This document shows positions 1 through 42,660 of a stretch of 42,660 nt of DNA, piece by piece (position 1 is the stretch's first letter; every line of letters begins with the position of its first letter). A model generated the notes under the pieces. That model did not search any database and was not told where the DNA came from. It was given only the letters and a program-made list of their open reading frames with translations. The translations under genes were made by a program, and so were the position numbers. The stretch is from Herbinix sp. (GTDB taxonomy: Bacteria > Bacillota > Clostridia > Lachnospirales > Lachnospiraceae): positions 170,699-213,358 of the forward strand of contig JAQUYQ010000001.1 of NCBI GenBank assembly GCA_028691795.1. Direction: 5' to 3'.

Positions 1-755
1 TATCGAAAGGTTCTCAATTATCAAGAGAAGCTGCCTTCTTAGGAACAACGTTTGGAACAGAACTTGTTGAAGAAATACAAGGAGCTACATCTGAAGCTTT
101 GGATGATTTCTCTCAATTATCAAGCACTCCCGGTTTTGCAAAACGTTTACTCGGAACAACTTCTCATATAGTAATGGGTTCTAATATTAATTTCCCTGAG
201 ATTTGGAACGATTCCAGTTTCTCAAAATCATATACAGTAAATTTGACATTGATATCACCATATGGAGATCCTTATAGCGTTTATCTTAACGTAATAGTAC
301 CGATGCTTCATGCTCTTGCATTCTCATTACCGAGACAGACATCTGGTAATACTTATTCTAGTCCATTCTTAGTTAGAGGATTTTCTAAAGGATGGTTTTC
401 ATGTGAAAACGGCATTGTCGATTCTATCAGTATTGAAAAAGGCGGAGATGGTGCTCGTTCTGTTTATGGATTCCCAACAGAGGTTAGAATATCCATGAGT
501 ATAAAAGACTTGTTTAGTCAATTACAAATGAGCAATGCTTCCAATCCAGGAATGTTTTATAATAATATCGAGCTCATGCAATTCTTAGGAACGACCTGTG
601 GTTTAAATTTAACCGACGCTAATATTAAAACCCGTTGGGATTCACTAATGAGAACGATGTTGAACGTTCCGATAGATGTCCCTACTAACTTAGTAGATAG
701 CGTTAAAGATGATATTCAAACATTTACAGAACGATTCCTTGGAGGATGGTTATGA
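1..755 (+). CDS. Virion structural protein (tail/baseplate-associated), 5' end outside window
   Basis: The reading frame is open from the first bases to a TGA at 753-755, so this is the C-terminal part (about 250 residues visible) of a gene that starts upstream. A TTG at 99 is in frame, but the frame is open before it and no ribosome binding site precedes it, so it is not the start. The visible part is rich in beta-strand-like segments, with a run of Gly, Ser, Asn and aromatic residues and a segment PFLVRGFSKGWF that I associate with tail or baseplate proteins of large phages. There is no signal peptide or membrane segment. The gene overlaps the start of the RusA gene by four bases (ATGA), suggesting translational coupling. 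The exact role is not known; the structural call rests on composition and on weak recall of similar phage proteins. Confidence 0.5.
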   Translation, partial: SKGSQLSREAAFLGTTFGTELVEEIQGATSEALDDFSQLSSTPGFAKRLLGTTSHIVMGSNINFPEIWNDSSFSKSYTVNLTLISPYGDPYSVYLNVIVPMLHALAFSLPRQTSGNTYSSPFLVRGFSKGWFSCENGIVDSISIEKGGDGARSVYGFPTEVRISMSIKDLFSQLQMSNASNPGMFYNNIELMQFLGTTCGLNLTDANIKTRWDSLMRTMLNVPIDVPTNLVDSVKDDIQTFTERFLGGWL

Positions 756-1402
756 GTAATAAAAATAGAGTAAAGGATTATAAAGATAAATATGGCTTAA
801 TCCCAAAAGATATGATCGAAAGATTTATCTATATATGCGATGAGCTTAAACTAAGCAAAAAGAATATGGAAAAAATAGTATCCCAGATAATCGATATACG
901 CTCTTTAAAAAAAGAGCGTATATCATTCATTATTTATTTAGAACCACAAGCAACAGCGAGACCACGAGTCACTCGATTTACTGTATTTGTACCACACTCT
1001 AAAGAAAACTTCGAACTCTTTAAAGAATTCTTAGATGATATTCATTTTAAAGATCCGATAATAACTCCAACCCATTTTCATTGTACTACATATAAAGCAA
1101 TATCGCAAAATATGTCCAAAGAGGAAAAGATCTTGGCGGAATTAGGACTCATTAATCCACCATCAAGACCAGACTGGGATAATCTTGCCAAGACATATTC
1201 GGATATGATTCAATCTGGATTATTATTGGATGATGGTTTAATAACTGATTCTTTTACTCATAAGAGATTTTCTTTTAAACCAAGAATTGAAATAACGTTG
1301 GAGTATGATACTAAATTTAATAGTAAATATACTAAACGAATTATTGAATCGTGGAAACAGTACCAAGATTTAAAAAATAAACCGTTTGTGGATGTATTAT
1401 AA
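752..1402 (+). CDS. rusA: RusA-family Holliday junction resolvase
   Basis: RusA-type enzymes are dimeric Mg-dependent endonucleases that cut four-way DNA junctions during recombination and before packaging. The family signature is clear in this 216-residue protein: an ARPRVTR segment near residues 69-75, the RPDWDNLAK motif with Asp141 and Asp143, the LLLDDGLI motif with Asp160 and Asp161, and a Lys171 that matches the conserved lysine after it. The first 55 residues are a helical, charged extension before the domain, which makes it longer than the roughly 120-residue E. coli RusA. The ATG at 752 is chosen over an in-frame ATG at 746 because GGAGG at 741-745 lies 6 bases before 752 and would abut 746. 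It overlaps the stop of the preceding virion gene, so both are probably co-transcribed. Confidence in the family is high; the cellular role is inferred. Confidence 0.9.
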   Translation: MSNKNRVKDYKDKYGLIPKDMIERFIYICDELKLSKKNMEKIVSQIIDIRSLKKERISFIIYLEPQATARPRVTRFTVFVPHSKENFELFKEFLDDIHFKDPIITPTHFHCTTYKAISQNMSKEEKILAELGLINPPSRPDWDNLAKTYSDMIQSGLLLDDGLITDSFTHKRFSFKPRIEITLEYDTKFNSKYTKRIIESWKQYQDLKNKPFVDVL

Positions 1403-1419
1403 AAATCTATATAAATTCA

Positions 1420-1431
1420 TACATTTAGATA
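1420..1431 (+). promoter_or_regulatory. Candidate late-type phage promoter (TACA-N6-TA)
   Basis: TACATTTAGATA lies 29 bases upstream of the ATG at 1460 and just before the strong ribosome binding site. It is a one-base variant of the AACA-N6-TA motif that recurs in this window before virion and other genes. No sigma-70 -35 box with proper spacing was seen. Confidence 0.45.
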
Positions 1432-1459
1432 AATAATCATAAAGGAGGTACTTTATACT

Positions 1460-1771
1460 ATGAGTTTTCAAGTGGAACAAATAGTATCTAATAAAGACAA
1501 TAATAGGCGGACTCATTCTTATTTAACAGAATTTGTATCCGTTGTAAAGACAATAAATAATAGACTGGTAAATAAACTCAAAGATAATGGGTTTATTGTT
1601 TTTGGTGAAGTCAATGGTATTAACATTGTAAAGAAAAACAATCCCAATGCCAATGTTGATTATATCAAAAAGATGATAAATATGTGCTTTGAATATGATG
1701 ATAAATACATGAAATATATTCAAGTAACGGAGACTAAAGAATCTGTTATAATTTCTTTTAATAGAATTTGA
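1460..1771 (+). CDS. Small hypothetical protein, 103 aa
   Basis: I do not recognise this protein. It is a soluble, lysine- and asparagine-rich protein with alternating helical and strand-like stretches. It has no cysteine cluster, membrane segment or signal peptide. The start is supported by AAAGGAGG at 1441-1448, 11 bases upstream, and by a candidate promoter motif at 1420. It ends at TGA 1769-1771, and the ribosome binding site of the following M23 peptidase gene overlaps that stop, so the two genes are almost certainly one transcription unit. The unit ends at the bidirectional terminator near 2420. An antisense open frame over the same bases lacks a ribosome binding site and is rejected. 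Confidence 0.75.
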   Translation: MSFQVEQIVSNKDNNRRTHSYLTEFVSVVKTINNRLVNKLKDNGFIVFGEVNGINIVKKNNPNANVDYIKKMINMCFEYDDKYMKYIQVTETKESVIISFNRI

Positions 1772-1781
1772 GGTGAATATT

Positions 1782-2396
1782 ATGACCCAAAAATTAATTT
1801 GGCCTATCAATGCTGTTAAAATAAATTGTGGTTATCACAATCCCAATAAATTTCCAGTGTCAACATATCAGCAATGTCCAAATTATAAAACTCTTGGTAG
1901 TTTTGCTCAAGGTGGGCATTTTGGGGTTGACCTTTTATCGTTTGCTGGTAACACTTATCTCTATGGAAGTGGTTATGGTGTTGTGGTAGGATTAAACAAC
2001 AACCCTAAATGTACTGTTGGTAAATGGTTAGCTATCAAATATGCTAATGTCGAAGGTAATGGAGATTTAATTCATCGCTATTATCATCTCGCATCAATTA
2101 ACGTCGATGTTGGATCACTCGTCAATACAGATACATTGATTGGTTATTATGGTAATACTGGCGGATATTCCACCGGTGCTCATCTCCATTTAGAAGTTGA
2201 TAAAAATGTTGCAACTTGGAACTCGACTCCAACTATAACAAAAGATTCTTATGGATTGTTACCTGCATCGAGAACCAGTGATACGACTATTAATCCGGTA
2301 ACGGTTTTATATCTAAAGAAAGCAGCGCCAGAAAATCAAAGCGCACAATATAATTCACCAGGATGGTACGATGGTCCTAAATTTATGGAACTATAA
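1782..2396 (+). CDS. M23-family zinc metallopeptidase (LytM-like peptidoglycan endopeptidase)
   Basis: M23 enzymes cut peptide cross-links of peptidoglycan. The catalytic set is visible in this 204-residue protein: His46 and Asp50 in GGHFGVD, His102 in the HRYYHLAS segment, and the HxH pair His134/His136 in GAHLHLEV. A glycine-rich strand segment (GSGYGVVVG, residues 62-70) matches the usual start of the fold. There is no signal peptide, so the protein is either a virion-associated lysin or an endolysin released by a holin; a holin candidate lies at 26787. The start is the ATG at 1782 with GAGGTG at 1770-1775 six bases upstream; a GTG at 1773 falls inside that site and is rejected. A second M23 domain is embedded in the tape measure protein, so the phage carries at least two such enzymes. 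Confidence 0.88.
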   Translation: MTQKLIWPINAVKINCGYHNPNKFPVSTYQQCPNYKTLGSFAQGGHFGVDLLSFAGNTYLYGSGYGVVVGLNNNPKCTVGKWLAIKYANVEGNGDLIHRYYHLASINVDVGSLVNTDTLIGYYGNTGGYSTGAHLHLEVDKNVATWNSTPTITKDSYGLLPASRTSDTTINPVTVLYLKKAAPENQSAQYNSPGWYDGPKFMEL

Positions 2397-2404
2397 CAAA
2401 ATAA

Positions 2405-2440
2405 AGAGAGTATACCTATATTAGGTATACTCTCTATTTT
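2405..2440. terminator. Bidirectional intrinsic terminator
   Basis: A perfect 14-bp stem (2405-2418 with 2422-2435) has a 3-base loop and is followed by ATTTT on the plus side. It sits between two converging genes ending at 2396 (+) and 2449 (-), so it probably serves both. Confidence 0.85.
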
Positions 2441-2448
2441 AACCGTTT

Positions 2449-3540
2449 TTATTTCAACGATTTAATCAGTTCAGTAACATATCGATTATCCATTTTAATC
2501 AAGTTCATTGTATTAAACGTCTCATACAACGTATACAATGCTATAGATTCAGCCAGAACTTCATCCATATTAATGGTAGCACTTTGATCCTGATACTCGA
2601 TATCTCCTTCTTTTTTAATCTGGTCATAGGTGCTGAATTTATTCAGATCCTCAATGTCCATTCCAACTCCAGAATCATACATATCTTTATCATTATTCAT
2701 AAAACCGAAATCAACCGACTCTTTAATAACGGTCTGATAAGTATGTTTCATAATGGCTCTGAACAAGGTATCTCTGTTTTCCTTCACAATACCATATTTG
2801 CTTCTCAGAGCAATCTTACGGAGATTATAAGCTTCCATTGCAGCCTCATCGGTCTCCAACTCATTAATAAGCTCTTCTCTCTCTTCGGATTCTTTCTGTT
2901 CGCTCATAATAGTATTTTTAACTTTTTCCTTAACGGTATCAGCGATATAGTCAATATCTATATCTTTTTTACCCTCGTTGAAATCTTTGATAGCATCATC
3001 GCCAAGCTCAAACGAAATATGAGCAGGGTTCTGATCATTCTTAATGGCTTTGCAGTTGTCATCGGCCAAATCTTTAGCCGCATTTTCAATGATAGTTTTC
3101 ATCGTATGAAGCATCGGGTTAGTCTTATTTCTCGCATATGCATTTTCAAGAATAGAATATCCACCATTTTCATCAACGAAATGACTAACCATCTCAAATA
3201 GATTATCCCTATACTTGTCTTTGAAATCTTCATCAAGATAAAGAGATTCCATATAGGCTTCGTATACAAGACCCTTAAAACAATTGAGCTTACAAGCCGT
3301 AGTTGCTTCACTCAACTTTTTATAAGCAGAGGTTTTATCGATTTGTTTCTGGACAGCCATCTCATTCAAAACGGTACGACTATCCTGTTTGATTTTACTA
3401 TTGATAGATTCCTGGACAATCTCCTGTTCACGAGCATTATCAATCTTCGTAAAGAAGTTGCAAGTTAAAAAAGAGCTGTCTCTTTTAGCTGCTATTTTTA
3501 TTCCACGCTTATATGGCTCAACAGCTTTGTTGTCAAACAT
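2449..3540 (-). CDS. Helical hypothetical protein in the virion gene block, 363 aa
   Basis: I do not recognise this family. The protein is mostly alpha-helical and strongly charged. A Glu/Asp/Lys-rich stretch near residues 205-235 may form a coiled coil. It has no membrane segment or signal peptide. It is the last gene of the minus-strand block that includes baseplate and tape-measure genes, so a virion, assembly or scaffold role is plausible but inferred only from position. The ATG at 3540 has an AAAGGATGG ribosome binding site about 9 bases upstream. An exact AACA-N6-TA motif lies at 3569-3580, so it can be transcribed separately from the preceding baseplate gene. It ends at the shared bidirectional terminator near 2420. 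Confidence 0.7.
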   Translation of the reverse strand: MFDNKAVEPYKRGIKIAAKRDSSFLTCNFFTKIDNAREQEIVQESINSKIKQDSRTVLNEMAVQKQIDKTSAYKKLSEATTACKLNCFKGLVYEAYMESLYLDEDFKDKYRDNLFEMVSHFVDENGGYSILENAYARNKTNPMLHTMKTIIENAAKDLADDNCKAIKNDQNPAHISFELGDDAIKDFNEGKKDIDIDYIADTVKEKVKNTIMSEQKESEEREELINELETDEAAMEAYNLRKIALRSKYGIVKENRDTLFRAIMKHTYQTVIKESVDFGFMNNDKDMYDSGVGMDIEDLNKFSTYDQIKKEGDIEYQDQSATINMDEVLAESIALYTLYETFNTMNLIKMDNRYVTELIKSLK

Positions 3541-3568
3541 TATTAAACCATCCTTTCTTTGTTTAAAT

Positions 3569-3580
3569 TATTATACTGTT
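3569..3580 (-). promoter_or_regulatory. Candidate late-type phage promoter (AACA-N6-TA)
   Basis: The minus strand reads AACAGTATAATA, about 29 bases upstream of the ATG at 3540. It is an exact match to the motif that recurs before virion genes in this window. Confidence 0.5.
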
Positions 3581-3586
3581 TTTAAC

Positions 3587-6256
3587 TTATATCAGATCGA
3601 TACGAATATCTTTTTCTCCTATAGTTAAAAACTCAGGTACATAGTTTCTTCTTTCGCTGGATGTTAGATTGCTAAACGATGAACTCAAATTATCAATAAC
3701 CTGAACATCGGAAGAGTAGTCATTGATCTTCTGGAACTTAAGATATTTAACTTGCTCAAATGTATTTTCAATCTCTTGAATTAGATTAGAAATATAAAGA
3801 GAGTTATATCCATTATCGTTTATATCCTCGATAAAGGATTTAATAAAGATCTTTAGATCTCTAACCAATAAATCAGAGTCTGTATTAATAATCGGTGATA
3901 CTTTAAAATATATCGAAATATTAACTTTATCCAATTTATCTTGTTCTTCACCAACAGTAAACATTCTTGATCTACCATAGGTATTATAGAACTTTAAATC
4001 AATAGAATAGTTATTGGTAATATTCTGAACTATATTCAAGATACTTGCATATTGAGTTCCCATAAGATTTATAAATTTAAACATAATTTCCGACGTTTTA
4101 AAATCGTCTGAACCAACGAAAGGAACCGAAGAAATTATATTATAAGGATTCTGAGAAGTATCAATCGCATTGGTTGAATATGAGCGAATTAAATTATAGG
4201 GTTGAATAAAGGTAATGAGACTGTCCTCATTATTGTATATATTGGTAAGTGTGAACTCACTCATTTGTTCATTTTCATTTTCATCATATAATCCACCATA
4301 TTCATGAGGAATATTATCTTCGGTGGTATATTTATAAAAAGTGAGAAGAGAAATCTTACACCCAGTCATCGGAATAGGCTTCTCGATAACCTCATTAGTT
4401 TGTAAGTCTCTCACATTGGTTAAATTGAAGAATGCTCCATTGATATAATCATTGGTCTCCAATTCGGCTGTAAAGTTATATGTGTTATTGGCAGCATCCA
4501 TTCCAGTTAATCTGAAATTGAAATATGCTATATTTTCTCCATTATATTCGATTATACCAATTATCTTAAATATATTATGATCTATAAAGTTATTATTATC
4601 ATCATATTCAGAAATTGCTACATCGAGTTCAGCAGATGGAAATGCTTCAAGATTGAGGGTATATTTATTTCCTCCGGTCATAGCATTTCGATATACTGAT
4701 AGCTTAGTAACTATAAATTGATATATAGATTCGTCATTTAAATAATTAAAAGACAAAGAATATTTACTATCTACTGAATTTAGATAATAACCAACTATTG
4801 TTGGATCACTCTTAAGAGTAATTAGAAACGGATTAGTGTATTTAAAAGGACTAGTTGGGATACCCGCATCTCCAATTCTATATTGAGTCGGGACCAGAGT
4901 ATCGATGCTATTGTTTTTAAATACAAATATTCTTCCCGGTTTAATAATAGATAGAGAGCTCTGGTCATAAATATAATCAAAGTCTCCTCCATCATCTAAT
5001 GAACCTGGTTTAGTTTCTAAGAAACATGTATTGGTCTTATAAAAATCACCATCGGCTTTTTTCATAAGAATAAAAGATGAGAATAGACGTTCAAAAACAT
5101 CATCTCGTTTCTTTATAAATAAAATATCAACATCGGTTGAAATATCCAATGAGTTAAAATGCAACTGTAGATCTGTTTCTGTCGTTAATGAATCCACCGT
5201 TGTCATTTTTGCAATAACAATTTCTTTCATTTCATCAAAAGTTAAAACATCTCTTCCTGAAACAGCATCGCTGATAACATCGCCAAACATTATAAGACCC
5301 TCATTACTAGGGTATTTCTCGGAAGTCGTAATAACATTTATTTCATCACCACTATATGTAAAGTTTCCTTCTGTTCCTGTGGTGGTATAAATATGAACTT
5401 CTATTTCCGAGTTGAATTCGGGAGTGAAATGCTTTATATCTCTCGCGAACGATATTTTAAATTCATCGGTATCGATGATTTCATAATAACAAAATTTCAC
5501 AGATGTTGGAACACTACTCGTACTTGGATATTTCTTAAGCTGGGTATATTCAGAATCCTTTGGCGCTTTATAGAAAACCTCAAAGTTTGCCAATTGATTT
5601 GTATGGTTTATATTAAATGATGGAATATTAATCTTATCATTTGTTGTTATATTAAAAGTTTCAACAGTTTTACTGACCTGATGAACTCTTATGTTTAATG
5701 CTATATAATTCGAGTTAGCAATTTTAACCACTTTATTTTTTATATATGGATTATTTAATTTGCTTAAATCATTTTGAAAAGAGAAGTCGTATTTAATTGT
5801 ATAAATATATGAGGATTTATATTTTTTCATTGTAAAGACTATATCATAGTCTAACATGAAATATTTGCCCTCTATATCTATAATAGTATTTTGATCTAGT
5901 GTAAATGAAATATTCGCACCACTAGCAGTAGCCTTGGATAAAATAAAATCTTCAGGAACAAATAGAAACATCTCCACTTCAGACGGTTTAGCTAATATAT
6001 CATTATATTGGTATATATTTAAATAGTTATAAATAGTTTCGGGTAATACAGCAGTAGATGGAAATCTTTCTCCTATATACGCTGATATAGTGTTAAATGA
6101 GTCTTCAGTGACCGACCCAATCATCTCGGTTATAAAACCAAGAAGACCACTATTTAGAGTATTCACTTTATTGACATCAAAATACTTAGGCATTATTGTA
6201 TTTAACGCCATGTCTTTGACATTATAAATACTGGTATAGTTTTTTGTAGCCATCAT
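3587..6256 (-). CDS. Baseplate wedge protein, gp6/J-like (putative)
   Basis: This 889-residue protein is probably a baseplate wedge subunit of a contractile tail. The N-terminus (residues about 10-120) has the layout I associate with T4 gp6- and J-like wedge proteins of large phages: a short helical start, then a segment around VTEDSFNTISAYIGERFPS and a LPETIYNYLNIY stretch, followed by a long, beta-rich body with many short polar strands. The C-terminal 150 residues contain helical segments and a motif ending near SERRNYVPEFL that also looks like wedge-protein C-termini. There are no cysteine clusters or membrane segments. AGGAGG lies 7 bases before ATG 6256. The gene starts 13 bases after the gene ending at 6270, so both share the promoter near 7310. 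The call is by pattern; a structure-based search could move it to another baseplate component. Confidence 0.6.
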   Translation of the reverse strand: MMATKNYTSIYNVKDMALNTIMPKYFDVNKVNTLNSGLLGFITEMIGSVTEDSFNTISAYIGERFPSTAVLPETIYNYLNIYQYNDILAKPSEVEMFLFVPEDFILSKATASGANISFTLDQNTIIDIEGKYFMLDYDIVFTMKKYKSSYIYTIKYDFSFQNDLSKLNNPYIKNKVVKIANSNYIALNIRVHQVSKTVETFNITTNDKINIPSFNINHTNQLANFEVFYKAPKDSEYTQLKKYPSTSSVPTSVKFCYYEIIDTDEFKISFARDIKHFTPEFNSEIEVHIYTTTGTEGNFTYSGDEINVITTSEKYPSNEGLIMFGDVISDAVSGRDVLTFDEMKEIVIAKMTTVDSLTTETDLQLHFNSLDISTDVDILFIKKRDDVFERLFSSFILMKKADGDFYKTNTCFLETKPGSLDDGGDFDYIYDQSSLSIIKPGRIFVFKNNSIDTLVPTQYRIGDAGIPTSPFKYTNPFLITLKSDPTIVGYYLNSVDSKYSLSFNYLNDESIYQFIVTKLSVYRNAMTGGNKYTLNLEAFPSAELDVAISEYDDNNNFIDHNIFKIIGIIEYNGENIAYFNFRLTGMDAANNTYNFTAELETNDYINGAFFNLTNVRDLQTNEVIEKPIPMTGCKISLLTFYKYTTEDNIPHEYGGLYDENENEQMSEFTLTNIYNNEDSLITFIQPYNLIRSYSTNAIDTSQNPYNIISSVPFVGSDDFKTSEIMFKFINLMGTQYASILNIVQNITNNYSIDLKFYNTYGRSRMFTVGEEQDKLDKVNISIYFKVSPIINTDSDLLVRDLKIFIKSFIEDINDNGYNSLYISNLIQEIENTFEQVKYLKFQKINDYSSDVQVIDNLSSSFSNLTSSERRNYVPEFLTIGEKDIRIDLI

Positions 6257-6269
6257 TAATCAACCTCCT

Positions 6270-7277
6270 TTATTTTTTAAATCTTAATTTAAAAATATAT
6301 TCATTTCCACTCCGCACAGTTTCAATAAACGGAGCACCCACCAATCCTTCGCCTGCCACTTTATTAGTTCTATCAAAAGTTTTATAATAACTTGCAGAAC
6401 CATTACTGACTTTTGCATTGATATTAAATTCAGCGATAGCAAGAGGATTCAAATCATCCTTAAAGGAATAGTCATAGCTTATATTTAGATCCTGATTCTT
6501 ATTCAGGTTGTTTGCACTCCATGAGTGAATATTCGATGATGTGCTTGTCGGAAATACACCATAATATTTTGACCAAAATAAAACTGTCTCGCCATCTTCA
6601 CCGGTTATTATATAATAACAACCAACAGCATAGTCTAAAATTCTATTCTCTATATATAATCTATCAGGAGTAAATTCTCCTCTATATACTTTTGAGATAT
6701 AGTCAACCCATGCTTTATGAAGCTTATAAACATTGAGATCTTTGTCGTCTCTATAGCTTATACTAAAATTTCCAGCAGTTTTAGATTTAATATCATTTCT
6801 ACCATATTTCATTTTATATCCAGTAAACGTTTCACCGTAATCATTTGTATCAATATATTCATCAGATACTTCAAATGATTTAATGGTGTTGCTCAACATG
6901 GGAATGAAATCATGAGAACCACTAAAACTAGAGGTCAATGATGGTAATACAACATTTGAAGTTCTATGGACATAATTAAAGAACGGGTCATTTGTTGTAT
7001 TTGAATTAAGTGTCCACTTTGAACCACTTTTATCAAGAATATTCAAATCAGGTCTTGTGAAAAACACATGAGAAAAAGACCGACTTAGTTCCAAATCGGC
7101 TATAGCATATTTAAATCTATTAAATTTTGTATAAACTGTCGTTGATAGGGTTTTTGAATTTTGATTCTGGTAAATCCCTATATTATTTTTAACAGTTTGC
7201 ATAGACTTATTTATATATGATCTATCGGTATCAAAGGCAACATTTGTCCTAATATCAGGCTGGATGCCACTAGCCAT
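6270..7277 (-). CDS. Virion structural protein (tail/baseplate), 335 aa
   Basis: This protein is beta-rich with many Ser, Asn and aromatic residues. It has a segment HVFFTRPDLN near residue 70, a KSFEVSDEYIDTNDYGETF stretch near 130-150, and a KLHKAWVDYISKVYRGEF stretch near 185-200. I associate this pattern with conserved tail or baseplate proteins of large phages, but I cannot assign it to a named T4 protein. It shows no membrane segment or signal peptide. It is the first gene after the tape measure terminator and is followed 13 bases later by the gp6-like gene, so the two probably form one operon driven by the AACA-N6-TA motif at 7305-7316. A tail tube, hub or connector role is possible; the sequence alone does not decide. 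Confidence 0.6.
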   Translation of the reverse strand: MASGIQPDIRTNVAFDTDRSYINKSMQTVKNNIGIYQNQNSKTLSTTVYTKFNRFKYAIADLELSRSFSHVFFTRPDLNILDKSGSKWTLNSNTTNDPFFNYVHRTSNVVLPSLTSSFSGSHDFIPMLSNTIKSFEVSDEYIDTNDYGETFTGYKMKYGRNDIKSKTAGNFSISYRDDKDLNVYKLHKAWVDYISKVYRGEFTPDRLYIENRILDYAVGCYYIITGEDGETVLFWSKYYGVFPTSTSSNIHSWSANNLNKNQDLNISYDYSFKDDLNPLAIAEFNINAKVSNGSASYYKTFDRTNKVAGEGLVGAPFIETVRSGNEYIFKLRFKK

Positions 7278-7304
7278 ATTTAATCACCAACTTTATTCTA
7301 ATAT

Positions 7305-7316
7305 TAAGTTATTGTT
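7305..7316 (-). promoter_or_regulatory. Candidate late-type phage promoter (AACA-N6-TA)
   Basis: The minus strand reads AACAATAACTTA, 28 bases upstream of the ATG at 7277 and just downstream of the tape measure terminator. This placement, after a terminator and before a new gene, is what a promoter should have. Confidence 0.55.
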
Positions 7317-7321
7317 AATTT

Positions 7322-7363
7322 GGGTAAAAATAAAGCAGGAATAGCCGTAACTATTCCTGCTTT
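7322..7363 (-). terminator. Intrinsic terminator after the tape measure gene
   Basis: A perfect 13-bp stem pairs 7332-7344 with 7351-7363. On the minus strand it is followed by TTTATTTTT. It lies just past the stop at 7371. Confidence 0.88.
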
Positions 7364-7370
7364 ATTCATT

Positions 7371-10300
7371 TTATGATATTCTACCAACTGCAATCTTTCT
7401 ATTGCGACGATATTCATTAGTAGCTTGTCTTTCTTTCTGTTTATTATATACAGCCTCTCTAGGAGTTATATTATTATTATTTTCGGTTTTATTAACAACC
7501 GTGTTATTAGTATCACCCTTAGATATATCGACCTTCCAATCTTTCTTATTAAGTTTACCGGTTTCAGAAGCCGTACTCTCGGTATTCTTATTAATCAATT
7601 TAAGTTGTTCAATCATATCTTTGAGTAATTGAGTATCTATTGTAGTGGTCGATCGAGAAATGATTTCGGCTCCGCCCATTCCCATAGGAGAATGAATATC
7701 GCGTACTGATCTCGATACAGGTTTATCTATTTCTTCGGTTTCTTTTCTAAGTCTTTTAACTTCGGATTCAGGAGTTCCTATACCTTGTTTAGCTTCCTTA
7801 AGAGCATCTTCAAGATTTAGTCCACCTTCACCCATATTCATTATACCAGATATAGTATCTAGCCATTTATAATTCGGAAGCCCAGCATCAGTAACCGCAT
7901 AGTTATGACCAGGACGATCCAGCATCTTATATAGCGTATTTTGTCCTTTATTAAAATAATTCTTTCTAATCCATTCAACTCCAAAATCCAGTCCTCCCGA
8001 CAATTGAAGAGGGAATGATTTAGCAGACGCATAGGGACTATTATTATAAGCTTCAATACCAAAAAGATTTCCTTTTTTCTTGGCTATTGTCGATTCAGCG
8101 TCCCAACCACTTTCAGTAGCAGCATGTGCTAATATATAACCAGGATATACTGAATGCTTTTTACCAGTATTGATAATAGTGTCTACATTATCTTTATAAA
8201 CACTTGTATTGACGTTGGAAAGTATCTTTTCCAATTTATTTTTATCTTTATCCGAAACCGGATATTTATCGAGCTGTTTATTGGCCATAGCCGGATATTT
8301 AGGACCTCTCCAGTTCCTAGCATATTCAGTAAGCTCATCAGCCCCAGTATTAACATTTTCGACAGAATAACCATAATCTGTTGCAGTTGGATCAGTACCA
8401 ACAGAAACAGGAACAGTTTTACCGTCTACCTTGGCAATAACAGATTGAGGATCGAGTTCGTCTCCTTCGACATCACCAAACCCTAAACGTTTCATTACTG
8501 CTTTATTTACTTTACTAAAGAGATTTGCAAGAATGGTGAAGAACGATTTCTTTTCCTTAGTCTTCTCTTCACCTGTAACTTCTAAATCTCCACTCGGATT
8601 ATCAGATAATAAACCGACATTAGATGCTCCAATCTCTGGATATTTACCATTATTTAGAGCCTTATAATCAATTAAGTTTGGATTGATATCGGAACCAAAT
8701 TGAGGATTTTGTCTCACTTCGTAATGTAGATGTTCACCAGTACTTCTACCCGTGCTACCAACATTACCAATTCTGGTTCCAACACTAACAGCCTGTCCTT
8801 CGGTTAAAGGACTCTTATTTTTCATATGACCAAATACATGATATAGACCGGCTTTATCTTTAATCATTAATTGGTTACCGAATCCATCACTACTCGAAGC
8901 ATTTTTTATAACCGTTCCCGATATAGGGGAATTAATCTGAGGAGTCTGTTTATTGGTACTAAAGTCAATACCAGTATGCCACTCATAACCCTTTGAAGGA
9001 TCGGTTGGATTTCTTCGAGATCCGTATTCACTCGATACCATAGAATTTAAATGGTTAGTAAAGAAATCTCTAGCCTGAGAATCTTCATTATATTTTAAGT
9101 AATTTGTACCACTTCCAAATTTATTTAAAATATTTCCAGTATCGTATAGATATTTATCTTTATAATCTATTTCGTCATCATCGCCGCCCATACCAGGATT
9201 AAAATAACCAGCATTGGTCTCTACATCCGATGTGACTGTATTAGAACCCATGGTTAAAATGTTTCCAATATTCTTTAATACATCGGAAACTTTGGTTAAA
9301 AATATTCTATCATTTTCTTCTTGTTGGGCAATAGCAAAAGGTCTGGGAGTAGCCGATTCAGAAGAGCTTATAGCTTGATCATATATACTTTTACCAATTT
9401 TTCCATCAGTATAGGCTTTTTCAATTTCATCAAGTGTAGCATATCGATAATTATAGCCACCCGTAGATATTTTTAATCTCCCATTTACATCGAAACTAAA
9501 ATTATCATCGAAATAATGTGATTCTGATGTCATCTCGGGTATAGTGCCCGATATCTCTCGAAGTTTTTTTGTTTTAGCAACCGATGCAGCTATTTCTTCT
9601 TCAGTCAAACCATTATCGCCGTGTTTATATATTAACCGAGCAAGTTTCTCTTCTTTTAGGCGTTCAGTTTCAGCTATTCTTTCAAGATAAGCTTCTTGAC
9701 TTTCATTCAGTCGTTTACCACTATCAACAAGCATTCCGCTTCTAATACCAACTATTTGATTCTTAATGTTTTCTCTTTCAATATCATCAGTTGTATTTTT
9801 TAACTTGGCCTCAAGTTCAAGGATTTTATATTCTTCGTTTGCTTCTCTATTAGCATTACTATTGGTAGATCCATAAAATGCATAATATAATCCTTCACCA
9901 AGTTTAGGAATAAATGTTCCCTGTAACCACGGGATAGCATCTTCTTTCCACCAACGGGGAATTTCACTAACGAAATTCTCTATACCCTTTACAGCAGCAT
10001 CAAATCCATTTGATAGAGCTGTTGTGAGCCATGGGAACGCTTGGTCTGTTACCCATGGCCATAGATCGTCTTTCCACCAAGTCAATAAATTAGGAAAGAA
10101 TTTTTCTGTAACCCAAGGAATGGCAGTTTCACCAACCCAGGTAAATATACTTTTACCAATATCAAATATTTTTCCAGGTATGGCTTTAATCCAATCTGGT
10201 AATTTCTGTGCTAATTTAAATAAAAGAGGTATACCAACAAATAAAGCTGCACCAAAACCAGCGGCCTTTAATGCAAATTTACCTATTGTTTTCATCCATG

Positions 10301-13300
10301 TCTGAGAATGTTCCTTCATATGAGGTAACGTATCTCTTAATTTATTAAAAGCGTCGAATACTATATTGCCACGCTTTTGGTCTTTTTTAGCTTCCTCTTC
10401 ATCCTTTAATTCCTTGGTAGTTTTACCAAAGGGAAGTTTCGATGTAATATTAGACAATAGCGGAATATTAAAAAATCCTCTATTTTTAACTGTAGTTTTA
10501 TTCTCATCTGGAATTTTAACATTTTGACCTTGAGCGATATCTCCAACTGCATCCTTAACTCTGGCAAGAAGTCGTTTCGGTTTTTTCGTCAATACGTCAT
10601 TAGTATTTTCAGTCTGATCGTTGTCGTCGTCTTTACGTTTTTTATCACCAAAAATAACCCTCATACTATTATTTACTATGAGATCTTTTAGTGTAGTCTG
10701 AGTATCTGATAGAATCTTATTAGTGGTCTCAATATTCATAGACTGTTCCAATGTTAAGTCTTCAATACTTCTACCTCTAAGTTTTTTTGATCTTTCTCTA
10801 AATTCATCATCAGAGAGAGTATATCCTTGTTTTCGCATAACTTCTCTGCGAGCATTATCACTAGCTTCTCTAGCCTTATATTCATCCCATCTACGGGCTC
10901 TATTTTCTTTAAACTCAGCAAGTAATTCTTTTCTCTTATCAAGATAATTTTGATATATGAGGGAATTTTCTTTTTGAATTTTATTTGTAAAGAAAGTTCT
11001 ATTTTCAACTACTCCCTTAATTCTATCCCATATACTAGAATCTTGATATTCACCACGACCAAATAAAGCATCTCCTTGTTTGAGAGCCAATTCTTGTTTC
11101 TGGTCTTTATAATTTTCATTTTTTGTTTTTCTTCCCAATAAACGAGCACCAATGTTCATGGCACCGCCCGCTAATCTAACAGGCATAGAAAGAACTCCAA
11201 AAGTCAAGGCTTCTATTCCTCGTCCTAATTTATTAAATCCCCATTTAAGTAAATTTTGAAATGGTTTAGTTATAATATTTATCATTTTAAAAGGAGCACT
11301 AACAATAGTTTTTATGCCCTTAATAGCAACATCCTTTATGGTTCTCATTTCTTCATTAAATAACAAGCTAAAGAATCCTGTTATCTTTCTTGATATACCT
11401 CTACCAACTGAAAGAATTCCTTCTGTTATAGGAGCAATTGCTGTCATCAGAGGTATCTTTATAGATTTTTCAAAAAGATTCATCATTCTAATACTAGTTC
11501 TCTGCATAAAATGGGAAAAAGGAGTAAAGACTTCTTCCTTAGCAAAATTGCCAAGTTTTTCAGTCCAACCACCATGTCTTAAACCAGACTTCTCATCCAT
11601 TTTACCAAATACTAAATCTCTCCATTTATTAGAAGAGAGGGCAATTCCTGAAGCGGCTCCGATTAAAGCTCCACCCAATGGACCCACTAATCCGAATCCA
11701 CCCAATATACCCATTTTACCAATAACTGTAGCTAAACCGGCTCCGCCTAAAGCACCAGCTATCGTGTTTCCTTTTAGATTGGAATCTGAGCTCGGAAGAA
11801 TATTCTTGAACTTCGATAATATTCCCCCAACTCTTTTTCCGTCTATTTCTTTACCAAACATCATATCTTTAAACGTTTCACTCTTAGTTACTAATCCAAT
11901 ACCAGCACCCAACATAGCACCAGCAAGTGGACCCCCAAGTAATGCAGTAGCTAAGCCCATTCCGGGTAAAGCGCTACCAAGAAACATTTGCTTTGCAGCT
12001 CCAACTGCTGCACCACCAATAATAGCAGTTTTATTTTTAGTGAAAAAATCTATGGCTTTAGAGCCAATTACTCCACCAACTCTTTTTCCATCTTCATCTT
12101 TATCACCAAACATGAAATTCAAAAATCTATCAGATTGTTTAAGCAAACCTAAACCAAATCCAATAGTGGCCCCTCCAATGGGGCCTCCGATTAAAGTACC
12201 CAACAACCCCATGCCAGCTAAAGAACCAACGCCACCTAAGAGAATACCATCAGCTATTCCTTTGGGCGCTCTTTCTTTCATTTTAGCCAACATAGCATTT
12301 ACATCAACATATCTTTTATTCTCAAAATCTCCATCTTCAGTATTTAATATCTTAGGACCAAAAAATACATCTAAGAAGTTTTGAAAACCATTTTGTACTT
12401 GAGATAGTATAGATTTAGTGAATCCTACTCGGTTTCCTTCTTCATCTACGCTCTTATAGGATTTACCCAGTATATACTCACCAATAACATCTTTAAATTT
12501 TCCAATACCCTTTTTCATTTCTCCGAGTATAGAAGTTTCACGTTTATCGTCGAAATTGCTTCCCTCTGGTGGAACTCCAGTGAATTGATACTTAACCCAT
12601 TCAAGGTTTTTAGTAAACTCATTTCGAGCATTTGAAAATAACCCACCGGAGAATTTATTATCAGAGCCCTTAGCACCAAAGAGATATTCTTTGATTTCGG
12701 TCCATCTTGAACTTTGTTGTATTTTAGTAAATAGTCCTTCTTCACCAAACAATTTGTCATGAATGGGAGTAAGAACTTTAGTTTCCATAAATACTTTAAA
12801 ATTAGTAAAATGTATTTTTAGACTATTTGTAACTTTATCAATTATACCTGGTTGATTTTCACCATCACCAAATACAAGAGAATACATAAAATCAGTAACT
12901 TTATTGAGAGAGCTATCAACAAATCCGGCAGGTTTTCTTAACCACTCCTGAACCGATTTAGGTAATTTTCCAACAACAAATTCACCCATCTTATCAAAGA
13001 TAGTTAAATCACCGTCATCCAATTTAGCCTGTTGAAATGCTTTCTTGCGAAGATCATTCTTATCCATAGTTGGATATTGCTCTTCTAATTTTTTCATTAT
13101 ATCTACAGTGGCAGAATCCATACCCCGATATGCAAATTCTGGTTTTTCTCTAGCAGATAAATTGAGTCCTCCGAATGGGGCATCATAATCAGAAGTATCG
13201 TTGGGCTCTGGTATAGTAATTCTTGATTTAATACTATCAGGAATATTATCGGTTGATGGATATACAATAATACCATCGATTAAAATCTGTTTAATATCGC

Positions 13301-15044
13301 TTAAAAATGATATAGGACTATTTAATGAACCGGTCAAACCTTTAGATTTGATATTATCCTTCCATGCGTAAATCATATCGAGATTTCCCTCGAGATCCTT
13401 ACCGAAAGAGGAATCGGTTGCATCAAATAATTCCTGTCTGGCTTTGAGATTATCAATACCAAACATCTTTCCCAGTATATGGGGATTTTCTCTTTTTAAA
13501 TCTATAAGAATGCTTCTGAGTCTTTCGAGATCTTCATCAGAATCAAAACTATAAATTTCAGCAAGGTCATCGACCTCTTTGTTTTCTTTATTTACTCTCT
13601 TATATAAATTAGGGACACTTTCAGTTTGAGCAACGCTGAATATGAAACGTTCAACTTGTTCTCTGAATCGCTTTTCTTCTTCACTACTCATTTCCATATC
13701 TTGGACTCTTTTATTTATATTATTTATTGCTTCATATTGAGCAAATGTAATATTTTGATTTAGATCTTCTTTGAGTTTTTTCTCTGCTTTTGCTACATCA
13801 ACAAATAATCCCTTTTTATAATCATAGCCCATTTCGGGTCTATCTGTTATAGCCGCAAGAATCTTTCTCAAATAAGTAGGGATAACAGTAGTAATAGATT
13901 TCTTTGTATATCCATCAAAATCTACCTTTCCTTTTTCATATCCCGATAAATCCTCAAATTGTTTTCCTTTAGAGTTAGTACCAAATACTTCTCCGAGGAA
14001 ATTCAATATCGGATTCGTACTATCTTTCATACTACCTATTTTATTAAATATTGCAGGAATCAGAGCTCCGATTCCAGTATCAAAATTGTTCAATGAACCG
14101 AGAAGATTTCTTCCGATCACTCCTCTTACAATTCCTTTTGTAAATCCCGCCAATGGATTACTGGCCATTGACATAACCATATCTCTGTTTTCGAGGAATG
14201 GTAATAACATCCCAAGGGGTGTTGAATCGAGATATGTATTAAATTGTTTTCCAACATGTTTTGTATAGGCTTCCATGTTTAGTCCATCTCTGAACATATC
14301 GGAATTATAGGATTCCCTAGTACTCTGACTCCGGGAAGCCCTTTCTCGTTCTTCAAGCATATTATCAAATATCTTCATTCCCTTTTCATAGAAACGAGCA
14401 GAATCTTCGATATATGAATTCATTTGAGAATTATTGAAATCAACGATCTTATTAATACTTTCATTAATAAGATATAAACCACCGGTTACATCTTCAAAGC
14501 CTTTACTAAAAGATGTTATTGACGCAGCGGTATTAATTCTACTACTCTCAGTAATAGCTCTTGTGCTCTGAACGTATGATTCAGAACTAAACTCTAAAGC
14601 TTTAACCAATGGATTATTAACATCATAACGATCTCTCTTATTAATTATAACAGCTCTTGGACTAGGTTCGCCATCATCATCGAAGGAGTCTCCGTCGTCA
14701 AAACCAAAGTCATCATCAAGAGAGAATTCGTCGTCAAAACCACCGAAATCTCCAGCTCTATCTTCATTATATATTTTACCACTTTTTATATCCTCAATAG
14801 TATTTTTAAAACCAGTTTTAGCCGCATCTATCGAGTTCATTATACGACTAGTACCTTCATCATTAGCCATAAGATTCTCAGCGGTTTCTTTTATTTGTTT
14901 GATTGCTTCTATTGTCGAAAGACTTGATGCTACACTATTTGGAAGTGTGTCGCTCAATAAATCCAAAGAAGCTAATCCGAAAGAACGCCCAGCGTTTTTT
15001 ATCCAACTCCGGGCATTAGGATTTGTCTTAATAATTGATCCCAT
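7371..15044 (-). CDS. Tape measure protein with embedded M23 peptidase and glucosaminidase domains
   Basis: At 2557 residues this is the largest gene. It sets tail length and probably enters the host envelope at ejection. Approximate domains: acidic, Phe/Gly/Asp-rich segment at 105-130; long helical region to 900; three Gly/Ala/Leu-rich hydrophobic modules at 920-1165, each followed by an MFG-(K/D)xxDGKRVGG-like sequence; charged helical region with arginine-rich coiled coil at 1350-1450; tryptophan-rich repeats (IPWV, LWPW, FPWL, IPRWW) at 1620-1715; M23 peptidase at 2010-2120 with WHTGIDF and GEHLHYEV; and glucosaminidase-like (GH73-type) domain at 2260-2390 with AHAATESGWD and NLFGIEAY. 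The start is ATG 15044, because AAGGAG lies 7 bases before it; an upstream ATG at 15068 precedes that site. The promoter motif is at 15071 and the terminator near 7340. Confidence 0.9.
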   Translation of the reverse strand: MGSIIKTNPNARSWIKNAGRSFGLASLDLLSDTLPNSVASSLSTIEAIKQIKETAENLMANDEGTSRIMNSIDAAKTGFKNTIEDIKSGKIYNEDRAGDFGGFDDEFSLDDDFGFDDGDSFDDDGEPSPRAVIINKRDRYDVNNPLVKALEFSSESYVQSTRAITESSRINTAASITSFSKGFEDVTGGLYLINESINKIVDFNNSQMNSYIEDSARFYEKGMKIFDNMLEERERASRSQSTRESYNSDMFRDGLNMEAYTKHVGKQFNTYLDSTPLGMLLPFLENRDMVMSMASNPLAGFTKGIVRGVIGRNLLGSLNNFDTGIGALIPAIFNKIGSMKDSTNPILNFLGEVFGTNSKGKQFEDLSGYEKGKVDFDGYTKKSITTVIPTYLRKILAAITDRPEMGYDYKKGLFVDVAKAEKKLKEDLNQNITFAQYEAINNINKRVQDMEMSSEEEKRFREQVERFIFSVAQTESVPNLYKRVNKENKEVDDLAEIYSFDSDEDLERLRSILIDLKRENPHILGKMFGIDNLKARQELFDATDSSFGKDLEGNLDMIYAWKDNIKSKGLTGSLNSPISFLSDIKQILIDGIIVYPSTDNIPDSIKSRITIPEPNDTSDYDAPFGGLNLSAREKPEFAYRGMDSATVDIMKKLEEQYPTMDKNDLRKKAFQQAKLDDGDLTIFDKMGEFVVGKLPKSVQEWLRKPAGFVDSSLNKVTDFMYSLVFGDGENQPGIIDKVTNSLKIHFTNFKVFMETKVLTPIHDKLFGEEGLFTKIQQSSRWTEIKEYLFGAKGSDNKFSGGLFSNARNEFTKNLEWVKYQFTGVPPEGSNFDDKRETSILGEMKKGIGKFKDVIGEYILGKSYKSVDEEGNRVGFTKSILSQVQNGFQNFLDVFFGPKILNTEDGDFENKRYVDVNAMLAKMKERAPKGIADGILLGGVGSLAGMGLLGTLIGGPIGGATIGFGLGLLKQSDRFLNFMFGDKDEDGKRVGGVIGSKAIDFFTKNKTAIIGGAAVGAAKQMFLGSALPGMGLATALLGGPLAGAMLGAGIGLVTKSETFKDMMFGKEIDGKRVGGILSKFKNILPSSDSNLKGNTIAGALGGAGLATVIGKMGILGGFGLVGPLGGALIGAASGIALSSNKWRDLVFGKMDEKSGLRHGGWTEKLGNFAKEEVFTPFSHFMQRTSIRMMNLFEKSIKIPLMTAIAPITEGILSVGRGISRKITGFFSLLFNEEMRTIKDVAIKGIKTIVSAPFKMINIITKPFQNLLKWGFNKLGRGIEALTFGVLSMPVRLAGGAMNIGARLLGRKTKNENYKDQKQELALKQGDALFGRGEYQDSSIWDRIKGVVENRTFFTNKIQKENSLIYQNYLDKRKELLAEFKENRARRWDEYKAREASDNARREVMRKQGYTLSDDEFRERSKKLRGRSIEDLTLEQSMNIETTNKILSDTQTTLKDLIVNNSMRVIFGDKKRKDDDNDQTENTNDVLTKKPKRLLARVKDAVGDIAQGQNVKIPDENKTTVKNRGFFNIPLLSNITSKLPFGKTTKELKDEEEAKKDQKRGNIVFDAFNKLRDTLPHMKEHSQTWMKTIGKFALKAAGFGAALFVGIPLLFKLAQKLPDWIKAIPGKIFDIGKSIFTWVGETAIPWVTEKFFPNLLTWWKDDLWPWVTDQAFPWLTTALSNGFDAAVKGIENFVSEIPRWWKEDAIPWLQGTFIPKLGEGLYYAFYGSTNSNANREANEEYKILELEAKLKNTTDDIERENIKNQIVGIRSGMLVDSGKRLNESQEAYLERIAETERLKEEKLARLIYKHGDNGLTEEEIAASVAKTKKLREISGTIPEMTSESHYFDDNFSFDVNGRLKISTGGYNYRYATLDEIEKAYTDGKIGKSIYDQAISSSESATPRPFAIAQQEENDRIFLTKVSDVLKNIGNILTMGSNTVTSDVETNAGYFNPGMGGDDDEIDYKDKYLYDTGNILNKFGSGTNYLKYNEDSQARDFFTNHLNSMVSSEYGSRRNPTDPSKGYEWHTGIDFSTNKQTPQINSPISGTVIKNASSSDGFGNQLMIKDKAGLYHVFGHMKNKSPLTEGQAVSVGTRIGNVGSTGRSTGEHLHYEVRQNPQFGSDINPNLIDYKALNNGKYPEIGASNVGLLSDNPSGDLEVTGEEKTKEKKSFFTILANLFSKVNKAVMKRLGFGDVEGDELDPQSVIAKVDGKTVPVSVGTDPTATDYGYSVENVNTGADELTEYARNWRGPKYPAMANKQLDKYPVSDKDKNKLEKILSNVNTSVYKDNVDTIINTGKKHSVYPGYILAHAATESGWDAESTIAKKKGNLFGIEAYNNSPYASAKSFPLQLSGGLDFGVEWIRKNYFNKGQNTLYKMLDRPGHNYAVTDAGLPNYKWLDTISGIMNMGEGGLNLEDALKEAKQGIGTPESEVKRLRKETEEIDKPVSRSVRDIHSPMGMGGAEIISRSTTTIDTQLLKDMIEQLKLINKNTESTASETGKLNKKDWKVDISKGDTNNTVVNKTENNNNITPREAVYNKQKERQATNEYRRNRKIAVGRIS

Positions 15045-15070
15045 AATATCACTCCTTTTTGAGTTCATAT

Positions 15071-15082
15071 TACGTAAATGTT
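15071..15082 (-). promoter_or_regulatory. Candidate late-type phage promoter (AACA-N6-TA) for tape measure gene
   Basis: The minus strand reads AACATTTACGTA, 27 bases upstream of the ATG at 15044. It lies in the short gap between the preceding terminator (15098-15127) and the ribosome binding site, which strongly suggests a start point there. Confidence 0.6.
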
Positions 15083-15089
15083 AAAATCG

Positions 15090-15127
15090 GGCAAAAAAAT
15101 AAGTACCGAAATATATCGGTACTTATT
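15090..15127 (-). terminator. Intrinsic terminator after the 15132-15431 gene
   Basis: A 12-bp stem pairs 15098-15109 with 15116-15127 and is followed on the minus strand by a run of seven T. Confidence 0.88.
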
Positions 15128-15131
15128 CTTA

Positions 15132-15431
15132 TTAGAATTCATTTGGAAATTGATTCATAAGTATTTTTCTTGCTTCGGTGATTCCACATTTATGCTCAAA
15201 GGAATACATCTGTATGGCAAGATATTTTCTCTTATTATTAACCAACTCTTTATATGTGGGTCTATATGGAACAATCGCTTTAGAATCAAGAAGTTGTTTC
15301 ACAAAACGATTGTATCTTTCTTTATCATCTCTGGGTCTATATCCGGTGGTCTCCTTAAATAATGAATCAATTTCCGCTTGACTGATAATCTTACCAGATT
15401 TAGATTTAAAGATTTCATATAATTCCATCAT
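15132..15431 (-). CDS. Small hypothetical protein, 99 aa
   Basis: I do not recognise this protein. It is helical and basic, with a segment that reads like a small alpha-helical domain (SQAEIDSLFKETTGYRP) and an Arg/Lys-rich centre, so a nucleic-acid or protein-binding role is possible but unproven. The ATG at 15431 is chosen because GAGGGTG lies 8 bases upstream; a longer frame from a TTG at 15449 would include that site. A second ATG follows directly at 15428. It lies downstream of the terminator of the 15500-16018 gene and has no clear promoter motif of its own, so it may depend on read-through. Its own terminator is at 15098-15127. Confidence 0.7.
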   Translation of the reverse strand: MMELYEIFKSKSGKIISQAEIDSLFKETTGYRPRDDKERYNRFVKQLLDSKAIVPYRPTYKELVNNKRKYLAIQMYSFEHKCGITEARKILMNQFPNEF

Positions 15432-15445
15432 TCGTTCACCCTCAT

Positions 15446-15491
15446 ACAAAAAAATAAGCAGATAGCAAGTGCTACCCTGCTATCTGCTTAT
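15446..15491 (-). terminator. Intrinsic terminator after the 15500-16018 gene
   Basis: A perfect 14-bp stem pairs 15454-15467 with 15478-15491, with a 10-base loop. On the minus strand it is followed by a run of seven T. Confidence 0.88.
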
Positions 15492-15499
15492 ATGTGTTT

Positions 15500-16018
15500 T
15501 TACTTGGACTTCTTCTTGCGCCAAGAAGGGCAGGAAGACTGCTTAACCAGAACAGTATGCTCAGGAATGGTCTTCTTGAACTTCTGCTTGGTCTTGGGGT
15601 TAGTGAATTCCTTCGTGGTGGCCTCACGCTTTGCCAGCTTGATCGAAGCCATGAAGTCATCCTTCGGAAGGAACGTAAACTTGTGGCCGGTCGACATATA
15701 AGAAGTAATGAGCTCCGAGATGAGAGGATAGAACCAATCAGTCTTGGTGATTTTGAAATCAGCGCTCATGATCTTCTCGGCGTCCTGCTTGTCGACACCA
15801 AAGCTTACGAGGATATCGCGCATTCCTTTGCGGAAATCCTTTACCGGCATAATGGTTTCCTTAATGAGTTCTCCGTTCTTGATCTTGCAGACCTCGGTGG
15901 AGTACTCAACCTCGTTAATAAGTGCCTTTGCGACGGTCTCAAAATCACTTCTGGAAAAAGTGGACTTCGAGGTAGTCAGCTCTTCAAGGGTTTTCTGAAA
16001 TTCGGTTTTCTGTGCCAT
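15500..16018 (-). CDS. Hypothetical protein, 172 aa, GC-richer and probably highly expressed
   Basis: I do not recognise this protein. It is soluble and lysine-rich, with helical N-terminal and central parts. The C-terminal 60 residues are basic and end in a Lys/Arg tail after a SCPSW segment, so nucleic-acid binding is conceivable. The codons are visibly richer in G and C at third positions than in neighbouring genes; many are CTT/CTC, AAG and GTC forms. In this genome that may mark high expression or a different origin. A strong AGGAGG site lies 10 bases before ATG 16018. A promoter-like AACT-N6-TA variant is at 16053-16064, and a strong terminator follows. Being alone between two terminators or promoters, it can be expressed independently of its virion neighbours. 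A virion or genome-associated protein is one guess. Confidence 0.75.
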   Translation of the reverse strand: MAQKTEFQKTLEELTTSKSTFSRSDFETVAKALINEVEYSTEVCKIKNGELIKETIMPVKDFRKGMRDILVSFGVDKQDAEKIMSADFKITKTDWFYPLISELITSYMSTGHKFTFLPKDDFMASIKLAKREATTKEFTNPKTKQKFKKTIPEHTVLVKQSSCPSWRKKKSK

Positions 16019-16052
16019 GTGTTTTTTACCTCCTAAATAAAAATAATTTATT

Positions 16053-16064
16053 TACTATAAAGTT
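16053..16064 (-). promoter_or_regulatory. Weak candidate promoter (AACT-N6-TA variant)
   Basis: The minus strand reads AACTTTATAGTA, 35 bases before ATG 16018. It differs from the consensus in one of the four AACA bases and otherwise has the same spacing and position. Confidence 0.35.
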
Positions 16065-16090
16065 ACATTTATGAAAAATCATTTACTTGG

Positions 16091-16396
16091 TTAAACCACG
16101 ATCTCATAAATATATTCTTTTTTAGTAAGCGCGTTCTTAGGATCGTCCTTTTGCGGCATATCCTCAGGATTTTCATCCAGAGGAAAGCGTTCGAAGATAT
16201 CCGCAGCCTTAAACAGACCGAGGTCTTCTTTTTCGTCCTTTTGCTTCTTCTTTTTATCAGAAGGTTCACTCTTGGACTTTTTATTCGCCTTGTCTTTTTT
16301 CTTCTTTTTTTTCTTTTTCTTGGTGTGCCCATCAAGAAAAGCGTCGAAAACAGAGTCTATGACAAGGTCTTCAAAAGAGATGTTTTCTGTCGACAT
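16091..16396 (-). CDS. Lysine-rich small acidic/basic protein, 101 aa
   Basis: I do not recognise this protein. The N-terminal 25 residues are acidic and helical. They are followed by a poly-lysine run (KKKKKKKKK near residues 26-34) and a Lys/Asp/Glu/Ser-rich low-complexity middle, then a short C-terminal part with FERFPLDENPEDMP. It is likely disordered in the middle. Similar lysine runs occur in the gene at 30146. ATG 16396 has AAGGAGGTGATAAC directly upstream with good spacing. A longer frame from an ATG at 16429 begins inside the promoter motif and is rejected. An exact AACA-N6-TA motif lies at 16424-16435. The function is unknown; scaffold, nucleic-acid binding or a charge-bridging role are only guesses. 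Confidence 0.7.
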   Translation of the reverse strand: MSTENISFEDLVIDSVFDAFLDGHTKKKKKKKKKDKANKKSKSEPSDKKKKQKDEKEDLGLFKAADIFERFPLDENPEDMPQKDDPKNALTKKEYIYEIVV

Positions 16397-16423
16397 GTTA
16401 TCACCTCCTTGGGTATTCAATTT

Positions 16424-16435
16424 TACCATGTTGTT
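16424..16435 (-). promoter_or_regulatory. Candidate late-type phage promoter (AACA-N6-TA)
   Basis: The minus strand reads AACAACATGGTA, 28 bases upstream of ATG 16396. The exact motif sits in a gap after the 16550-20671 gene. Confidence 0.5.
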
Positions 16436-16504
16436 AAATGGTTAATAAAGAAATATTCGTTAACACCATTCTTTATCATAATATATAAATATAACAGGTT
16501 TTAA

Positions 16505-16540
16505 TGTAGGAGAGTATCAATTTAACGATACTCTCCTACA
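16505..16540 (-). terminator. Terminator hairpin after the RNA polymerase beta gene
   Basis: A perfect 14-bp stem pairs 16505-16518 with 16527-16540 and lies just past the stop at 16550. The downstream T-run on the minus strand is short, so efficiency is uncertain. Confidence 0.7.
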
Positions 16541-16549
16541 TAATTATTG

Positions 16550-19500
16550 TTATCCTTTATATATATCTTCAACTTTACGTTTAAGTTCTATTATCACCTT
16601 ATTAGCAAACATTGTTGTCAATATAGAAGTAGTCATACGTTGTAGAATGGCTGACGGTCCTATAACCGATGATATTTCTTCATCGGGTCTAAAGTCAGTA
16701 TAACCCTCATACCCCGGAGCTTTAACTTCACCAACAACAGATTTCAATGCGCTAAAGAAAGTGATCTTATCTCCAACGCCAACGGTGTTATTATATTTCA
16801 AATATATTTCAATAAGAACACCACCATTGACTTCATTACCTTTGATTTTACCATTGGTCTCTTCAATCTTAGAAGATGGTTCGGTTATCATAAGACCGGC
16901 TTTAACAATCTTTCCAGTTTTATCATACTTATTCAGTAAAGCCTTTTTCTTATTCACTTTACTATAATAAGAAGAAACGACCTTTCTCAACGATGGAGAT
17001 AGGTCTTCTAAATCAACAGAGCAATATATCTTGACATCTTCTATTACTCCGCTATATTTGCTACTATGTTTATTTTTTCCTATTGATTTAAATTCCTCTT
17101 TAATATCATCACTGACATCTCTAAGCAATTTATTCATTTCACCTTCATCAAAAGATTGGTCGTATATAATAAGATCGTCACCAACGTTTACTTTGTCTCC
17201 TTTTTTAACAAGAAATTCAACGTTAGAATTTGGTCCTAATACAACCTCTTTTTTGGACACTATTTCAGAGCTCATATCATCAGCCAACTTTTGGGTTACA
17301 TATGAGCTATCCTCATATGTCGCAAAAGAAGGAATGATAGCAACTTTTTCTAATGTGCCTATATTAAATCTATTCACACCAGTAGATTCATCGGTAAAGA
17401 ATTTATTATTATAGGCAATTATATCGTCCTTTTTAAACTTATCACCTTTTTTAAGTTTAGTATCCTTTTTATTAACTAAGAAGAAACCACCGCCACCATT
17501 TTTAACTATATTATCATAGAGGTCTATAGCTTCAACTTTACCCGATTTATATTTTACAACCATGATTTCAGTATCATTGTCTATCTCGACAACTTCTCCA
17601 TCTTCATCAGCCACATTAACAAAGTCCTTGGATAAATGATATTGAACTATTTGCTCAGCGCCATTAGATACCAATACAGGACTCATTTTATTAACAGGAA
17701 TGATATGTTTAGATTGTTTAACAGACATTGAAAGTCTGACTGTGTCGTCCCTTGTATTTCCAAGAGGAGTTAATAATTCAGCAGGAGAGAAAAGATTAGT
17801 ATCTTTAAGCTCATCCATTTTATCATCTTTTATATCAACATATCCTCTAGCCGAGACGATATTCGGTTCAAGAGTTAATTCTTTATTTACGCCAACATTG
17901 GCATCAGGAGATGTAGACATTCCTATGATTCCCATCATACTTTTGTCATAACTTCTCTTCTCTTCAGTATAAGAACGATCCAAATTTAATCCAACTAAAC
18001 CCTTAGAAGAAACAGTTCTTGTTTTAGAGAGTTCCACTATAGGATTAAGAGTCGGATAATCTTCAACCGTTTGTAATTCTAATAAATCCTTAATAATTTG
18101 ATTTCTCGGTATAGATATTTTCACTGGGTTATTATTACCAGCAGTATCTCTATACTTCATATATGCTTTAGTTATTGCTTTATATAACAAACCAGCAACA
18201 ACTTCATTCGAACGTATTCGATAAATATTCATATTGTTTTCTTTAATGAATGAGTTGTCTGACATCAATTTGTTTCCATATAGTAATACATCAACAAACT
18301 CTGTTGGTTGATCTAAATCATTAAGAACCTCTTTACTGATCGGATCAATCATGAACTCATAGAAAGTATCAAAAGCATTCGCTATATTTCTAACTCCAAA
18401 TAACAACTCAAAGATATCAAAATAAATATCCTTATTATCAAAATCAGAAAAACTGTAATCTTCAGTTGGTATATCAACAAAAGCATTCATCAATAAAGCA
18501 TTATCCAAAGGTATCTGTTTATAAACAAGGTAACCATCTGAGAATTTCACTATATTGTAATCGAGAGATAAATCTCTCGGCCTTGTATCGGAAAATTTAT
18601 ATTCAATTTCAGCTTTCCTAAGAACTGTACTCAGTCCTTCACAATAAGACAATAACAAAACAAGAGGAACATTCTTTTTCATGATAGTTGCTCTTGTATA
18701 CATATATTTTTTACCCACATTGGTGGAATTAAATTCCCCTAATAATTTAGGATCAAAATTAGCAACAACAAAGTCTACTATATCTAATGCTACATTATCG
18801 GTTGATAATGATACAATATTTTGAGAATTGTAATCTACATATATAGGAGTAGAAGGTTGACCTTTCTCCTTGTAGTATCCAATTATCATAGCATCCTCAA
18901 TAGAGGCGAATTTATATTTGTCTTTAATTTCTTCAAGCTCATCTAAGTTAAAGAAAAGTTTATAGTTATTGGTTTCTATAAAGCTAAAGTATTTTGATAA
19001 CTCATCATACTCTATAGTTGATTTATATTTCTTATTAGTATTTATATTATTAGCCGTCTTAATTTTAATAGACGGTGGTTTTTTAGTAGTTAAAAACTTA
19101 TTGAGCTTCTCAGTCTTAGAAGTTAATTTACTACCATATCTTCTTAGGAAGATTTTATTATAGTTAGTACAAATTTGTACGACCCCTTCTCCTGTTTTGG
19201 AGATTGGTTTAAGAAATAACTGTTTATTGATAATTTTCTTATTACCTCCGATATATAAGAACTTATCTTCGACAAATTCGGGTATATCAACAGTTACATT
19301 ATGTCGCACTCTATTCCCATCTTCAAGAACAACTCTTAATGTTTTCTTTAAGGTCAACTCATCAGAGGTATCCTCGGTTGTTATACTCTTTACAAATACA
19401 GGAATATTCTTATTATTCATATTAGTAAAAGAAGATATAATATCGTGCTCTAATAGCTCTTTATTATATTCTTTCTCAAAAGCAGGATATTTAACATCTA

Positions 19501-20671
19501 ATATATTAGTATTAACAGTATTGAGCTTTTTAATATCAATTCTTCTGGGCTCAATCTTAACATTTTTAGTTTGAACTATTCTATCAATGGATTTACCATT
19601 GAACTTGAGTTCTCTTTGTTTGGCTTTTAATTCTGTGTCTCTTTTAATAGATTGAGACGTTTTCCCTATTTTAGATTTAGTGATTTTATCGTTTATTTGA
19701 TTTGCAACTTTAATTTCGAATGCCAAATCATCAGTTAAAACTTCCGAATTAATTTCTTCATCGAGTATCTTATCTGCGATGGTAGAAAAAGCTATATCTT
19801 GAGCGTCCTTCTGTATTCTTTTAACTTCTTTCACAGTATTAGGCTGTGTTTTAGAAATAATTTTGTTCGATACAGTCTGGGCCGCGTTAGATATAGCTTT
19901 CGTATTTTTATCTTCTTTTTCGATTTGATCTTCCAAATCTTCCTCTGTTGTCAATGTGCGATTAAAGAACTTCATAGCTTTAAAGAATAAAGCAAAGCTT
20001 CTGTCATCACACTCAGAGGGATTGATCCTAACGACGCCAAATTTATTATAAATAAAAAAATTTATATTACCGAGTGATTTGAATTTTTCCATATCGTTTT
20101 TCACAAGATACAAAAGTATCATAATAGGATTGTTAACAGTTTTCCTGTTAATCTTTAAATCTTTGGAATCATCAAACCAATCATCAGCGTCGATTAAAAC
20201 AAATTTATTCGGATAATCACTAACTCTGTCATCGTTAATCATATTATTCAGGACTTCAAAATACTGATTAATTTTGACTAAATAGGGTAATTGTACAGAA
20301 TTAGTGAAAAACAATTCATTCCATTGCGATAAATCAAATATAAAGTTTCTGCCATTAAGGCTTGATATAGCAACGACCGGTTTTAATCTGGTTTGATCGC
20401 TGATATCTTTATATATATTCTTTCTATTAGATTTATCAATTGAACGAATAACCTTACTCCTGATTTTAAATACATATCTAAAATCCGCGAAGTAGTGATT
20501 ATATCCATTGGACTGAATGATAGGATTCTTTAAAAAATCAATGACCGTATTATGTGATTTACCACAGAATAAAGCAGCGTTTCCTAAAGTCATACTCCCA
20601 TCATGGTGAGGCATTTTTGTTTTCATCTTCTTTAAAAGAAGATGCCTCAAATCATTCAATGTGTTTTGCAT
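16550..20671 (-). CDS. Phage DNA-directed RNA polymerase beta subunit-like protein, unsplit
   Basis: This 1373-residue protein is a divergent beta (RpoB-like) subunit. Landmarks occur in RpoB order. Around 470-485, FLYIGGNKKIINKQ corresponds to the bacterial TFIINGTERVIVSQ region. Around 880-945, a TRTVSSKGLVGL stretch followed by SPDANVGVNKELTL parallels THKRRISALGPGG and ETPEGPNIGLI. Around 975-1000, RLSMSVKQSKHIIPV parallels NRALMGSNMQRQAVP. At 1298-1316, VGDKITFFSALKSVVGEV parallels GDKMAGRHGNKGVVS, keeping Lys1302. The last 45 residues resemble the end of the beta DivlNPLGVPSRM region. The first 400 residues, with a lysine-rich linker around 260-390, match nothing I know. With beta-prime, beta would form the catalytic centre; no sigma factor was seen. 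A promoter motif is at 20751, and a structured leader region lies further upstream. Start support: AAGGGGTG about 10 bases before ATG 20671. Confidence 0.85.
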   Translation of the reverse strand: MQNTLNDLRHLLLKKMKTKMPHHDGSMTLGNAALFCGKSHNTVIDFLKNPIIQSNGYNHYFADFRYVFKIRSKVIRSIDKSNRKNIYKDISDQTRLKPVVAISSLNGRNFIFDLSQWNELFFTNSVQLPYLVKINQYFEVLNNMINDDRVSDYPNKFVLIDADDWFDDSKDLKINRKTVNNPIMILLYLVKNDMEKFKSLGNINFFIYNKFGVVRINPSECDDRSFALFFKAMKFFNRTLTTEEDLEDQIEKEDKNTKAISNAAQTVSNKIISKTQPNTVKEVKRIQKDAQDIAFSTIADKILDEEINSEVLTDDLAFEIKVANQINDKITKSKIGKTSQSIKRDTELKAKQRELKFNGKSIDRIVQTKNVKIEPRRIDIKKLNTVNTNILDVKYPAFEKEYNKELLEHDIISSFTNMNNKNIPVFVKSITTEDTSDELTLKKTLRVVLEDGNRVRHNVTVDIPEFVEDKFLYIGGNKKIINKQLFLKPISKTGEGVVQICTNYNKIFLRRYGSKLTSKTEKLNKFLTTKKPPSIKIKTANNINTNKKYKSTIEYDELSKYFSFIETNNYKLFFNLDELEEIKDKYKFASIEDAMIIGYYKEKGQPSTPIYVDYNSQNIVSLSTDNVALDIVDFVVANFDPKLLGEFNSTNVGKKYMYTRATIMKKNVPLVLLLSYCEGLSTVLRKAEIEYKFSDTRPRDLSLDYNIVKFSDGYLVYKQIPLDNALLMNAFVDIPTEDYSFSDFDNKDIYFDIFELLFGVRNIANAFDTFYEFMIDPISKEVLNDLDQPTEFVDVLLYGNKLMSDNSFIKENNMNIYRIRSNEVVAGLLYKAITKAYMKYRDTAGNNNPVKISIPRNQIIKDLLELQTVEDYPTLNPIVELSKTRTVSSKGLVGLNLDRSYTEEKRSYDKSMMGIIGMSTSPDANVGVNKELTLEPNIVSARGYVDIKDDKMDELKDTNLFSPAELLTPLGNTRDDTVRLSMSVKQSKHIIPVNKMSPVLVSNGAEQIVQYHLSKDFVNVADEDGEVVEIDNDTEIMVVKYKSGKVEAIDLYDNIVKNGGGGFFLVNKKDTKLKKGDKFKKDDIIAYNNKFFTDESTGVNRFNIGTLEKVAIIPSFATYEDSSYVTQKLADDMSSEIVSKKEVVLGPNSNVEFLVKKGDKVNVGDDLIIYDQSFDEGEMNKLLRDVSDDIKEEFKSIGKNKHSSKYSGVIEDVKIYCSVDLEDLSPSLRKVVSSYYSKVNKKKALLNKYDKTGKIVKAGLMITEPSSKIEETNGKIKGNEVNGGVLIEIYLKYNNTVGVGDKITFFSALKSVVGEVKAPGYEGYTDFRPDEEISSVIGPSAILQRMTTSILTTMFANKVIIELKRKVEDIYKG

Positions 20672-20750
20672 ATTCTATATACACCCCTTACCAAGATAAT
20701 AAAAATCGATAGCTTATAGTACTTTCTGAGAATACTATTAGTTGACCTAT

Positions 20751-20762
20751 TACTATCTTGTT
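20751..20762 (-). promoter_or_regulatory. Candidate late-type phage promoter (AACA-N6-TA) for RNAP beta gene
   Basis: The minus strand reads AACAAGATAGTA, 80 bases upstream of ATG 20671. The motif is exact, but the leader is longer than for the other genes. Confidence 0.45.
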
Positions 20763-20764
20763 AA

Positions 20765-21020
20765 AGTTGTATAAATGAAAAACTCCATTGGATGAATATC
20801 ATTTTTATTTAAGAACCCACAACTTACTTCCGTACACCGACCCAGAAAAGTATGTTTCGGTTATGTACTTCGCTTATATTGGGCTAAAGTCTTTATCGAA
20901 GTTAAAAACTCCATAAAGCGGTGGTTACTATATCTGGAGGGCAAACGCCGCTTATAACCAGATATAGCCTCATTTGAAGCATATAAAAAATATCCCAGAA
21001 ATAATTTTATATCTTCAAAT
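20765..21020 (-). ncRNA. Candidate structured RNA or long 5' leader with a pseudoknot, upstream of RNAP beta
   Basis: No gene fits the 460 bases between 20672 and 21134, but there is clear pairing potential. A 10-bp inverted repeat joins 20928-20937 to 20958-20967. Its loop contains 20948-20953, which can pair perfectly with 20916-20921 outside the stem, giving an H-type pseudoknot. Further on, 20832-20835 and 20836-20840 pair with 20865-20868 and 20857-20861 (nine base pairs with a 3-base bulge), and 20867-20872 pairs with 20897-20902. A direct repeat AAAAACTCCAT occurs at 20778 and 20904. Orientation is inferred as minus because a TATATTATA motif lies at 21021-21029 on that strand and the beta gene is downstream. 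No terminator separates it from that gene, so it may be a regulatory leader rather than a free RNA. Confidence 0.45.
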
Positions 21021-21029
21021 TATAATATA
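21021..21029 (-). promoter_or_regulatory. Candidate early-type promoter (TATATTATA)
   Basis: The minus strand reads TATATTATA, just after the terminator of the 21135-21302 gene and just before the structured region. The DNA here is very AT-rich, so a chance match is possible. Confidence 0.35.
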
Positions 21030-21087
21030 GTTCAAAAAAATTTAATAAATAATACAATACAACCTAGTAGCCGATTTTTCTTTACCA

Positions 21088-21130
21088 CCAAAAAAAATAA
21101 GGAGGAATGGTGTTATTACCATTCCTCCTT
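21088..21130 (-). terminator. Intrinsic terminator after the small gene at 21135-21302
   Basis: A perfect 13-bp stem pairs 21099-21111 with 21118-21130 and is followed on the minus strand by a run of eight T. It closes the minus-strand group 21135-22520. Confidence 0.9.
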
Positions 21131-21134
21131 ATAA

Positions 21135-21302
21135 TTACCTTGTCACAAAAGGACTCGCTTTTAAGTACCCACCTCTTGTGAGATCCACGTAGATGTTGAT
21201 ATCTCCGAAATCAACATCATCGGGATATCTGCCCATTATTAAACTCTCGAATTCTACCTCCTTTCTATTATCTACACCGGTTTCTGCTATAACGACCAAC
21301 AT
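21135..21302 (-). CDS. Small hypothetical protein, 55 aa
   Basis: This short gene is easy to miss. The minus-strand frame runs from ATG 21302 to TAA at 21137-21135 and encodes a balanced, non-repetitive protein (MLVVIAETGVDNRK at the start, ending ASPFVTR). AGGGAG lies 9 bases upstream of this ATG. An in-frame ATG at 21311 abuts that site and is less likely. The gene sits 53 bases after the 21356-21949 gene on the same strand and is followed almost at once by a strong terminator, so it is probably the last gene of that operon. The sequence alternates strand-like and acidic segments and has no cysteines or membrane segment. I do not recognise a family. Confidence 0.65.
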   Translation of the reverse strand: MLVVIAETGVDNRKEVEFESLIMGRYPDDVDFGDINIYVDLTRGGYLKASPFVTR

Positions 21303-21355
21303 TTTAGACATCTCCCTTATTATTATTTAAACTCATTAAAATGAGTTTAGTGGGC

Positions 21356-21949
21356 TCACATGATACTTCTCATGTATCCATCGGGATCTTCTTCAAATTT
21401 TGTAATGATTTCTTTCGAGATCCCAACTCTCTTAAGATGTTTAAGAAACTCAGCTCGCCTAGCAAGAGGTCGAAGATGGGTGATATCCAGTCCTGCTCGA
21501 ACATAACTTCCTAAAGCATAACAGATCAAGAGTATCTCATGGGCGATGTTATCCTCGGTCAGCTCATCAAATGGCATAACCTTGTGGATATACATATTTT
21601 TGATGGCCTCCTCCCTCTCGATGGCCTGATTAACTTTATTGAGCTCGTTCTGATATATAGAGCTCAACTTAGGATTCTCTTTTGCGAGGACGGCCTTTAA
21701 ACCATCCTCGTTTAATTTAGGAAGAATATCATCTTCCGCCGCCAATCGACAAACTGCCAACCAACGAGTATTCACCTCGTCGACACATTTTCTCATGGCC
21801 AACGTGGTTCTACATTTTCTAGTCTCGATCAATTTGCTACAGTCTTTGACCATATCCTCAATCACGGAGATAATTACCTCATCGAATTTCTCCGTGTTAT
21901 CGGGACTGTAATTAGATTTCAGCAGAGACACGATTTTCCGAGCTTTCAT
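21356..21949 (-). CDS. Hypothetical helical protein, 197 aa
   Basis: I do not recognise this protein. It is almost entirely helical, soluble and charged, with several cysteines (for example in CSKLIETRKCRTT near residue 37) that do not form a CxxC pair, so a metal site is not evident. Third codon positions carry more C and G than in the flanking virion genes. It belongs to a minus-strand group 22520 to 21135 of four tightly packed unknown genes: it starts 14 bases after the gene ending at 21964, with an AGGAGG-type site in that gap, and precedes a 55-residue gene. A TATATTATT motif upstream of the group at 22598-22606 suggests early expression. No function can be assigned. Confidence 0.75.
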   Translation of the reverse strand: MKARKIVSLLKSNYSPDNTEKFDEVIISVIEDMVKDCSKLIETRKCRTTLAMRKCVDEVNTRWLAVCRLAAEDDILPKLNEDGLKAVLAKENPKLSSIYQNELNKVNQAIEREEAIKNMYIHKVMPFDELTEDNIAHEILLICYALGSYVRAGLDITHLRPLARRAEFLKHLKRVGISKEIITKFEEDPDGYMRSIM

Positions 21950-21963
21950 TTTGTTTATCCTCC

Positions 21964-22182
21964 TTATTTTTTATATCGTTCAATCATATTCAATGAGTCT
22001 GACAGAAATATATGGGCAAATATATACCAGTTCTCACTCCTATCAGTTTTCTTTATATAGGTTTCTTCATATTGTTTTAAAGCTTGTGCGGCGTAATCAT
22101 TGCCTAAAGATTTATACATCTCCAATCTGATAATTATATCGGTTATTTCAACCTTAAAATGATTTATTGTTGGAAGGACCAT
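21964..22182 (-). CDS. Small hypothetical helical protein, 72 aa
   Basis: I do not recognise this protein. It reads as two or three helices with acidic and basic faces (EITDIIIRLEMYKSLGNDY and the C-terminal FLSDSLNMIERYKK) and has no cysteine. It overlaps the preceding gene (22164-22520) by 19 bases, and its GGAAGGAAA-type ribosome binding site lies within that gene, suggesting coupled translation. It sits inside a four-gene minus-strand group of unknowns. Confidence 0.7.
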   Translation of the reverse strand: MVLPTINHFKVEITDIIIRLEMYKSLGNDYAAQALKQYEETYIKKTDRSENWYIFAHIFLSDSLNMIERYKK

Positions 22183-22520
22183 ATTATATTTTCCTTCCTT
22201 CCATATATTACACCAATGGCATATCTAGAACCGTTGGTTGTTATAGTAGTCATCCAACTAACATCACGTTTTATTTTGTCCATTTGAGGCTTAAACTCGG
22301 GTGGAATACCAACCGGAAGATCTTCCGGCGATATGAACAACTTAGATGGATCAACTGGTGGTATTGGATATTTACTAATATCAAAATACAGATTAAGTCT
22401 TGACCATATACCATCTTCAACATAATAACTTTCAACGAACTCATCGATCTTTAATTTCTTAAAGTAGTTTTTAATGATTGAAACCTCGTTCAAATATTTA
22501 TCGATATCAATGTTTTTCAT
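22164..22520 (-). CDS. Hypothetical protein, 118 aa
   Basis: I do not recognise this protein. A helical N-terminus (about residues 1-35) is followed by a proline-rich middle (YPIPPVDPSKLF, LPVGIPPEFKP) and a strand-like C-terminus (SRYAIGVIYGRKENIIW). It has no membrane segment or cysteines. It is the first gene of the minus-strand group 22520-21135. The start has an AGGAGG-type site upstream (plus-strand CCTCCTT near 22532), and a TATATTATT motif lies at 22598-22606, about 80 bases before the ATG. It is transcribed away from the large candidate RNA at 22663. Confidence 0.7.
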   Translation of the reverse strand: MKNIDIDKYLNEVSIIKNYFKKLKIDEFVESYYVEDGIWSRLNLYFDISKYPIPPVDPSKLFISPEDLPVGIPPEFKPQMDKIKRDVSWMTTITTNGSRYAIGVIYGRKENIIWSFQQ

Positions 22521-22597
22521 TTCTTTATATCCTCCTTATTTACTATGATCCCTTATCTTAATAGATCTATAAAATTTAATATTCAGTATTACACGTT

Positions 22598-22606
22598 AAT
22601 AATATA
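22598..22606 (-). promoter_or_regulatory. Candidate early-type promoter (TATATTATT)
   Basis: The minus-strand motif is similar to TATATTATA seen before other small-gene operons. It lies upstream of the four-gene group that starts at 22520. The spacer is AT-rich, so a chance match cannot be excluded. Confidence 0.3.
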
Positions 22607-22651
22607 TATTCGTTATTCTAAAAATTACTAAATTGAAAATAATTTTAGTGT

Positions 22652-22663
22652 AACATATTATTA
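22652..22663 (+). promoter_or_regulatory. Candidate late-type promoter (AACA-N6-TA) for the large RNA
   Basis: AACATATTATTA is an exact AACA-N6-TA match at the left border of the GC-rich structured region. It is the only such motif correctly oriented just before it. Confidence 0.45.
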
Positions 22664-23262
22664 ATTGTAATTCCGCCTGTGGGTGTGACAGCTTGAGGGT
22701 GGGAATAATGCGTGTATGGACTGTAACGTTTGTTAATTATGATCTCGCCATACACGTCCTCTTGCTCTAGAAATTGATCTGTAGGTAAAATGCAAAAATA
22801 ACTACAGGTTCCTTCTCTCATAACTGATAATGTAAACCGACCATAATATATAAAAGATGGTCGGTTCCTTACGGTTATGGGGGAGGGGGGCAAGAGGGGG
22901 GCAAGATACGGAGGATACGTAAGAAGGCACCAGCGCCGAGCGTCTTGGAATACCGGAAGGGATTCCGAAGGAAAACCGAAGGGATGAAAAGGAGAGCGAA
23001 GCGATACGCGGAGAGGCGGGAATAAAAAAGAGAAGGAGAAAAGGGGAGAAGAAAGATAGAAGAGAGAAAAGAAGAAGAGAGATGGAGGGGGAGAAAGGAG
23101 GGAACCGACCCCAGAAAGAGGAACGAAGTGACGAGGGATGGGGTTGGAATAACGTCTCCGAAACAAGTTACTAAAACACAGTAAATACTAGGTATTAGAT
23201 AAATAGATCAAAAACATATAGATATTGATAACACTTTTAAAGTGTTATCAAATAATTTTTTG
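22663..23262 (+). ncRNA. Candidate large structured non-coding RNA, about 600 nt
   Basis: This divergent spacer holds no credible gene, yet it is far richer in G and C than the rest of the window and dense in pairing. On the plus strand in order: 22670-22674 with 22702-22706, enclosing 22677-22680 with 22688-22691; 22711-22719 with 22748-22756 (9 bp); 22779-22784 with 22802-22807; 22832-22844 with 22857-22872 (GTAA/TTAC plus a 9-bp helix); 22947-22951 with 22962-22966, capped by CC-GGAA-GG, a GNRA tetraloop; and 23105-23112 with 23140-23147 (8 bp with G-U pairs). Bases 22667-22674 can also pair with 23146-23153 (7 of 8), a possible closing helix. A purine tract fills 23018-23104. A promoter-like motif precedes it and a perfect terminator ends it. 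Size and phage setting recall large ornate phage RNAs such as ROOL or GOLLD; identity was not tested. Confidence 0.6.
23225..23261 (+). terminator. Intrinsic terminator of the large candidate RNA
   Basis: A near-perfect palindrome (23225-23237 with 23239-23251) is followed by TAATTTTTTG on the plus strand only. This shows that the spacer is transcribed rightwards from a start within it. Confidence 0.88.
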
Positions 23263-23267
23263 CTTTA

Positions 23268-23276
23268 TATATTATA
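23268..23276 (+). promoter_or_regulatory. Candidate early-type promoter (TATATTATA)
   Basis: TATATTATA lies 7 bases after the terminator T-run and about 50 bases before ATG 23328, where a new promoter is required. Confidence 0.45.
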
Positions 23277-23327
23277 ATAAGAGAGACAACTATATCTTAT
23301 ATAGAATATAAAGGAGAATAACAATTT

Positions 23328-23996
23328 ATGTTTATAATCAATAATCTATATATTACTATTATCAGTATATTAATAGTAATAATATCATCAGAGATATTAA
23401 AAAGAATATTCTTTACTATATCTCAAAAGATAATATCATTTGATTATTATTTAGGAGATCTAATGATAATACCAGAAAATGAAATGAGTGAAGAACTTTA
23501 TGATGAATATAAAAATGACAATATAAAGAAAATCACAATAGATGATGGAGATATGACTAAAGCAGAAAATGTTGTATTATTTAATAAAGAAAAAATAGAT
23601 CTTGATAATTATAATATTCTTATCAATAGTATATTTACTATATTGAGATTAATAAGTATAATTGAAATTATGAGGATATTATATTTATTAATTATCAACG
23701 ATAAAGTATATAATATTTATTATATTGGAATATCATATATCATTATATCTATAATGATATTATCATTAGATTTTATAATATCATTATTTACAAATATATT
23801 TAGTTTATTTGTAAATAATTCTAAAGATAAAATAGATATATTCTTATCAAAAGAAATACCATATAACTTATATAATACATTATATAATAAAAATATTTTA
23901 TATAAAGATATGATTAAGATAGGTAGATTATTAATATATCATATAATAATTAATGAAATATCGTTGATGTACTTATTATATATAATAACTAAATAA
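23328..23996 (+). CDS. Multi-pass membrane protein, 222 aa
   Basis: I do not recognise a family. The protein is extremely rich in Ile, Leu, Asn and Lys. Probable membrane segments lie near residues 5-25, 99-123, 131-163 (possibly two) and 200-220. Between the first two is an acidic/lysine-rich soluble loop of about 70 residues. It may act in the host membrane early in infection, for example in exclusion or host takeover, but nothing in the sequence proves this. AAAGGAG lies about 12 bases before ATG 23328, and a TATATTATA motif sits upstream at 23268. The next gene starts 17 bases after the stop, so it leads the group ending at the terminator near 24780. Its AT content is even higher than that of its neighbours. 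Confidence 0.75.
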   Translation: MFIINNLYITIISILIVIISSEILKRIFFTISQKIISFDYYLGDLMIIPENEMSEELYDEYKNDNIKKITIDDGDMTKAENVVLFNKEKIDLDNYNILINSIFTILRLISIIEIMRILYLLIINDKVYNIYYIGISYIIISIMILSLDFIISLFTNIFSLFVNNSKDKIDIFLSKEIPYNLYNTLYNKNILYKDMIKIGRLLIYHIIINEISLMYLLYIITK

Positions 23997-24013
23997 AAGG
24001 AGGCTGTTAATAT

Positions 24014-24505
24014 ATGAAAGAAAAATTATTTGTATTGTCATATAATGATAATATAATAGGCATATGTAATAATAAAGATTATTTACTTTATTATATAATG
24101 GCTAGATGTTTACCCATTAGTAAAGTAAATATAGAGAAGGTTAGGAGTGATAAAAAGAAAGATAAAATATTGAGCAAATATCTTGAGTTTTATATAGAAG
24201 AATTCCATGGTTATTATGTTCCTAGTAGGGATATTAAGATCATCGAGAATATGATTAAAGAAGAAAGAGGTTTGATGAAATTAACCATTGAATCTTTGCG
24301 AGACTATAGTAATCCGATGATATATAATATAACCCGAAAAGAGAGAAAGGTATTATTAGAAGCATTGGATTTACTTGAAACGAAAATAAAGAAAAAAAAT
24401 ATTAATGAGTTCGTGGATGTAGAAACTCTCGTTAGAGAGAATTGTCTTTTAGATGATATGCGTTTATGGAATTCATTATATATTGATAAAATTAATAGGG
24501 AGTAA
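24014..24505 (+). CDS. Hypothetical protein, 163 aa, member of a three-gene paralogous family
   Basis: The function is unknown. The N-terminal part (FVLSYNDNIIGICNNKDYLLYYIMARCLP, then a basic strand and a YLEFYIEEFHGYYVPS segment) has the same layout as the genes at 27481 and 27946: a short strand ending in a D/E-D/N pair, a (I)GxC/Y strand, a Lys-rich helix beginning with KxxxxY, a second strand I-x-K-I/V, an F/Y-G-Y/F-x-(V/I)P motif, then a helical C-terminus. The likely paralogy suggests a small alpha/beta domain repeated by duplication in this accessory region. AAAGGAGG lies 10 bases before the ATG. It is co-transcribed with the membrane protein before it and the zinc ribbon gene after it. 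Confidence 0.75.
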   Translation: MKEKLFVLSYNDNIIGICNNKDYLLYYIMARCLPISKVNIEKVRSDKKKDKILSKYLEFYIEEFHGYYVPSRDIKIIENMIKEERGLMKLTIESLRDYSNPMIYNITRKERKVLLEALDLLETKIKKKNINEFVDVETLVRENCLLDDMRLWNSLYIDKINRE

Positions 24506-24510
24506 CGAGA

Positions 24511-24747
24511 ATGAAATGTCTTGGATGTAACGAAGAAATGAAAAGCATTAATTTTCTTAAAGATTATTATTATAATGGTATAGAATGTAGAGCTGAAATG
24601 GTAAAATGCCCTCATTGTAAATCCGTTACTGAAATTATATGTAACGCCCGAACTCTTGAGGTGTGTAAAGTTACATGGATAAGAGCCGAAAATGCTACTG
24701 GGTTAATTAGAAGATTTAACCTATTAGGAAATAATTTGAAAAAGTAA
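24511..24747 (+). CDS. Small zinc-ribbon protein, 78 aa
   Basis: Two CxxC pairs, Cys3/Cys6 (CLGC) and Cys33/Cys36 (CPHC), are spaced as in small zinc ribbons, so the first 40 residues probably bind one Zn ion. Additional cysteines at about 26, 45 and 52 are not arranged as a second clear site. The C-terminal half is basic with strand-like segments (TLEVCKVTWIRAE). Such proteins often bind nucleic acid or act as adaptors, but the partner is unknown. It starts 5 bases after the previous stop with a weak ribosome site inside that gene's end (GGGAGTAACGAG), so translation may be coupled. It is the last gene before a strong terminator. Confidence 0.8.
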   Translation: MKCLGCNEEMKSINFLKDYYYNGIECRAEMVKCPHCKSVTEIICNARTLEVCKVTWIRAENATGLIRRFNLLGNNLKK

Positions 24748-24758
24748 TATAAACCAAT

Positions 24759-24803
24759 ATACCAAGAGAGATGATTATAATCATCTCTCTTGGTATTTAT
24801 TAT
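24759..24803 (+). terminator. Intrinsic terminator
   Basis: A perfect 17-bp stem pairs 24759-24775 with 24780-24796 and has a 4-base loop. It is followed by TTATTATTTG. It closes the 23328-24747 group. Confidence 0.85.
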
Positions 24804-24809
24804 TTGTCA

Positions 24810-24821
24810 TACATTTAAGTA
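24810..24821 (+). promoter_or_regulatory. Candidate late-type promoter (TACA-N6-TA)
   Basis: TACATTTAAGTA lies immediately after the terminator and 25 bases before the proposed TTG start at 24846. It is almost identical to the motif at 1420. Confidence 0.45.
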
Positions 24822-24845
24822 AAAAATAGGAAAGTGGTGTTTATA

Positions 24846-25247
24846 TTGAAAGACATTATTAAAGTGCATAAAAAGAAAATATCCCAGAGGGTGACCATTA
24901 AAGATATAGAACCATTTTTTAATGATAAAATGATTTACACTGTGCCTAAAAAGGTGGAAGATTATTTTATTAAATTAAGAAAAGAATTACCACTTGCGGA
25001 TGTCTTATTTAATAAGGCATTATCCGTTGCCCTTTTTAATTGTACGAATAATACTTGTTATGTATTAACATGTAATCCCGAACTTGAATCGGATATTGAA
25101 AGATGTGTTAAGATTAACATTAGTGAATTAATTGATACATATACCTCTCGCATTTCTCCTGATGAAATAGAATCCTTTGAGAAAATGATTTGTAGTGCAA
25201 ACGTTTTGCTCATTAATAAGAAGGATTGGTCCCATTTATTAAAATAA
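24846..25247 (+). CDS. Hypothetical protein, 133 aa
   Basis: I do not recognise this protein. It is mixed alpha/beta. A lysine-rich N-terminus (KVHKKKISQRV) leads into a region with four scattered cysteines (for example FNCTNNTCYVLTC near residues 74-86) that does not match a standard metal site. The proposed start is TTG 24846, because the GTGGTG motif at 24834-24839, which resembles the AAGGTGGTG site used elsewhere here, sits 6 bases upstream. A GTG at 24834 would place the site inside the gene. It precedes the thymidylate kinase gene by about 60 bases without a terminator, so the two are likely co-transcribed. Confidence 0.65.
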   Translation: MKDIIKVHKKKISQRVTIKDIEPFFNDKMIYTVPKKVEDYFIKLRKELPLADVLFNKALSVALFNCTNNTCYVLTCNPELESDIERCVKINISELIDTYTSRISPDEIESFEKMICSANVLLINKKDWSHLLK

Positions 25248-25307
25248 GTATTTTTGATAAATGAAGATATATATTATTTATATAAGAAAAGAAATGAGGA
25301 GATTAAA

Positions 25308-26018
25308 ATGAAAGGTAAAGTAATTTGTATTGAGGGTGCCGATGGTGTAGGTAAATCCACATTGTTTGAAGCCCTTAAAGAGCGGTATAAAAAATGTCGG
25401 GTCATTTTTAAAAAATATCCCACCCTCCCTCTTAATCCTAATATTGAAAAATATTTAAAGGGAGAAATTCCTAAGCCGGACCGTGAAAAATTGACCGAGT
25501 ACCAATATCGGAGAAATATCGCATCATTTTATATGGTGGATAGAATCGCTGATATGATGACTCCTGTTGAAGAGGGGTCTCGGTTGTGTATTCCTGATTA
25601 TCTCGATGTCGGTTATAATTTAATAACCGACAGATACACGCTCTCTAATTGCATTCTCCAGGTATCCAATATGAGCATTAACCAAAAGAGAGCTTATATT
25701 GAAGAAGTGATGAAAACAGAATTCGAGACCTTTGGAATTCCTAAACCTGATTTGGTATTGATATGTACCGCATCACCGGAAAGATGTGTTACCAATATCA
25801 GTAACAGAGGTAGAACTCCCGATATTCATGAGAATCGGGATAGTATATTGAAATCATTGGAGAATTCCAATATCCTTAATAATGAGCTGGCCACTACTTC
25901 TATCAAGTCCCTTATCTATAAAACGGATGATGATTTTGGTATGAAGTCGATTCAAAGGATCGTTCGTGAAATCGAAGTCATATTTGAAATGTATGGCGTC
26001 GTGATGTATAAGAAATAA
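25308..26018 (+). CDS. tmk: Thymidylate kinase (dTMP kinase)
   Basis: The enzyme phosphorylates dTMP to dTDP with ATP, feeding phage DNA synthesis. The 236-residue protein has the P-loop GADGVGKST at residues 10-18, the family DR(Y) motif at 108-110 (LITDRYTLSN), a preceding Arg-rich acceptor region, and a short lid-like segment around GRTPDIHE near residue 180. The length is slightly above the 200-215 residues usual for bacterial enzymes. ATG 25308 is supported by GAGGAG about 6-7 bases upstream; a longer frame from about 25254 lacks a ribosome binding site. It lies between an unknown gene and a membrane-anchored protein in one operon that ends near 26728. The closest alternative is another deoxynucleoside monophosphate kinase of the same fold. 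Confidence 0.85.
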   Translation: MKGKVICIEGADGVGKSTLFEALKERYKKCRVIFKKYPTLPLNPNIEKYLKGEIPKPDREKLTEYQYRRNIASFYMVDRIADMMTPVEEGSRLCIPDYLDVGYNLITDRYTLSNCILQVSNMSINQKRAYIEEVMKTEFETFGIPKPDLVLICTASPERCVTNISNRGRTPDIHENRDSILKSLENSNILNNELATTSIKSLIYKTDDDFGMKSIQRIVREIEVIFEMYGVVMYKK

Positions 26019-26042
26019 TTACATAATAAAAGGAGTAATGAA

Positions 26043-26687
26043 ATGAACACAACATTTGCTGGCGCAATCATAACGGTGGTTTGTATACTCCCGTTACTCG
26101 CATGTATTTATCTCGCCAATAGAGTAAATACTCTGAAGACCGAGCTGAAGGAAATTACCGAAAACCGCGATTATCTCCGTTTTGAACACTTTTATTCTAT
26201 TCCACAGGATAAGACCTTCAATAAAGATTTTATCATGTCGACCGATTACAAGGCGTTCAAATTTAACAATACCTTTATATATGTTAGCGATGAAAGAGAA
26301 ATAATCGCGGTTCGGACCAATCAGACTGACTTTTATGTTGAACCGTCACTACTTACAATATTTGGTACTGATTATCATATCATCTTCCATAATATAAAAA
26401 CCAACCGGTATGATATGATTGAAAAGATTCAAAATCTCTCTTGTAAGAGCTATGCTAATTCAACCGTTCTTCAGAACAGCGAAGCGATTCAAATTCTGAA
26501 GACGATTGATAGTCATTTCAAACTCACCGAAGGACTTGATTGTAATATTCACGATTATTTCAATCCGGTTATCGGTGAAGAGTCTTATATGTTTATATCA
26601 TCCGACTATAAGATTCAAATTGAAATTCGTAAGGGAGAGAATGATTCTCCATCGGTTATTCATATCTGGTCAGTATTCATTTCGTAG
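26043..26687 (+). CDS. Single-pass membrane-anchored hypothetical protein, 214 aa
   Basis: The function is unknown. Residues 5-26 form a clear hydrophobic segment (AGAIITVVCILPLLACIYLA), then a short coiled-coil-like stretch (NTLKTELKEITENRDYL) and a soluble, beta-rich domain of about 165 residues. The segment ends in LLAC, which resembles a lipobox, but the N-terminus has no positive charges and position -2 is leucine, so a plain membrane anchor is more likely than a lipoprotein. Codons use more C and G than most neighbours. AAAGGAG lies about 6-7 bases before ATG 26043. It is the last gene of the 24846-26687 operon. Confidence 0.75.
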   Translation: MNTTFAGAIITVVCILPLLACIYLANRVNTLKTELKEITENRDYLRFEHFYSIPQDKTFNKDFIMSTDYKAFKFNNTFIYVSDEREIIAVRTNQTDFYVEPSLLTIFGTDYHIIFHNIKTNRYDMIEKIQNLSCKSYANSTVLQNSEAIQILKTIDSHFKLTEGLDCNIHDYFNPVIGEESYMFISSDYKIQIEIRKGENDSPSVIHIWSVFIS

Positions 26688-26700
26688 TTATTTATTAAGA

Positions 26701-26735
26701 ATAAAGGGTAGCAAAAGCTACCCTTTATTTTTTTG
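26701..26735 (+). terminator. Intrinsic terminator
   Basis: A 12-bp stem (26701-26712 with 26717-26728) with an AAAA loop is followed by TTTTTTTG. Confidence 0.92.
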
Positions 26736-26749
26736 ATTTTCTTTTTATA

Positions 26750-26761
26750 AACATATGGATA
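26750..26761 (+). promoter_or_regulatory. Candidate late-type promoter (AACA-N6-TA) for holin gene
   Basis: AACATATGGATA lies after the terminator and 26 bases before ATG 26787. It fits late expression of a lysis gene. Confidence 0.55.
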
Positions 26762-26786
26762 AAAATATTTAAGGAGGATTTAAATT

Positions 26787-27182
26787 ATGAGTGAATTTTG
26801 GGTAGTGCTACTTAGTACTATTGGTGTAGGTATCATGGGTGTTCTGACATTCTATGTCACCAGATATCTGAAGGAGCGTTCTGATGCGTTCAGTGAAAAT
26901 GAAGACCTTGCTTTTTTGAGTAAATATCTTGAAAAAGCTGTCGAGGTTATTCAGACCGTTGTTATTGCCATTAATCAGACTTATGTGGACGACATCCGTG
27001 AAAAATCTAAAGATGGTAAACTTACTCCCGAGGAACAAGCTGAAGCATTTAATTTAGCTAAAGATGAAGTCCTTGAATTGTTGAGCGATGAGATGAAAAC
27101 GGCTATTTCTTATTTTTATGGAGATATCGACAAATGGGTGGATTTCACCATCGAGTCCCTTGTTAAACTTACCAAGAAGTAA
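26787..27182 (+). CDS. Holin candidate, LL-H type
   Basis: Holins form lesions in the cytoplasmic membrane that release or activate lysins. This 131-residue protein has one N-terminal membrane segment (about residues 4-24, ending in YVTRYLKER) followed by a charged helical domain with the pattern KYLEKAVEVIQTVVIAINQTYVDDI and a LTPEEQAEAFNLAKDEV segment. This matches my memory of the phage LL-H holin family: one membrane helix, then an AV-x-A-x-x-QTYVD helix and a helical tail. It stands alone between two terminators with its own promoter motif and an AAGGAGG site, so it can be timed separately, as expected for a lysis gene. It is not next to an endolysin; the free M23 peptidase is 24 kb away. 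The family call is moderate. Confidence 0.6.
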   Translation: MSEFWVVLLSTIGVGIMGVLTFYVTRYLKERSDAFSENEDLAFLSKYLEKAVEVIQTVVIAINQTYVDDIREKSKDGKLTPEEQAEAFNLAKDEVLELLSDEMKTAISYFYGDIDKWVDFTIESLVKLTKK

Positions 27183-27192
27183 TATTCAATAT

Positions 27193-27239
27193 TGATAACA
27201 ACCATATCCTAAATAACTGGATATGGTTGTTATCATTTC
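27193..27239 (+). terminator. Terminator hairpin after holin candidate
   Basis: A perfect 17-bp stem pairs 27193-27209 with 27219-27235. It is followed only by TTTCG, so termination may be partial. Confidence 0.75.
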
Positions 27240-27286
27240 GTCTATATATTCTTATTTTAGTAATTTATATAAAGGGGTGTCTTTTT

Positions 27287-27475
27287 ATGAAAAATAAAAA
27301 ACGTAAAATATATAATAAAGAAATATTAGAAGATTTAACTAATAATATGAATTTCTTATTACCATATCTCAAAGTATTGAAGATGGATGAGAATGAAAAG
27401 AAAGATGCGAAGAAGGCTGTCAAGATATTAAAAAAGTATAAACGGAAATTAAAGAATGAAATAAAAGGTGAGTGA
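27287..27475 (+). CDS. Small basic hypothetical protein, 62 aa
   Basis: I do not recognise this protein. It is short, helical and very basic (MKNKKRKIYNKEI at the start, then AKKAVKILKKYKRKLKNEIKG at the end). Nucleic-acid binding is possible but unproven. The start is ATG 27287, because AAAGGGGTG lies about 7 bases upstream; a longer frame from 27227 begins inside the preceding hairpin and encodes a hydrophobic stretch without a ribosome site. It is followed 5 bases later by the first of two adjacent paralogs (27481 and 27946), so the three are one transcript. No clear promoter motif was found between the hairpin and this gene. Confidence 0.65.
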   Translation: MKNKKRKIYNKEILEDLTNNMNFLLPYLKVLKMDENEKKDAKKAVKILKKYKRKLKNEIKGE

Positions 27476-27480
27476 TTTTC

Positions 27481-27945
27481 ATGTTTTTAGCGTATGAAAA
27501 TGACGATTACATTGGATATATGGAAAATAAAAAAGAAGTAAAATATTATATAAAAATGAGAGGACAATTACCAAATACAAAAATAAAGATTGTCAGATAC
27601 AAGGGAAATGATCCTGATATAATTGAATATTATAAAGGAATCTCTTTTGGATATCCTATCCCAATGAGTATTGAGGAAGAAGAGGTATTTGAACAATCAT
27701 TAGATCAAAACATGACGGATATATTATATAGAGCAGAGGATTTATTAAAACAAATATATTGTTTAAATCCATCATTTGATGAGCTTGTTATATTAAGCAA
27801 TTTTGTTAAAACTTTTACTAAACCATATAATAGGTTTTATGATATTAAAGATACAGGAGAAAATTTGGAAATAACTGAACTATTTAAAATTAAGAAATGT
27901 CAAATTAATTTCTTAATAGCCTATAGAGGTCTTGGAGGTAAATAG
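27481..27945 (+). CDS. Hypothetical protein, 154 aa, paralogous family member
   Basis: The function is unknown. The N-terminal 70 residues share layout and motifs with the genes at 24014 and 27946: FLAYENDDYIGYM, then KKEVKYYIKMRGQLP, a strand TKIKIVRYKG, and FGYPIP, followed by a helical C-terminal region. The FGYPIP motif corresponds to HGYYVP in 24014 and YNGIPIP in 27946. ATG 27481 is chosen because AGGTGAG lies about 6-7 bases upstream; the GTG at 27472 is within that site. The stop TAG at 27943-27945 abuts the ATG of the next gene. That TAG is used as a stop argues against a recoded genetic code. Confidence 0.75.
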   Translation: MFLAYENDDYIGYMENKKEVKYYIKMRGQLPNTKIKIVRYKGNDPDIIEYYKGISFGYPIPMSIEEEEVFEQSLDQNMTDILYRAEDLLKQIYCLNPSFDELVILSNFVKTFTKPYNRFYDIKDTGENLEITELFKIKKCQINFLIAYRGLGGK

Positions 27946-28413
27946 ATGTATATCATATTTGATGAAGATGAACTTTGTGGAGTCTGTTTTAAAAAATCTA
28001 TTATAAAGAATTTCAAAAGACTTCGTGATATGAAACGATATAGAATTGAAAAGATAAAGAATAATAAAATACCAAAGAAATTTAGAGAAGAATTGGAATC
28101 ATCGGAGTATAACTTATATCCTATTGATTTCGGATTTTTTGAAAATTATAATGGTATTCCTATTCCTTTATTTGGTTTTGAGGATAATGTCTTCGAAGAC
28201 CAATTACTAGGCCAAGTAAAATTGGCTAATCAGCAAATCATGTCATTATATAAGTTATTAAAACATATAAATATTTCTAAAAAGGATCGAAAGTTTCTAA
28301 AGGGATTCTTAGATGAACTTGGCACTTTTAATGATTCTTTGATAGATTGTCTATATCATGAACCTGATTATGGAGAACTTTTTACAGCCGATGTTTTTCG
28401 ATTTATTCTATAA
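27946..28413 (+). CDS. Hypothetical protein, 155 aa, paralogous family member
   Basis: This is the third member of the small paralogous family (see 24014 and 27481). Visible shared features are the YIIFDEDELCGVCF start, a basic helix (KKSIIKNFKRLRD), a basic strand (YRIEKIKNNKIP), a YNGIPIPLFGFED segment and a helical C-terminus. It begins directly after the stop of its paralog, with GGAGG in the end of that gene (CTTGGAGGTAAATAG) as the ribosome binding site. The family seems to have arisen by local duplication, since two copies are adjacent. No catalytic motif is obvious. A strand-helix-strand interaction domain is a guess. Confidence 0.75.
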   Translation: MYIIFDEDELCGVCFKKSIIKNFKRLRDMKRYRIEKIKNNKIPKKFREELESSEYNLYPIDFGFFENYNGIPIPLFGFEDNVFEDQLLGQVKLANQQIMSLYKLLKHINISKKDRKFLKGFLDELGTFNDSLIDCLYHEPDYGELFTADVFRFIL

Positions 28414-28417
28414 GTAA

Positions 28418-28429
28418 AACAATACCGTA
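28418..28429 (+). promoter_or_regulatory. Candidate late-type promoter (AACA-N6-TA)
   Basis: AACAATACCGTA lies 20 bases upstream of ATG 28449, in the gap after the 27946-28413 gene. The motif is exact. Confidence 0.45.
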
Positions 28430-28448
28430 AAAGGTAGGTGATTTACTT

Positions 28449-29114
28449 ATGAGGATTCCGAAAATTGAAAAGTTTTCTGATAAGATAAGTGATATTCGCG
28501 TTGAGAAGATTGATAATATAATCATGCCGGAATATCATGTAAAGTTTCTGTCTGATAAAGATAGAGAAAAGTTTATTGACCAAATCAAGAAGGTTGTACG
28601 AGCCTCTGTTGAATATAAGATGTATATCAAATATCTTCAGGATTATTTGGATATGACTAAATGTGCATTCTTCAATGGGGTCACCAATAAACAAAATACA
28701 AAAATAAAAATTGAAATTCACCATGAGCCCTTTACTATATTCGATATTATTGAAATCGTATTAAATAAGGTTGTCGACCAAGGAAGAGATCTAAATGCTT
28801 TGGAGATTGCTGATGAAGTTATGAAGCTTCATTATCAGAATAAAGTTGGGTTAATTCCATTGAGTCAAACAGTTCATGAGTTGGTTCACAGTGGACAAAA
28901 ATTTATTCCTCTTAATCATGTATTTGGTTCTTATATAGAATTTGTACAAGAATATGAGGACTACATTCCTGCTTATACAAAAGGAGTACTACAAACTAAA
29001 ATTGATATGACAAAAGATTGTATTGATGATTCAAGTATACTACAAAAACAATTTGTATATCTTGAAGTTGATGGATTTGTACTTCCTGATATGTCTAATT
29101 TCACTAACAGATAA
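28449..29114 (+). CDS. Conserved phage protein with paired-His motifs, 221 aa (paralog of 35026-35661)
   Basis: The function is unknown. Residues about 55-160 align by eye with the minus-strand gene at 35026-35661. Shared features are YKMYIKYLQDYLDMTKC against YKKYIKYLKEVVGLTYC, then IEIHHEPFTIFDI against IEMHHGPILTLFDI, IADEVMKLHY against VADIVLDQHY, and LSQTVHELVHSG against LSATVHQEVHDN, followed by a conserved F-G. The histidine pairs (HH, HY, VHxxVH) could bind metal, and an HNH-like nuclease is one possibility, but no classical HNH signature is complete. AAAAGGTAGGTG precedes the ATG, with a promoter motif 20 bases upstream. A hairpin follows at 29119. The two copies sit in different operons on opposite strands. 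Confidence 0.75.
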   Translation: MRIPKIEKFSDKISDIRVEKIDNIIMPEYHVKFLSDKDREKFIDQIKKVVRASVEYKMYIKYLQDYLDMTKCAFFNGVTNKQNTKIKIEIHHEPFTIFDIIEIVLNKVVDQGRDLNALEIADEVMKLHYQNKVGLIPLSQTVHELVHSGQKFIPLNHVFGSYIEFVQEYEDYIPAYTKGVLQTKIDMTKDCIDDSSILQKQFVYLEVDGFVLPDMSNFTNR

Positions 29115-29118
29115 AAGC

Positions 29119-29156
29119 GTAGAACGACGTAGAGATAATTCTCTACGTCGTTCTAC
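29119..29156 (+). terminator. Strong hairpin after the 28449 gene (no T-run)
   Basis: A perfect 16-bp stem (29119-29134 with 29141-29156) is GC-richer than the surroundings. It is followed by TAGGAGG, not by T, so it may be an RNA-processing or stabilising hairpin rather than a terminator. Confidence 0.6.
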
Positions 29157-29168
29157 TAGGAGGTTGAA

Positions 29169-29195
29169 ATGAACACAGGCAAGCAACCCAAATAA
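29169..29195 (+). CDS. Possible 8-codon leader-peptide ORF
   Basis: ATG AAC ACA GGC AAG CAA CCC AAA TAA (MNTGKQPK) has a canonical AGGAGG at 29158-29163, five bases upstream. It lies exactly between two strong hairpins. Its stop codon overlaps the left arm of the second hairpin (29190-29201), so translating ribosomes would prevent that hairpin from forming. This is the layout of a leader peptide with attenuation, but no experiment or comparison supports it yet. Confidence 0.3.
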   Translation: MNTGKQPK

Positions 29196-29230
29196 ATCGG
29201 ACGCCCGAAAATACATCCGATTTATTTTAA
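29190..29230 (+). terminator. Hairpin following the mini-ORF; probable terminator
   Basis: A perfect 12-bp stem (29190-29201 with 29216-29227) ends in ATTT and TAA, a modest T-run contained in the right arm. It separates the 28449 gene from the Nudix gene, which has its own promoter motif at 29269. Confidence 0.6.
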
Positions 29231-29268
29231 TGTTAAATTATTTCAGTATGTAAAATAATTGTTTAACT

Positions 29269-29280
29269 AACATTTTAATA
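29269..29280 (+). promoter_or_regulatory. Candidate late-type promoter (AACA-N6-TA)
   Basis: AACATTTTAATA lies 31 bases upstream of ATG 29311. The motif is exact, in an AT-rich spacer. Confidence 0.45.
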
Positions 29281-29310
29281 TAATAATTAAAAAAGAAAAG
29301 GTGAAATAAT

Positions 29311-30048
29311 ATGGAAAAGAAAGATTTCTTGTTCAATAACGAAGATAATGCCTATATTCTCAATAACTTTATTGGATACGAATACGATCCATCCTGTACA
29401 GAGGATGAACCTATCGTTGTTAGTGTATCTCCTGAATACGGGAAGTTGATCAATAAAGTTGCAGATAAAAGTAATTTAAAGAAATTGATGAATAAATCTG
29501 CTCCTATATTAGCCGATACACGAGAACTTGGAGTTGTTAGTAAAAATCGAGTTGAGGGTTTAATAGCTTATAAACAAATCGGCGTTGGTTTATTTTTAAT
29601 CAATAATGATAGAGTTTTATTGCTTCCCCGAAACGATATTACATATGATCCTGTTTATAGCTTTCCTATGGGTCATTGTTCGGCTAATGAGAATATGATT
29701 AAGAAATCCGCTTGCGATTATCTTCTCACAGAAGCTAAACGCGAGTTTTTTGAAGAATTGACCACTACTCCGGTGGAAAGATCAAAAATTCGAGCATTGA
29801 CCAGAGATATTGGTGAGCCCAATGTTGTCTTTATCGATTATGAAACCGGCAACGTCAGAGAAATAACTCACTGTGGTTTTGTGTTTATATTCAACATCGA
29901 CGACCAGACTTTCAATAATATTGAGGGGTTAAATTCTGAAGTTAAATCGTGTTCTATTAATAAGCCCGAATTGAATGTTTGTAATTGGACTCGGGATGTT
30001 ATTGAACATCTAAAATATGGGTCTGTATATTCATCAATTAACGTATAA
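29311..30048 (+). CDS. Nudix-like hydrolase, 245 aa
   Basis: Nudix enzymes hydrolyse nucleoside diphosphates linked to another group. A Nudix box can be read at residues 121-150: Gly121, Glu127, then REFFEEL with Arg144, Glu145, Glu148 and Glu149. The spacing between the first Glu and REFFEEL is 16 residues instead of the usual 7, so there is a nine-residue insertion in the loop, and the Gly after the EE is replaced. The preceding strands (GVGLFLINNDRVLLLPR) and the GHCSAN turn fit the fold. An N-terminal region of about 85 residues is additional. AAAAGGTG lies before ATG 29311. The substrate is unknown; phage Nudix proteins are known to act on damaged nucleotides, NAD-like molecules or RNA caps, but nothing here chooses among them. 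Confidence 0.7.
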   Translation: MEKKDFLFNNEDNAYILNNFIGYEYDPSCTEDEPIVVSVSPEYGKLINKVADKSNLKKLMNKSAPILADTRELGVVSKNRVEGLIAYKQIGVGLFLINNDRVLLLPRNDITYDPVYSFPMGHCSANENMIKKSACDYLLTEAKREFFEELTTTPVERSKIRALTRDIGEPNVVFIDYETGNVREITHCGFVFIFNIDDQTFNNIEGLNSEVKSCSINKPELNVCNWTRDVIEHLKYGSVYSSINV

Positions 30049-30078
30049 TTTTATCAAATCTAATATAAAAACAATTTA

Positions 30079-30087
30079 TATATTATA
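30079..30087 (+). promoter_or_regulatory. Candidate early-type promoter (TATATTATA)
   Basis: TATATTATA lies about 59 bases before ATG 30146. Its last bases are the first bases of a 14-bp hairpin, so a transcript starting here would begin with that hairpin. Confidence 0.4.
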
Positions 30088-30130
30088 GTCTAGTAATAAA
30101 CGAGTAAGTTACTAGACTATAATATTATTT
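30083..30130 (+). terminator. Hairpin between Nudix gene and the 30146 operon
   Basis: A perfect 14-bp stem (30083-30096 with 30109-30122) is followed by TATTATTTT. It may terminate the Nudix transcript. It overlaps the candidate promoter at 30079 and so could also be a 5' stem of the next transcript. Confidence 0.6.
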
Positions 30131-30145
30131 TAGGAGTTGACAAAT

Positions 30146-31198
30146 ATGGCTTATATTGCATCCATAGATTTTATGGGTAGCTCCAAAGAAAACAAAAAAA
30201 GAACCATCGATGATTTAATGGTTGTTCATATTAACGATTTTGGTGATGAATATCACAATACAACTGTCGTTGATGAACCCGACATCGTCAAGCGGGCTAA
30301 ATCACTTTCTAAGAAATATCGCAATGCTAAGAAATATTACGAAGCGCTTTATATATATAATACTTATATGATTTATCTTGAAACCTTATATGGTAAACTT
30401 TTTGTTGATACTTTATTGATGAACAAAAAGAAATCAAGAAAAATATATACGAGTATTTTCATTCCTAGTAAACCTAAAGTTGATAAGAAGAATAAGAAAC
30501 TTCGTAAGATGATTAAAGACGGAATATTTCTTTCTGACCCTGATAAGGATTTCGTTTTAACCGATGAAATTCTTCAACAGACAGAGAGGGATACCCTGGC
30601 ATATCTCGGTTATACCGACGATACAGTTGCAAAAGATATTCCCGCTGATAAGAAGCCAATTAAACTCACTGAAGATCTTATCATCAGTGAGATGAAAAAG
30701 GACTATATGGACAGGAATTCTGATAATGAAACATTGGATATTCTTGCCCAATACTGTTATAGCGATTCGTCCAAGAAGAAAAAGAAGAAGAAGGGTGAAA
30801 AGAATAAAAATAAATCCTTCTCTCTTCGAAGCGATGATCTGGTTCCGAGTATTGACATGGGACGTTTTGCTAATGATAAAGAATATCGTGAAACGGTATT
30901 CGGTGGTCGTAAAGAGAATAATGAATACGTCATTAATATCGATGGCCGTTATATGAAGGGTGAGGACTATGAGCAATACCTTCTCATTAAATCTATGATG
31001 AAAATGGGATGGAATTCTGATGTCTTTATCGATAGTAAGAAGGACAAGAAAAAGAATAAAGCCTTCAAAGCTATTTTGAGCGAAAAGAAGGCTAAGAAGA
31101 AAAAGAAGAAGGAAGACAAGTATTATTTGTCAATAGTCCAAGATAATAACAAATACAACTCTTATGATGATTTCAAAAGAGCTATGTTAGGAGAATAA
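30146..31198 (+). CDS. Lysine-rich hypothetical protein, 350 aa
   Basis: I do not recognise this protein. The N-terminal half is helical and basic with a conserved-looking ALYIYNTYMIYLETLYG segment near residue 70-85. The C-terminal half has two lysine runs (KKKKKKKGEKNKNK near residue 214 and KKAKKKKKKEDK near residue 318) separated by a folded segment (SIDMGRFANDKEYRETVFGG and GRYMKGEDYEQYLLIKSMM). The runs are probably disordered and may bind nucleic acid. Start: ATG 30146 has TAGGAG 9 bases upstream; an in-frame TTG at 30137 lies too close to that site. The kinase-fold gene begins 2 bases after the stop, so these genes and the next form an operon of three that ends near 33760. Confidence 0.75.
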   Translation: MAYIASIDFMGSSKENKKRTIDDLMVVHINDFGDEYHNTTVVDEPDIVKRAKSLSKKYRNAKKYYEALYIYNTYMIYLETLYGKLFVDTLLMNKKKSRKIYTSIFIPSKPKVDKKNKKLRKMIKDGIFLSDPDKDFVLTDEILQQTERDTLAYLGYTDDTVAKDIPADKKPIKLTEDLIISEMKKDYMDRNSDNETLDILAQYCYSDSSKKKKKKKGEKNKNKSFSLRSDDLVPSIDMGRFANDKEYRETVFGGRKENNEYVINIDGRYMKGEDYEQYLLIKSMMKMGWNSDVFIDSKKDKKKNKAFKAILSEKKAKKKKKKEDKYYLSIVQDNNKYNSYDDFKRAMLGE

Positions 31199-31200
31199 AA

Positions 31201-33012
31201 ATGGAATATGTTTCTCGCATATTACAATATTTTTCAAAAGACATTATGAAAGAATTGAACGATGTGATGGAAGGCCATTATCGTTCAAACAATGAAAAAA
31301 CAGATAAGGTCAAGATGATTCTTGACTCTTTCGATGTCCCTTATAGAGAATTGGGACCGGGAACCAATCGTTATTGTATACAGATTGAAAATTATGCCTT
31401 CAAGATTGCTCTTGATCGATATGGTGTAATTGACAACTGGAATGAATTTGTTATTTGTCCAGAGTTGTATCCTTATGTAGTTAAGGTATACGAGACTAAT
31501 GGGCTTATAAACGTATTGGAGTGTGTCTCAAATCTCACCAAAGAAGAATTCATGTTGTCAAAAAGTTTAATCAGACAAACATTGGAACAATTGGCTCCTG
31601 GTTATTTACTCGGAGACGTTGGTACAATTCAAAAGAATTACCTTAACTGGGGAAGAAGAGATAATAACGAATTGGTCATTCTTGACTTTGGTTATATCTT
31701 CGCTATACCAGTTGAACTCATGGGTTGTGATCGTTGTGATAGTCGTTTAAGATATGACAGCGATTACAATGATCTTATCTGTACTAAATGTGGACGCCGT
31801 CATACATTCATTGATGTTAAGCGTCGACTTGGTAATACAAACGTAATTGAAGATATCCAGCAAAAAATGAGAAATGCTATAATTGTGGATAAGCCGATTA
31901 CAGTTATAGAAGAAAATAAGGAGGTGAAGAAAGTGTCTAAGAAGAAAAATAAAATCAATAAGATGGACGAATATGATCAGTTCATCGATGCTCTCCAAAA
32001 TGATGAAATCGGTGTTCTCGTTGGAGAGGAATTGGCAAAAGGAAATTCTGTTGAGAATTCCAAGCTCGATAAGCGGCTATATGAGACGCCTATGGTCGAC
32101 AGTTATATTCACAATAACTTCGCCCCTGTTAGTGGTGAAAATCCCAAATACAACGCGGAAGACCCTTTCACCGAACCGCGTGAAGAACCAATCAAACCGG
32201 ACCCTATCTTTAAAGATAATACCCCGGTTGTTCATGACTTCACAAAGAAAGTCAATACTAACAAGAGCAAAAGTATTATCGATTCCTATAGCGAGCGCGT
32301 TGATGCGATTCGTGAAGAGGAAGTTGAGTATGACTGCTGTCCCCCTGAGTTGGAACCTGTGATTCGTGATATTCTTCACGTTGAAGAAGATGAACCTATC
32401 GCGGAAATTGGTTTCGTTGATGATTCGAACGAAGAACCCGAAGAGGACAATTCAGAAGAGATTGTCAGTGGTTATGTTGAATCTCCCGATGGGGATGAAG
32501 ACGTCGGGGTAGAAGTTCCTGAAAATTACCCGTTCGTCGAAAAGGATTTCGCGGACAACGATGGTGATTTAGAGAATGATGTCGCCGAAAATATCTCAGA
32601 AGGTGAAAAGGTTGAACCCGATAGTGATATTGATTCCGACTTCGCTGAAGAAGTTGCATCGGTTATTGGAAACTCCCTGAAGGTCTTGGAAGAGACTGAA
32701 GGCTTCCATGATACAAATGCGATCTCCGACGATTCTGATGATTCGAGTGATATTGATATCATGGAAATGATAAACCGGGAGAGAGGAATCACATCTTCGG
32801 ATATGGGCGGCCCCGTTGCTCTCATGGAGAGAGTAGATGTTGTGGACGAGATTGAAGCCGATATCGGTATCCACAAACCGTTTTACTCAGATGAATCAGA
32901 TGGGCCGGTAACTACTCCTCCTCTCTTTATAAACGTTGACGATTATGAGGATGAGGAAAAATATCCGAAGAATCAAAGACTAAAGAAAAGAGGTAAGAAC
33001 GAATGGCAATAA
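31201..33012 (+). CDS. Kinase-fold protein with zinc ribbon and long acidic tail, 603 aa
   Basis: Residues 50-170 carry the outline of a protein-kinase-like fold: a GPGTNR loop at 52-57, Lys68 in the YAFKIA strand (VAIK-like), a hinge-like NVLECVSNL segment near 104-112, a catalytic-loop-like LLGDV-x5-NYLNW (Asp139, Asn146, Asn149), and LDFG at 161-164, matching the DFG motif. The HRD histidine/arginine and an APE motif are not evident, so it may be a divergent kinase or a pseudokinase. A zinc ribbon follows with Cys176, Cys179, Cys194 and Cys197. From about 230 to 603 the protein is mostly acidic low complexity (long Glu/Asp/Ser stretches), probably disordered. It overlaps the next gene by 10 bases. 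A role in modifying host or phage proteins is inference only; the acidic tail could bind basic partners such as the lysine-rich protein upstream. Confidence 0.65.
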   Translation: MEYVSRILQYFSKDIMKELNDVMEGHYRSNNEKTDKVKMILDSFDVPYRELGPGTNRYCIQIENYAFKIALDRYGVIDNWNEFVICPELYPYVVKVYETNGLINVLECVSNLTKEEFMLSKSLIRQTLEQLAPGYLLGDVGTIQKNYLNWGRRDNNELVILDFGYIFAIPVELMGCDRCDSRLRYDSDYNDLICTKCGRRHTFIDVKRRLGNTNVIEDIQQKMRNAIIVDKPITVIEENKEVKKVSKKKNKINKMDEYDQFIDALQNDEIGVLVGEELAKGNSVENSKLDKRLYETPMVDSYIHNNFAPVSGENPKYNAEDPFTEPREEPIKPDPIFKDNTPVVHDFTKKVNTNKSKSIIDSYSERVDAIREEEVEYDCCPPELEPVIRDILHVEEDEPIAEIGFVDDSNEEPEEDNSEEIVSGYVESPDGDEDVGVEVPENYPFVEKDFADNDGDLENDVAENISEGEKVEPDSDIDSDFAEEVASVIGNSLKVLEETEGFHDTNAISDDSDDSSDIDIMEMINRERGITSSDMGGPVALMERVDVVDEIEADIGIHKPFYSDESDGPVTTPPLFINVDDYEDEEKYPKNQRLKKRGKNEWQ

Positions 33013-33722
33013 AAGAATATTCCAAAAAGGAAATGAAGGAGATGAAGATCTCATTAATTATGATGAGCTCTAAAGAGTTCGTCAAGAAGTTCTGTCAAAA
33101 GGAAGATCCGTCTAAACTGAAGCAATTTCAGTTTATCCTGATCTCTGAAAATATCAGAACTGAAGGTCGATATAAAAATCTCGATGCCGCTAAAGCTCTC
33201 CTTCCTCCTCCTCACATTCTCCACGAATTTGTTGAGAATGGATACTCGAAAGAGTATAAGGAGAAATACACCGAGTATCTTAACAGCGTCGAACTCCAGC
33301 CTATTATTTGGGCGATTGTTAAGATGCTTATCGGCAATAACAATGTTGTTCTTATGTGTTCCGAGGATGAGATGGAGTATAAGTACTTGAAACTTATCCT
33401 TAAATATCTCAAGAAGAAATACTTCATTGAGGGATATTCCTATAAGGAATTCAAGGATACAAATAAACCGAACAGCATTGTTGATCCTAAGAAAACTCTT
33501 CGTGTTGTTTATAAGGTATATCATACGTTGGAGACCAAAGGTGATCCTACGATGTATGCAACCCCCAATCTTAAAAAGATAAAGAAAAAGTTGTCTGCTT
33601 TATCCCACAAGGATATTAAGAAGATGGCTAAGAAGAAGGGGATTAAAAAATACGACGAGCTGGACAAGGATGAGCTGGTAGACAAGATCATGAGCCGGCT
33701 TAAAAAAGAAAACGCTAAGTAA
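33003..33722 (+). CDS. Hypothetical protein with C-terminal SAP/Rho-N-like helix-loop-helix, 239 aa
   Basis: The main domain (residues 1-185) is alpha/beta with segments such as FQFILISENIRTEGRY, a NVVLMCSEDEMEYKYL strand-helix and LKYLKKKYF; I do not recognise it. The last 45 residues (KKLSALSHKDIKKMAKKKGIKKYDELDKDELVDKIMSRL) have the pattern of the small helix-extended-helix domains found in Rho N-termini, SAP and HeH modules, which often bind nucleic acids. AAAGAGG lies 9 bases before ATG 33003 within the previous gene, and the start overlaps its stop, so translation is likely coupled. It is the last gene of the 30146 operon, before a strong terminator. Confidence 0.7.
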   Translation: MAIKEYSKKEMKEMKISLIMMSSKEFVKKFCQKEDPSKLKQFQFILISENIRTEGRYKNLDAAKALLPPPHILHEFVENGYSKEYKEKYTEYLNSVELQPIIWAIVKMLIGNNNVVLMCSEDEMEYKYLKLILKYLKKKYFIEGYSYKEFKDTNKPNSIVDPKKTLRVVYKVYHTLETKGDPTMYATPNLKKIKKKLSALSHKDIKKMAKKKGIKKYDELDKDELVDKIMSRLKKENAK

Positions 33723-33725
33723 CAT

Positions 33726-33768
33726 AAATATAGCGGAGAGATTAATTTCTCTCCGCTATATTTTTTTA
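33726..33768 (+). terminator. Intrinsic terminator
   Basis: A 16-bp stem pairs 33726-33741 with 33748-33763 and runs into TTTTTTT. Confidence 0.9.
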
Positions 33769-33784
33769 TAAAGGTGGTGAAAAT

Positions 33785-34549
33785 ATGAATAAATTACAAT
33801 TTACCAATGATGATATAGATTATTTATTATGCAATGAAATATTCGAATATGATATGAAGGCCGCTGGTCTTAGTGTTATTAAAAAATATAATCTAATTCC
33901 AAAAGAGGAACTAGAAGGTATAGAGAGTTTATCTAAAAAAGAAAGGAATATCTTTATAGGTAATTTGAAATTTACTCATAAAGATATTCATGAGCATATA
34001 AATAAATGTCTATTAATGGAACTTAATAACTTCGCCACTGTAAATGAAGTATCCTCTGATAAGATTATATCGGCAAAGAGAGATGCTTTATTTATAACTA
34101 AATATTGTACTATTAGAACTTTTGGAGAAGTTAAATTTGCTATAAAGAATCAATACTCATCATATATAAGATTACCAAATAACAAGATAGAATTTTATTG
34201 TAATAAAGATAAAATTGATGTTAAAGGTATCAGTGATGAGAAATTAATAAATCATGAGGATTTTATGACATCATTTGTTTTTACTATAATACGTATGATA
34301 GAAACCAATGCTGGTAACTTAAAATCTTTCATGAAGGATTTCATAAGACTATATAAGAACCTTGAACTCCCATCAGGTTTTTATAGGGAATTTAATTCCG
34401 AATCTAAATTTATATATAAGAGAACTATGAATGTTGTTTATGGTTCTGATATAATGTGGGATGAAGATAATAAAGGAGATTTAGATATAAGCTATAACTT
34501 CGTAAATGTCATTATTCCATTATTCAATATTGTATTAACGATAAAATGA
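33785..34549 (+). CDS. Conserved phage protein of unknown function, 254 aa
   Basis: I recall similar proteins in many large Firmicutes phages, but no function. Features are an N-terminal CNEIFEYDMKAAGLSVIKKY segment (residues 16-35), a SLSKKERNIFIGNLKF stretch near 60, an AKRDALFITK stretch near 100-110, and a C-terminal helical region. The acidic FEYD and basic KRDALF positions look conserved and might be catalytic or binding residues, though no known motif is complete. There are no membrane segments. AAGGTGG lies before ATG 33785. It follows a strong terminator, yet no clean promoter motif occurs in the remaining 20 bases, so it may be read through or start within the hairpin region (an AACA-N6-TA match overlaps the hairpin at 33721-33732). 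It ends in a terminator that includes its stop codon. Confidence 0.75.
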   Translation: MNKLQFTNDDIDYLLCNEIFEYDMKAAGLSVIKKYNLIPKEELEGIESLSKKERNIFIGNLKFTHKDIHEHINKCLLMELNNFATVNEVSSDKIISAKRDALFITKYCTIRTFGEVKFAIKNQYSSYIRLPNNKIEFYCNKDKIDVKGISDEKLINHEDFMTSFVFTIIRMIETNAGNLKSFMKDFIRLYKNLELPSGFYREFNSESKFIYKRTMNVVYGSDIMWDEDNKGDLDISYNFVNVIIPLFNIVLTIK

Positions 34550-34590
34550 ATGAGTGTATATATTTTACTATATATACACTCATTCATTTT
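34543..34590. terminator. Bidirectional intrinsic terminator
   Basis: A perfect 20-bp stem pairs 34543-34562 with 34571-34590. The stop codon of the 33785 gene lies in the left arm. It separates converging genes (34549 + and 34635 -); T-rich arms on both strands fit bidirectional use. Confidence 0.88.
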
Positions 34591-34634
34591 TCTATATTAA
34601 GAAATATACCGTTATCGATATATCTCGAAAAGAA

Positions 34635-35012
34635 TTAATTTATTGTTTGTCTTCCTGCGTTGTTTTGTATCATTTGTAGGAAGCTTATATTAGCATTCTG
34701 GGTCAAATATTTTAAAAGGTAGTCTTCACTGACATATTCGAGTAATTCTTCCTTTATAGTATCGGATATCTCATTATATGATTTATCGACTATAGATAAT
34801 ATTTGGCCTTTATAATCACTAGGCAAAGCTCGTTTTACCAGAATATATTCAATCTGGATAACCATAGTGATATTTCTATTATGAACAGAATCAACTATCT
34901 TAATTAATTCTTCAAAGGTTCTTTTATTTTTTTCGGGTTTTAATTCAGATACAATTTGGAAAATAAAAAACTGGGATAGTAGAAATAATCCTAATATAAG
35001 TGCTGTGTTCAT
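34635..35012 (-). CDS. Small membrane-anchored protein, 125 aa
   Basis: Residues 3-23 are hydrophobic (ALILGLFLLSQFFIFQIVSEL) and form a signal anchor without a typical cleavage site. The rest is a soluble helical domain with KxKRTFEELIKIVDSVHNRN and a Leu/Tyr-rich end. I do not recognise a family. The protein probably faces away from or into the host cytoplasm as a single-pass membrane protein. It lies 13 bases after the paired-His paralog (35026-35661) on the same strand, with an AGGAGG site in that gap, so it is the second gene of a two-gene operon. The operon ends at the terminator near 34565. Confidence 0.7.
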   Translation of the reverse strand: MNTALILGLFLLSQFFIFQIVSELKPEKNKRTFEELIKIVDSVHNRNITMVIQIEYILVKRALPSDYKGQILSIVDKSYNEISDTIKEELLEYVSEDYLLKYLTQNANISFLQMIQNNAGRQTIN

Positions 35013-35025
35013 TTATAACATCCTC

Positions 35026-35661
35026 CTATTGTTCCCACTTATTAACGCTAGATTCTAATGATAAGATATTATTATCATTAGAATCAAATTTTTTGCTTAT
35101 TTCGATGTAATCTCTTATTTTTTTGATCTGATCGTCCTGTACTCCATATTTAAAAGTACTAAGGAATGATTCCAGATTTCCAAAGGCTTGTTTAATATTA
35201 ATAAATACATTATTATCATGAACTTCTTGATGTACTGTAGCAGATAACATAACCACCTGAATATTATTCAAGTAATGTTGATCTAATACAATATCCGCAA
35301 CAATGAACGTATTAATATATTGATCCTTATATAAGAGATGATCAGTAACTATTGTACAGATATCAAAGAGAGTTAATATCGGGCCATGATGCATTTCTAT
35401 CGTAGCCATTTCCTCTCTAATATTAGAGAGAACTTGACAATAAGTTAGTCCGACAACCTCTTTTAGATATTTAATATACTTTTTATATCTATCAGAGGTT
35501 CTTACAATTGATTCAACTCCTTTAATGAAATTGACAAAGTTATCAAGATCACTAAGATATTCATTATTTTTATAATAAGGAATAGTAAACATTGAATTGT
35601 CTGAATCGACAGTCGGGTTGGATTTTAATTTCTTATATTCAATTCCTGGCAGGGTTTTCAT
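35026..35661 (-). CDS. Conserved phage protein with paired-His motifs, 211 aa (paralog of 28449-29114)
   Basis: This is the second copy of the family described at 28449. Visible shared motifs are IEMHHGPILTLFDI, IVADIVLDQHYLNN and LSATVHQEVHDNN, followed by QAFGN. The N-terminus (first about 60 residues) differs from its paralog. A metal-binding or nuclease-like role is possible because of the His pairs, but this is a guess. The start is ATG 35661, because AAAGGGGCGG lies 5 bases upstream; the longer frame from 35700 precedes that site. An AACA-N6-TA motif on the minus strand at 35715-35726 would drive this gene and the membrane-anchored gene after it. Confidence 0.75.
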   Translation of the reverse strand: MKTLPGIEYKKLKSNPTVDSDNSMFTIPYYKNNEYLSDLDNFVNFIKGVESIVRTSDRYKKYIKYLKEVVGLTYCQVLSNIREEMATIEMHHGPILTLFDICTIVTDHLLYKDQYINTFIVADIVLDQHYLNNIQVVMLSATVHQEVHDNNVFINIKQAFGNLESFLSTFKYGVQDDQIKKIRDYIEISKKFDSNDNNILSLESSVNKWEQ

Positions 35662-35714
35662 ATAAACCGCCCCTTTCATGATTAAAAATTTAAGACACAA
35701 TATAGTAATATTGT

Positions 35715-35726
35715 TACGTTAATGTT
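35715..35726 (-). promoter_or_regulatory. Candidate late-type promoter (AACA-N6-TA)
   Basis: The minus strand reads AACATTAACGTA, 54 bases upstream of ATG 35661, in a short divergent spacer. No equally good motif is seen on the plus strand for the gene at 35767. Confidence 0.5.
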
Positions 35727-35766
35727 AAATCCTAGTAGTTTTATTAACTAAATAAGGAGTGATATA

Positions 35767-38193
35767 ATGGCTCTTCTTAAAAATAGTTATTTAGATTTAA
35801 TGGCTATAATAGAAGATATTGAAGTGAAATATGAGAGTGAAGCTAAAGCTGGCGAAAGTGTAGAAAGTGCAAGGGCTTCCGATCAATATATTTCTGCATA
35901 TAATAATCAATCAACATATTATACATATGAGCAATTTGATTTAGAAGCTATCGAATTGGGTGGTGTTAATAACATAGAGCTTCAAGAAGCTTACCGAAAA
36001 GATAAATCATTAATACCATCTGATTTAATCAATGGTATAATATTACAACAGGATAAAATCACATTAAAGAACTATGTTGAGTTAAATAACTACTATAGAA
36101 CTTTTAATGGATTGCCAGATGTATCAGATAATGACTTTATCTATATATCTAAAGAATTCGGAGAGATGTTTAATATCGATTATACTATCCCCATTCACCT
36201 TATTGACGATATCAACCAGATAGTTATAAACGCCAATGGTGAAAAGGATAGACTATTAAAATTGTATCCCACAAAGAAATATTTAAATTTCCTGGGCTCA
36301 AATAAAATAAGCATAATTCAATCGCGTTCTACTTTGAACTTTGGTTTATTGAGAACTCCGACTGAGGAATCTAATCTCTTGACTAAGTTTATTAAAATAT
36401 ACGAAGTATCAAGGGAGTATTTCTCCACGACAATATATAACAAAAGTTTTTCAGATTCATATGACTTTTATGATAATTTTATTGCTCTTATGATCTGTCT
36501 AATGACAGTTCAACGAGTACTAAACACGATATTCAAAGAATCAATTAATACCGACTTCTATGATTTATCGATCATTAAGAAAGTATTTGATCAATACAAA
36601 GTTCCCTTTATAGAATCAATGCCAATCAACTATCAACAAAAATTGGTGAAATCATTAAATTATTTAATCAGATTGAAATCCACTGATAAAGTTATTTATG
36701 ATATAACGAGTTTGTTGGGATTCGATATGATTACGGTTTATAAATATTATCTCATTAAAAATCAGAAACTTGATAATGATGGTAATTTATTATTTGAATA
36801 TCTAAAAGATGAAAATGGTGATTTCATTTTAGATAATAACGGGGATAAGATTCTCGATAAATCTAAAATGTTTAATTACTATTTTCAAAGTGTTGATATG
36901 AAGACAACCAACCTCGCTTCAGCATTCGCCAATACTGCAAATAAGATAGATTTAAACCAAGTTGTTGTTAGTGATCCGTATTGGAATCATGACGATGACT
37001 TGATTAAATATATCGACGAAGAGGATTTTAACTATATGGAAACAAAATACATAGCATTTCAAGCTATGTATAAAATGGCAGAAATGTTATTTGAAATAGT
37101 CCATATAGTAAGAATGCTTATAAATAAAAAATCTGTATTAACTGAGGTATTTGATATATCGTCTCTAGTACCGGGTGTAAGTCTTAATCTATTTGAGATA
37201 ACCGTTTTATTGTGCGGTTTATTGAGTAGAAGATATGGACTCGTTGGGAATATTTTGTATGATCCAAACGATATTAGCGCGATATCAGGATTTAATTTTA
37301 AACGGAATCTATCGAGTGTTATTAATCACATATTAGCTGATGATTTACTCGATGATAGTTTAATTGACCCTCTTAAAAATATATTAACATATAAAGATGA
37401 CCCTAATTTGTTATTCCAAAATATAAAGGCATTTAATGATGTCATTACCAATATCATGTTTACAACAACAAACAAGGATGTTTATAGAGCAGCCAATAAT
37501 ATTTATAAAACTCTTATGGTTGAAACTGAAAGTCTGGATATGTTTAAGATGAGTAATGGAGAAAATGCTAAAACTTTTAGAGAATATATAACATCTGAAA
37601 TTCCAGAAGTTATTACTCTATTAGATGAAGAATTCGATATTACTACTATAACTGATAAAATTGCAGTTTTATTAGAAGTAATAGACAGTGTTATCCATAA
37701 CACCAAGAATATTTATTTCATCAATGAAACTGATAACTCTTTATTGAATGCTATGATTTATATAGTAAATTATTTTAAATCATATACTATTGACGTCAAT
37801 AGTATAAATATCTTATATATACTTGATGATAAAAGAATGAATACATTCAAGTTCTTCTTGGAACTTCATCATACATTTAAGAGATTGATGACGATAGAAG
37901 ACTTATCTATGGAAGATCGTATACATATTATGAAGCTTTGTATGATAAAGGACAATTTCACCACTGATCTTAATAAGATAAGCGATGAAATATTCCTTAT
38001 AATATCCAAATATATTGACCATGATGATATGGAATTTAGAGATCGATGTAAGATCGATAGCTATCCTTATATTAAGGAACACAATATGAGGTTCTTATAT
38101 GCTGATGGGATTCCTGATATAGAAATGCACGCCAAAGTAAAGGATAAAAAAACCTTTAAAGATGGAATTGAAATTCGCTATATAGCTGATTAA
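35767..38193 (+). CDS. Virion structural protein, 808 aa (baseplate/neck candidate)
   Basis: This long, soluble, mostly helical protein is rich in Asn, Asp, Ile and Tyr. It has short strand-rich insertions such as DNDGNLLFEYLKDENGDFILDNNGDKIL (near residues 339-366), which look like a surface-exposed turn-rich region. I do not recognise a specific T4 homolog. Its position directly before another beta-rich structural gene, and its size and composition, fit a baseplate or neck protein of a contractile-tailed phage. There is no membrane segment or cysteine motif. AAGGAG lies before ATG 35767. It is divergent from the minus-strand gene at 35661. Confidence in a structural role is moderate and based mainly on context and general resemblance to large-phage virion proteins. 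Confidence 0.5.
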   Translation: MALLKNSYLDLMAIIEDIEVKYESEAKAGESVESARASDQYISAYNNQSTYYTYEQFDLEAIELGGVNNIELQEAYRKDKSLIPSDLINGIILQQDKITLKNYVELNNYYRTFNGLPDVSDNDFIYISKEFGEMFNIDYTIPIHLIDDINQIVINANGEKDRLLKLYPTKKYLNFLGSNKISIIQSRSTLNFGLLRTPTEESNLLTKFIKIYEVSREYFSTTIYNKSFSDSYDFYDNFIALMICLMTVQRVLNTIFKESINTDFYDLSIIKKVFDQYKVPFIESMPINYQQKLVKSLNYLIRLKSTDKVIYDITSLLGFDMITVYKYYLIKNQKLDNDGNLLFEYLKDENGDFILDNNGDKILDKSKMFNYYFQSVDMKTTNLASAFANTANKIDLNQVVVSDPYWNHDDDLIKYIDEEDFNYMETKYIAFQAMYKMAEMLFEIVHIVRMLINKKSVLTEVFDISSLVPGVSLNLFEITVLLCGLLSRRYGLVGNILYDPNDISAISGFNFKRNLSSVINHILADDLLDDSLIDPLKNILTYKDDPNLLFQNIKAFNDVITNIMFTTTNKDVYRAANNIYKTLMVETESLDMFKMSNGENAKTFREYITSEIPEVITLLDEEFDITTITDKIAVLLEVIDSVIHNTKNIYFINETDNSLLNAMIYIVNYFKSYTIDVNSINILYILDDKRMNTFKFFLELHHTFKRLMTIEDLSMEDRIHIMKLCMIKDNFTTDLNKISDEIFLIISKYIDHDDMEFRDRCKIDSYPYIKEHNMRFLYADGIPDIEMHAKVKDKKTFKDGIEIRYIAD

Positions 38194-38206
38194 TATAGTT
38201 CCAAAA

Positions 38207-38218
38207 AACATAAGTATA
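38207..38218 (+). promoter_or_regulatory. Candidate late-type promoter (AACA-N6-TA)
   Basis: AACATAAGTATA lies 28 bases upstream of ATG 38246, between two virion genes. The motif is exact. Confidence 0.55.
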
Positions 38219-38245
38219 ATTCATAAACTAAAGGAGGTATATTTT

Positions 38246-39097
38246 ATGGCTAAAAAATTAGTCAATCTCGAAGATATTCTTCACCAGACTGACAATATGA
38301 GCGCTCCTAAATTCAAGACTAAAATTATCGGAGGTCATGGTCTTTATACTGATGATAATGGCATGACTCATCTGAGAGAAGTTTTGATGGAAACTCATAA
38401 TGAAATTGTTATTGGTGGAACTCTCTTTGCACTCGAAAAGATGTTTGGAGTCCGCTCCTCGTTGACTATTGATTACTTGAATAACATTCTTGGTATTGCT
38501 ACTGGCGGAACAGATGTGGAATCACAATATCTCTCAAACAACTTTGTTTGTTTGTTCGGAGTTGGTATTGGTGGTTCGGGAGATTCCATTGGTAGTAAAA
38601 AGGATGTTAAGTTTGTTGAACGTGAACTCGGTAATATGGTTCCGTTCAGACATACATCTGAAACTCTTTCTGGAACTGATGCAAATAGATATTGGTTTAA
38701 GAAAACCAACCCCGATTCAAAAGTTTCCTATTATCTTAAAACCTTTGAGACCGCACCGGTTATTAAAGCTTTATGGGATGATGGTACTGGTGACGAAGAT
38801 GGTACTGAAGTAACATCGAACGTTTGGCAGTCGGCGAGAACTGAAGACATCGAAGTATTTGTCGAGCTGATTCTCAAAGTCGATAAAACTGACATTGTTG
38901 AATGGTTTGAGGCAAATGGTAACATTGAACAATGCCGAGTCAACTCTATTGGTTTATTCACTGGTGTTCAAGCCAATGTCGGTTCGGGTGTAACTGACTA
39001 TAAACTCGTTAAAATGATTTCTAAGTTCAATTTCAACAATGAAATGTTGGATATGTCTAAGGATCTGGAATTCATTTATCGTATTTATACCGCTTAA
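38246..39097 (+). CDS. Virion structural protein, 283 aa (tail/baseplate)
   Basis: This beta-rich, Gly- and Ser-rich protein has no membrane segment. It has segments KIIGGHGLYTDDNGM near residue 27, LGIATGGTDVESQYLSNNFVCLFGVGIGGSGD near 70-110, and a C-terminal strand pattern ending in EFIYRIYTA. The pattern of short strands with glycine turns is typical of tail, fibre-base or capsid-decorating proteins. Codons are richer in C at third positions than those of the preceding gene, which fits high expression. An AAAGGAGG site, an exact promoter motif and a strong terminator surround it, so it is a stand-alone, probably abundant late protein. I cannot name the part of the virion. Confidence 0.6.
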   Translation: MAKKLVNLEDILHQTDNMSAPKFKTKIIGGHGLYTDDNGMTHLREVLMETHNEIVIGGTLFALEKMFGVRSSLTIDYLNNILGIATGGTDVESQYLSNNFVCLFGVGIGGSGDSIGSKKDVKFVERELGNMVPFRHTSETLSGTDANRYWFKKTNPDSKVSYYLKTFETAPVIKALWDDGTGDEDGTEVTSNVWQSARTEDIEVFVELILKVDKTDIVEWFEANGNIEQCRVNSIGLFTGVQANVGSGVTDYKLVKMISKFNFNNEMLDMSKDLEFIYRIYTA

Positions 39098-39103
39098 TTT
39101 TAT

Positions 39104-39153
39104 AAAGAATAGAAAAATAGAGCTTAATGGCTTTATTTTTCTATTCTTTTTTA
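39104..39153 (+). terminator. Intrinsic terminator
   Basis: A 20-bp stem with one G-U pair (39104-39123 with 39130-39149) is followed by further T. It lies 6 bases past the stop of the 38246 gene. Confidence 0.88.
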
Positions 39154-39165
39154 TACATTTTGATA
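39154..39165 (+). promoter_or_regulatory. Candidate late-type promoter (TACA-N6-TA)
   Basis: TACATTTTGATA follows the terminator directly, 24 bases before ATG 39189. It is very similar to the motifs at 1420 and 24810. Confidence 0.45.
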
Positions 39166-39188
39166 ATTAATAAAACGGAGGGAATGAT

Positions 39189-39599
39189 ATGGACGATTAT
39201 AGTAAAAAGAGATATGAGACAATAATAAAAGAAATTAGTATTGTCTGCAATAGATATGGGGAGTTATTCAAAATGTCTATCCAAGAGTTGATCGAAGATA
39301 GCACTTCGAATGCTTTATTTATATTATTGGATTTATATCCGAATTCTACCAATGAATGTATATCCGAGGTTGTTAATAGTGAAGTCCTTAAAACCTGTAT
39401 TAATACTCTTCAACAAAATATGAATTATATTCGTTGCTATGATGAATTAGAACGAATACGAACATTACCAGATTCACAGAAGGTTGTGGGGCTACATAAG
39501 GTAATATACACATCACATTGTAAGGATTTCTATATTAATAAAAACGATGCATATCAAATGGAATTCATTGATGGTTGTATAAAGTTTGTAGAAGAATGA
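39189..39599 (+). CDS. Hypothetical helical protein, 136 aa
   Basis: I do not recognise this protein. It is helical and acidic, with six scattered cysteines that form no CxxC pair. It shares an operon with the RNA polymerase beta-prime fragment, starting 12 bases upstream of that gene; the GAGG used by the polymerase gene overlaps its stop. Co-expression with a polymerase subunit suggests, but does not show, a role with the polymerase, for example an accessory or promoter-recognition subunit. CGGAGGG lies before ATG 39189. Confidence 0.7.
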   Translation: MDDYSKKRYETIIKEISIVCNRYGELFKMSIQELIEDSTSNALFILLDLYPNSTNECISEVVNSEVLKTCINTLQQNMNYIRCYDELERIRTLPDSQKVVGLHKVIYTSHCKDFYINKNDAYQMEFIDGCIKFVEE

Positions 39600-39611
39600 G
39601 GTTGATTGATT

Positions 39612-40796
39612 ATGAGAACGATTACTGAAGCAGAAAAGAATGAATTGCTTAAGATAAAAATAGAAGATTTGGACTTTAATAAAATAATTGAACTATTGGG
39701 AAATAGTAAAAAAGGGCCTCCGAGATTTACTCCTGAAGATAGGTTTAAATTAAAGGCTAATGAATATTTTAATGATAAAGATATTGAAACGACAGTAGGT
39801 CGTTTTATTTATAATAAATATTTAATTGAGAAAGATCTTAAAATGGTTGTTGGTTATGTTAATGAACCGATAACGAAGAAGTCACAACACTCTATCAATA
39901 ATAAAATTGGTAGAGCGCTTCTCAATGATGAGATTGATGTCGATACTATGGTTCGATTTCTTGATAGACTTGAATTTATATCTAAGAGATTATCAGAAGT
40001 AATCTGTGGATCATTTACTCCTAAGACGGTTGTACCACTTAAGAAAGTTATTGATCATCGTGATAAACTTCTTGAAGAAAATAAAGAGAAGTTGGAAAAA
40101 GGCGATGTTATCACCGCCGTTAAAATAGAAAAAGAATTAGTCAAAATGGCACAAGAAGAATTAAAAGGTGATCCTGGGATTGACCTTTATGATTCTGGAG
40201 CTAGAGGTAGCTTTGCCAATAACTATAAAAATAACTCTATAATGAAAGGTCCTGTGTTTAATCCTACGACTGGGCAATGGGATATAGTCACAACATCCTT
40301 CATGGAAGGACTGGATAAAAAGGATATGGAGTCTATGGGCAATTCGGTTATTACTGGTGCTTACCCCAAGGCTATCGGAACTGCTATTGCGGGTTATTTC
40401 AGTAAACAGATTATAGCCGCATTACAAGCTGTGACGCTTGATAAAATTGGTTCTGAATGTAATTCTAAATCCTTTTTGAAAATAACTATATCGGATTCAA
40501 ACAAGAAACTTTTTATGTATCGTAATATAATATCGGGAACAAAATTAATCCAATTGAATGAATCTAATTTGGATTCATATGTTGGTAAAGAGGTTAAAAT
40601 GAGATCTCCGATGTTTAACGGTTCTAAAAAGCTTTGTCGTGTATGTGCTGGTGATCTATACACAAAACTTGATATTGATCATATTGGTTTAACAGCAGCC
40701 CGAGTAGCGTCTACTATGCTGAACCTTAAACTTAAAAAGTTCCATGATAGTAGCGCAAAGATTGCCACAGTCGATGTTGGAGACATGTTTATATAA
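39612..40796 (+). CDS. Phage RNA polymerase beta-prime subunit, C-terminal catalytic part
   Basis: This 394-residue protein matches the second half of bacterial RpoC. Residues 194-200 are DSGARGS, the bridge-helix signature, followed by MKGPVFNP (RGLMAKPDG-like). Then TTSFMEGLDKKD parallels ANFREGL; GAYPKAIGTAIAGYFSKQIIAALQAV parallels the trigger-loop helix segment with [20 protein letters not shown]; and IGLTAARVASTMLNLKLKKFHDSS parallels the [20 protein letters not shown] switch. Cys283, Cys342 and Cys345 correspond to three of the four Cys of the second beta-prime zinc site; the fourth is absent. The chain ends soon after this switch, so the clamp and C-terminal jaw regions are missing. 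The NADFDGD catalytic loop is not in this piece and should be on a separate N-terminal subunit. ATG 39612 is chosen for GAGG ten bases upstream. A terminator follows. Confidence 0.85.
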   Translation: MRTITEAEKNELLKIKIEDLDFNKIIELLGNSKKGPPRFTPEDRFKLKANEYFNDKDIETTVGRFIYNKYLIEKDLKMVVGYVNEPITKKSQHSINNKIGRALLNDEIDVDTMVRFLDRLEFISKRLSEVICGSFTPKTVVPLKKVIDHRDKLLEENKEKLEKGDVITAVKIEKELVKMAQEELKGDPGIDLYDSGARGSFANNYKNNSIMKGPVFNPTTGQWDIVTTSFMEGLDKKDMESMGNSVITGAYPKAIGTAIAGYFSKQIIAALQAVTLDKIGSECNSKSFLKITISDSNKKLFMYRNIISGTKLIQLNESNLDSYVGKEVKMRSPMFNGSKKLCRVCAGDLYTKLDIDHIGLTAARVASTMLNLKLKKFHDSSAKIATVDVGDMFI

Positions 40797-40800
40797 CGAT

Positions 40801-40850
40801 AATAATAGACTACGAATACCTTATTATAGGTTCGTAGTCTATTATTTTTT
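40801..40850 (+). terminator. Intrinsic terminator after beta-prime gene
   Basis: A 16-bp stem (40801-40816 with 40831-40846) is followed by TTTT. Inner ACC/GGT can extend the pairing. Confidence 0.9.
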
Positions 40851-40855
40851 AACTA

Positions 40856-40864
40856 TATATTATT
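40856..40864 (+). promoter_or_regulatory. Candidate early-type promoter (TATATTATT)
   Basis: TATATTATT lies after the terminator and 28 bases before ATG 40892. An AACT-N6-TA variant overlaps nearby, so either motif class could be used. Confidence 0.35.
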
Positions 40865-40891
40865 AATATAATATAAGGAGGTATAAATAAA

Positions 40892-41149
40892 ATGGATAAG
40901 TATACAAATTTTGTTATTGGTTATGAAGATAATGGAAAGGTAACCCGTTTATGTGATTCAAATTATGAGAGCGTTACTTTTAAAAACGAAGAAGAACTTA
41001 TAAAATTTCTTCAAGCTTATCAAATTGCTGTGGATGTTTTTCTTAAAGCATTTGATATAATAGGGACATTCATCATTAAATCAAAGCCGATCATTGAGAT
41101 GATTAAGGAGAGTGGAGTCCCAGAAATCAATTTTAATATAAAACAATAG
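40892..41149 (+). CDS. Small hypothetical protein, 85 aa
   Basis: I do not recognise this protein. An N-terminal strand-rich part (NFVIGYEDNGKVTRL) is followed by helical segments with a hydrophobic stretch (FLKAFDIIGTFIIKSKPIIEM) that is too polar at its ends to be a sure membrane helix. AAGGAGG lies before ATG 40892. It starts a group of small genes (40892, 41164, 41452, 41754) that ends at the terminator near 42410, each with its own strong ribosome site. Confidence 0.7.
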   Translation: MDKYTNFVIGYEDNGKVTRLCDSNYESVTFKNEEELIKFLQAYQIAVDVFLKAFDIIGTFIIKSKPIIEMIKESGVPEINFNIKQ

Positions 41150-41163
41150 CAAGGAGGATATAA

Positions 41164-41411
41164 GTGTTTAGAATCGAATTAGTTATAAAATTCTCTGGGT
41201 CTATTTCAGAGGTGAGGCTATCAGAACGGTGTGAAGTTGAAGATATCAAAAACGCCTTGAGTGGATATCCACCATAATCACAAAGCCCGATACCGATTCA
41301 CGAGGGATGGAGATGATGCCATTCGCATCTTATCTATTAGACAAGAAGATTGACTTGTCAGATATTAGCGGATTCTCAATCATGGTTGAAAAATGTAATA
41401 TGATAAAATAA
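41164..41411 (+). pseudogene. Small gene with an apparent -1 frameshift (paralog of the 41452 gene)
   Basis: After AAGGAGG, GTG 41164 opens a frame of 37 codons ending at TAA 41275. At 41247-41253 the sequence is C AAA AAC, in frame. A -1 shift there gives a continuous frame to TAA 41409 (total about 82 residues). The shifted product reads EDIKKRLEWISTIITKPD and later LDKKIDLSDISGFSIMVEK, and aligns by eye with the next gene (AIKRVYSRY, ISTIIKF, YISIDNIEAISIII). Both halves match one small paralog, so the original gene spanned both frames. Either this is a programmed -1 frameshift on a slippery A run, a recent inactivating indel, or a sequencing error in the five-A run. The heptamer is not a perfect X-XXY-YYZ site because the first base is C. 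Confidence 0.6.
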
Positions 41412-41451
41412 CTCCTAGGTGTAGACAACCCAACTTATTGGAGGACGTTAA

Positions 41452-41736
41452 ATGGTTAAGTTGAAAATTCTCTTTCATTTAAAGAGCGGAAAAACACTTG
41501 TAGAGGTTGAAGAATTGGATGATGAAAATGTTGAAACTCGAGTTGATGCAATAAAACGAGTTTATAGCAGATACGTATCCAACAACAGTGTGATTTCTAC
41601 TATAATAAAATTCGGTGAGAGTTATATCTCTATTGATAACATAGAGGCTATCAGTATAATCATCAACCCAACTAACGATGAAATTAAATCATATTTTGAT
41701 TTGAACGAAACCATAGATGATTTAATTAAAAAGTAA
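41452..41736 (+). CDS. Small hypothetical protein, 94 aa
   Basis: I do not recognise this protein. An N-terminal strand pair (VKLKILFHLKSGKTLVEVEEL) precedes a helix (VETRVDAIKRVYSRYV) and more strands (YISIDNIEAISIIIN), with a short acidic helical tail. It looks like a small alpha/beta domain and is paralogous to the frameshifted gene directly upstream. TGGAGG lies about 6-7 bases before ATG 41452. It belongs to the group 40892-42413. Confidence 0.72.
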   Translation: MVKLKILFHLKSGKTLVEVEELDDENVETRVDAIKRVYSRYVSNNSVISTIIKFGESYISIDNIEAISIIINPTNDEIKSYFDLNETIDDLIKK

Positions 41737-41753
41737 ATAGGAGGAATATAATT

Positions 41754-42413
41754 ATGATGAAGACAATCCATGTATTTGAGGTTCAGAAGGATGGTACGTA
41801 TTTAGCCCTTATTAAAAGAGAATACGATGACAGCAGTCTCGGTTCTCGTCAGAATGCGATCAAAGAGTGCAATGACTTCCTCGATACCCAGACATACGGA
41901 GAGCTCTTTATTGTTGATGGAAAAGAACTTCCTCAATCCAAGAAGAGCTTTATCGATTCAAAATCAGAGACAAACCCGAAACCTAAACACCGGCTCGCTA
42001 ATGCCCAGTTCCGCGTGACCGATTTCAAACATAAGAAACTTTGTTGGAAACGCTTTGGAGACAATTTCGTCTATATTGATGACGAGTATATGTTCACCAT
42101 CTACTCCGATCTTCATGCTTCTCCGGAGATGTTTACTCTAAAAATCAATGAGCGCAAAGGGCCCAATGTCCTTTACTTTAAGCGATCTACTAGTATTACC
42201 GAGCTCATGGATATTTGCGAGACAATTGTCACTGGGCCGAAAAATATTTCTGAAGAGAGATCTTCTGGGCCAGTTTTGCCAACAAGTCCTATCAATGTCC
42301 CCAAGACCAAAATCGATCTTGCGGATCTGCTTTTAGATGAAAACGGACTCAGTGTCTCAGACTCATTGAAGGTTGTTGAATCTTTCTTCAAAAAGAAAAA
42401 AGAAGAGTCGTAA
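41754..42413 (+). CDS. Hypothetical protein, 219 aa
   Basis: I do not recognise this protein. The N-terminal part (about 1-55) is alpha/beta (HVFEVQKDGTYLALIKREYDD, a helix QNAIKECNDFLD, a strand GELFIVDG). The middle (about 85-160) is beta-rich with aromatic residues (CWKRFGDNFVYIDDEYMFTIY). The last 60 residues are Ser/Pro/Lys-rich, ending in a lysine-rich helix. Codons are noticeably richer in C and G than in the adjacent small genes, possibly marking strong expression. AGGAGG lies 10 bases before ATG 41754. It is the last gene before the terminator near 42410. Confidence 0.72.
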   Translation: MMKTIHVFEVQKDGTYLALIKREYDDSSLGSRQNAIKECNDFLDTQTYGELFIVDGKELPQSKKSFIDSKSETNPKPKHRLANAQFRVTDFKHKKLCWKRFGDNFVYIDDEYMFTIYSDLHASPEMFTLKINERKGPNVLYFKRSTSITELMDICETIVTGPKNISEERSSGPVLPTSPINVPKTKIDLADLLLDENGLSVSDSLKVVESFFKKKKEES

Positions 42414-42430
42414 TGACTCTTCTTTTTTTT
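42400..42430 (+). terminator. Intrinsic terminator
   Basis: A 10-bp stem (42400-42409 with 42415-42424) is followed by TTTTTTG. The stop codon of the 41754 gene lies in the loop. Confidence 0.9.
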
Positions 42431-42447
42431 GTCCTTTATTAAAAGTA

Positions 42448-42456
42448 TATATTATA
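42448..42456 (+). promoter_or_regulatory. Candidate early-type promoter (TATATTATA)
   Basis: TATATTATA lies 62 bases before ATG 42518. An imperfect late-type motif (AACA with a 7-base spacer) lies nearer the gene at about 42480. Confidence 0.35.
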
Positions 42457-42517
42457 GAATAGAAATAAATGTTGTTGATAACATTTGTTATAACTAATAA
42501 TAAGAGAGGTTGATAAT

Positions 42518-42660
42518 ATGGCTACCAGATTGGAAGTTGTTAATCTCGAACGAGAAAAAAGAAAAGACATGGTGACTGGCAAAGGAATTGAAATCTTTGA
42601 ACCAACATTCAATAACAAGAAAGAAAAGAATTATAATGGATTATTAAGTCCGTTCTTTTC
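42518..42660 (+). CDS. Start of a gene cut by the window end; possible beta-prime N-terminal part
   Basis: Only the first 47 codons are visible. AGAGAGG lies before ATG 42518. The fragment begins with a charged helical stretch (EREKRKDMVTGKG) and then a segment EIFEPTFNNKKEKNYNGLLSPFF. The end resembles the N-terminal beta-prime segment where bacterial RpoC has a Pro-Glu-Arg/Lys-x-GLF-x-x-x-IFG pattern, and the neighbouring gene is the C-terminal half of beta-prime. I therefore suggest that this is the N-terminal half, carrying the catalytic NADFDGD, but 47 residues cannot prove it. Confidence 0.4.
   Translation, partial: MATRLEVVNLEREKRKDMVTGKGIEIFEPTFNNKKEKNYNGLLSPFF

Follow-up and report, generated by a model that had tools for sequence, protein, structure and literature searches.

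ROOL and GOLLD are large phage-associated RNAs that are represented by Rfam models. Replication that starts from an R-loop, in which a transcript is paired to its template, has been described for ColE1 and phage T4 (PMC5333043). At the human mitochondrial origin OriH, a transcript started at a promoter is reported to cross the G-rich block CSB II, where the R-loop is stabilised by an RNA:DNA quadruplex, and to be cut by RNase H1 into primers (PMC6317783). For phage AR9, the late promoter consensus has been given as AACA-(6N)-TA/G, the last base being the start site (PMC5312081). Here, a non-coding unit of a jumbo phage is compared with these systems. The reading favoured, at a probability of about 0.5, is that the unit specifies an origin-associated non-coding RNA which would stay hybridised to its template and open or prime the origin of an AR9-like jumbo phage.

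The stretch of DNA analysed (42,660 nucleotides, hereafter the window) comprises bases 170699-213358 of a 213,358-base contig, C8, from a metagenome-assembled genome. Judged by its homologous multisubunit RNA polymerase subunits, which are approximately 31-36% identical to those of AR9/PBS1, Listeria phage LPJP1 and staphylococcal jumbo phages, C8 is an AR9-like jumbo phage of 213 kb. It also codes for virion proteins and for a protein of 2565 aa whose matches are of the endolysin and tape-measure types, and an RNase H gene is present at C8:135582-136025 (E 3e-38). A 787-base overlap between the two contig ends, at 94.5% identity, suggests a complete phage genome that is circular or terminally redundant, apparently binned into a bacterial metagenome-assembled genome. 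Two window genes of this phage (28449-29114 and 35026-35700) match a single PHROG of unknown function (12252), and endopeptidase-type matches are common to a small gene at 1773-2396 and the gene of the 2565-aa protein at 7371-15068. The unit is placed between a minus-strand and a plus-strand gene block, with the following features (window coordinates):

16550-20671, minus strand: RNA polymerase beta-type subunit gene, conserved neighbour on the far side of the unit (PHROG E 8e-169; tblastn matches to AR9, LPJP1 and others)
22652-22663, plus strand: late-type promoter match AACATATTATTA, exact AACA-N6-TA, whose last A (22663) is the predicted transcription start
22663-23262, plus strand: non-coding RNA unit of up to 600 nt, from fold z, lack of a recognisable gene and lack of an Rfam match
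22664-22709, plus strand: 5' hairpin, in the predicted fold of 22663-22920
22710-22757, plus strand: predicted 10-bp hairpin with an inner UAAC-GUUU-GUUA mini-hairpin, holding AACGTTTGTTA
22776-22902, plus strand: predicted long hairpin domain whose 3' arm contains the first G-tracts
22879-22901, plus strand: tandem G-tracts GGGGGAGGGGGGCAAGAGGGGGG, the only G5-N1-8-G5 site in the 213-kb contig
22879-23128, plus strand: purine run (82% purine), ranked as the contig's most favourable stretch for an RNA:DNA hybrid
22947-22966, plus strand: GGAA-capped hairpin, from predicted fold and sequence
23105-23147, plus strand: CCGACCCC/GGGGTTGG hairpin, from predicted fold and sequence
23225-23262, plus strand: intrinsic terminator from a terminator search, a 12-bp stem (23225-23251) followed by a T-run
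24014-24505, plus strand: 163-aa gene, conserved neighbour 3' of the unit, with homologues near the units of G205, G202, G211, G201, G223 and G224
25254-26018, plus strand: thymidylate kinase-like gene, conserved neighbour of the unit

An earlier note on this DNA had described a 600-base spacer that is rich in GC and purines, holds no credible gene and is bounded by an exact AACA-N6-TA motif on the left and an intrinsic terminator on the right, and each of these points was borne out. The unit has 43% GC, against 32.5% for the window, and 66% purine; the 82% purine of 22879-23128 was not reached in any of 8435 windows of 250 nt sampled from the contig, on either strand. Three open reading frames inside the unit gave no Pfam or PHROG match at E values up to 1. 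By its match to the AR9 late consensus, the promoter is predicted to direct RNA through the unit. Within 150 nt upstream of C8 open reading frames, AACA-N6-T[AG] was found for 57/167 in the sense direction versus 26/167 in antisense, and three control motifs in the same test gave 18/167, 19/167 and 21/167. A sigma-70-like site (10/12 matches) overlaps the late-type promoter of the unit, so its use by the host polymerase is possible. The terminator is the only one found in 22500-23400, where shuffles average 0.5, and suggests that a free RNA is produced as well.

The earlier proposal of a large structured RNA with its own promoter and terminator stands on the sequence, on the units of relatives and on helices kept between two of them (L219 and L220, below); the kinship with ROOL and GOLLD proposed alongside it is not supported. 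A scan of the window with 4227 Rfam families returned no match at the gathering threshold, whether to ROOL, GOLLD, another large RNA or a group I or group II intron, and this lack of a covariance-model match counts against membership of the unit in ROOL or GOLLD. When 22500-23400 was scanned permissively, to E 10, the only matches were three to microRNAs, all far below thresholds. In relatives, Rfam matches placed group I introns in the polymerase gene, as in AR9 (L030:9961-10197 and L054:8972-9184). A search for close homologues of the unit in 50,697 phage records yielded four partial matches, which were weak, covered no more than 10% of the query and were not convincing, and no close homologue was found among the polymerase loci of relatives that were examined.

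The predicted fold of 22663-23160 has a z of -5.8 on the plus strand versus -3.1 on the minus strand (100 dinucleotide shuffles). Stems named earlier were recovered at 22710/22757, as a bulged hairpin at approximately 22836-22865, as the GGAA-capped hairpin and as an 8-bp stem at 23105/23147. A closing helix that had been suggested between 22667-22674 and 23146-23153 is doubtful, with one mismatch and competition from the local 5' hairpin. The predicted free fold has the first G-tract base-paired within a hairpin. The AACGTTTGTTA element also occurs in LPJP1 (as an 11-mer, in three places there) and as a one-base variant in L030; it appeared promising at first as a shared motif and was rejected, as the 7-mers and 8-mers of nine units were not convincing after multiple testing.

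The conservation of helices could be followed in the units of the sister pair L219 and L220, which are alignable (84% mean column identity), share the gene neighbourhood of the other units and carry no strong tandem G-tract. The single-sequence fold of one was scored on the other and compared with 2000 random placements of the same substitutions. Broken pairs numbered 33 and 22 versus 51 and 49 expected, and no placement of the 2000 was as low. Double compensatory changes numbered 6 versus 5.1 (P 0.41) and 10 versus 4.3 (P 0.008), an excess in one direction only. One-side changes that keep pairing numbered 20 and 15 on the transcribed strand versus 6 and 10 on the opposite strand, the kind of difference that RNA folding of the transcribed strand would produce. 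On the opposite strand, broken pairs were also below chance (46 versus 55, P 0.036; 29 versus 51, P below 0.0005), so the test makes no clean choice of strand. In a two-sequence RNAalifold analysis, 8 double compensatory pairs were found versus a mean of 5.0 and a maximum of 11 in 60 column shuffles, which is not significant, and the opposite strand gave 11 versus 6.3; the consensus energy was far below that of shuffles on both strands (z -15.4 and -11.0). The placement test, which is independent of that analysis and was the one relied on, moderately supports a conserved structure in L219/L220 and weakly supports RNA rather than DNA as its conserved form, and the maintenance of helices suggests that the folded RNA has a function of its own.

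Such a function could be exercised away from the template. The strongest competing explanation is that the unit produces a large, late, structured non-coding RNA which works as a free molecule (by binding protein, or as a scaffold, sponge or ribozyme), of the same kind as ROOL or GOLLD, and that its place at a switch of GC skew is a by-product of divergent transcription. The promoter match and terminator, which bound a discrete RNA, speak for it, as do the plus-strand folding and, in L219/L220, the low number of broken pairs and the surplus of pairing-keeping one-side changes on the transcribed strand. It is nevertheless considered rather unlikely, given the lack of an Rfam match, the wide divergence of sequence and length among phages in the same neighbourhood, the one-directional compensatory excess and the opposite strand's own deficit of broken pairs.

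The reading favoured here, an RNA that stays on its template at an origin, draws on features of the unit in relatives, which were found by using the polymerase gene as bait with alignments A1 and A2. Single-sequence RNA polymerase queries returned nothing in viral contigs or genome contigs and only the window's own genome among 200 genomes of the family, and two small neighbouring genes used as bait revealed no relatives in viral contigs or phages. Nine units were compared feature by feature, namely those of the window's phage, LPJP1, L026, L028, L030, L046, L248, L025 and L240. Among phages in a common neighbourhood, sequence and length vary widely, with a range of 276 to 793 nt in the nine units cut for the k-mer comparison. 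In each of the first seven units named, a late-type promoter precedes the G-tract by 29-385 nt, a long-stem hairpin follows it at 111-615 nt, and an AT-rich stretch that is in the lowest 2% of the locus lies no more than 700 nt away. In LPJP1, the start predicted from the late-type promoter is at L014 position 6016. A clear T-run follows the hairpin only in the window's phage, L248 and L240, and in L248 a further promoter match comes before the hairpin, so that the relatives have no established terminators. Beyond the tract, the window's phage and L248 show an extreme purine bias; that of L026 and L046 is high, that of L030 and L028 is moderate, and LPJP1 shows none. Fold z for the seven units (30 shuffles, start to G+200) ranges from -1.6 (LPJP1) to -5.4 (L046). 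L025 has promoters, a weak G-tract only and a 9-bp stem, and L240, which has two G-tract sites, shows no late-type promoter match within 700 nt.

Gene neighbours are shared to different extents. Homologues of the thymidylate kinase-like gene were detected in 8/14 records, near and downstream of the unit in G202, G204, G205, G211, G223 and G224, approximately 6 kb from it in G238 and elsewhere in G201. Those of the 163-aa gene were detected in 7/14 records, close downstream in G201, G202, G205, G211, G223 and G224, and elsewhere, as a weak match, in G218. Neither homologue was detected in LPJP1 under the thresholds applied, and its unit can therefore be compared only by its position upstream of the polymerase gene. 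The units of LPJP1 and L248/L250 and the tracts of L039/L040 run in the same direction as the polymerase gene, and the units of the window, L026, L028, L030, L046, L025 and L219/L220 run in the opposite direction. On the polymerase strand, another late-type promoter match was noticed upstream of the polymerase gene in L025:5678-5952, L046:5643-5936, L030:5635-5948 and L203:5603-5748, followed by a short GC-raised stretch and then by a promoter match at the polymerase gene itself; the GC-raised stretch is perhaps a conserved leader or small RNA. In addition, L046:3572-4089 is gene-free and contains many spaced copies of TGATTCATT.

The tandem G-tracts, which, like the skew minimum discussed below, are absent from the earlier note and were found here, start 216 nt past the predicted transcription start, and 60 third-order Markov simulations of the window contained a mean of 0. 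With the definition of G5, 1-8 bases and G5, 51 records (21 + 30) were scanned. Such tracts are rare in the mostly AT-rich relatives: 21/51 records had a match, several being homopolymer runs only, and G000 and G215 are bacterial assemblies in which some or all of the matches lie outside the phage contig. Immediately upstream of the polymerase gene, a non-homopolymer tract was found in the window's phage, LPJP1, G202/L026, G204/L028, G205/L030, G210/L039 (its one tandem site, beside the gene), G245/L040, G237/L248 and G238/L250, the last two being a near-identical pair, and a weaker tract occurs in L046 (GGGGGATCGGGG). Non-homopolymer tandem tracts away from the polymerase gene were found in G202 (a second one), G207, G213, G219, G220, G235 and SA1; upstream of that gene, neither AR9 nor SA1 has a tandem G-tract unit. 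In two phages, a pair of tandem G-tract sites occurs with a spacing of 160-220 bases (L240/G235:93509-93686 and L248:4763-5000), and the sites of L240 are far from the polymerase gene and off the skew minimum.

The tendency to form an R-loop was calculated as RNA:DNA-hybrid minus DNA-duplex nearest-neighbour energy. On the predicted RNA strand, the unit ranked first of 85,144, 84,944 and 84,544 contig windows of 50, 100 and 200 nt, respectively. Among relatives, the 50-nt rank was 1st in L030, L028, L250 and L240, 5th in L046, 8th in L025, 19th in LPJP1 and 61st in L026, and the 200-nt rank was 1st in L028, 6th in L250, 22nd in L240, 142nd in L025, 440th in L026, 796th in L030, 1012th in LPJP1 and 2189th in L046; most of these relatives were picked for their G-tract, so their ranks are partly circular and only that of the window is independent. 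From its tandem G-tracts and top hybrid-energy rank, the transcript is predicted to be a G-rich RNA that favours a persistent hybrid.

The detrended cumulative GC skew of the window's phage has its global minimum at 193,198, with the unit starting at 193,361 and the G-tract at 193,577 (0.4 kb from the minimum). In the whole genomes of LPJP1, G205/L030, G204/L028 and G202/L026, the detrended minimum lies within 1.5 kb of the G-tract, and the same holds in G238/L250 over the 160 of 223 kb covered. It is 3.3 kb off in L025; L046 has only a local minimum there, its global (uncorrected) one being 133 kb away; and the G-tract sites of G235/L240 and G210/L039 do not coincide with a skew minimum. Without detrending, the minimum falls at the record end in LPJP1 and at 13.5 kb in G204/L028. 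In AR9, the detrended minimum is at the record ends; the spacer there is merely short, carries divergent early promoters and stands a few genes away from one for a DnaB-like helicase, so AR9 lends no support to the origin reading.

Gene orientation alone can drive skew, so uncorrected skew was judged insufficient by itself and orientation was regressed out at third codon positions. In the window's phage, the corrected minimum is 319 bp from the unit, with an amplitude reached in 0/2000 permutations, and the maximum lies 0.40 of the genome away from it. Within 30 kb of the unit, the third-position skew of plus-strand genes is -0.21 on the left (8 genes) and +0.05 on the right (29), and that of minus-strand genes is -0.04 on the left (12) and +0.24 on the right (3). 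That the corrected skew of this phage still switches at the unit argues against a by-product of divergent transcription, as the free-molecule explanation would have it. In the other genomes with significant corrected skew, the minimum is 2.2 kb (L030), 9.6 kb (L028), 10 kb (L025) and 18 kb (L046) from the unit. Corrected skew was not significant in LPJP1, L026, L240, AR9 and SA1, so the detrended minima of LPJP1 and L026 may only mirror gene orientation. A cruder strand-controlled test gave P 0.0005 for the window's phage, L030 and L028 and 0.019 for L250, with no signal in LPJP1 (P 0.20) or L026 (P 0.52). Combined Fisher P values were 2.4e-4 (five genomes with signal) and 0.003 (all eight tested with a site) for corrected skew and 2e-8 (nine phages) for uncorrected detrended skew, all of which overstate the evidence because the phages are related, with common synteny, and are not independent. 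The location of the unit at a GC-skew switch is well supported, and the unit is a candidate replication origin. This position, together with the R-loop-type G-tract, is the strongest clue to function: at the flip of the genome's strand bias, the RNA probably helps to start the copying of viral DNA.

The same location could also be explained by DNA alone, as an origin with G-rich and AT-rich DNA, or as a packaging or recombination site, at which transcription is incidental. Homopurine and G-tract DNA beside AT-rich DNA at a skew minimum would suit such an element, but the promoter match just before the structured part, the terminator at its end and the stronger fold on the transcribed strand make it improbable. 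An ordinary long untranslated or regulatory spacer of divergent operons, or a decayed gene, would fit the position between minus- and plus-strand gene blocks but is barely credible beside the exceptional composition, folding, hybrid energy and terminator, the open reading frames without Pfam or PHROG relatives and the comparable units of other phages.

For an origin-associated RNA hybridised to its template, the following course of events is proposed. In infected cells, the late-promoter RNA polymerase of the phage would start at 22663 and make a folded RNA of up to 600 nt. Once the tandem G-tracts and purine run were transcribed, the RNA would stay paired to the C- and pyrimidine-rich template, the hybrid perhaps being locked by a G-quadruplex between the RNA and the displaced strand. 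The R-loop would open origin DNA beside AT-rich sequence, phage RNase H would trim the RNA, and the processed ends might prime leading-strand synthesis, with forks leaving the unit in both directions. In ColE1 RNA II, 5' folding decides whether a hairpin or a hybrid is formed, and the 5' folding of the phage RNA may make a similar decision for the G-tracts.

The wider proposal, that the AR9-like lineage starts a genome of more than 200 kb from a dedicated structured G-tract RNA made by its own multisubunit RNA polymerase, as a CSB II-style R-loop origin, is tentative and held at somewhat under even odds. If it were true, the phage's own transcription machinery would be tied to origin firing, in convergence with mitochondrial-style transcription-primed replication. 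Among the matches listed in a literature search with thin coverage of subscription journals, neither a description of such a unit in these phages nor an account of how replication starts in jumbo phages with their own multisubunit RNA polymerases was found. R-loop priming is already known as a kind of mechanism, and its use in such phages would be new. With the unit, the site, strand, start position and mechanism are all specified and open to direct trial, and LPJP1 (Listeria grayi) is a cultured relative in which the idea could be tried.

In comparison with known systems, the phage unit resembles ROOL and GOLLD in its size range, phage setting and non-coding nature, and differs from them in having no covariance-model match and in possessing a purine run and a skew-switch position, which ROOL and GOLLD are not known to have. 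As in AR9 late transcription units, its promoter fits AACA-(6N)-TA/G, the last base of which serves as start site (PMC5312081); unlike the window's phage, AR9 lacks a tandem G-tract and, upstream of its polymerase gene, any gene-free gap of at least 300 bases. As proposed here, the unit would be like the ColE1 RNA II and T4 R-loop origins in replicating from a template-paired transcript, although no sequence relation to them is shown, transcription is likely to be by the phage's own multisubunit enzyme and the genome is larger than 200 kb. From OriH CSB II it differs in the lack of homology, in the unrelated host system and in being predicted as a larger folded RNA with a hairpin terminator; like that origin, it combines a promoter match with tandem G-tracts downstream and an RNase H gene on the contig.
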